From: a virus
IMG/VR virus record: IMGVR_UViG_3300042379_000232
Coordinates: 1-32,577 of that record
Reading direction: 5' to 3' (one strand)
Length of the DNA stretch: 32,577 bases
Within the stretch, counting starts at the first letter, position 1, and every line of letters starts with the position of its first letter. This document shows, one piece after another, positions 1 to 32,577 of the stretch. The translations under genes were made by a program, and so were the position numbers. The notes beneath the pieces were generated by a model. That model had not been told where the DNA came from. It searched no databases and worked only from the letters and a program-made list of their open reading frames with translations.

Positions 1-10
1 TTTTTAAAAG

Positions 11-1003
11 TTACTTACTCCATAAAGTTTCCACTTTAGCCATTAATAAATCCAACATATCTTCATTAGTAGGATTCTTTAGAAACTCTAAAATATCTGA
101 AACATTTCTTCCTAACATTACATTCTGCGATGCTTCATGCAACATACCATCTGGTTTAACAATAATGTATTTATAGAAACTAGCATCTTTAATGATTGAC
201 TTAATTTTTAAATCTTCATTTGACATCTCAGTGTAATCTATAAATGATTTAGCACAACGCTTCTTATCATTATCATAACCTAAACCATTAATGTATTTAT
301 CCATGTTGTCATAGATAACATCTTGTAATGTTTTATTTGTATATTGAGAGCTATTAGCGTCAATATTCTTTGCAATATAGAATAACTTTCTTGGATCTTC
401 TTCTGATAAATCCTGTAAAAGAGCTAATGCTTTATTTCTAAGTTTGCTTATGTTTGTCTTAGTAGCAATAGAATTGATTTGTCTATCTAAATACCACTTT
501 TGTTTTGTACGCTTTGCCTCTTCATAACTTGATGCTACTAATGAGAACCCACCATTTTCAATTGCCTTAACAATAATCAAGTGATCTAAATTTTCTTTAG
601 GATCTAATACCTGATCATCATTGCTTAATTTTAAAAATACTTTTCCCCAAATTTCAGAATTATCTGGTTTAAACATTTCTACTTTAGACCAGAAATCTTT
701 ATCTTCAGGATCTAAATGATTGAATGCTCTTTCTCTTTCAAGCATGCAAATTGTTTCACGAATATCTTTAATAACAGCACTCTTTTTTTCTGGATCTTGT
801 ATTTGTTTTACTTCAGGAGCAAACTCATTAAGACCAGTTAGATACCTTGATTTGCCATTTTGTTCTATAGCTGCAAGGGTTTCTACTTGAAAGGTATTTG
901 GAAATACAACATAATTGTATTTTTCCAAGCCCATGTTCTCTTGATTTGGATCAGTAAAAGTTTTAATACTTACTTTACCGATGTTTTCTAATTTTGTACT
1001 CAT
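11..1003 (-). CDS. Putative virion structural protein downstream of the capsid gene, 330 aa
   Basis: I do not recognise a named domain. The protein is soluble, mixed charge and has no signal peptide or membrane segment. It is the third gene after the major capsid gene, in the place where crAss-like phages keep further head or tail-connector proteins, so a structural role is inferred from position only. I start it at the ATG at 1003, preceded by an A-rich leader; an in-frame TTG ten codons upstream overlaps the promoter region and is unlikely. A terminator hairpin (1046-1067) and a TAnnTTTG promoter (1031-1038) lie just upstream, so the gene appears to start its own transcript. The stop lies 11 bases from the window edge. 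Confidence 0.75.
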   Translation of the reverse strand: MSTKLENIGKVSIKTFTDPNQENMGLEKYNYVVFPNTFQVETLAAIEQNGKSRYLTGLNEFAPEVKQIQDPEKKSAVIKDIRETICMLERERAFNHLDPEDKDFWSKVEMFKPDNSEIWGKVFLKLSNDDQVLDPKENLDHLIIVKAIENGGFSLVASSYEEAKRTKQKWYLDRQINSIATKTNISKLRNKALALLQDLSEEDPRKLFYIAKNIDANSSQYTNKTLQDVIYDNMDKYINGLGYDNDKKRCAKSFIDYTEMSNEDLKIKSIIKDASFYKYIIVKPDGMLHEASQNVMLGRNVSDILEFLKNPTNEDMLDLLMAKVETLWSK

Positions 1004-1030
1004 TTTTGGTTGGTTTATTTTTATGACTGA

Positions 1031-1038
1031 CAAATATA
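1031..1038 (-). promoter_or_regulatory. Candidate promoter -7 element TATATTTG
   Basis: On the minus strand TATATTTG matches the Bacteroidota -7 consensus TAnnTTTG. It sits directly after a terminator T-tract and 27 bases before the ATG at 1003. I see no clear -33 TTG. The context TTATTATATTTGT is shared with the element at 12313-12320. Confidence 0.55.
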
Positions 1039-1040
1039 AT

Positions 1041-1067
1041 AAAAAGCAGCTTCATTTCTAAAGCTGC
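1041..1067 (-). terminator. Rho-independent terminator after the 85-aa gene
   Basis: Minus-strand hairpin with 7-bp arms GCAGCTT and AAGCTGC and an 8-nt loop, followed by TTTTT. It ends the transcript of the 85-aa gene, and its T-tract runs into the promoter of the next gene. Confidence 0.75.
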
Positions 1068-1078
1068 CCTCTACCTTT

Positions 1079-1336
1079 CTAGGATAATGCTAATATCAAA
1101 GCATTTAATTTTGCTTCAATCTTAAGTAATCTTGCCTCAACTTCTGTTCTCAATGGAACAACTGTTGTAGCAACTAATGCTGATTGTGCTGGTAAAACCC
1201 CAACTGCTTCAACATCTGCTTTAATTAAACGAACTGCTTCATTTACATGAGCAATACGCGCCAAAGCTGCTTCAGCATATGTTGATCTTTTCAATACTGG
1301 ATCTGGACTTGATACACTTACTTTAATTTCTGCCAT
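1079..1336 (-). CDS. Small Ala/Val-rich protein after the capsid gene, 85 aa
   Basis: A short protein rich in Ala, Val, Leu and Glu, predicted mostly helical, with heptad-like spacing in the second half (around EVEARLLKIEAKLNALIL). No family is recognised. The start is the ATG at 1336; a GTG ten codons upstream lies inside the terminator hairpin and is rejected. The gene is bracketed by two hairpins (1353-1380 upstream, 1046-1067 downstream), so it is probably transcribed by read-through from the capsid gene at a reduced level. A small head accessory or trimerising protein is a guess from position; function is unknown. Confidence 0.65.
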   Translation of the reverse strand: MAEIKVSVSSPDPVLKRSTYAEAALARIAHVNEAVRLIKADVEAVGVLPAQSALVATTVVPLRTEVEARLLKIEAKLNALILALS

Positions 1337-1346
1337 GGTATTTAAT

Positions 1347-1380
1347 TTTAAAAGAGAGAAGGACACTGATGTCCCTCTCT
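1347..1380 (-). terminator. Hairpin terminator or attenuator after the major capsid gene
   Basis: Minus-strand hairpin with arms AGAGAGGGACA and TGTCCTTCTCTCT (11 pairs, 2-nt bulge, TCAG loop) followed by TTTTAAAA. It lies between the major capsid stop (1399) and the 85-aa gene. It probably insulates or attenuates the abundant capsid transcript and protects its 3' end. Confidence 0.7.
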
Positions 1381-1398
1381 CTTAATTTATTTTAAAAA

Positions 1399-3015
1399 TT
1401 ATAATGATCCACCAGTGATTGGGTTTCTCATAACAATTTTCAATACTTTAGTAGGATCTTCTACTTTGATTGCAGGCATAGCTTGCGTCATGTAGATTTG
1501 GTATCCATTGAAGTTACCTGAAGAAGCAAACCCTTGAGTTCTTCCCATGTAATCCATAGAACCATTTACATATCGCCATACTAAGTCTTTGTTCCAAGAA
1601 CATTTCAACAATTTAATGTTGTCTTGTCCATTCTCAGTAATATCAAAGATGATAAATGAGTAAGAAGAAATACGGAAACCATCAATGATTGGGTTTTCAA
1701 TCTCATTGTTTTGCAAGTTATCAAATGCAGGATTCAAAACAAACTTAACATTTGCCAAGAAAGGAATTGTATAACTTGTGAAAGAGAAACCATAAGACAA
1801 GTCCATTCCTGAACCTTTAACAGCATCCAATTCTTTTGCATTCAAGATCAAACCAGATGCAACAGCTTCACGATTAATTGCCTCATTGATCATTCTCATT
1901 CCACCCATACCTGTTTGAACAATAAGTTCACGCTTAGGATCTGGACCTTGGAAATCAACTTTACCATTGAAGAAATTGAAAATCTCTGAACGGAAGATGT
2001 CAAGACGGAAATCAGATTTGTTGTATACATGCTTGTAAGACAAGTCTAATTGTTTCCACAAACCTACAGATAAACGTAAATCATCTGGACCATCTTGCTT
2101 GATACGTCCACCTTTACCCCACATAAGGTATGTTTCAATATCATAAGCAATTTTAGACAAGTGAGCAGCTTCTAATTTAGTAATGAAAGAACGAACCAAG
2201 TTTCCATTGTCCATTGCCTTCTTTACATAACCTTGACCTTTAGCAGCAACCATTCCTTCTAAAGTATTGATAGATGGATCCATTGATGTATCAAAGTTTT
2301 TCCAAATTTCAGTAACTGGAATAGAACCATCAGCTTGCATTCCACCTTTTTCCATCAACTTCACTTTAGAAGAGATAGTATAGTGAACGTGAGCATCAGC
2401 ATTACCTACATAGTTATAGAATTCACGACTTGTGTGAGTCATAGAAAGATCAGAATATCTTTCACCATATTCACCACGCGCAGAACCTACTCTAAAGAAG
2501 TAAGTGTTGTTTGCCAAGAAACGGTTATCAAATGTTCCTGTAGAATCATTGTTTGGCATTTGAACAGTATAGATAAATCCATCACCCATGTCAAGGATGT
2601 CTTCATCTGTAATGTAAAGTTCTTTACCGTTGAACTTATCATAAGTGATAATATCACCATGACCAAATACACGCTTGTTCATTTTGATTTTGAACGGAGT
2701 TCCATCAATACCTTTAGATGTATTTTGTGGATCAAGATCTTCCATAATAAAAGGAAGTTCTTCAGATACAGGTGTTGACCACTTGTATTCACCTCTTGGG
2801 TGGTTAACCTCAATTACATTCTTTCCATTAAAAGAAGACATCTGATATAAAGGCATCTCAACTTTCTTAACTTGTGCCCACAATTCAATTGGTCCCAAAT
2901 CATCCGGCTGTGCGTCTTTCATCAAATTCATCAAGTGGTAAGAATCCACGTGAGAGCTTGCTGTGTAATGATTGTCCCGAAGGAACATACCATTATTTAA
3001 AACTGGAGTACTCAT
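1399..3015 (-). CDS. Major capsid protein (crAss-like), 538 aa
   Basis: Inferred major capsid protein forming the icosahedral head. The call rests on overall resemblance to crAss-like capsid proteins (for example the KIKMNKRVFGHGDIITYD region near residues 107-126 and the aromatic-rich C-terminal half), on its length and on its place after terminase, portal and an acidic 423-aa protein. No catalytic motif is expected. The ATG at 3015 follows an AAAT microsatellite leader suited to high translation in Bacteroidota. The downstream hairpin at 1353-1380 is typical of a highly expressed structural gene. Codon use seems more polished (more C/G third positions) than in neighbours, consistent with strong expression. 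Remaining doubt is family-level only. Confidence 0.85.
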   Translation of the reverse strand: MSTPVLNNGMFLRDNHYTASSHVDSYHLMNLMKDAQPDDLGPIELWAQVKKVEMPLYQMSSFNGKNVIEVNHPRGEYKWSTPVSEELPFIMEDLDPQNTSKGIDGTPFKIKMNKRVFGHGDIITYDKFNGKELYITDEDILDMGDGFIYTVQMPNNDSTGTFDNRFLANNTYFFRVGSARGEYGERYSDLSMTHTSREFYNYVGNADAHVHYTISSKVKLMEKGGMQADGSIPVTEIWKNFDTSMDPSINTLEGMVAAKGQGYVKKAMDNGNLVRSFITKLEAAHLSKIAYDIETYLMWGKGGRIKQDGPDDLRLSVGLWKQLDLSYKHVYNKSDFRLDIFRSEIFNFFNGKVDFQGPDPKRELIVQTGMGGMRMINEAINREAVASGLILNAKELDAVKGSGMDLSYGFSFTSYTIPFLANVKFVLNPAFDNLQNNEIENPIIDGFRISSYSFIIFDITENGQDNIKLLKCSWNKDLVWRYVNGSMDYMGRTQGFASSGNFNGYQIYMTQAMPAIKVEDPTKVLKIVMRNPITGGSL

Positions 3016-3017
3016 TT

Positions 3018-3044
3018 GTTTTTATTTATTTATTTATTTATTTA
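3018..3044 (-). promoter_or_regulatory. AAAT-repeat translation leader of the major capsid gene
   Basis: The minus strand upstream of the capsid ATG is a run of about five to six AAAT units ending in AAAACAA before ATG, with no Shine-Dalgarno sequence. In Bacteroidota, A-rich unstructured leaders take the place of Shine-Dalgarno sites; this one is unusually regular and could also vary in length by slippage. Confidence 0.55.
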
Positions 3045-3049
3045 CACTT

Positions 3050-4321
3050 TTATCTGGAGAATAAAGATTTCCCTTGTCTTTTAAGAGGTTCTCTTTTACT
3101 AGTTACTCTTCCAGCACTTGAATTTTGTTCCCCAATGCCTGTTGATGATGAATTTCTTGAAGCTTCTTCTGTTCTTAATTGACGAACAGTATTTGAATTA
3201 GCAACATTAGCACCAAGTTGTTTTACAGAATTTCTATAATTAACTGGATCAGCTAATAACCACAATGCTTCTGCAACCAATGAAGGATTTGCTTTTTCGC
3301 CAAACTGATGCTCTTCAAGTAAGTAACCTAATGCATTTGTAGGATTACCTTTTGAATCTTGGTACTTAGTAGCATCTGTTAAACCATAGTATAACATTGT
3401 TTGCACTTTGTTATTAATTGGAATACCATTTAGGTTATTTGCATTTAGAGTGTTGTAAACAACATCATGATACTTCTTTTCCATTTCATTTTTACGAGTC
3501 TGTGCTGACTGTTGATCTTTCAATCTTTTTTCAATCACTTCTGCTTGTTTAGCATCCAACTTAGGTTTATACCTTTCAGCATATTTCTCTAAGTCTCCTC
3601 GGTCTTTTAAAACAGAAATCTCATCTTCAATATCTTCAGCTGAACCAAAGTTGGTTACATTTAAATATTGTCTAGCAATAACTTCCTGGTCTTCCTCATT
3701 CTTAACATCTAAATCAAATGTCTCTTGAGCTTTAGCAAGCTGACTAAATACAGATTTAATGTCTTGTCCACCATTTAATGCATAATGAATAACAGCTTGA
3801 ACTTCTTCAGGCAACTGTTGAAACAATTGTACCGGTGCATTCTGTGCTACCTCATTTGTTTGTGAATCAATGTTTGCTTGAATTAACTCTTCAAAGTCAT
3901 CAACAGTATAATCTGTCAATGGCTTGCCATCATTAAATGGCTGCAGTACACCTTTATCAATTAAGCGTGTAGCTGCTTCAATCATTGCATCCTTTGTCAA
4001 TCTTGGGCGACCACCTTTATTTGGTTGTTCAGAATCTTCTTCTTCTTCATTATCATTCAATGGTGCATCTGCTAAAGCTGAAGCTACTGCTTTTGCAACT
4101 TCAATATCTTTAACTGCATCCAAATCATCATCACCAATTTCATCTAGGAACGATATGTCAACTTTATCAGATTTTAATACAGATGGTTTAGATTCTGTCG
4201 GAGCTATAATTGAACTTGCCGATGGAATACCTAATAGATCATCTAAGTTATCAAAATCTACTTCCTCTACCGCTGTAGTGGAAGCTGTTGCAGCAGCTGC
4301 TGCTTTTTCTTCATCTGTCAT
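3050..4321 (-). CDS. Candidate scaffold or head-assembly protein, 423 aa
   Basis: Lies between portal and major capsid genes, the usual place of a scaffolding protein or fused scaffold/protease. The N-terminal third is low-complexity and acidic (EEVDFDNLDDLLG; DNEEEEDSEQ around residue 94), the middle is helix-rich with charged coiled-coil stretches (about residues 215-285), and the C-terminus is basic and Ser-rich (KREPLKRQGKSLF). Such charge polarity is typical of scaffolds that bind the capsid floor by a basic tail. No protease motif is evident. The start is the ATG at 4321 after an A-rich leader. The scaffold role is inferred from context and composition, not homology. Confidence 0.7.
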   Translation of the reverse strand: MTDEEKAAAAATASTTAVEEVDFDNLDDLLGIPSASSIIAPTESKPSVLKSDKVDISFLDEIGDDDLDAVKDIEVAKAVASALADAPLNDNEEEEDSEQPNKGGRPRLTKDAMIEAATRLIDKGVLQPFNDGKPLTDYTVDDFEELIQANIDSQTNEVAQNAPVQLFQQLPEEVQAVIHYALNGGQDIKSVFSQLAKAQETFDLDVKNEEDQEVIARQYLNVTNFGSAEDIEDEISVLKDRGDLEKYAERYKPKLDAKQAEVIEKRLKDQQSAQTRKNEMEKKYHDVVYNTLNANNLNGIPINNKVQTMLYYGLTDATKYQDSKGNPTNALGYLLEEHQFGEKANPSLVAEALWLLADPVNYRNSVKQLGANVANSNTVRQLRTEEASRNSSSTGIGEQNSSAGRVTSKREPLKRQGKSLFSR

Positions 4322-4359
4322 TTTTTTTGGTTTTTGGTACTGACTATAAATAATATAAG

Positions 4360-4367
4360 CAAATTTA
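4360..4367 (-). promoter_or_regulatory. Possible promoter before the scaffold/capsid pair (TAAATTTG)
   Basis: In the 129-base AT-rich gap between portal and the 423-aa gene, minus-strand TAAATTTG fits TAnnTTTG, 38 bases before the ATG at 4321. No clear -33 partner. This would allow extra transcription of the scaffold and capsid genes. Confidence 0.3.
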
Positions 4368-4450
4368 TTGAAATGTAAATAATATTTGTTTAACTATTTT
4401 TGATTAACAATTTTATTTTTTGCATAATATAGTTATAACATATAAATTAT

Positions 4451-7186
4451 TTACTTATTAGGTTTTTTCTGATCAAATCTATTTTTGTTTTCTCTTGCTA
4501 TTGCAAATTCAGTTTGCTTATTTTGAGAATCAACTAATAGTTTTTCTCTTTCAAGATCTAATTTCTGTTGACCAAGATCTGCTTTATTTGTTTCCTTCTC
4601 ACGATTAAAGTTCATAGTATCAAGATATTGCTCAGATTGCTTAACTTCTTTTAAAGTATCAGTAAAGTCTGACTGCATGTTCTGGTTAATATCTTGTTGA
4701 GCACCATAACCGGCAGCTTTAATTTCTGCTTCAAGTAATCTTGATCTACGGTCTTTCTCTTTTTCTCTAGACTCATGATCCATTTCCATTTGCTTTTCAG
4801 CTTTCTTAGCTTGAATCTCAGCTTCCTGCGCTTGTTGTGCAGCTTGCATGTCTTGATTTCTTTTTTCTTCAGCTTTATCTTCTATTGCTTTTAATGCAAC
4901 ATTGATTGTTCCTAAAGAATCTGATTGCATAAGTTTTCCTAAATCATATACTGAAGCACCCGTAGTATTATTATTCATAAAGACTTGCTTCAATTGGTCA
5001 AGCAAACTTCTATTGTTAGCATTGGTTTGGCAGAATACATTTAAGTCAACTAATAACAAGTCTGTACCATTAATCTCAAAGTTAGTTCTTTCATCAGCAG
5101 AGATCATTCCTTGCAATCTAACAGATGATTTATTTGAATGGTAGTATTGTGCTAAGTCAGTTCTCATTGCATGCACACGAGGCATTAAATGATCACTGTG
5201 CTGAATAAAGTATGTTTCTGTTTGAGCATAAGAACCACTTACTGCTTGTTCTACTCCAGTTGCTGTATTTGTCTGGCCAAGTTGTTGTCCCATACGTTGA
5301 GGATTTAATCCTACAACTTCCATACATTGTTGCTTAAAGTAGTTAGCTAACTGTATTCTTGACATTAATCTACTTGATTGCTCTAAGTTTAATACTTGAT
5401 AATGTTGGAAATTAGTTGCACTTTCTGTGTTAGCTATAGAAGGATCTAATGGCAACATACTAAAATCTTTCATTGCCATATATGCTTTAGAAAGATTATT
5501 CTTACCCCAGTCTTCACCCATTGAGTGTTTTGGAATTGCATTCTGGTCAAGTACAATTACAGAACCTAGTTCATCCACTAATATATCTGCAATTTGATTG
5601 TTACAAATATTGTATCCAATTTGAGCCGGCTTCATTAAATCTACCAAAGAAGTTGACTTTGTGTTTCTATCTGAAAAGACTTTTCCTTCAATTGGCAATT
5701 TAGCACCATACATTGTTTTGTCTCCTCTAAATTGAAACTTTAATGCTCCCGGTTTCTTTCTATCAATACCAAGATAAATTGGATCAAAATCTGAATCTGT
5801 TTCTGTATTAAAGATTGTTCTATTGTTTCCAATCTTGACACCACCCCATGTTTGATTAATCCAAAACCAATCTATATGGTCACCAAATATTAAGTTGTCA
5901 CCGGTTTCTTTTTTCTCAAATACTTTATTGTAAACCGGTTTTGTAGTAACAACATAATTTTCATCAATTATTTCTGTTATTACTGCACCATTCTCATCTA
6001 TCTTAGTTAACTGTCCAACACGTCTTTGTGTCTTCCAATAAGATGTTGATACTCTCAATAACTCAACTGTATGTAAGTTACCAGCATGTTCACTTTGTCC
6101 AACAATGTATGAAACAACATCATGTGGATCATGAGCATTTTCAACAAAAGATAAGTGTCGTTTCATATCAACACCAGTTCTTCTGTTAGAATCTAAACTT
6201 TCATCTGTATTGTATAATGAACCATCATTAGGAATACCATCTACCATGTATCTTGCTGATCTTGCAGGATGCAAAAGTTCAAGTGATTCTAATTGCTCTG
6301 CTGTCATTAAGTAACCATACTTATCAACTACATCAGATATAGTTAACATGTCAACCCAACCGGCCCAATTGCCTTGTGAGATATAGTGTACATTTGGTGA
6401 CTTATGATAAAAAGTTAAAGCTGGATTTAACAAATCAATATTATAATCATCTTCTAACATTTTGAAATGCCAAAACTCGCTATCAGTTATAAGGGAATCT
6501 CTAAAAGCAAGTTCTTCCATTTCATCCATGCGAAATCTATTGACATCAATTGCATGTTGTTTAACTGCCCATTTCTCTGCCAGAGTTTGATATTTTTTAG
6601 AATAAAATTCTTCAATCTCAGGTAGTTTCTTTAATGCTTCAGGATCAAGTTGTTGCTGTGCTTCTTCTGAATTAGGATCCATTCCCATTTCAACCATCTT
6701 AGCAACTAACTTTTGTTGTGCATATTCTAAAAGAACCTTACTAATATCTTCAGTTTTCTTTTCCATGATTTCATTATAAGAATACTCATCAATTGCTCTA
6801 TAGTCAATCTTGGTATTTCTTTTAGCAAACTCAGAAACCATGGTATTAATAATGTTTGGAATTATTGGATAGAACTTTAACTCCAATGCTTCGTTTTGGC
6901 CTTCTGTTAAAACATCAACCATTTCCATCATTTCATTTTCAACAGTAGGAATGTAATCTGTTTTATCAATAGTTCCTTTTGCAAGTTTATAATTTTTCAT
7001 TATCCGTCTTGCCTTTGACATGATTTGCTTTATGCCTTGCCACTCTAACCAATCAAGGTTATGCTTAGACCACTCATCATCTTTTTCATCAGCTGGGATA
7101 AATTGGATTGGTTGAGTAAAAACACCAAATCTATTCTTTTTGGTTTTTTTACCTTTCTTAAAATCCATTGCATTTAAAACTTCCAT
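4451..7186 (-). CDS. Portal protein (crAss-like), 911 aa
   Basis: Inferred dodecameric portal at the head vertex through which DNA is packaged and ejected. Size, position directly after the large terminase, and the general pattern of large crAss-like portals support this. The N-terminus is basic and Lys-rich; a helical charged region spans about 60-215; the centre (about 230-700) carries the mixed wing/stem region; a long Gln/Lys/Glu-rich coiled coil fills about 780-895 (QAAQQAQEAEIQAKKAEKQ), fitting an extended barrel or tail-tube contact. The ATG at 7186 is 16 bases after the terminase stop in the same operon; a second ATG at codon 7 is an alternative start. Confidence 0.85.
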   Translation of the reverse strand: MEVLNAMDFKKGKKTKKNRFGVFTQPIQFIPADEKDDEWSKHNLDWLEWQGIKQIMSKARRIMKNYKLAKGTIDKTDYIPTVENEMMEMVDVLTEGQNEALELKFYPIIPNIINTMVSEFAKRNTKIDYRAIDEYSYNEIMEKKTEDISKVLLEYAQQKLVAKMVEMGMDPNSEEAQQQLDPEALKKLPEIEEFYSKKYQTLAEKWAVKQHAIDVNRFRMDEMEELAFRDSLITDSEFWHFKMLEDDYNIDLLNPALTFYHKSPNVHYISQGNWAGWVDMLTISDVVDKYGYLMTAEQLESLELLHPARSARYMVDGIPNDGSLYNTDESLDSNRRTGVDMKRHLSFVENAHDPHDVVSYIVGQSEHAGNLHTVELLRVSTSYWKTQRRVGQLTKIDENGAVITEIIDENYVVTTKPVYNKVFEKKETGDNLIFGDHIDWFWINQTWGGVKIGNNRTIFNTETDSDFDPIYLGIDRKKPGALKFQFRGDKTMYGAKLPIEGKVFSDRNTKSTSLVDLMKPAQIGYNICNNQIADILVDELGSVIVLDQNAIPKHSMGEDWGKNNLSKAYMAMKDFSMLPLDPSIANTESATNFQHYQVLNLEQSSRLMSRIQLANYFKQQCMEVVGLNPQRMGQQLGQTNTATGVEQAVSGSYAQTETYFIQHSDHLMPRVHAMRTDLAQYYHSNKSSVRLQGMISADERTNFEINGTDLLLVDLNVFCQTNANNRSLLDQLKQVFMNNNTTGASVYDLGKLMQSDSLGTINVALKAIEDKAEEKRNQDMQAAQQAQEAEIQAKKAEKQMEMDHESREKEKDRRSRLLEAEIKAAGYGAQQDINQNMQSDFTDTLKEVKQSEQYLDTMNFNREKETNKADLGQQKLDLEREKLLVDSQNKQTEFAIARENKNRFDQKKPNK

Positions 7187-7201
7187 ATCTTTGTTTTATT
7201 A

Positions 7202-9427
7202 TTATCTTAAATTTTTAAAAGGATTTCTAGTTTTCTTCATACCTGAAGAACTATCATTTGATCCCATGTGCCTAAACATACTCTTACTTAATTTATACAA
7301 ATTTTCTGACTTATCCAAATGTTCTTCGTTATCATATTCAACTCTTTTCTTTAATCCTCTACTTGCTTCTTGTATTCTTACAAAAGTAATTAATGCCCCA
7401 AGAGAAATTAATCTATCCACATTGACACCAGGTTGATAATGTTCCATCTCAATCATACACATGTAATCAGGTATTCTTGATATACCATAATGTTTTTTAT
7501 AGACTTTACCCTCATCATCTGTCTCTTCATCCAATTCCTCTCTCAAGTACTCAATTAGATAACTAAGCATAACTGTTTTAAAGATTGTAGAAACATTCCT
7601 CCAACCATATTGTTGAAATTGTGTTTTGGACATCTGTACTTCTTTTGAAAATACAATTTGAGAAGATGGCACTAAATACTTTTGCTTGCGTTTAAACTGC
7701 ATGTATTGTATAAACAAAGGCACGTTATTCTCCACAACAGTCCATGCTTGATACCATTCAATGATTAACTCAAGTCGTTCATGTGTTTTATTAATATCAT
7801 CAAATCTACCACACCATGCTGCTACAACTTTATCTCCTTCAATATAAGTTTCTACATCTCCATTATCACGCACTCTTTGAACTTGCACAGGATTTTTGTA
7901 AACATGTATAGAACATAATGAATCTGAAGTTACAGTTTTACCCTCTGAAACTGGATCGACAGATGCATAGTATGTAGTACAAAAATCTTTCTCATCATCT
8001 GGCTCTTCCCATATCTGTATTGCACCTGACTTATCTTCAGCTGTTTTTTCTGTAGGAAAGATTAGAATTGGTTTCTTGGTTGTTGGTGTAGCAATTATTG
8101 CACCGGTGTTATCATAAGCTAAGTTATAACAACTATAAGGATAGTTTCCTTCTTCAATATCGCGCTTGTGTGACTTAACTAACTCTAATGGAAATAAACT
8201 TTCACCTCTAAAGGCAAATGCTTCTTCCATGTTAGTAGGTCTTTGTGAACAACGAATTTGATATGTTTCAGGATCTAAATCTTTCTTCCATTGTTTTTTT
8301 AATTCTGTTAGTGCTTCTAATGCTTCATCTACAAGTGAATTACCATGAGCATCAATATATGGAGGCATTGACCATTGCTCAGGAATAAATAAACCTGTAT
8401 TTAATACAGTTCCTTTAGAGTCAGACCATTTATTAGGAACTTGGTAAAATCCATTTCCCTTTGCTTTGTACATGTATTTACGCAAAGGTTCACATTGTTT
8501 AAGATCTCCTACTGTTCCTGAAGCTATAAAGTAACCTGTTGTAATTTCACCTGCTTGTAGTGCAGGCAACATAAACTCAAATGTTTTATGCATTGATTTT
8601 GCAATCCCTGCCTCTTCATAAAAGAACAAAGTACATAAACCCCCTACACCGGCAGTATCAGACTGTTCAAAAGATAATGCTTGTAATACACCTTTTCTAC
8701 CTCTTTCAGTTTTTCTGCCGTTCTCAACATACTCAATTTTCTGTTGCCATTCACCAACACCACTTGGATTCATTGGTCTATACCATGCAGTATTTTGATT
8801 TAGAAAGTTTTTGTATTCATTGATCATTTTCCATGTACCATTCACTCCAGTAACATAAGCACTAAGTGATGAACCAATCTTTAATACTGGTCCATATTCA
8901 AACCATAAAACATTTACAAGTTTAGCAGCATGAAAGAAGGATGATCCAAACTGACGCTTTTTTAATATTACACCATGTTCATAATTCAACTCTCCCAGCA
9001 TTTCATATAATGACATGTGGTATTGTGCATCATGTATATCAGGAAAGTCTGTAGTCTTCTTTACTTTATCATTAATAGGTAAGAAGTTAATCCAAAAATA
9101 ATAATCTCTAGGCAAATAGTATTTCTTTTCTCCCTTCCAGAATAATACTCCCTTTCTAGATTTTAATTTTTGATCATCCCAATATGTAATAAAGTCTTTT
9201 GTGTTTTCAGAAGCATCACAAAAATATCCAACTTTTTTAAATTTTAATCCTTGCTTTTGAAATTCTAAAACAATATCATCAAATTCATATTTGCCTGGTT
9301 CTTTAAAGTAATCTTTTTCTAAAGTTTCAAACATGTCCTTACGGGTGTCAAAACTATGAGTTGTCCAAGTACCATTATCCCATAAAGGAATATCTTTGTA
9401 AATATCTCCTAACTTATCATTAATCAT
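7202..9427 (-). CDS. terL: Terminase large subunit (packaging ATPase and nuclease), 741 aa
   Basis: Motor that pumps DNA into the prohead and cuts the concatemer. A deviant Walker A motif appears as KKRQFGSSF at 156-164 (lysine before the glycine, none after it). Walker B is likely TLFFYEEAG at 266-274 with the catalytic Glu in the EE pair. A coupling motif ASGT sits near 302-305. RPTNMEEAF (396-404) is a common landmark before the nuclease domain, whose first acidic residue is likely D491 in YASVDPVSEG. The C-terminal nuclease continues to about residue 690. The gene overlaps the upstream 170-aa gene by 8 bases, and the portal follows after 15 bases. Confidence 0.9.
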   Translation of the reverse strand: MINDKLGDIYKDIPLWDNGTWTTHSFDTRKDMFETLEKDYFKEPGKYEFDDIVLEFQKQGLKFKKVGYFCDASENTKDFITYWDDQKLKSRKGVLFWKGEKKYYLPRDYYFWINFLPINDKVKKTTDFPDIHDAQYHMSLYEMLGELNYEHGVILKKRQFGSSFFHAAKLVNVLWFEYGPVLKIGSSLSAYVTGVNGTWKMINEYKNFLNQNTAWYRPMNPSGVGEWQQKIEYVENGRKTERGRKGVLQALSFEQSDTAGVGGLCTLFFYEEAGIAKSMHKTFEFMLPALQAGEITTGYFIASGTVGDLKQCEPLRKYMYKAKGNGFYQVPNKWSDSKGTVLNTGLFIPEQWSMPPYIDAHGNSLVDEALEALTELKKQWKKDLDPETYQIRCSQRPTNMEEAFAFRGESLFPLELVKSHKRDIEEGNYPYSCYNLAYDNTGAIIATPTTKKPILIFPTEKTAEDKSGAIQIWEEPDDEKDFCTTYYASVDPVSEGKTVTSDSLCSIHVYKNPVQVQRVRDNGDVETYIEGDKVVAAWCGRFDDINKTHERLELIIEWYQAWTVVENNVPLFIQYMQFKRKQKYLVPSSQIVFSKEVQMSKTQFQQYGWRNVSTIFKTVMLSYLIEYLREELDEETDDEGKVYKKHYGISRIPDYMCMIEMEHYQPGVNVDRLISLGALITFVRIQEASRGLKKRVEYDNEEHLDKSENLYKLSKSMFRHMGSNDSSSGMKKTRNPFKNLR

Positions 9428-9932
9428 CGTAACTTAATTTTTGTCCACCTCTTGCTCTTGATGATTGTTCTTCTTCCAAATCTTTTGATACACCTTTGAA
9501 TGATTTTCTAATTGCATCAAAGTTTTTTGCTGCACTAACAATAGCAGTTATATTTCCATCTCTACCATCTGTAATAGTTTGAGTTTCCATATAAAAAGCT
9601 AGTTTCTCTAGCATGTTAGCAATACCATTATACGCACGCGTAGTAGGTGTCTCATACATTGCTTTGCATCTATCAATAGCCATTCTAATCAATCTGTCCT
9701 CTGGATCAAAGTTAACTTCTAAATCAGTTAAAATTTCATCTTGTACATCTTCTTGCGGTCTATTAAAATATGGATTATCAGAACTCCTACAAGTCATGTA
9801 AAACAAATAAGAATAAATTTGCAAATGGTTATCTGGATACTCTTCCATTATTCTTTTAAGAAATGGGATGGTATGACAGTGTTCAGTTGGAATTACTTTT
9901 CCATTAACTGAATCAAATAGTTTAATGGCCAT
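9420..9932 (-). CDS. Candidate terminase small subunit, 170 aa
   Basis: A mostly helical protein with no recognised domain, immediately before and overlapping the large terminase gene, which is where small terminase subunits are normally encoded. The N-terminal 60 residues look like a compact helical unit, and the C-terminal tail (residues about 145-170) is charged and Ser/Arg-rich, as is common for small subunits that contact the large one. The assignment is contextual; another packaging or head protein is possible. The ATG at 9932 overlaps the nuclease gene end by 11 bases, implying coupled translation. Confidence 0.6.
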   Translation of the reverse strand: MAIKLFDSVNGKVIPTEHCHTIPFLKRIMEEYPDNHLQIYSYLFYMTCRSSDNPYFNRPQEDVQDEILTDLEVNFDPEDRLIRMAIDRCKAMYETPTTRAYNGIANMLEKLAFYMETQTITDGRDGNITAIVSAAKNFDAIRKSFKGVSKDLEEEQSSRARGGQKLSYDD

Positions 9933-10761
9933 GACTTAATATTTTTTCTCTATGTTCTTGAACATATTTAAACATTGCTATAACTTCTTTTTTCATGTAT
10001 GGTAATTCATAAGGGGTTACTTTTTTTACTAGTGGATCACCCATGGCATCTGTAGCAACAACCGGATAGCCATTCTTATCCAAATGATCAATCTCAAATT
10101 CAATATGATCTAATTGAATTTTACCTGGCTTCAAATTAAAATTATGTTTTAACATTATGTACATGTATGTACTTAACTGCAAAATATAATCATTGTAATT
10201 ACAATCATCTAAGTGACAAAGTGGCCCAAGCATTTTTTTACTTTTACCTGCTCTATTCACAAAACTTTCAGTTTTAATTTCTTTATTGGTTTTGTAATCA
10301 AACAAATCAATAGTGTCATCAATAACTTCAACTCTATCACCCTGGCCACACACACCTACTGACTTTAAATATACAAAATGTTCTGGATATATGCCCTCTA
10401 CAAGTTGTTGAACTGGTGCTAATTTAATTAACCCATCCATTAAAGGATTAACAATTATTAATTCCTTTCCTCTTCTTGTAATAGTATTGCATGCAAGAAC
10501 ATCTTTTTCTCTTTGATCATGATACCAAGAACCTAAGTTGATTGCTCTTTTATTTTCTGAATCCCACAAGTCAATAATTTCTTGTGGTTTCATTTTATTA
10601 TACTTAGGATTTTTTCCTTTTGAACAGGCATCCGCCATTTTAATTGTATCAAAAGGTTCTTTAAAATAATGTATTAGCCTAGTAACACTTATCCAATCAA
10701 TGTTTTCTGATTCATCAACACTAACATACTTATGCTCTTCAGAATAAAATTTTACACTCAT
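9922..10761 (-). CDS. PD-(D/E)XK nuclease, RecB/Cas4-like, 279 aa
   Basis: The motif series of RecB-family nucleases is visible in order: GSWYHDQRE (77-85) with the conserved His, Glu at 127 (PEHFVYLKS), GDRVEV with D142, DYKTNK (D155, K157) as the catalytic core, and QLSTYMYIM (195-203) as the trailing Q-x-x-x-Y motif. It should cleave DNA, probably during recombination, repair or end processing before packaging. A close-spaced Cys/His group (C182, H183, C187) in the insert might bind a metal but is too small for a certain iron-sulphur site. It overlaps the preceding gene by ATGA and sits two genes before the large terminase. Confidence 0.85.
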   Translation of the reverse strand: MSVKFYSEEHKYVSVDESENIDWISVTRLIHYFKEPFDTIKMADACSKGKNPKYNKMKPQEIIDLWDSENKRAINLGSWYHDQREKDVLACNTITRRGKELIIVNPLMDGLIKLAPVQQLVEGIYPEHFVYLKSVGVCGQGDRVEVIDDTIDLFDYKTNKEIKTESFVNRAGKSKKMLGPLCHLDDCNYNDYILQLSTYMYIMLKHNFNLKPGKIQLDHIEFEIDHLDKNGYPVVATDAMGDPLVKKVTPYELPYMKKEVIAMFKYVQEHREKILSHGH

Positions 10762-11057
10762 AGTTTTGCCTTTTGGTTTAAAAATATGATTCCTGTATTT
10801 CTTACTTCTTCATCTCTACTTTTAAGTAAAAGTTTTAATTTAAAAAAGTCCTTAGATGAAATTACTTCACCAGCTAACAAGTCTGCAGCAAGAGCAATAT
10901 ATTCTAAATATTCTTTTTCATCTGCAGAAATTGATACTGTTTTGTATGGATCATAAATCATGTTATTACTAGCAGTAATTTGAGCAAATAATCCTTGATT
11001 ACTTACATTAGTAGAATTTGTATCTATTATAAATAAATCATCATTATTTTTTATCAT
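10758..11057 (-). CDS. Unknown protein in the packaging operon, 99 aa
   Basis: No family recognised. The N-terminus is Asn/Asp-rich and probably flexible; the C-terminal half is helical (around EKEYLEYIALAADLLAGEV and a Lys/Leu-rich helix after it). The start is ambiguous: GTG at 11060 is immediately followed by ATG at 11057, and I use the ATG. It overlaps the Cys-rich gene upstream and the nuclease gene downstream (ATGA), so it belongs to the same translationally coupled operon. Role unknown. Confidence 0.7.
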   Translation of the reverse strand: MIKNNDDLFIIDTNSTNVSNQGLFAQITASNNMIYDPYKTVSISADEKEYLEYIALAADLLAGEVISSKDFFKLKLLLKSRDEEVRNTGIIFLNQKAKL

Positions 11058-11382
11058 CACTCAATTTTTTTTGTAATAAATAATATTCTTCATGTGATAA
11101 AACAGCATCCCATTTTCCCTCAGGACAGTCTGCACTTAAAGCACGTAGCTTTAATTTCATGCTGCAACCGCAACTTCCACAACAAGGTTGTGTATTAGGA
11201 ACTAAACATTCTTTCCCTTCAAGATCTAATAAATTACAACCTTGACAAATTGCATATCTCTCAGTAGCAATTTCTTCAATATGTTCAGATTTAAAAATAT
11301 TATTCTTAATACCTTCTAAAATCTGACCTTTATTTTTCCAAATTTTTATAACGCTTTTCATATATTTCTTTATAATAGTCAT
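11044..11382 (-). CDS. Cys-rich, probably zinc-binding protein, 112 aa
   Basis: Eight cysteines in the central part (46, 49, 59, 67, 68, 71, 73 and 86 counted from the ATG at 11382), arranged as CxxC, C, CC-x2-CxC and CP, point to one or two zinc sites. The N-terminal helix (about 8-40, KIWKNKGQILEGIKNNIF) and the GKW after the last Cys are features I associate with small Cys-rich proteins found near packaging genes in Bacteroidota phages. The function is not known; DNA or protein binding is inferred. Translation may instead begin at the ATG at 11361, which shortens the overlap with the IHF-like gene from 53 to 32 bases. Confidence 0.75.
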   Translation of the reverse strand: MTIIKKYMKSVIKIWKNKGQILEGIKNNIFKSEHIEEIATERYAICQGCNLLDLEGKECLVPNTQPCCGSCGCSMKLKLRALSADCPEGKWDAVLSHEEYYLLQKKLSDDKK

Positions 11383-11695
11383 TACATAATTCTAAAGCTT
11401 TTATCTTTAAATCAAGGTTAGCTTTAGAGTAATTGTATTTAATTACTTTTTTAAAGTCCTCTTGTGAATTGCTATTCAAAATTTTTGTAAGATTAGCAAT
11501 ATCATTCTGAAGCTTTCTTCTACTTATCCGCAATGTACCTAGACCATGTAAAAATATTGTAGGACTACTTAAAGTCTCTATTTTATTTTTTACAACTGAA
11601 TAATAAAAATCAACTACATCATTAATTAATTCTTCTGATAGATTTAATTCATCTGCAGTTTTTTTAATTAATTCTTTACTCTTTGTTGGCCTCAA
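11330..11695 (-). CDS. IHF/HU-like DNA-bending protein, 121 aa, TTG start
   Basis: The first 60 residues follow the HU/IHF plan: a helical dimerisation part (KSKELIKKTADELNLSEELI, then a second helix to about 40) and a beta hairpin beginning at the landmark LGTLRISRRKL (52-62). The DNA-gripping arm seems shortened, and the C-terminal 50 residues form a charged helical extension unlike bacterial HU. IHF-like proteins in the structural gene block are known from crAss-like phages; this one probably shapes DNA for packaging or transcription. No ATG exists before the conserved region and an in-frame stop lies just upstream, so TTG at 11695 is the likely start, overlapping the previous gene by 20 bases. 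Confidence 0.75.
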   Translation of the reverse strand: MRPTKSKELIKKTADELNLSEELINDVVDFYYSVVKNKIETLSSPTIFLHGLGTLRISRRKLQNDIANLTKILNSNSQEDFKKVIKYNYSKANLDLKIKALELCNDYYKEIYEKRYKNLEK

Positions 11696-12047
11696 GATGA
11701 TACACTTTTAAATTTAATAATATTGTTCCTTCAGTTAACAACTCTAAGTCATTATTTATTGAAACTAATTTATTTCCTAGACCACTGCGCGTAACTAAAT
11801 TATCTTTTACACACTTTGTAATAAAGTTACGAGTAGTTTGAACATTGCCAAATATTTCTTCTGAAACAATTTCATTACAAAAATCTGACATGTTTATCTC
11901 ACCAAATAATCCCAACATAGATAAACAATCTAATTGGGCTGGACTAACTCTAATCTTATTAATAAAACAATGCATATTAATCTGAAACTTTATAACATCA
12001 ATTAAAGAAAGTGGTATTTGCTTATTTACAACTAATGCTTTTGCCAT
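11676..12047 (-). CDS. Winged-helix-like DNA-binding protein, 123 aa
   Basis: Small protein with a helix-turn-helix-like pattern: helices around 36-60, then QTTRNFITKCVKDNLVTRSG (about 79-98) resembling a recognition helix followed by a short wing. I infer a winged-helix fold. It sits directly before the IHF-like gene and after an 80-aa gene that follows a promoter, so it may help organise DNA or regulate the late operon. ATG at 12047 lies 2 bases after the preceding stop. The fold is proposed from sequence pattern, not from a match to a named family. Confidence 0.65.
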   Translation of the reverse strand: MAKALVVNKQIPLSLIDVIKFQINMHCFINKIRVSPAQLDCLSMLGLFGEINMSDFCNEIVSEEIFGNVQTTRNFITKCVKDNLVTRSGLGNKLVSINNDLELLTEGTILLNLKVYHLEANKE

Positions 12048-12049
12048 AC

Positions 12050-12292
12050 CTAATCTTTTTTATCAGTCTCTTCTGATTCTTCTTGAATAGCTTCATTTAA
12101 TTGCATGTACTTTAATGTACTCTCTAAAGTTTCATACTGAGATTTTTTAATTCTAGCTTTCAGTTCCTCTACAATGCACTGTACACTTAATACTTCCGCT
12201 TGATCCTTGTAATAAGAGATTGTGTTTTCTCTCATCTTAACTAACTCTTCTGGAGTAAATTGAATTTCTTTTGGGTTGGTTTTTTCTGACAT
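12050..12292 (-). CDS. Small charged helical protein, 80 aa
   Basis: First gene of the packaging/head operon. It is Glu/Lys-rich with a long continuous helix predicted from about 12 to 72 and an acidic tail (EESEETDKKD). No family is recognised. Its ATG lies 20 bases after a TATATTTG promoter element (12313-12320), itself placed after a strong terminator. Such small helical proteins at the head of packaging operons may be assembly chaperones or adaptors, but nothing in the sequence proves this. Confidence 0.7.
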   Translation of the reverse strand: MSEKTNPKEIQFTPEELVKMRENTISYYKDQAEVLSVQCIVEELKARIKKSQYETLESTLKYMQLNEAIQEESEETDKKD

Positions 12293-12312
12293 AACATTTA
12301 TTATTTATTACA

Positions 12313-12320
12313 CAAATATA
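12313..12320 (-). promoter_or_regulatory. Candidate promoter -7 element of the packaging/head operon
   Basis: Minus-strand TATATTTG (TAnnTTTG consensus) in the gap between the terminator at 12357-12380 and the ATG at 12292; the leader would be about 15 nt. No convincing -33 TTG. Same TTATTATATTTGT context as the element at 1031-1038. Confidence 0.6.
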
Positions 12321-12356
12321 ATAATAAATGTTTAACTAATAAATATTTAAAAAGAA

Positions 12357-12380
12357 ACCTTCTATGTAATCATAGAAGGT
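12357..12380 (-). terminator. Strong rho-independent terminator after the lysis region
   Basis: Perfect 10-bp stem ACCTTCTATG / CATAGAAGGT with ATTA loop, followed on the minus strand by TTCTTTTT. It separates the fibre/lysis transcript from the packaging/head operon. Confidence 0.85.
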
Positions 12381-12410
12381 CAGGCATAAATTACTAATTT
12401 ATGAGTGGTA

Positions 12411-12704
12411 TTATTTTCTTTTAGCATTATTACCTTTACCGTTTCTAGCACGATTAGTAGATGCTTTTTCACTTACTAAAGTTCCATTCTTAGTATGTGA
12501 CTTATCTTTTCCATCCTTATTACCATAGGTTCCGGATTTCCTGTTTGCTTTGTTTAACTCTTCTCTATATTTAATTCTAGATGGAGAAGAATGATATTCT
12601 TTGTTATAAGCATCTTTCTTTTTCCTAGCTTCTGGATTTGAAGCAAAATATTTAGCTGACTTACTTGTGCCAGTAGATTTACCGGCTAATGTATTCCTTG
12701 CCAT
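12411..12704 (-). CDS. Small very basic protein, 97 aa
   Basis: Highly basic, Lys/Asn/Ser-rich and probably disordered except for a central helix (about 18-50: NPEARKKKDAYNKEYHSSPS and the following residues). The pattern of NPEARKKK, KANRKSGTYGNKDGKD and NRARNG is one I associate with a small conserved protein in crAss-like and other Bacteroidota phages, of unknown function. It may bind nucleic acid. I start it at the ATG at 12704, one base after the endolysin stop, rather than at the upstream ATG at 12740, which would overlap the endolysin by 35 bases. It is the last gene before the terminator. Confidence 0.75.
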   Translation of the reverse strand: MARNTLAGKSTGTSKSAKYFASNPEARKKKDAYNKEYHSSPSRIKYREELNKANRKSGTYGNKDGKDKSHTKNGTLVSEKASTNRARNGKGNNAKRK

Positions 12705-12705
12705 A

Positions 12706-13281
12706 TTACTTTGTTGGTCTAAATGTTTTTCTATAGTCATCTAGTCTATTCATCCAACCTTTAAGAAATTTAGAATTCTTAGTTCCAGGTCTTCCAATAT
12801 ATCTAAAGAATCTTTCTCTTTCATTTGTAAGAGCATCAAATAATACTTGTGGAGCAATGCTATTAGCAGCTGCAATAGTCTTGTTACCAAGCATGCCGTC
12901 CTTATCTACAGTCACTCCACAATTAATAATAGCTTGTTGTAGTGATGTAATAGCTTGTTTCTTACCTGAACCCCATGCCATTCCTGTCACAAATATTGCA
13001 ACATTCTGTGACTTATACTCATCTGCTCTTACAGTATTCCAGTAAAGAGTTTTGAATACATTGAACCAGTCTTCATTATTCATGCTAAAGAATCTAGCAT
13101 CTTTATCCTTACCATAGAATTCTTTCCATACTGCATAAGTTATTCCAATGTTAGTATGGTATCCGCCTAAACCATTAAATGGCGTAGGACAAGGATTCTT
13201 AGATGCTGAGTCAGCTTTATCTTTAGAAAGACCACCTTCCCATTTCTTAGTAAATGTAATATACTTATCTATTAATTCCAT
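12706..13281 (-). CDS. Endolysin, GH108-type muramidase with peptidoglycan-binding tail, 191 aa
   Basis: Cuts host peptidoglycan at lysis. The N-terminal KWEGG (13-17) is the signature of glycoside hydrolase family 108, with E15 as the catalytic acid. The region from about 95 to 180 (LQQAIINCGVTVDKDGMLGN and the RERFFRYIG motif) matches the peptidoglycan-binding domain usually paired with GH108. Length about 190 aa is normal. There is no signal peptide, so release through the adjacent holin is expected. It lies directly after the holin, with three bases between them, in a spanin-holin-endolysin cassette. Confidence 0.93.
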   Translation of the reverse strand: MELIDKYITFTKKWEGGLSKDKADSASKNPCPTPFNGLGGYHTNIGITYAVWKEFYGKDKDARFFSMNNEDWFNVFKTLYWNTVRADEYKSQNVAIFVTGMAWGSGKKQAITSLQQAIINCGVTVDKDGMLGNKTIAAANSIAPQVLFDALTNERERFFRYIGRPGTKNSKFLKGWMNRLDDYRKTFRPTK

Positions 13282-13284
13282 TTG

Positions 13285-13782
13285 TTAATTTTTAATATCT
13301 TTCCAAGTATCTGATACTTTACTTACTGTAGATCTAATTTTTCTAACAATGCTAAATACACTTTTAAAAATGTTATTGCCACTAATGTCAAACCAATTTT
13401 CATTGATACTAGACAACTCCATTATGCCAAATATACATAATAACATATTAGTAAACAAAGCTGTTGTAGGAATAGTAAACGTATATCCTAAAGCAGTTAA
13501 TATACCAGAAGTAAAAGGAGTTAATGCATAATAGTCTAATGGAAATAAACCTCCTGCAAGAATGTAGTATCCGGCTGCTTTAAAGATATAGCCCCTTCTA
13601 AGCATTTTAGATTTAAATACATCTCTATATTTTTTATTTTCTACACAAGCTATTTTTTTTAATGAAACAAGTTTAACTGCTGTATCTAAAAATATGATAC
13701 TCATTAAGATAATTACACAAAGCTCTATTGGAGCAAAAACAGAGAAGATTGACAAGATTACTAGGGTTATATTTGTTTTCAT
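13285..13782 (-). CDS. Holin, 165 aa
   Basis: Inner-membrane pore former. Hydrophobic segments occur at about 4-20, 21-40, 65-82, 86-104 and 106-125, with basic loops between (LKKIACVENKKYRD), followed by a soluble charged C-terminal tail. The pattern resembles Bacteroidota phage holins. It lies between a candidate spanin and the GH108 endolysin, which makes the assignment strong despite the lack of a sequence signature. The ATG at 13782 is 10 bases after the spanin stop. Confidence 0.8.
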   Translation of the reverse strand: MKTNITLVILSIFSVFAPIELCVIILMSIIFLDTAVKLVSLKKIACVENKKYRDVFKSKMLRRGYIFKAAGYYILAGGLFPLDYYALTPFTSGILTALGYTFTIPTTALFTNMLLCIFGIMELSSINENWFDISGNNIFKSVFSIVRKIRSTVSKVSDTWKDIKN

Positions 13783-13791
13783 ATTAATTAA

Positions 13792-14307
13792 TTATCTAAA
13801 TGGTTTTGGTATCAACACTTTGGTTAAAATAATAACTATAAAGATAGTACCCATAACTGAAAGAAACACCATCCACCAAGGATAATTTCTGTTTTCTTCT
13901 TTTATTTTGGTTCTATTTGTTTTTTCTTCTTCTTTAGAATCTATTTTATTATTCTTTATTGCAGCTTTTAAGGAGTCAGAATACATTCCTGAGACTATCT
14001 TTAAAGAATCTTTGAATCTTTTATTATCAAATCTTACAGACCATCTTGTCTTTACAGTAACTTCTGGACAATTACATGGTACGGTAGTAGTAATGTATAT
14101 AAGGGAGTCTTTACCGTCAACTCCCTTAATAGTTAATGTATCAGTTTTCTTTACATAGATAGTATCACAAGTAATAACTCCGCCTTTCTTATAGAACTTA
14201 TCTAAATGAAATTTAGCATCATGACAACCAGATACTATGAATAATAATGCTATGCTAATTATAGTAGCAAAGATTAAAGTTATTATATGTCTTATATCTA
14301 TGTTCAT
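13792..14307 (-). CDS. Candidate unimolecular spanin (u-spanin), 171 aa
   Basis: An N-terminal signal-like helix (about 7-24) ends in a lipobox VSGC, with C28 as the predicted lipidation site. The middle is a soluble periplasmic region of beta-rich then helical, charged sequence (about 95-140), and a second membrane segment lies at about 144-165, followed by a short basic tail (IPKPFR). Lipoprotein anchor at one end and inner-membrane anchor at the other is the architecture of u-spanins, which link and fuse both membranes at lysis. Next to holin and endolysin, this role fits well. Its ATG overlaps the upstream fibre stop (TAATG). Confidence 0.75.
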   Translation of the reverse strand: MNIDIRHIITLIFATIISIALLFIVSGCHDAKFHLDKFYKKGGVITCDTIYVKKTDTLTIKGVDGKDSLIYITTTVPCNCPEVTVKTRWSVRFDNKRFKDSLKIVSGMYSDSLKAAIKNNKIDSKEEEKTNRTKIKEENRNYPWWMVFLSVMGTIFIVIILTKVLIPKPFR

Positions 14308-15662
14308 TATTCCTTGATATTTCCAAATGTATCTTCTGTATTGACCATTGAGTTAGTAATACTTGCACTATTACCAGCACCACCTATATAAATATTTTTA
14401 AATATTTTAAATGAACCAGTAGAACCTGTTTGAATATTGTTTGCTGAAGCATTTGTACATCTTAAAGTTGTACCACTAACTACTTCTGGAAATACTGATG
14501 CTCCTAATGAAAATGCATGTCCAGCAGCATTATCCCACTTACACCAAAAATAACAATTTTCTATCCTTGCCTTACCTTGCCCATAATCAAGATTTATAAG
14601 TGCTGCTTGACTACTACTTGAAGTTGCTACAAAATTTATAATTGAAACTTGCCCATATAAATTTAACATTCCGTAATTAGATGAACTTGTTCCTGAACAA
14701 TTAACGGATTGTGTTCCGTAACAATCAATTCCTAATCCACTAACAGAAGTGCCACTACAATTATAAGATGAACCCGCAAGATATGCTCCTGTTCCTGTAG
14801 TAGATAATCCATGACAATTTCTTGTTGATGCTGCTGCTGCTCCTTGAGTTATTCCAGTTCCACTTGTAGATACTCCAATACAATTAACCATTGTTCCGGT
14901 AGTAGTGCGAAGTCCTGATCCAGAATTACTTTGTCCATAACAATTATATAAATATTGAGGGTAGTTATCTGTATATACACCAAAACCACTACCAGATACA
15001 ATAGCCTTAACATTTAGTAATGTAGTATAATAATTGATGAATATACCTGATCCAGTTGTTGATGTATTTAAAATTGTTCCTCCATCAATTACTCCTGCAT
15101 TATCAGTAAAGATTACTACACTTGTAGAATTTGAAACTATAAAGGTATTACTTAAAAATAAACTACCACTTGTTGAGTGATACAAAACACTACCAACTCC
15201 AGCAGTTCTTTCTATTCTCATATTTGAGATAGTAAATGTAGCACCAGCCGAAATAGTAAACATATAAATTGAAGTTGTTGCATAACTTGATTTATAAGAG
15301 TGCCCATTTCCATTTATACTTACTCCATCTTTTAAAGCAATAGTAACTGCACCTGTTTCTACTACATCTCCAAACATTTCTATAACTTGACCACTAGTAG
15401 CAGCCGTCATTGCTAACGCAAGTGTTGTGTAATATGTATAGACTCCAGATCCGTTTGATATACCATATATACCTGAAGCACTTCCGCCAGCTGCAAATAT
15501 CTCTAGTACTGTACCTGAAGCATTTTTAAAGTGCACAAGTTTGTCAGCCTTATCATAAAAATAAGTTGAGTTAGCAACAGAGGCCCAATCAGCACTTGTA
15601 TCTGTGGTAAATGTATAATTTATTGCGCCTGCTGGTGCGCCTATTACTGCTACTACTGCCAT
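14307..15662 (-). CDS. Beta-helix tail fibre/spike protein B, 451 aa
   Basis: Likely receptor-binding protein. An N-terminal head of about 55 residues (DTSADWASVANSTYFYDKAD) is shared with the 451-aa protein at 15979 and the 630-aa protein at 17704. It is followed by the linker module beginning GIYGISN, with IEMFGDVVETGAVTI and INGNGH (ends near residue 125), shared with two other fibres. Residues about 130-400 form many short repeats rich in Ser, Gly, Thr and NC pairs, as in right-handed parallel beta-helices. The C-terminal cap includes a W-D-N-A-A-G-H motif and ends in NTEDTFGNIKE, related to other fibres. No polysaccharide lyase catalytic motif is visible. Confidence 0.82.
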   Translation of the reverse strand: MAVVAVIGAPAGAINYTFTTDTSADWASVANSTYFYDKADKLVHFKNASGTVLEIFAAGGSASGIYGISNGSGVYTYYTTLALAMTAATSGQVIEMFGDVVETGAVTIALKDGVSINGNGHSYKSSYATTSIYMFTISAGATFTISNMRIERTAGVGSVLYHSTSGSLFLSNTFIVSNSTSVVIFTDNAGVIDGGTILNTSTTGSGIFINYYTTLLNVKAIVSGSGFGVYTDNYPQYLYNCYGQSNSGSGLRTTTGTMVNCIGVSTSGTGITQGAAAASTRNCHGLSTTGTGAYLAGSSYNCSGTSVSGLGIDCYGTQSVNCSGTSSSNYGMLNLYGQVSIINFVATSSSSQAALINLDYGQGKARIENCYFWCKWDNAAGHAFSLGASVFPEVVSGTTLRCTNASANNIQTGSTGSFKIFKNIYIGGAGNSASITNSMVNTEDTFGNIKE

Positions 15663-15663
15663 T

Positions 15664-15960
15664 TTATTTTAATTTAATAAGTTCTACAAATGCATCAAAA
15701 TCTGCTTTCTGTTCTACAGTCATGTCTACATAATCCAATTCTGTAAATTCTTTAGGAATACTATTTTCAATTCCATAAAACTTCATGATTCTTGGGATAG
15801 GGTTGTAGATATTAACAGACAACAACTCTTGTGTATCTGAAAATGCTGTTATAAAAAAATCATACTCTGGTGTCAAAGGATAAATTTCTTTCTTGTTTGC
15901 TAATTCATCATAAGCATATATCTCTAAGCCCATGATGTCAATCTTTGTAACTGATTCCAT
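15664..15960 (-). CDS. Small fibre-associated protein, 98 aa
   Basis: Encoded one base upstream of fibre B and 18 bases after fibre A. The N-terminal 75 residues are beta-rich, and the C-terminus (TVEQKADFDAFVELIKLK) closely resembles the C-terminus of the 58-aa protein at 19598 (STEEKAIYDAFVTMIKTK). The recurrence of such a protein between fibre genes suggests a fibre-assembly chaperone or adaptor, inferred from position. Family unknown. Confidence 0.7.
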   Translation of the reverse strand: MESVTKIDIMGLEIYAYDELANKKEIYPLTPEYDFFITAFSDTQELLSVNIYNPIPRIMKFYGIENSIPKEFTELDYVDMTVEQKADFDAFVELIKLK

Positions 15961-15978
15961 TTTTGTTTATTTTATTTA

Positions 15979-17334
15979 TTATAAGTAAATATTTCCTTGA
16001 TTGTCTTCTGTATTTGTAATTCCTTGAGTAATGTTAGTTGCAAATGCTGCTCCTCCTTTATAAGTATTTCCTCTCATTGCAACTGGATTAGCACCACTAT
16101 TATATAAATATGCAGCGGAAGCATTTGCTAAAACAAATGTACAATTACTAATTACTGATGGAAAATTACCAGCACCATTTCCAATTAATCCATATCCAGC
16201 AGCATTATTCCAATCATTAATTATAGTTGAATCATAAAGTTGTGTAGTTCCATTTGTGTTAAAAATAGAATAATTACTTGATGATTTTGAAGTTTGATTA
16301 TAGTATGTTGCATATTGGATTCTGCATCCATTACCCGAAGAACTAATTCCAGTACAATTCATACCGCCTGATGTAAGTTCAAGTCCAGTTCCACTTACTG
16401 ATATACCAGTACAATTAACAAAATTATTAACATAACCTCCAGTAAAACCACCTCCAGATACTGACCTACCTATACAATTTGTAGCTGAAACATAAGCAGC
16501 AAACCCAGTATTACTAACTGATGTACCAATACAATTATTTTGATAACCAGCTAATCCAGTAATACCTACTCCAGTATTTGCATTTCCTATACAATTTTGA
16601 AGTTTTCCTCCATTTTGACATTGAATAGCACCACCACTACCCGTAGCATAAGCAATACAATTATTAAATGTTGCATTAGACTCTATCAGTATTGTTGATC
16701 TGCCATTTGATGCATACGAAATTAAATTATTTATCTCAACTGTACCCGCTGTGTAAACAGCACCGCCCGCACCTAAATTAGTAAATACAGATCCAGCAAA
16801 GTTTATTGTTCCAGTTGAACTACCTCCAAAATAAAATACTAAACCCTCTCCTAATCCAGTACCAGTGCTACCTTTTCTTATTACAAATAAATTAATTACA
16901 TTACAAGAAGTATTCACACTTGCTGGAGTTTCAAATGCTTGAATTGTTCCAGTATTATTTAAAGTATAAGTATGTCCGTTACCATTGATATTAACTCCAT
17001 CTTTTAAAGTAATCTTTACTGCTCCAGTTTCTATAACATCAGTAAACATCTCAATAGTATTACCACTTACAGCAGCAGCCATTGCCAATGTTAATGTAGC
17101 ATAGTAAGTATATACTCCAGAAGTGTTTGCAATACCAAATATACCAGATGCTCCACCACTTGCAGAAAATATTTCTAATACCGCACCAGTAGAATCTTTA
17201 AATCTTATTAAACCATCAGCCTTATTATAGAAATAAGTTGAATTTGCAATTGAAGCAAAGTCTGCGCTGGTATCTGTTATTCTAGTATAAGTTATACCAT
17301 TTGAATTTCTTATTGCTGCTACAGTTACTGCCAT
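15979..17334 (-). CDS. Beta-helix tail fibre/spike protein A, 451 aa
   Basis: Same length and architecture as fibre B at 14307: shared head (DTSADFASIANSTYFYNKAD), shared linker module (GIFGIAN, IEMFTDVIETGAVKI, INGNGHTY), then a variable central beta-helix of Ser/Gly/Asn-rich rungs with repeated NCIG and SVSGTG-like turns, then a C-terminal cap with a W-N-N-A-A-G motif and the ending ITQGITNTEDNQGNIYL. The cap matches that of the 592-aa protein at 19780. A paralogue that probably binds a host surface glycan or receptor; catalytic activity cannot be judged. ATG at 17334. Confidence 0.82.
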   Translation of the reverse strand: MAVTVAAIRNSNGITYTRITDTSADFASIANSTYFYNKADGLIRFKDSTGAVLEIFSASGGASGIFGIANTSGVYTYYATLTLAMAAAVSGNTIEMFTDVIETGAVKITLKDGVNINGNGHTYTLNNTGTIQAFETPASVNTSCNVINLFVIRKGSTGTGLGEGLVFYFGGSSTGTINFAGSVFTNLGAGGAVYTAGTVEINNLISYASNGRSTILIESNATFNNCIAYATGSGGAIQCQNGGKLQNCIGNANTGVGITGLAGYQNNCIGTSVSNTGFAAYVSATNCIGRSVSGGGFTGGYVNNFVNCTGISVSGTGLELTSGGMNCTGISSSGNGCRIQYATYYNQTSKSSSNYSIFNTNGTTQLYDSTIINDWNNAAGYGLIGNGAGNFPSVISNCTFVLANASAAYLYNSGANPVAMRGNTYKGGAAFATNITQGITNTEDNQGNIYL

Positions 17335-17336
17335 GA

Positions 17337-17702
17337 TTAAATGTTTTCTATATTAATAATTTCTTCCTCAGTAATAGGAGGGATGCTATTGATCTGTTCG
17401 ATAACTATAACTTCCAATGCTTTGTATTCTAAAAAAGTATCTGGGAAGTTAAGTTCAATATCACTTAAATTAATAATTAACATTGCGTTATCTTCTATCT
17501 TTAGCAACAAACGTGGTTCAGATAAATTTTGATCAAATGTAATTTGAGATATTAATTGTGATATTACAACTTCATAATCTTGTTCTAGAGAATCTTTAAA
17601 AACAATCATTTCTGATGCTTCAGTAAGATCATAGATTGTATCATCAGCAAAAGCTGAAAAGATGGAATCTTTATAATTTAAGTTAATGTTTTGCAATGTC
17701 AT
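17337..17702 (-). CDS. Small fibre-associated protein, 121 aa
   Basis: Placed between the 630-aa and 451-aa fibre genes with gaps of one and two bases. It is acidic and rich in Ile and Leu, with no signal or membrane segment. The alternation of beta-type hydrophobics in residues 15-110 (FADDTIYDLTEASEMIVF, LLLKIEDNAMLIINLSDIEL) suggests a compact beta domain. It takes the same slot as the 98-aa and 58-aa proteins but I see no firm C-terminal match. A role in fibre folding or attachment is inferred. I use ATG at 17702; an in-frame TTG further upstream would overlap the fibre. Confidence 0.65.
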   Translation of the reverse strand: MTLQNINLNYKDSIFSAFADDTIYDLTEASEMIVFKDSLEQDYEVVISQLISQITFDQNLSEPRLLLKIEDNAMLIINLSDIELNFPDTFLEYKALEVIVIEQINSIPPITEEEIINIENI

Positions 17703-17703
17703 C

Positions 17704-19596
17704 TTATATAATATTTGGGTTTTCAATTATTGTTCCACCTATAATATCAGTTAATAAATATGAATTATCAACTAATAAAAGACTTGTTAAGTTGGTTGAT
17801 GCTGCTATTGTGCATGCTGCAGCATTTGTATCAGCACCTATATAAAAATAAGTATCTACTCCAGGATTATCTTGTGTTGCAGTTATATCTAAAGTAGCAG
17901 ATGCATTAATTAACTGCGCCATTCTTTGAGCAAAAAGAGCTATAGTATAATAAGTTCCAGTTTGATTTTCTGCAAATACTTCATTTGCACCTGATCCATC
18001 ATTTAAAGTAATAGATACTTGAGAATGCGCATTTATAGTCATCTTATATTCCTTAGGTTTAGCTGCCAAAAGTCCACCATTTTCTGATCTATTTGTACTT
18101 ACACCTCCTGCATAAATTCTTATGTTTTTAGCAGAAGTTGGATTTATAATTGGAGGACAATATGGTGTTGCTGTAATTAATGTTACTCTATCTAATATAA
18201 GATTTCCTCCATTAAGCAATACACAAGTTGCTTGATAGTTATTAGGTATTTTATTCTCAATGTGACCAGTTAATCTTAAAGTACCTGCAGTTAATACAAA
18301 TGCTGAATAATAAGGTTGATAAGAAGTTGATGCATATATAAATGTTCCATTAAATATTAATTCAGCAGTTGCTCCATTAACAACCATATTACCATAACTT
18401 TGACTACCAAGAATATTTCCAGTAAGATACAATTTACCTCCTGTAACACTAACTGGTGCTGCATAACTATTATTATGCGTAGCCGTTACATAAGCAACTC
18501 CGCCACTTACACTTAATGTATTATCATAGGATCCAAACCAAGTGAATGTAGCTTGCCCTCCAGTTACTGTTGGATAAGAAATAGATCCTCCATCAAAAGT
18601 TCCGTTTGAACACAATAGTCTAGTTGCTGTTCCATTAAAAGATGTAGGTCCATTGCTATTATAAATACCATTAGTTGTACCATTAATAGTTGTACCATAA
18701 TTTGTAGATGTTTGGTAACCATAAGATACACCAACACAGTTATTAATATTAAAGTTATTGTAACTATAATACATATTAGCAACAGCTACTGCAGCAGTAG
18801 ATTTAACTACATTGGCATTTACGTTCAAATTAGCAACACCTTGATTTTGATATATTGCATGACTTGATGTACTAGTTAAGTTATTTGCTGTAATGTTATA
18901 TGTGTCATTATTAGTATAAACTCCTATAAAATTAAATACCATTCCGCCTGAACTAGTTGCATTTCTTAATTTAAAGTTACCTGTTTTACTATTTAATGAT
19001 AATGTAAAACAATGATCATTTGTACAACTTACATCTAAAGCTTCAAAACTAACATCAAATGCATTAACAGATGTAGTTAAGATAGTACCTGCAGTTGCTG
19101 TCTTAGTAAATGTTGCATACCCATAAACATTAAATCCTGTAGTAAATCCAGTAGTATTAAATATTGATCCTGTCGTTGCTTTTGTCACAACACAGTTAGG
19201 TTCAAAATAATAACTAACTCCATTTTTAGCAATACCTGAACTAGCAACTGTAGTCAATACATAAGTTCCTGGAAACACATAAATTACATCTCCAGATGCT
19301 GCTGCAGTTTGCGCTGCCTCAAGAGTTAAATATGGTTTAGCCATATTACCTACAGCTCCTGTAGCATCAACTCCTGTCGTTGCTACATATAAAATTCTAC
19401 CATTATTAATTGTACCTCCTGATGCAGAGAAAATCTCTAGAACAGCCCCTGTAGAATCTTTGAATCTTACTAATTTGTCTGCTTTGTTATAGAAATATGT
19501 ACTATTTGCAACAGATGCAAAGTCAGCAGATGTATCAGTAACATGTGTGTAATTTATTGCACCAGACATACTGGTTGTAACTGCTGTAACCGCCAT
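17704..19596 (-). CDS. Beta-helix tail fibre/spike protein, 630 aa
   Basis: The N-terminal head (DTSADFASVANSTYFYNKAD) is nearly the same as in the two 451-aa fibres. After it comes a different linker: RILYVATTGVDATGAVGN and ASGDVIYVFPGTY (about 68-115), the start pattern of pectate-lyase-like beta-helices, which also occurs in the 609-aa protein at 22949. A long repeat-rich beta-helix (about 115-490) follows, then a distinct C-terminal domain (about 500-630; SVSITLNDGSGANEVFAENQ) not shared with the other fibres. This makes it a mosaic of two fibre types. It is probably a receptor-binding protein; enzymatic activity is uncertain. Confidence 0.82.
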   Translation of the reverse strand: MAVTAVTTSMSGAINYTHVTDTSADFASVANSTYFYNKADKLVRFKDSTGAVLEIFSASGGTINNGRILYVATTGVDATGAVGNMAKPYLTLEAAQTAAASGDVIYVFPGTYVLTTVASSGIAKNGVSYYFEPNCVVTKATTGSIFNTTGFTTGFNVYGYATFTKTATAGTILTTSVNAFDVSFEALDVSCTNDHCFTLSLNSKTGNFKLRNATSSGGMVFNFIGVYTNNDTYNITANNLTSTSSHAIYQNQGVANLNVNANVVKSTAAVAVANMYYSYNNFNINNCVGVSYGYQTSTNYGTTINGTTNGIYNSNGPTSFNGTATRLLCSNGTFDGGSISYPTVTGGQATFTWFGSYDNTLSVSGGVAYVTATHNNSYAAPVSVTGGKLYLTGNILGSQSYGNMVVNGATAELIFNGTFIYASTSYQPYYSAFVLTAGTLRLTGHIENKIPNNYQATCVLLNGGNLILDRVTLITATPYCPPIINPTSAKNIRIYAGGVSTNRSENGGLLAAKPKEYKMTINAHSQVSITLNDGSGANEVFAENQTGTYYTIALFAQRMAQLINASATLDITATQDNPGVDTYFYIGADTNAAACTIAASTNLTSLLLVDNSYLLTDIIGGTIIENPNII

Positions 19597-19597
19597 C

Positions 19598-19774
19598 TTA
19601 CTTTGTTTTAATCATTGTTACAAATGCATCATAAATTGCTTTTTCCTCTGTAGATAATTCAGAGTAAATAACTTCTACTTGTTTTTCTGGCATGAATGAT
19701 GTTCCATATTGCACCAGTGCTCTTACATAAGGAGCTGTAGTTTCTTGAACTACTATTTGTTGTAAGTTTTCCAT
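19598..19774 (-). CDS. Small fibre-associated protein, 58 aa
   Basis: Short gene fitting exactly between the 592-aa and 630-aa fibre genes (5 bases before it, 1 base after it). The protein begins MENLQQIVVQET and ends STEEKAIYDAFVTMIKTK; the ending aligns with that of the 98-aa protein at 15664 (T/S-x-E-x-KA-x-F/Y-DAFV-x-x-IK-x-K). That match and the conserved slot support a real gene. Likely a fibre accessory or assembly factor; no family recognised. Confidence 0.7.
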   Translation of the reverse strand: MENLQQIVVQETTAPYVRALVQYGTSFMPEKQVEVIYSELSTEEKAIYDAFVTMIKTK

Positions 19775-19779
19775 AATTT

Positions 19780-21558
19780 TTATACTAATATATTACCTTG
19801 ATTATCTGATGTATTAATTATCCCTTGAGTTATTGTTGTACTAATTGGAGCAGTTGATCCTTCATAAGTATTATTTGCATATTTAAGTGTTAATGTCGAT
19901 GCAGAATAAATTGCTTTAGCAGAAGCATTTAATACTCGCATAGTACAATTTGCAATATTAGTAGTTCCGGATGCATTAATAGCATGACCGCCAACATTAT
20001 CCCAAGAGCATATTATTGTGCAATTAGATATTTGAGAAGTTCCGTAAGTTGTGTTATTATTTGTCTGACTTATAGCGGCTGCTCCTTGTGAAAAAGCAAA
20101 AGAATTCCAACAAAATGCAGCGCCACCACCAGCCGCTTGCATAAGTATTCCATTACTTGAAGTTGAATAACCCGCTGAATTTTGTATTGTCCCAGATGAA
20201 ACTTGTATCCCCGCACCAGCAGTTGAATAACCAGTTGAACTTATAATTGTTCCACCAGTTATTGCAGTTGATGCAGATGAATAACCAGTTGAATTTGTAA
20301 CAGTTCCTCCAACAATAGCAATTGAGCCAGTTGAGTATGCTACACAATTATAAACAATTCCACCACCATGTATTGCAATGGTTGAAGTTGCGTATGCAGT
20401 ACTATCTAATAAAATTCCCTCATTATATATTGCGGCAGTACCTCCAGATAAACTTTTACCAATACAATTTATTGCTTTTGCTCCTGGTCCTACCAAAATA
20501 CCCATTGAGCCACCTAAAAATAATGCTTCACCAGATGAATTTGACAATAATCCAGAACTTAGTTCTACACCTCTTAATCCAAAACCAAACATTCCGCTTA
20601 CATCTGCATTTGAATTATTAATTCCAATACCATACTTTGTGTCAGAATAAAAATTAGAAGAACCATTTCCATTAATTTTAGATGCACCATTAATGTATAA
20701 AACATACGTTGTTCCAGTTGTATTTAATGACTTAAATGTAATCCCAAAAATACTACAAGTAACTGCAACTCCATTATCAATTAGTAAGTTTGTTGCCGTT
20801 GCAGTATTTAAAGTATATGTATGCCCATTACCATTAATATTAACTCCATTTTTTAGAGTAACACTAACTGCTCCAGTTTCTAATACATCTGCAAACATCT
20901 CAATTACTTGTCCACTTACTGCTGCTGCCATTGCCAATGTAAGTGTTGTATAATAAGTATAAACACCAAGCGCATTAGCAATTCCAAAAACACCTGAACC
21001 TCCACCAGAAGGTATAACTTGATTAAGTGTAGTTGATGCAACTGAGTAATGCTGAGAACCCTCTGTTCTAAAGTTAACTGTTTGGGAAACACCTGTTGTG
21101 TTCTCCATTGTTATCTTTACAAGTATTCTATCTGTAGTAAGTAATGTAGTAGCAGGAATAACAGCGTCACTAACATACATGGTAGTTGTAGTAGACATAT
21201 TAGTCACTATAACTGGATCCAAAGTAAGTATTAATGTTTCGTTACCAATAGTGTCTACTTTATATACAGTAGGTCTAATTATCCAATTTTGATTTATTGT
21301 AGCAGCATTAAAATGCAAAAAGAATTGCCATAATCCAGCAATAATTTGTGTACTCCCAGGAAATCCAGTTGGAGTCAAATATTCTGCAATTATAGCTGAA
21401 GTACCTCCTGCCAATGATAATGGAACAACTTGTTCTGTAGCAACAGTTGATACGGAAGAAAACTCCTTATATGCACCTTGCGTTACAGTTTGATTTAAGA
21501 AGTATGTGCTACTTCCTCCACCACTTGCTGCTGATTTTATTTGAATGAATGTACTCAT
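19780..21558 (-). CDS. Beta-helix tail fibre/spike protein, 592 aa
   Basis: Different N-terminal domain from its neighbours: about 190 residues of beta-sandwich-like sequence (from STYFLNQTVTQGAYKEFSS to a Gly/Ser linker), as seen in fibre heads. Then comes the shared linker module (GVFGIAN, IEMFADVLETGAVSV, INGNGHTY; about 195-265), a variable beta-helix with striking tandem rungs (repeats of TNSTGYSSAS / ISSTGYSTAG type at about 410-470), and the shared C-terminal cap (W-D-N-V-G-G-H, then ITQGIINTSDNQGNILV). It is therefore a chimera of a new head on a common body. Likely receptor-binding. Confidence 0.82.
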   Translation of the reverse strand: MSTFIQIKSAASGGGSSTYFLNQTVTQGAYKEFSSVSTVATEQVVPLSLAGGTSAIIAEYLTPTGFPGSTQIIAGLWQFFLHFNAATINQNWIIRPTVYKVDTIGNETLILTLDPVIVTNMSTTTTMYVSDAVIPATTLLTTDRILVKITMENTTGVSQTVNFRTEGSQHYSVASTTLNQVIPSGGGSGVFGIANALGVYTYYTTLTLAMAAAVSGQVIEMFADVLETGAVSVTLKNGVNINGNGHTYTLNTATATNLLIDNGVAVTCSIFGITFKSLNTTGTTYVLYINGASKINGNGSSNFYSDTKYGIGINNSNADVSGMFGFGLRGVELSSGLLSNSSGEALFLGGSMGILVGPGAKAINCIGKSLSGGTAAIYNEGILLDSTAYATSTIAIHGGGIVYNCVAYSTGSIAIVGGTVTNSTGYSSASTAITGGTIISSTGYSTAGAGIQVSSGTIQNSAGYSTSSNGILMQAAGGGAAFCWNSFAFSQGAAAISQTNNNTTYGTSQISNCTIICSWDNVGGHAINASGTTNIANCTMRVLNASAKAIYSASTLTLKYANNTYEGSTAPISTTITQGIINTSDNQGNILV

Positions 21559-21567
21559 TACAATATA

Positions 21568-21921
21568 TTAAGAAATGTAAATAATTAATAATTCTGTTCC
21601 TGTAGCATCATAAGCAATAGCATCAAGTGTATTGTTTAATGTACCGGCATCAAAGTTAATTGTTTCTCCTGACTTAATTATAACACCTTTTACTACAGAA
21701 TCATCTGAACCAACATTTGCAAATGAAACACTGTACTTTCCAGCTGCAATAGTTCCATTACTAGTTGTTCTTAAAATATTAGTAACGCGAGCCTTTGGAG
21801 TCAAATAAGTTCCTGTTCCACTTATTGTAGAAAGAAGTTTATCTAAACCTTGTAATACTTTTATTTGCCAAGGAAAATTATTTCCTTTATTACCTTCTGA
21901 TTTTAAATTTCCTATTGACAT
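21568..21921 (-). CDS. Small fibre-region protein, 117 aa
   Basis: Beta-rich protein of the fibre block. Residues 17-25 (FPWQIKVLQ) and the C-terminal region (GTIAAGKYSVSFANVGSDDS, then GVIIKSGETINFDAG) look like a phage accessory domain with a short jelly-roll-like repeat often seen in Bacteroidota phage structural proteins. Lies between the collagen-like fibre (10 bases) and the 592-aa fibre (9 bases). Probably virion-associated. Function unknown. Confidence 0.7.
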   Translation of the reverse strand: MSIGNLKSEGNKGNNFPWQIKVLQGLDKLLSTISGTGTYLTPKARVTNILRTTSNGTIAAGKYSVSFANVGSDDSVVKGVIIKSGETINFDAGTLNNTLDAIAYDATGTELLIIYIS

Positions 21922-21931
21922 ATCTTTTTAT

Positions 21932-22663
21932 TTAATAAACTTTTGTTAAGACAAAGTTTTGTGATTGAATTGAGTTAGAGGCATTTGCTAATCCCCATTG
22001 TGCTGTAATTGTAAGCGCATTTGCTATAGTAGTATCAAATGTCGTATTAGATATTAAAGCAAAATTAACACCATCAAGTTGAGTATTAGCATTTTGATTG
22101 TAGGAATATTGACCATTAACAAATAATTCCGCTACTCCTGCAGCACCAAGTTTAGTAATAGTAAAATCTGCTACTAATTCAAAATACTTATTAGTAGAAA
22201 TCTTCATTTGAAATATTCCAGCATCTGCAATTACAATTCCATTAGACTTAAGTTTAATGTGTATAGTTTCGTTGTTTGCACAAGACAACTTTCCACATAA
22301 TTTAATAGTAAATGAATCTCCTATTTGAAATGCATTTGCAGGAACTGAAAGTGTACCTACACCTACACCTACTAATGAAGTCTCTACAGTAGTATTTGCT
22401 ATAACTGTTCCTAATGCAGTTTGAGCATATAATCCATTTGTTCCAGCAATACCTTGTGGACCAGGAATACCTTGAACACCTTGTGGACCTACTAAGCCTG
22501 GAGTTATTTGATCAATGAAATCTTGAACCTTTATAGCAGATGCTAAATAATCATCATTGCGCTTTTGATCTCTTACTCCTATAGTTAAGAATGTCTTTAA
22601 AGGATCTATTTTTTTAAATATTCTTTTGTTTTTTTTCCAAGAAATAAAATTTAAAATATCCAT
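21932..22663 (-). CDS. Collagen-like tail fibre protein, 243 aa
   Basis: The N-terminal anchor (about 1-55: KKNKRIFKKIDPL, GVRDQKR, VQDFIDQI) resembles that of the 609-aa protein at 22949. A short collagen-like Gly-x-y stretch (GPQGVQGIPGPQGIAGTNG, about 58-76) follows, which should force trimer formation, and then a C-terminal beta-sandwich (about 80-243) of the C1q/TNF-like kind common at fibre tips. A trimeric thin fibre or head fibre is likely. ATG at 22663, ten bases before the 117-aa gene. Confidence 0.8.
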   Translation of the reverse strand: MDILNFISWKKNKRIFKKIDPLKTFLTIGVRDQKRNDDYLASAIKVQDFIDQITPGLVGPQGVQGIPGPQGIAGTNGLYAQTALGTVIANTTVETSLVGVGVGTLSVPANAFQIGDSFTIKLCGKLSCANNETIHIKLKSNGIVIADAGIFQMKISTNKYFELVADFTITKLGAAGVAELFVNGQYSYNQNANTQLDGVNFALISNTTFDTTIANALTITAQWGLANASNSIQSQNFVLTKVY

Positions 22664-22668
22664 GGCAT

Positions 22669-22938
22669 TTAGATTTCTTTATTGTACTTTAAGAATCCAT
22701 TATTTGTATAAAGTATTCCGCTTTCAGTTGTTTCATCTCCAGGAAAATAAAATTTTAGCACAAGTGCAGAATCCATTATCTCTGTATTTAAACCTGTAAC
22801 ATCTGTAACAACACCTGTAGCTGTATAGAATTTAGTTTTTGACATAAATCCAATTGGAGATTCACTTGAACTCATAAATTCTTTTCCTGCACTAATAGTT
22901 GCGTATTCAGGAAATAATACTGTAATTTTTGTTTCCAT
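22669..22938 (-). CDS. Unknown small fibre-region protein, 89 aa
   Basis: Short protein of mixed beta content between the 609-aa and collagen-like fibre genes. No family recognised. The start is the ATG at 22938 (METKITVLFPEY); an in-frame TTG upstream would overlap the 609-aa gene and is rejected. The gene is five bases from the collagen-like fibre gene. It occupies the same type of slot as the other small fibre-linked proteins, so an accessory role is inferred. Confidence 0.65.
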   Translation of the reverse strand: METKITVLFPEYATISAGKEFMSSSESPIGFMSKTKFYTATGVVTDVTGLNTEIMDSALVLKFYFPGDETTESGILYTNNGFLKYNKEI

Positions 22939-22948
22939 ATTTTTATAA

Positions 22949-24778
22949 TTATGCAATATTAATTGCTGCTAATGTTACAATAGTTCCATTCAATACGTTA
23001 GCCGTAGCTGCAGTATTTGTTGATGAGTTTGCAGTTGTAAATGGAGCAGTCCCAATATAGTTAACTGTCTTCTTAGTTACATCTGTATTAACTAATGTAG
23101 AATTTAATACTGTTAAAGATCCTCCTGCTGTAGTATTTACAAACATATCAAATCCTGATCCTACATTCTTTATTGAAGAGTTAATTATATAATAATTACC
23201 TACTCCAGCTACAGTATCAGCAACTGTATTTACAAATACAGTTGAGTTGTCAAATACAATTATTCCTGTAATAGGTGCAGCTGAAATTAATATTTGAGAA
23301 CCTACTGTACTAGAGAAATCTATTCTAGAACCTATGAATGCTATTTTACCACCAGTTACTGTAGGATATGCAATGCTTCCTTTAAAGTTTCCTGAAAGAG
23401 ATGCCGTTACTTCAATGTATCCAGTGGAGTTTGTAACAAAAGGTACAAAAGTTACTGCCGCAGTTCCATTATATAGTATACTTCCTTTAAAGAAAGATTT
23501 ATTTGTTGCTCCATCTATTAAAATTCCTCTACCGCTATTTGCTCCTGTATAACTAACTACTATGTTAGCATTAATATATAGTGTATTACCACTTCCTCCA
23601 GTATGATTAAATAATGCTCCGTCACCACCATTAGCATCATAATAGTTACCAGTTAATGTTATTAATGTACCAGTTGATTGGTATACTGAAAGTACGGCTG
23701 TACCTCCTGCTCCATTCCAATTAGCTTGATAATAACATTGTTTAACATTGATAGTTATTTTATTATTAGTTGCGGCTCTTACTATGTCACCATAGTAACA
23801 TTTACTATAGTTTATATTAGCAATTACATCTGTAGTATTTCTAACATAAAGTCCTAATGCACTAGATGTAATTTTATCTACATCTAATTTAACTAATACT
23901 TTTGGGACCTCACCGAAACCTACTGTAGCTCCATTACCTGCTTGTCCTCCTGCATAACCTAAACTAATTATATTAGCTTTAATAGATAAAGTTGATAATA
24001 CGTGACTTACGTCAGCAACATCTCTAGCAAGATCAATTACTTGACTTGATCTAGAAATCATTGAGTGTACTTCAAGTACACATGTATACTGATATAAATA
24101 AGTATTGTCTGTAGCAAATAACATTGCATGTCCATTGTATGTATCCGGCCCAATAGAACTACAAGTAATTTCTAAAGCTCCATATACATTACAAGTTGTA
24201 TTAGTTGCACCAGTTGGTTTGAATAAACTTATAGGGCTTCCTGTAACTGTTTGATTATAAAGTACAACCTTTGCACCTGGTGAGAAATAATAATTTACAC
24301 CATTTTTCCATAAATTTAAATACAAATCTAAATTAGCACCATTGTAAGGACTACCGTTAGCTGCAGTATTATCAAAGCTCCATGTTCCAGGTAATACATA
24401 TACTAAATCTCCGGATGCTGCTAAATTTCTAGCAACATATAAACTAGCAACTGGTTTTTGAATAGTTCCTGCATTTGCATCATTTCCATTTGGAGATACA
24501 AAGATTACATTAATATCTGTTGAACCACCAACAAGAGATTGTAATGGAGAGACTACTGTACCATTACCTGTAATTGTTACACCATCTGAAACAACGGTTG
24601 CACCTGTAGGTATAGGTAAAGACTTAATAAAATCTTCTACTGTTATTACTGTAGGCTTGTAATCTCCTATTGCTGAAGACTGTCTTGTTCCTAAAGCTAT
24701 TAAATCATTGTTTTCTAAAGTTTTTTTAATTCTTTTACTTACAATGAGATTATAAAAGTTTGTTAAGTTATTTTGCAT
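22949..24778 (-). CDS. Beta-helix tail fibre/spike protein, 609 aa
   Basis: First fibre of the block. The N-terminal anchor (about 1-55; ALGTRQSSAIGDYKP, ITVEDFIKSLP) is related to that of the collagen-like fibre, so both may attach to the same virion site. A beta-helix begins near 88 with FVSPNGNDANAGTIQKPV and ASGDLVYVLPGTW, the opening pattern of pectate-lyase-like folds, and extends to about 600. No lyase or hydrolase catalytic cluster can be assigned by eye. ATG at 24778; the upstream terminator at 24836-24860 separates it from the GroES gene, so it should start a fibre/lysis transcript. A near-match TAAATTTC at about 24813-24820 is a weak promoter candidate. Confidence 0.82.
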   Translation of the reverse strand: MQNNLTNFYNLIVSKRIKKTLENNDLIALGTRQSSAIGDYKPTVITVEDFIKSLPIPTGATVVSDGVTITGNGTVVSPLQSLVGGSTDINVIFVSPNGNDANAGTIQKPVASLYVARNLAASGDLVYVLPGTWSFDNTAANGSPYNGANLDLYLNLWKNGVNYYFSPGAKVVLYNQTVTGSPISLFKPTGATNTTCNVYGALEITCSSIGPDTYNGHAMLFATDNTYLYQYTCVLEVHSMISRSSQVIDLARDVADVSHVLSTLSIKANIISLGYAGGQAGNGATVGFGEVPKVLVKLDVDKITSSALGLYVRNTTDVIANINYSKCYYGDIVRAATNNKITINVKQCYYQANWNGAGGTAVLSVYQSTGTLITLTGNYYDANGGDGALFNHTGGSGNTLYINANIVVSYTGANSGRGILIDGATNKSFFKGSILYNGTAAVTFVPFVTNSTGYIEVTASLSGNFKGSIAYPTVTGGKIAFIGSRIDFSSTVGSQILISAAPITGIIVFDNSTVFVNTVADTVAGVGNYYIINSSIKNVGSGFDMFVNTTAGGSLTVLNSTLVNTDVTKKTVNYIGTAPFTTANSSTNTAATANVLNGTIVTLAAINIA

Positions 24779-24835
24779 CTCGAATTTATTTTGATATTAT
24801 ATTAATATACGAAATTTAATTATATTAAACAAAAA

Positions 24836-24860
24836 AACCCTGCTATATTTTAACAGGGTT
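24836..24860 (-). terminator. Terminator between the GroES-like gene and the fibre block
   Basis: Stem AACCCTG / CAGGGTT with an 11-nt AT-rich loop, followed on the minus strand by a run of T. Transcripts of the middle operon should end here. Confidence 0.8.
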
Positions 24861-24869
24861 TTAGTTTAT

Positions 24870-25154
24870 TTAGTAAATTCCTATAATATGCGACTCTTGA
24901 GCAATAAACTTTGTCTTACCATCTATGTCAACTATGTCACAGTAAGTCAATTGACGCGGAGTAATTAAGATCTCATCTCCCTCCTTACAAAATGTTACAT
25001 CCTCACCAACAGCATGTACTTTTAATCTTGTGTAGTGCTTTACAAGATCTGCTTCCATAGAAGCTTGTGCTTCAGGACTTAATTCTAATCCTTTAATTTT
25101 TGATTCATAAACTGGTCTGTCCAAGACTACCAATTTTCCTTGATACTTTTTCAT
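24870..25154 (-). CDS. GroES-like co-chaperonin, 94 aa
   Basis: Resembles cpn10 over its full length: a beta strand near the start (KLVVLDRPVYESK), a flexible loop with a Gly-Leu-Glu-Leu patch (22-25) in the place of the GroEL-binding mobile loop, the core landmarks VGEDVTFCKEGDEILI (49-64), and the ending IAQESHIIGIY, equivalent to the E-S-D-I-L-A-I ending of bacterial GroES. Length (94) is normal. Phage co-chaperonins such as T4 gp31 adapt host GroEL to fold the capsid protein; this one may do the same or assist the large fibres. Overlaps the preceding gene by ATGA and is last in its operon. Confidence 0.8.
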   Translation of the reverse strand: MKKYQGKLVVLDRPVYESKIKGLELSPEAQASMEADLVKHYTRLKVHAVGEDVTFCKEGDEILITPRQLTYCDIVDIDGKTKFIAQESHIIGIY

Positions 25155-25480
25155 AAGGTTGTTATATTATTTAATCTGTCTTTAATACTTCTTTTAATTA
25201 CAATACCATCTTCAAATAACTCAAAAATAACAGCATTGGGTACTGTTGTTAATGCTTCTGCAATAACATAAGATCCATCTGTATTTCTTTGTTGCGTTGT
25301 AACTTGCACTACAACATGATTTCCTGCTTGCATTGCTTTAGTTGACTTCATCCAACCTTCTGCTTCCGAGGATGCTTTAGAAATAAGTTTGAATGTGTCA
25401 CCATCTCCCCAAAATACAATATCCTTGACATTCTTTTTAGCACCGTTGGCATCAGTGTTGTGCATTGATTTTTTTTCCAT
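25151..25480 (-). CDS. Unknown conserved-looking phage protein, 109 aa
   Basis: Soluble protein with a flexible start (MEKKSMHNTDANGAKKN) and a core beta domain (about 18-100) containing VFWGDGDTFKLISKASS and HVVVQVTTQQRN. It recalls small proteins found in Bacteroidota phages, without known function. It is tightly coupled to its neighbours, two bases after the PGDYG/WDGH gene and overlapping the GroES-like gene by ATGA. Confidence 0.65.
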   Translation of the reverse strand: MEKKSMHNTDANGAKKNVKDIVFWGDGDTFKLISKASSEAEGWMKSTKAMQAGNHVVVQVTTQQRNTDGSYVIAEALTTVPNAVIFELFEDGIVIKRSIKDRLNNITTL

Positions 25481-25481
25481 C

Positions 25482-26090
25482 TTATTTATTAGTTATTAAA
25501 CATACTTCTTCTAATCTTTTCAACACATCTTCTGCAGTGTGACCATCATACGGAAACTTAACTATTTCTTCTTCCTTACATTGAAATAAATCCCAGTCTT
25601 CCATTTTATAATGGTTACTAATTTGACCACTTGGTAAAATTGCCATTACAATAAACCATCCTCCACCAAAACAAGGAATACCATCTGAATGATTTTTTGA
25701 TTTATGTACATCGTATTTATTTTGTTCTGCCCAAACATTAATTGCTGCGGCATTATACATTTTACGAAATTCATATAACTTATTAAATGTATGGTAGCCA
25801 TCAGATACTTCTCCCATATCTTTTAATCCTTCTTTGTCATAAGACTTTTCAAAAATATCTGGCTTGCATGGATAAAACTCACCATTGATTCCTTTGATAA
25901 TCATATCTCCTACAGATCCAAATATTGGTCCCTCTAGAGTATTAATCTTAATCTTAGGATCTGCAGTTTTATCATCAAAAACTATTTCTTGTTCTTGATC
26001 CATGAACTCAGAAATAATATCTAAGGTTGCAAGTGTTGCATCTTTAAAACAAACTGCTTCAATCGTTATTGGTTTTTTTGTGTATCTCAT
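25482..26090 (-). CDS. PGDYG + WDGH domain protein, 202 aa
   Basis: Two modules. Residues 1-85 (start RYTKKPITIEAVCF; VGDMIIKGINGEFYPCKPDIF) match the small PGDYG-type phage domain. Residues about 95-200 (DGYHTFNKLYEFR, FGGGWFIVMAILPSGQISNH, and a YDGH at 183-186) match the WDGH module, with Tyr in place of the usual Trp. Both are recurrent in phage genomes and neither has a known biochemical role that I can state. Overlaps the DUF1599-type gene by ATGA, so the two may work together. Confidence 0.8.
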   Translation of the reverse strand: MRYTKKPITIEAVCFKDATLATLDIISEFMDQEQEIVFDDKTADPKIKINTLEGPIFGSVGDMIIKGINGEFYPCKPDIFEKSYDKEGLKDMGEVSDGYHTFNKLYEFRKMYNAAAINVWAEQNKYDVHKSKNHSDGIPCFGGGWFIVMAILPSGQISNHYKMEDWDLFQCKEEEIVKFPYDGHTAEDVLKRLEEVCLITNK

Positions 26091-26644
26091 TTTTTATGGT
26101 TTATGTAAGCTTTTAATATTGCTAAATAATTGACAGCATCTTCAATTGTATCTATTATGCTCTCATCTTTTACCTTAGCTTCTCTAACAAGTAGTGTGGA
26201 TATACGTGACATCTTATCCATTAAGCGTACTAAGATACCGCATTCAACTGACACACCTGCTAAAGTAGAATTTTCAAAATTAGCAAATGGTGTTTTACTA
26301 GATCCACCGTAATCATTGTTTTTTGCTTTAGCTATAGAAAGACATTTGTTGAAAGTCTCTTCCATGCTTTCAAGTAATACATTGGTTGGTTTTGCTTCTG
26401 CAACAATAGGGTTAGGAGTATCATTATAAATAAATTTGCTACCAGATACCCAAGACGTACTTTCATGTAATTTCACTTCTACAAACTCTTTACCAATCCA
26501 AAGTTCATCACCATTAGTAAATCGTAATTTAAATTCACTTCCAGATTCATCAACATAACTCATAAACCTTATATTTATAAATTGGTTAAACCAAGAATTT
26601 ATTGGTCCCTTTTTAGCAATCTTAATCAATGTCATTCTTTCCAT
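26087..26644 (-). CDS. DUF1599/Nmad-type protein (nucleotide-modification-associated), 185 aa
   Basis: Residues about 90-183 match the all-alpha DUF1599 domain: KAKNNDYG (106-113), NFEN (122-125), VRLMDKMSRI (139-148), DESIIDTIEDAVNYLAIL (160-177). This domain is called nucleotide-modification-associated domain 1 and is related to MazG-like NTP pyrophosphohydrolases, so a role in nucleotide or DNA-base metabolism is likely but unproven. The N-terminal 80 residues form a separate beta domain (SEFKLRFTNGDELWI) that I do not recognise. ATG at 26644, directly after the GIY-YIG-like gene. Confidence 0.8.
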   Translation of the reverse strand: MERMTLIKIAKKGPINSWFNQFINIRFMSYVDESGSEFKLRFTNGDELWIGKEFVEVKLHESTSWVSGSKFIYNDTPNPIVAEAKPTNVLLESMEETFNKCLSIAKAKNNDYGGSSKTPFANFENSTLAGVSVECGILVRLMDKMSRISTLLVREAKVKDESIIDTIEDAVNYLAILKAYINHKK

Positions 26645-27061
26645 TTATTTTAGTTTATAAAATTTACCTAGTATATTCCCATTCAAAAATTCTTCATTTT
26701 CCAGAACCCCTAATGCAAACTGATACTTGCACTCAAAGTAGGACAAAGTTTGTTTACTATAACAGATGCGTAATATCTCTCTGCGAATAGTAACCTGTTC
26801 TTTATGTGCTTTCTTTAATACCTCATTGCTACTGTAGTAGTTTTGGTATGTGTACTTGCGTATTCGTTTATACACTTTTAATCTTTTATCTGCAGGTAAC
26901 TCTTTCTTAGATAACTTAGTTTTTACATCAGCAAAGAAATTCTTTTTACCAATATACCGAATAGACTTACCATCTATAATAGCCAACATCTCATAAACAA
27001 AACCTACAGCTTCATTTGGGATCATCTCTTCAGTAAATTCTTTGCCTTCAAATATCCACAT
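26645..27061 (-). CDS. GIY-YIG-like small phage nuclease, 138 aa
   Basis: GFVYEM (20-25) and RYIGKK (35-40) correspond to the two beta strands of the GIY-YIG nuclease core; NYYSS (74-78), RREILRIC (93-100) with E95 as a likely metal ligand, and the ending YQFALGVL...NGNILGKFYKLK resemble the free-standing phage proteins of this type. It probably nicks or cuts DNA, either as a homing-type or recombination/repair enzyme; the lack of an obvious DNA-binding extension argues against a mobile homing enzyme. Six bases lie between it and the 79-aa gene. Confidence 0.75.
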   Translation of the reverse strand: MWIFEGKEFTEEMIPNEAVGFVYEMLAIIDGKSIRYIGKKNFFADVKTKLSKKELPADKRLKVYKRIRKYTYQNYYSSNEVLKKAHKEQVTIRREILRICYSKQTLSYFECKYQFALGVLENEEFLNGNILGKFYKLK

Positions 27062-27067
27062 AGCTTT

Positions 27068-27307
27068 TTAATTTTTGTGACGCGCGCGCTTGTTATAATT
27101 TGTTGTGGCCAAACTCTTACTCTGTGGCTGAGTACCTTCTGATTTAAGATCACTTTTTCTTTGCTGGCTTTTGACAAGTCCAAGAAATTTTGTTGAAACA
27201 AATCTATGATAAACTGGAGTGAATTGATCCATTCCAATTCCAATACAGAAATAAAACCTAAAAATTCTAACCTTGCATCCATGTATAACTTTATAAAATA
27301 TTTTCAT
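27068..27307 (-). CDS. Unknown small basic protein, 79 aa
   Basis: Chosen over an overlapping 86-codon frame because its ATG overlaps the upstream stop as ATGA, like other genes of this operon, and because its stop precedes the next ATG cleanly. The N-terminal half is aromatic and hydrophobic (VRIFRFYFCIGIGM) and the C-terminal half is basic and hydrophilic, ending KRARHKN. The end is encoded by a (CG)4 tract at 27081-27089, unusual in this AT-rich genome. Function not known. Confidence 0.5.
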   Translation of the reverse strand: MKIFYKVIHGCKVRIFRFYFCIGIGMDQFTPVYHRFVSTKFLGLVKSQQRKSDLKSEGTQPQSKSLATTNYNKRARHKN

Positions 27308-27645
27308 CTCAATTCATTTATGCGTCTATTCAAAAGCATGTTAACTAGATGACGTGTTTCATCATCTCTTGAATTTAACATTTTTAAAAATTTATTATAC
27401 TCCATTTCTGTTATCCATTCATCATCATATGCTTGATGCAATTTTATAGATAACGCATCTCCAGTTGATCTTGCCATTTTAAAAAACAATTCATCTGATA
27501 AAGGATTTCTTATTTCAAAATCAGATTCGGAGTTTGTTATTTTTTCTAACTCCCCATTTCTAAAAAGCCATTGATCATTCATGTTGTCAAGAGTCATTAA
27601 AATATCCCCTTGCTCAAATGCTATTATTGGTAATCCTTGTATCAT
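27304..27645 (-). CDS. Unknown protein, 113 aa
   Basis: Second gene of the operon, coupled to the RepL-like gene by ATGA at 27642-27645. The N-terminal third is beta-like (GLPIIAFEQGDILMTLD); the rest is helical with a DDETRHLVNMLLNRRI motif near the end that resembles the C-terminal part of the 99-aa protein at 10758 (SRDEEVRNTGIIFLNQK). The two may share a small helical domain. No named family. Confidence 0.65.
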   Translation of the reverse strand: MIQGLPIIAFEQGDILMTLDNMNDQWLFRNGELEKITNSESDFEIRNPLSDELFFKMARSTGDALSIKLHQAYDDEWITEMEYNKFLKMLNSRDDETRHLVNMLLNRRINELR

Positions 27646-28136
27646 AATCCGCGTTTAGTTCCTAGTTCATCAAAATATGTCAAACAATTCTTGTCAATTG
27701 TCTTTCTCTTTCTAGCTAAGTTAGGATTAAGCATGATATACTTAAACTCCTTGCCATCCTTTACCGTATGAATATAACTAATAACACTCTTACGGTACAA
27801 TCTCTTCATAAAATCAGCATACTTATTCCTTGTATACTGTAATTGCTCCATTAAACTAGCATCTGTATGAGGAATCTTTCTATTGTGATACAAAATATTA
27901 TAAACACCGCTAGTCATATCAGCCATCTTCAAAATCCTACCATAATCTACAGGACTAAAGTTCTGTAAGATATACTGCAAGGCCAAACTATCAATAATAA
28001 CATACTCTTCGCTATGTACCAACACCAAATCCTTATCAACTATGTTCACTGTTGTAGATGCCGGCAATATCTCACCAGTAGATTCATCTACAACACCTTT
28101 CTCTAGCTTAACCTTTCTAACAATTGGTCTTATCAT
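27642..28136 (-). CDS. RepL-like winged-helix replication/regulatory protein, 164 aa
   Basis: Resembles plasmid RepL-type initiators: an early DESTGEIL (18-25), a helical region around YILQNFSPVDYGRILKMADM (55-74), a likely recognition helix at about 93-118 and a C-terminal wing ending in the family-like YIMLNPNLARKRK (133-145). Proteins with this fold bind DNA at origins or promoters. The start is the ATG at 28136; an upstream TTG lies within the promoter element. The gene leads the operon, and its promoter carries two TGCACC palindromes, so autoregulation or origin binding is plausible. Whether it starts replication cannot be told from sequence. Confidence 0.7.
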   Translation of the reverse strand: MIRPIVRKVKLEKGVVDESTGEILPASTTVNIVDKDLVLVHSEEYVIIDSLALQYILQNFSPVDYGRILKMADMTSGVYNILYHNRKIPHTDASLMEQLQYTRNKYADFMKRLYRKSVISYIHTVKDGKEFKYIMLNPNLARKRKTIDKNCLTYFDELGTKRGL

Positions 28137-28140
28137 GACA

Positions 28141-28172
28141 CAAAGATACAATAATTTCTAACATTGCACCAA
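28141..28172 (-). promoter_or_regulatory. Promoter of the RepL-like operon, probably leaderless
   Basis: Minus-strand TATCTTTG (28141-28148) fits TAnnTTTG, with a -33-type TTG at 28170-28172, 21 bases further upstream, within the usual range. Only four bases separate the -7 element from the ATG at 28136, so the transcript probably starts at or next to the start codon (leaderless mRNA). Confidence 0.6.
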
Positions 28173-28182
28173 TAAAGGTGCA
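28165..28182. promoter_or_regulatory. Operator palindrome O1: TGCACC-N6-GGTGCA
   Basis: Perfect 6+6 inverted repeat with a 6-bp AT-rich spacer. The -33 element of the RepL-like promoter lies inside it, so a bound dimer would block polymerase. Paired with an identical-arm palindrome 43 bp away. Confidence 0.7.
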
Positions 28183-28207
28183 TATTATATACATTTTGTA
28201 GTAAAAT

Positions 28208-28225
28208 TGCACCTATTTGGGTGCA
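28208..28225. promoter_or_regulatory. Operator palindrome O2: TGCACC-N6-GGTGCA
   Basis: Second perfect copy of the O1 arms with a different spacer. Centre-to-centre distance to O1 is 43 bp, close to four helical turns, so two dimers would sit on the same DNA face and could loop or cooperate. On the minus strand it is followed by ATTTT, so a weak hairpin terminator is an alternative reading. Confidence 0.65.
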
Positions 28226-28295
28226 GGCTATCTTCTGTAATCCCCACTATGACTCATTCTACAAAAAACCCCTATATTAATATATTTACCAAACA

Positions 28296-28328
28296 AAAAT
28301 AGCCCCCACAAAGATACATGCGAGGGCT
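28296..28328 (-). terminator. Terminator after the 45-aa gene
   Basis: Minus-strand stem of about 10 pairs (AGCCCTCGCA / TGTGGGGGCT, three G-U pairs) with an 8-nt loop, followed by ATTTTTGTTT. It separates the 45-aa gene from the RepL-like operon. The stretch 28329-28385 also holds a short TGAATG/CATTCA hairpin. Confidence 0.7.
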
Positions 28329-28385
28329 TTATAAATGAATGCTGGATGCATCATTCAATCTGCATTTAATATAGCAGCAGATCAT

Positions 28386-28523
28386 TTACTTTCCTTGTCC
28401 AACATTGATCTTCTTATAGTTTCTACTGCTCTTAGACTTACTACTCTTAGTCTTTGCATGTACACCCGGTCTACTAACTTTAGAAGACTCTAATTTCCCT
28501 GATTGTCCTATTACCCTTGCCAT
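28386..28523 (-). CDS. Small basic Lys/Ser-rich protein, 45 aa
   Basis: Short gene encoding MARVIGQSGKLESSKVSRP and then a Lys/Ser-rich stretch ending KKINVGQGK. The GKLESSK-x-SRPGVHAKTK pattern is one I associate with a very small conserved protein in many Bacteroidota phages, of unknown function; a nucleic-acid-binding role is plausible given its charge. It has its own promoter (TATATTTG at 28542-28549, 18 bases upstream) and its own terminator, so it is transcribed separately, probably strongly. Confidence 0.75.
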   Translation of the reverse strand: MARVIGQSGKLESSKVSRPGVHAKTKSSKSKSSRNYKKINVGQGK

Positions 28524-28524
28524 A

Positions 28525-28588
28525 TTCTAATTTTTAGAAAACAAATATACAAATTATTACTTCTACAGAATATACAAATTATAATTTG
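28525..28588 (-). promoter_or_regulatory. Promoter and operator cluster of the 45-aa gene
   Basis: Contains minus-strand TATATTTG (28542-28549), an inverted repeat TTCTAA-N3-TTAGAA at the expected start site (28525-28539), a 14-bp direct repeat AATATACAAATTAT at 28544-28557 and 28569-28582 (25-bp period), and a perfect palindrome CAAATTATAATTTG at 28575-28588. The density of symmetric elements suggests a regulated promoter. Confidence 0.55.
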
Positions 28589-28595
28589 GGTAAAC

Positions 28596-28838
28596 TACCC
28601 CCCCAGCATAGGAAGGTGTAGGGAACATCCCTATATCTTTAGCCCCCCGTCAAACAGTTGGAGTGGTGTACCCCCTACAAAAAACTAAGGTCAATTGAAA
28701 AATTACATCAGGATCCAAGAAAAATTCTGTGGAGGAGAGTCTTGTGCAGGGGAGAGCACACACACCAGGAGCGGGGAAGGGTGTGGAGGAGAGAGGAGAG
28801 CCTAGAGAAGAGAGAGACAGAGAGAGACAACAGGAGTG
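28596..28838. other. Divergent intergenic region with C-runs and a GA-rich tract
   Basis: From 28596 to about 28680 there are runs of five to seven C (first at 28596-28602). From 28729 to 28838 the plus strand becomes purine-rich (58 of 70 bases in 28761-28830) and about 57 percent G+C over that stretch, in a genome that is otherwise AT-rich. No credible gene: the one long frame starts with TTG and has a biased Arg/Glu composition caused by the GA repeats. Possible roles are a replication origin, an H-DNA-forming element or a packaging/transcription boundary; none is proven. Confidence 0.5.
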
Positions 28839-28854
28839 AATGTATGATGTTATA

Positions 28855-28862
28855 TAGTTTTG
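28855..28862 (+). promoter_or_regulatory. Possible promoter of the plus-strand small-gene cluster (TAGTTTTG)
   Basis: Plus-strand TAGTTTTG fits TAnnTTTG, 63 bases before the first small membrane-protein gene. No -33 TTG seen. The only candidate in this position. Confidence 0.35.
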
Positions 28863-28874
28863 TTATGACACAGG

Positions 28875-28902
28875 CCTCTTAATGTAAATCTAGCCCTTCG
28901 GT
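28875..28902 (+). repeat. Leader repeat, copy 1 (with CCCTTCGGT)
   Basis: Matches 29706-29732 at about 24 of 28 positions (CCTC, AATGTAAAT, CCCTTCGGT shared). Lies in the leader of the small membrane-protein genes; the other copy lies in the leader of the 227-aa gene. CTTCGG can form a stable tetraloop. Confidence 0.6.
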
Positions 28903-28925
28903 CTATTAACCCTTAAAAAAATAGT

Positions 28926-29072
28926 ATGAAGAAATTTATTGCCTTGTTGGTTACAGCATTGTTAGTGCTAATACCAATCTTATTAATGTATGTATCACCT
29001 TATGCTATAAGCTTGATTGCTATTCCAGCTATCATTATGCCATTAGTATTATGTGAAGTATTTAGTAATTAA
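28926..29072 (+). CDS. Small membrane protein, 48 aa
   Basis: Starts MKKFIALLVTALLVLIPILL and is hydrophobic almost throughout, giving two predicted membrane helices (about 4-21 and 25-43) with a short acidic C-terminus (CEVFSN). No family recognised. The start is supported by the leader TTAACCCTTAAAAAA just upstream, repeated before the next gene. It is the first of three consecutive tiny membrane proteins; membrane-active roles (superinfection exclusion, lysis control or host takeover) are possible but not shown. Confidence 0.65.
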   Translation: MKKFIALLVTALLVLIPILLMYVSPYAISLIAIPAIIMPLVLCEVFSN

Positions 29073-29089
29073 CCCTTAAAAAATTTGTT

Positions 29090-29254
29090 ATGAAAAATTT
29101 ATTTAGTTTGTTCCTTGTCCTATTATGTGGGACAAGTGTTGTATGCTTTCTATTAGCAGAGTCAACAGAGGCTCATGTGTTGAGCTTCTTCCTTGTGGTG
29201 TTAAGCATTGTTGCTTCACTAATTAACATATCGTATCCTTTGTTCAAGAAGTAA
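29090..29254 (+). CDS. Small membrane protein, 54 aa
   Basis: Begins MKNLFSLFLVLLCGTSVVCF; two hydrophobic segments (about 3-22 and 29-48) flank a short acidic loop (AESTEAH), with a basic end (LFKK). The leader repeats the TTAACCCTTAAAAAA element of the previous gene. Its stop overlaps the next start (TAATG), implying coupled translation. No family recognised. Confidence 0.65.
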   Translation: MKNLFSLFLVLLCGTSVVCFLLAESTEAHVLSFFLVVLSIVASLINISYPLFKK

Positions 29255-29409
29255 TGGAGAAGATAACCTGGTTAATATTAACTGCTGTTATAGCAGTGGT
29301 ATTTGTAGTAATTACATTTACTGCACCACAATTAAACAATCAAATACTTGCAGCCATTGTGTCTGCAGTATTTGCTTTTGTATTTACAATAACTGTTACT
29401 AAAGATTAA
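29254..29409 (+). CDS. Small membrane protein, 51 aa
   Basis: Starts with ATG overlapping the previous stop by one base. Two predicted membrane helices (about 5-23 and 30-47) separated by a short polar turn (TAPQLNNQ) and ended by a charged tail (KD). Third member of the membrane-protein cluster; the regular hairpin topology of all three suggests related function, although I see no sequence similarity beyond hydrophobicity. Confidence 0.65.
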   Translation: MEKITWLILTAVIAVVFVVITFTAPQLNNQILAAIVSAVFAFVFTITVTKD

Positions 29410-29413
29410 GATT

Positions 29414-29620
29414 ATGAAAAGACAAGCAAGCGTAGGTATGTTCTACCTATATACTATACTAATTGTCATTGCTGTTATGGCAATGGCATCATGTAGTACA
29501 TCTAAGGGATGTAACTACAAGAAAGTGCAGAAGTTCAACAACAAGCAGATGCGAAAGTATCATAGACATGCTGACAACAACATTAAGGGTAGGGCTTCGG
29601 CTCTACTCTTTCACCATTAG
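29414..29620 (+). CDS. Small lipoprotein-like protein, 68 aa
   Basis: A basic start (MKRQ) leads to a hydrophobic segment (about 9-24) ending in a lipobox-like MASC with C27 as the predicted lipid site, then a very basic tail (KKVQKFNNKQMRKYHRH). It might be exported and anchored. The last 10 or so codons run through a strong UUCG hairpin (29587-29608), so the true functional end or the gene itself may be read differently. No family recognised. Spaced 4 bases after the preceding gene. Confidence 0.6.
   Translation: MKRQASVGMFYLYTILIVIAVMAMASCSTSKGCNYKKVQKFNNKQMRKYHRHADNNIKGRASALLFHH
29587..29608 (+). terminator. UUCG hairpin overlapping the end of the 68-aa gene
   Basis: GGGTAGGGC-TTCG-GCTCTACTC forms a 9-bp stem (two G-U pairs) capped by a UUCG loop and followed by TTTC. 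It lies inside the 3' end of the coding frame; it may end the membrane-protein transcript or protect its 3' end. Confidence 0.55.
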
Positions 29621-29675
29621 GCCCACGGTTTGAGAAGTGTGTGAGGTAGACAATAGGAGTTTACTATCACTACCA

Positions 29676-29723
29676 CCTCAAATGTAATTTACATCAGGAC
29701 TCAATCCTCAAATGTAAATTTAC
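29676..29723 (+). repeat. Direct repeat CCTCAAATGTAA(A)TTTAC in the 227-aa gene leader
   Basis: Two copies start at 29676 and 29706 (30-bp period), differing by one A. The second copy merges with the leader repeat at 29706-29732. Confidence 0.55.
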
Positions 29724-29732
29724 CCCTTCGGT
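29706..29732 (+). repeat. Leader repeat, copy 2 (with CCCTTCGGT)
   Basis: Counterpart of 28875-28902. Beyond it, 29733-29775 holds further small stem-loops (CCC-TTAC-GGG, CTC-TTCG-GAG), so the 227-aa gene has a long, structured leader of about 200 nt. Confidence 0.6.
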
Positions 29733-29856
29733 GCTTTTTCCCTTACGGGCTGTATTACTCTTCGGAGCATGTTGAAGCATTGGTGCAATGAACTACCAAC
29801 AGATAAGTGTTCAAATCTATTTTTAAAACCGGAGGGTATAAAACTCAAACTTTATT

Positions 29857-30540
29857 ATGGAAAATACTTCCACATTTACTCAGGCTGAATTAGTTGAAAC
29901 TATTTGGACTGCAAGAGACAAAGCTATCTTTGCTAAAAACAAGGTAACTAAGACATCCATGCTTGAAATGGACGTTGATGCTCTTATATCTTTAGCAGAG
30001 CAATACGGCATTAGTCTTGAGCCTGTTTCAGATACTCAAATTGATTTGCCTGCAAATGGTTTAACACCTCGTACCACATTAAATGGTACAATCATTTACA
30101 CTATGGACTTGAAACTTATCTTTACAGACGGTTTCTCATTCCATTTTGAACATGGAGATGCTAAGGTAATCATTGCAGGAGACATTCAATTATCTGATTG
30201 CTTTACTGCGGGTTCAACTGCAGTTGGGGATATGATTCCATTTCACTACCATGGTGCTGATACTTGGAAAGCATTGTCCTCTACAGGCAAAGTCTTAGTT
30301 CCCAACAACAGCGGGGAAAGAGCCGAGAACCATAGCAACTCAGGAACAATCGCTAAGTCTTTCTATCAACCAATTGAAGAAATGCTTGCAATGGAGAAAC
30401 TTGACAAAGCCAAGAAAAATCTCGAGATGATGCGTATTGCTAAGAGCACCAATCTTAAAGTGCGAGTTATTCGCAACCTGGATTTGGAGGACAGAACAGC
30501 TACTGCTAAGGCTATGCTTGCTGAACTCAGAAACAAATAA
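29857..30540 (+). CDS. Unknown soluble protein, 227 aa
   Basis: The largest unrecognised gene of the plus arm. The N-terminal 50 residues are helical (FTQAELVETIWTARDKAIF), the centre (about 70-150) looks like a beta domain with IIYTMDLKLIFTDGFSFHFE and KVIIAGDIQL, and the C-terminal 60 residues form a charged helix (MLAMEKLDKAKKNLEMMRI). No signal peptide or membrane segment. A GGAGGG upstream at 29831 is too far from the ATG for a Shine-Dalgarno role. Codon use is richer in C/G than in the left arm, which suggests strong expression. It has a structured leader and a strong terminator, so it is a single-gene transcript. Confidence 0.8.
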   Translation: MENTSTFTQAELVETIWTARDKAIFAKNKVTKTSMLEMDVDALISLAEQYGISLEPVSDTQIDLPANGLTPRTTLNGTIIYTMDLKLIFTDGFSFHFEHGDAKVIIAGDIQLSDCFTAGSTAVGDMIPFHYHGADTWKALSSTGKVLVPNNSGERAENHSNSGTIAKSFYQPIEEMLAMEKLDKAKKNLEMMRIAKSTNLKVRVIRNLDLEDRTATAKAMLAELRNK

Positions 30541-30547
30541 GATAACT

Positions 30548-30587
30548 CCCACTGCACTTCGGTGTGGTGGGTTCTTATTCTTTTTGT
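30548..30587 (+). terminator. Terminator of the 227-aa gene
   Basis: Ten-pair stem CCCACTGCAC / GTGTGGTGGG with a TTCG loop, eight bases after the stop, followed by a T-rich tail (TTCTTATTCTTTTTG). Strong rho-independent terminator. Confidence 0.88.
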
Positions 30588-30934
30588 TACTATCACCACA
30601 CTCACACCACACCCAGATTGGTGTCTCCACCGTGTGGAGCAAGTAGACTCACTCCCTGAAAATCAATGTGTTAGAAATTAGTATCCCACACTCAGATTGA
30701 TAGGTTTTAGTATGCTTGGTGTCGCCTCTTATAAGGACTGCGTCCTGCCGGCTGGGCAACCTATGAACTCTCCGAGGGTTGAACCCAGGTTCAATCTCCT
30801 GATAATCACAGTCCTATGGTAGGTGTTAGTAGGCTCTGGAGGTGTTAGTAGGCTTGGTTTGAGTAACCCAAAAATTGGTAAGTTACTATCATCAGGAAGT
30901 GTAAGCGTATAAACTAATTAATAAACCAGAAAAA
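30585..30934 (+). repeat. Repeat- and structure-rich noncoding region
   Basis: No credible gene. It holds CACAC(C/T)CAGATTG(G/A) at 30608-30621 and 30687-30700 (79-bp period); AGGTGTTAGTAGGCT at 30821-30835 and 30840-30854 (19-bp period) with a third degenerate copy at 30702-30719; a TTACTATCA motif at 30587 and 30883; hairpins CTCCAC-CGT-GTGGAG and GGGTTGAACC...GGTTCAATCT (about 30776-30797); and a 7-bp long-range pair AGGACTG (30734-30740) with CAGTCCT (30809-30815) that encloses the latter. The enclosed 82-nt fold looks cloverleaf-like but fails tRNA criteria. Candidate structured RNA or iteron-like region. Confidence 0.55.
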
Positions 30935-31135
30935 ATGTCAGAAAATAAACAAGACTACAAGAACAATTTCATCGTAGACTGCACTATGACTGCTCGCGAG
31001 TACTATACATTCAGACTTGAAGCACTTAATAATAAGGTCCAGTTCATAGTAGAATGGAAAAAAGATTGCTGCATAGTTACCACAGAAGCACCATTCCTAG
31101 TTAGATGCGGATATGTATCAGGAATAGACTTCTAA
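30935..31135 (+). CDS. Unknown small protein, 66 aa
   Basis: Soluble, mixed alpha/beta protein (NNFIVDCTMTAREYYTFRLE, QFIVEWKKDCC). Three cysteines, no motif recognised. The ATG follows an A-rich leader (AAACCAGAAAAA), typical for this genome. Preceded by the repeat-rich region and followed by two hairpins, so probably a single-gene transcript. Function unknown. Confidence 0.7.
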   Translation: MSENKQDYKNNFIVDCTMTAREYYTFRLEALNNKVQFIVEWKKDCCIVTTEAPFLVRCGYVSGIDF

Positions 31136-31167
31136 TATACTTTTAATTTAACCATTAGGAGTAATTG

Positions 31168-31225
31168 GCTTATTATCAGCAACATAATAAGCGGTTATGG
31201 GTTGATTTATTAGTGTATAATCAAC
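31168..31225 (+). terminator. Two consecutive hairpins after the 66-aa gene
   Basis: Perfect 9-bp stem GCTTATTAT / ATAATAAGC with a 7-nt loop (31168-31192), then 7-bp stem GTTGATT / AATCAAC (31201-31225). No long T-tract, so they may be RNA processing or protection elements rather than a classic terminator. The rest of 31226-31440 is AT-rich with a GGTAAT/ATTACC hairpin (31362-31389) and no supported gene. Confidence 0.45.
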
Positions 31226-31440
31226 ACTCCCCTAAATCTTTAAAAGTAATCAATTGCAAAATCCTGAATCTTATCGTATTATATAATTATAACAGTCAAA
31301 CTACAGACCTAATAAGATACCAGGAGAACACTAAACAGATAACACAGTAATAAACTCATTGGGTAATGTTCTTTCTCTTCTCTATTACCTATAAGGGCAA
31401 TAAGGATAGCTTTAACACCAATGCTAAATTAAAAACAACC

Positions 31441-31623
31441 ATGTACACAGTAATATTACATTTTGGAAGAGGTTATAGCCAAATATTCCAAGGATTAACA
31501 AATGAAAGAGCACATGAAATAATGAACATGTCAGTCTTCAAAAATAGAGATTGCGTTAATGCAGCAGTGTTCTTACAAGATCATTTTGATCCAAAAGATG
31601 AACCGGATTATCCCACTGAATAA
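31441..31623 (+). CDS. Unknown small protein, 60 aa
   Basis: Begins MYTVILHFGRGYSQIFQGLT and has a compact alpha/beta look, with an acidic end (FDPKDEPDYPTE). I use the ATG at 31441, preceded by AAATTAAAAACAACC, rather than the in-frame ATG 25 codons upstream, whose leading peptide is low-complexity and lies in a hairpin. No family recognised. A strong terminator follows 22 bases after the stop. Confidence 0.65.
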   Translation: MYTVILHFGRGYSQIFQGLTNERAHEIMNMSVFKNRDCVNAAVFLQDHFDPKDEPDYPTE

Positions 31624-31645
31624 CCTAAGTAACTAGGCAGTATAC

Positions 31646-31685
31646 TGGAAGAGTGTTACACTAATTGCTCTTCCATTTATAATTT
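31646..31685 (+). terminator. Terminator after the 60-aa gene
   Basis: Eight-pair stem TGGAAGAG / CTCTTCCA with a 14-nt loop, followed by TTTATAATTT. It separates the 60-aa gene from the glucosaminidase gene. Confidence 0.7.
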
Positions 31686-31696
31686 AAACAATCAAC

Positions 31697-32242
31697 ATGT
31701 TATATAAATTCAATAAGAGAGAACTAAGATATGTTAAGGTAAACTTACTCTATCTTAAAGCAATAGCAATAGTGTTTATCTCATGTGTAATAACAAGCTT
31801 AGTATTTAATTTCAACCAAAGCAAAAGTCTTAGTAACATTAAATATGTTACTGAAGAAACTAAGATGCTAATCATTAATCAAGAGAATGTATTCAATGAA
31901 CAGTTACTTAAGGAATACATAATGGAATTAAACATTAAGTTTCCTCACATAGTATTTGCTCAGGCTAAATTAGAGTCAGGTTATTTTAAATCTACTATCT
32001 TTAGAGAAAATAACAACCTATTCGGTATGAAGGTAGCAAGAGCTAGACCTACTACTAATAAGGGGGAAAATAGAAGTCATGCGCTATTTAATAATTGGAG
32101 AGAATCAGTAATAGATTATGCATTCTATCAAGCTAAATACTTAGGGGATGTAAAAACTGAAGCTCAATACATACAGTATCTTAAAGCTAACTATGCTGAA
32201 GATCCAGGTTATGTTGAGAAAGTGATTAAGTTAAGTAAATAA
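31697..32242 (+). CDS. Membrane-anchored glucosaminidase-type peptidoglycan hydrolase, 181 aa
   Basis: A basic N-terminus is followed by a membrane helix at about 18-38, then a short linker and a GH73-like glucosaminidase domain (about 65-181): AQAKLESGYFKS with E93 as the catalytic acid, NNLFGMK (106-112), F-x-x-W-R-E-S-x-x-D-Y-A (131-142) and YAEDPGYVEKV (166-176). It should cut peptidoglycan from the outer face of the inner membrane. It is encoded far from the lysis cassette and on the other strand, so it may serve entry, local wall remodelling or superinfection control rather than lysis. Length is normal for a single-domain enzyme. Confidence 0.88.
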   Translation: MLYKFNKRELRYVKVNLLYLKAIAIVFISCVITSLVFNFNQSKSLSNIKYVTEETKMLIINQENVFNEQLLKEYIMELNIKFPHIVFAQAKLESGYFKSTIFRENNNLFGMKVARARPTTNKGENRSHALFNNWRESVIDYAFYQAKYLGDVKTEAQYIQYLKANYAEDPGYVEKVIKLSK

Positions 32243-32577
32243 AACATTACCCTGCTTAAAGCAAACAGATAGGTGCTCATACATTGGCTATGATCATACT
32301 AGAATCCACAACCAAGAGTGGAGTTGTTTGTAGAAAGATAATATCTGTGAGGTCGTACTCTGGTTAAATTATTCACTACTTGGGGTGACAGGGTAACTTA
32401 TTTTTGTTGGTTTTTAGTTAGATAAAATCAACTTCACTCGCTGCCCAATTAGGGTGGATGAGCTAGGTTTACGATTAAGGAAGTCGTAGATGACTGTGCT
32501 GTTCATGTGAGATATGAAGGTAATACTAATAAATTGTACAATAAGTGATGGGTACACAACACAGAGGAGTTCTCAAC
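32243..32577 (+). other. Intergenic sequence to the window edge
   Basis: No complete gene supported. Contains a long-range pair ACAGATA / TATCTGT (about 32265-32271 with about 32342-32348) and a TATGATCATA palindrome. An ATG at 32514 opens a frame that reaches the window edge (MKVILINCTISDGYTTQRSSQ or so) and may be the start of a further small gene, but 21 codons are too few to judge. No tRNA recognised. Confidence 0.3.

Follow-up and report, generated by a model that had tools for sequence, protein, structure and literature searches.

The window analysed here is the whole of an IMG/VR contig (G000, 32577 bp), which we assign to a crAss-like phage because it encodes a Crassvirus major capsid protein (PF23898, E 7.5e-27) as well as TerL and portal proteins, identified by PHROG matches. 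The region considered lies upstream of a minus-strand gene for a 164-aa protein, and its features, in the direction of transcription, are as follows.

28301..28328, minus strand: intrinsic-terminator-like hairpin between the promoter and the upstream 45-aa gene (hairpin scoring)
28272..28287, minus strand: AT-rich element AAATATATTAATATAG, upstream of the distal palindrome and separated from it by 46 bp, conserved in relatives
28208..28225, minus strand: distal palindrome (site 1), TGCACC-CAAATA-GGTGCA, perfect, kept in all relatives
28165..28182, minus strand: proximal palindrome (site 2), TGCACC-TTTATT-GGTGCA, perfect, overlapping the -33 region
28141..28148, minus strand: -7 box TATCTTTG, an exact match to the Bacteroidetes sigma-ABfr consensus TAnnTTTG (consensus from PMC7366714)
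28134..28136, minus strand: ATG start codon, 4 nt past the -7 box; the alignment of relatives begins at this Met
27642..28136, minus strand: 164-aa ORF, called "RepL-like" in the initial annotation, the proposed autoregulator; HTH then beta-hairpin predicted
27304..27645, minus strand: 113-aa ORF overlapping the stop of the 164-aa gene, same operon; homologue in only two of eight large relatives
24834..24862, minus strand: intrinsic-terminator-like hairpin with a 12-bp stem and T-run (hairpin scoring)

As the operon that begins with the 164-aa gene probably terminates at the hairpin at 24862-24834, the structural genes beyond 24834 are not implied to be controlled from this promoter, and the hairpin at 28328-28301 is predicted to insulate the promoter from the 45-aa gene. 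The same operon contains a GIY-YIG endonuclease of the SegE type (PF19835; 26645-27061, minus strand), kept in most relatives.

Each palindrome is an 18-bp dyad with half-site centres 12 bp apart and an A+T-rich spacer. The initial annotation described two perfect palindromes with identical arms 43 bp apart, found nowhere else in the window; both are indeed present, 43 bp or some four helical turns from start to start, and TGCACC-N6-GGTGCA has no further match in the window with two or fewer mismatches (0.46 expected). Among the 17 perfect 6-6-6 palindromes of the window, the TGCACC arm is the only recurring one, and two 6-6-6 palindromes sharing one arm were obtained in none of 4000 dinucleotide shuffles of the 250 bp upstream of the 164-aa gene. 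The pair is not a chance occurrence, since all 17 relatives carry two or three sites at the same promoter.

These relatives are the 17 IMG/VR contigs encoding a homologue of the 164-aa protein, on which protein-sequence searches converged. Four of them (L037, L043, L059, L061) were first recovered by the protein alone, and hence the conservation of the sites is independent of palindrome searching. A search of these phages for the palindromes found sites in the same promoter in 17 out of 17 contigs, leaving the annotated operator pair uncontradicted: 16 contigs have at least two sites with no more than one mismatch, and in the remaining contig, L037, three sites have one or two mismatches each. 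Across the full length of contigs as large as 125 kb, sites with 0-1 mismatches are confined to this promoter, with the exception of one 1-mismatch copy in G005. The arms are almost invariant among the relatives, and the six-base spacer consists largely of A/T.

The geometry is conserved as well. In the two-site members (the window, L003-L011, L027, L043, L059, L061) the spacing is 42-43 bp, which is held among proteins down to 45% identity with that of the window; the three-site members have 54 + 32-34 bp (L018, L021, L028) or 54 + 23 bp (L037), most spacings being near whole helical turns. The fixed spacing, combined with poor conservation of the intervening DNA (~17-67% identity between lineages), suggests same-face cooperative binding at the paired sites. 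A half-site lies midway between the two palindromes in L059 and L061.

Gene rearrangements show what the sites are linked to. In L003 and L021, related 74/75-aa ORFs (L003:5773-5997, L021:772-999) begin at the usual ATG position behind the probably leaderless promoter and are followed by the 164-aa homologue; the palindromes remain with the promoter, to which they therefore belong. In G011 (L043), an HK97-type siphovirus without the crAss capsid, the 164-aa gene is the only one shared with the window among 12 tested, and twin sites 42 bp apart are nevertheless present; thus, palindromes and gene move together. G011 also encodes a true RepL (PF05732), distinct from the 164-aa homologue, at 11.9 kb and without palindromes nearby.

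Some matches were set aside: twin palindromes in viral contigs L013, L014, L016, L022, L025, and L026 look like unrelated repeats, and the near-match TACAGAAGATAGGGTGCA in L006/L007 is an overlap artefact with three mismatches. The crAss001 inverted repeats in 5600-9400 include no similar identical pair, and INPHARED searches with the region, the 164-aa protein, two of its relatives, and the 45-aa protein yielded no matches. In bacterial chromosomes, TGCACC-N6-GGTGCA pairs 33 bp apart lie before or near AAA_14 (and DUF4143-like) ATPase genes in Bacteroidia (L065, L066, L070, L088; 2-3 perfect copies per genome), and in Clostridia (L067, L071, L081, L091, and others) TGCACCTATATAGGTGCA and a second TGCACC-N6-GGTGCA ~57-60 bp off lie beside small HTH_3-type regulators. 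Because the half-site also occurs near these unrelated genes, TGCACC-N6-GGTGCA alone is not diagnostic.

The -7 box had been placed four bases before the ATG, and this is borne out (TATCTTTG at 28148-28141 and ATG at 28136-28134, minus strand). Of 15 distinct upstream regions, 14 contain a TAnnTTTG box past the proximal site (L027 has no exact match), and the gap between TTTG and ATG is 3-4 nt in 11 of the 15 (the exceptions are L027, L043, L059, and L061). Since the box ends 3-4 nt before the ATG in most regions, the mRNA of the 164-aa gene is probably leaderless or near-leaderless; the layout thus favours the earlier suggestion of a leaderless mRNA, in the softer form of leaderless or nearly so. 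Leaderless-type promoters, with TAnnTTTG adjoining ATG, are rare in these phage genomes, and in B. thetaiotaomicron only ~3.7% of 5' UTRs have a length below 10 nt (PMC7366714). The -33 element assigned to the proximal palindrome did not hold up: the window has only TTGG there, and inspection of the aligned sequences revealed no conserved TTTG in the relatives. The centre of the proximal site is at about -36 from the inferred transcript start in the window and at about -36 to -40 across relatives; in L027, both palindromes are flanked by a weak promoter match upstream and the ATG downstream. L059 and L061 have a conserved short ORF (~14 codons), possibly a leader peptide, between the promoter and the 164-aa homologue, overlapping the next ORF (ATGA).

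The 164-aa protein is the sole one of 12 tested window genes present in every relative examined. It shares with its homologues an invariant helix, RNK..FMK.L, and the residues of the putative recognition helix vary as little as the half-sites do; compared with L006, 86 of 113 substitutions in the gene fall at third codon positions. AlphaFold models from 10 and from 13 sequences both have an HTH followed by a beta-hairpin, in the winged-helix order, with mean pLDDT 46-49, and a Foldseek search with these low-confidence models gave winged-helix matches, none of them significant. The winged-helix assignment, tentative at this confidence, comes from motif reading and these models. In contrast, the RepL label is unsupported: the protein has no Pfam, PHROG, or NCBIfam match, Pfam RepL (PF05732) did not pass the cut-off in the window protein or nine relatives, and a whole-record profile search found RepL only in G011, in a gene other than the 164-aa homologue. 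Profile-profile comparison with RepL was not significant either (hhalign with plasmid RepL, E 0.088 over 16 columns, probability 0.6%; with the winged-helix part alone, E 0.09), and given that these alignments are shallow, the 164-aa protein may be distantly related to RepL. A profile search of 295 Bacteroidia genomes, run without a positive control, found no chromosomal homologue.

Since the other tested genes are excluded and the protein has an HTH-like motif, the regulator of the twin sites is most likely the product of the adjacent 164-aa gene. Hence, of the proposal that a RepL-like protein is the repressor, the protein is retained and the name is dropped. The 45-aa protein is an unlikely regulator, given that it has no homologue in five of eight large palindrome-bearing contigs (two of those five are incomplete on that side).

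We give a probability of about 0.6 to an autoregulatory circuit in which the two palindromes serve as the operator through which the 164-aa protein acts on its own promoter. A winged-helix dimer of the protein would occupy each dyad, the dimers at the two (or three) sites would touch one another, and the dimer at the proximal site would cover the -33 region and block host RNA polymerase, so that the protein would limit its own synthesis and that of the ~eight-gene operon headed by its gene. The conserved, helically phased twin operator at the promoter is what was expected from the initial annotation, which had proposed a dimeric repressor with cooperative binding; the binding itself is deduced from this arrangement.

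Judging from site positions, repression by the 164-aa protein is more likely than activation, as the sites of L027, lying between the weak promoter match and the ATG, suit it better. As an activator, the protein would recruit polymerase from a position upstream of a promoter whose -33 box is poor, providing positive feedback or an early-to-late switch. Class II activators bind close to -36 to -40, and the proximal-site centres are compatible with such a role; moreover, the -33 TTTG is not conserved, and in crAss-like members the gene opens, or nearly opens, the strand block of structural genes. However, the L027 sites appear downstream of the promoter, and the terminator-like hairpin at 24862-24834 precedes the structural genes, so we consider activation improbable. 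Binding by a host-encoded or another phage protein is suggested by the use of the half-site in unrelated systems, namely, the TGCACC-N6-GGTGCA pairs in Bacteroidia and Clostridia chromosomes, but four Bacteroidia genomes with only 2-3 perfect copies each do not indicate a broad host regulon, the spacing differs, and no other tested neighbour gene is found in all site-bearing phages; this makes such a binder very improbable. Hardly any weight falls on RNA hairpins, a terminator or an attenuator: the palindromes do score as weak terminator-like hairpins, but the sites are upstream of the promoter box in all relatives but L027, an Rfam search gave no match to them, and a conserved helical-turn spacing is characteristic of DNA.

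The autoregulatory reading leaves one regularity aside. In 13 of 15 upstream regions, 46-47 bp separate the end of the AT-rich TAATATAG from the distal palindrome, the exceptions being L027 (69 bp) and L043 (degenerate); recomputed from coordinates, the distance is 46 bp in the window and 47 bp in both L010 and L018, where spurious upstream matches with two or three mismatches, present in all three, were not taken as the distal site. This distance is constant, whereas the centre of the distal site varies among lineages from ~80 to 127 bp from the ATG. Eight contigs contain a single exact copy of the 15-mer AATATANTAATATAG and G014 contains two, and variants are present in other contigs; the form AAATATANTAATATAG is seen in the window (28272-28287, minus strand) and in upstream regions of relatives. 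The AT-rich element and the distal palindrome thus look like a rigid core, resembling, by analogy, an initiator site plus an unwinding element, and simple promoter occlusion accounts poorly for the fixed 46-47 bp.

Accordingly, the region could be a replication origin or a part of it, with the 164-aa protein as the initiator: bound to the palindromes, it would open TAATATAG, and self-repression would be a by-product; many plasmid and phage initiators repress their own promoters. Besides the fixed distance, kept while the distance from site to ATG varies, this is favoured by the AT-rich element being single-copy or nearly so per contig, by the location of the region at or near a switch of gene orientation, and by the cumulative GC-skew minimum at 0.8 kb in G010 and 6.6 kb in G001. 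On the other hand, the protein matches no RepL or other initiator family, the gene and sites of G011 are at neither an orientation switch nor a skew minimum and the AT-rich element is degenerate there, the local skew minimum of G315 is ~16 kb away, there are just two or three sites and no direct-repeat iterons, and gene orientation also shapes GC skew. We regard an origin as unlikely, although far from negligible. Bolder still, and somewhat more doubtful, is a combination of both functions, in which the AT-rich element, the distal palindrome, and the phased proximal sites would form one nucleoprotein core linking the start of replication with the autoregulated, leaderless expression of a novel initiator/regulator family, the module being exchanged between Crassvirales and a siphovirus.

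The exact replication mode of Crassvirales has been described as unknown (PMC10136315), and the fixed AT-rich element provides a concrete candidate origin in this group. A single-copy, sharply defined site with a likely cognate protein can also be tested in vitro without a cultured phage. Our search of the literature on Crassvirales found no earlier description of a transcription operator, and a search for the half-site and operator found nothing relevant; autoregulatory phage operators are known as a kind, and the Crassvirales example appears new.

Phage lambda OR/OL have multiple dyads over a promoter adjoining the repressor gene, and the sites described here resemble operators of this type in having two or three identical dyads with near whole-turn spacing at a promoter beside a regulator gene, but differ in the protein sequence and probably the fold, in the wider spacing (42 bp), and in that no divergent cro-like partner gene was identified. 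With plasmid and phage initiator regions (RepL, PF05732, and iteron initiators) they share a small putative winged-helix protein, repeated sites, and an AT-rich element at a fixed distance; unlike in those systems, there is no RepL profile match, the sites are palindromes rather than direct iterons, and origin activity is only a candidate function. Finally, compared with sigma-ABfr promoters (TAnnTTTG at -7, TTTG at -33), the promoter has no conserved -33 box and probably starts transcription at or adjoining the ATG, but retains the -7 box, an exact match in the window as well as in 14 of 15 regions.
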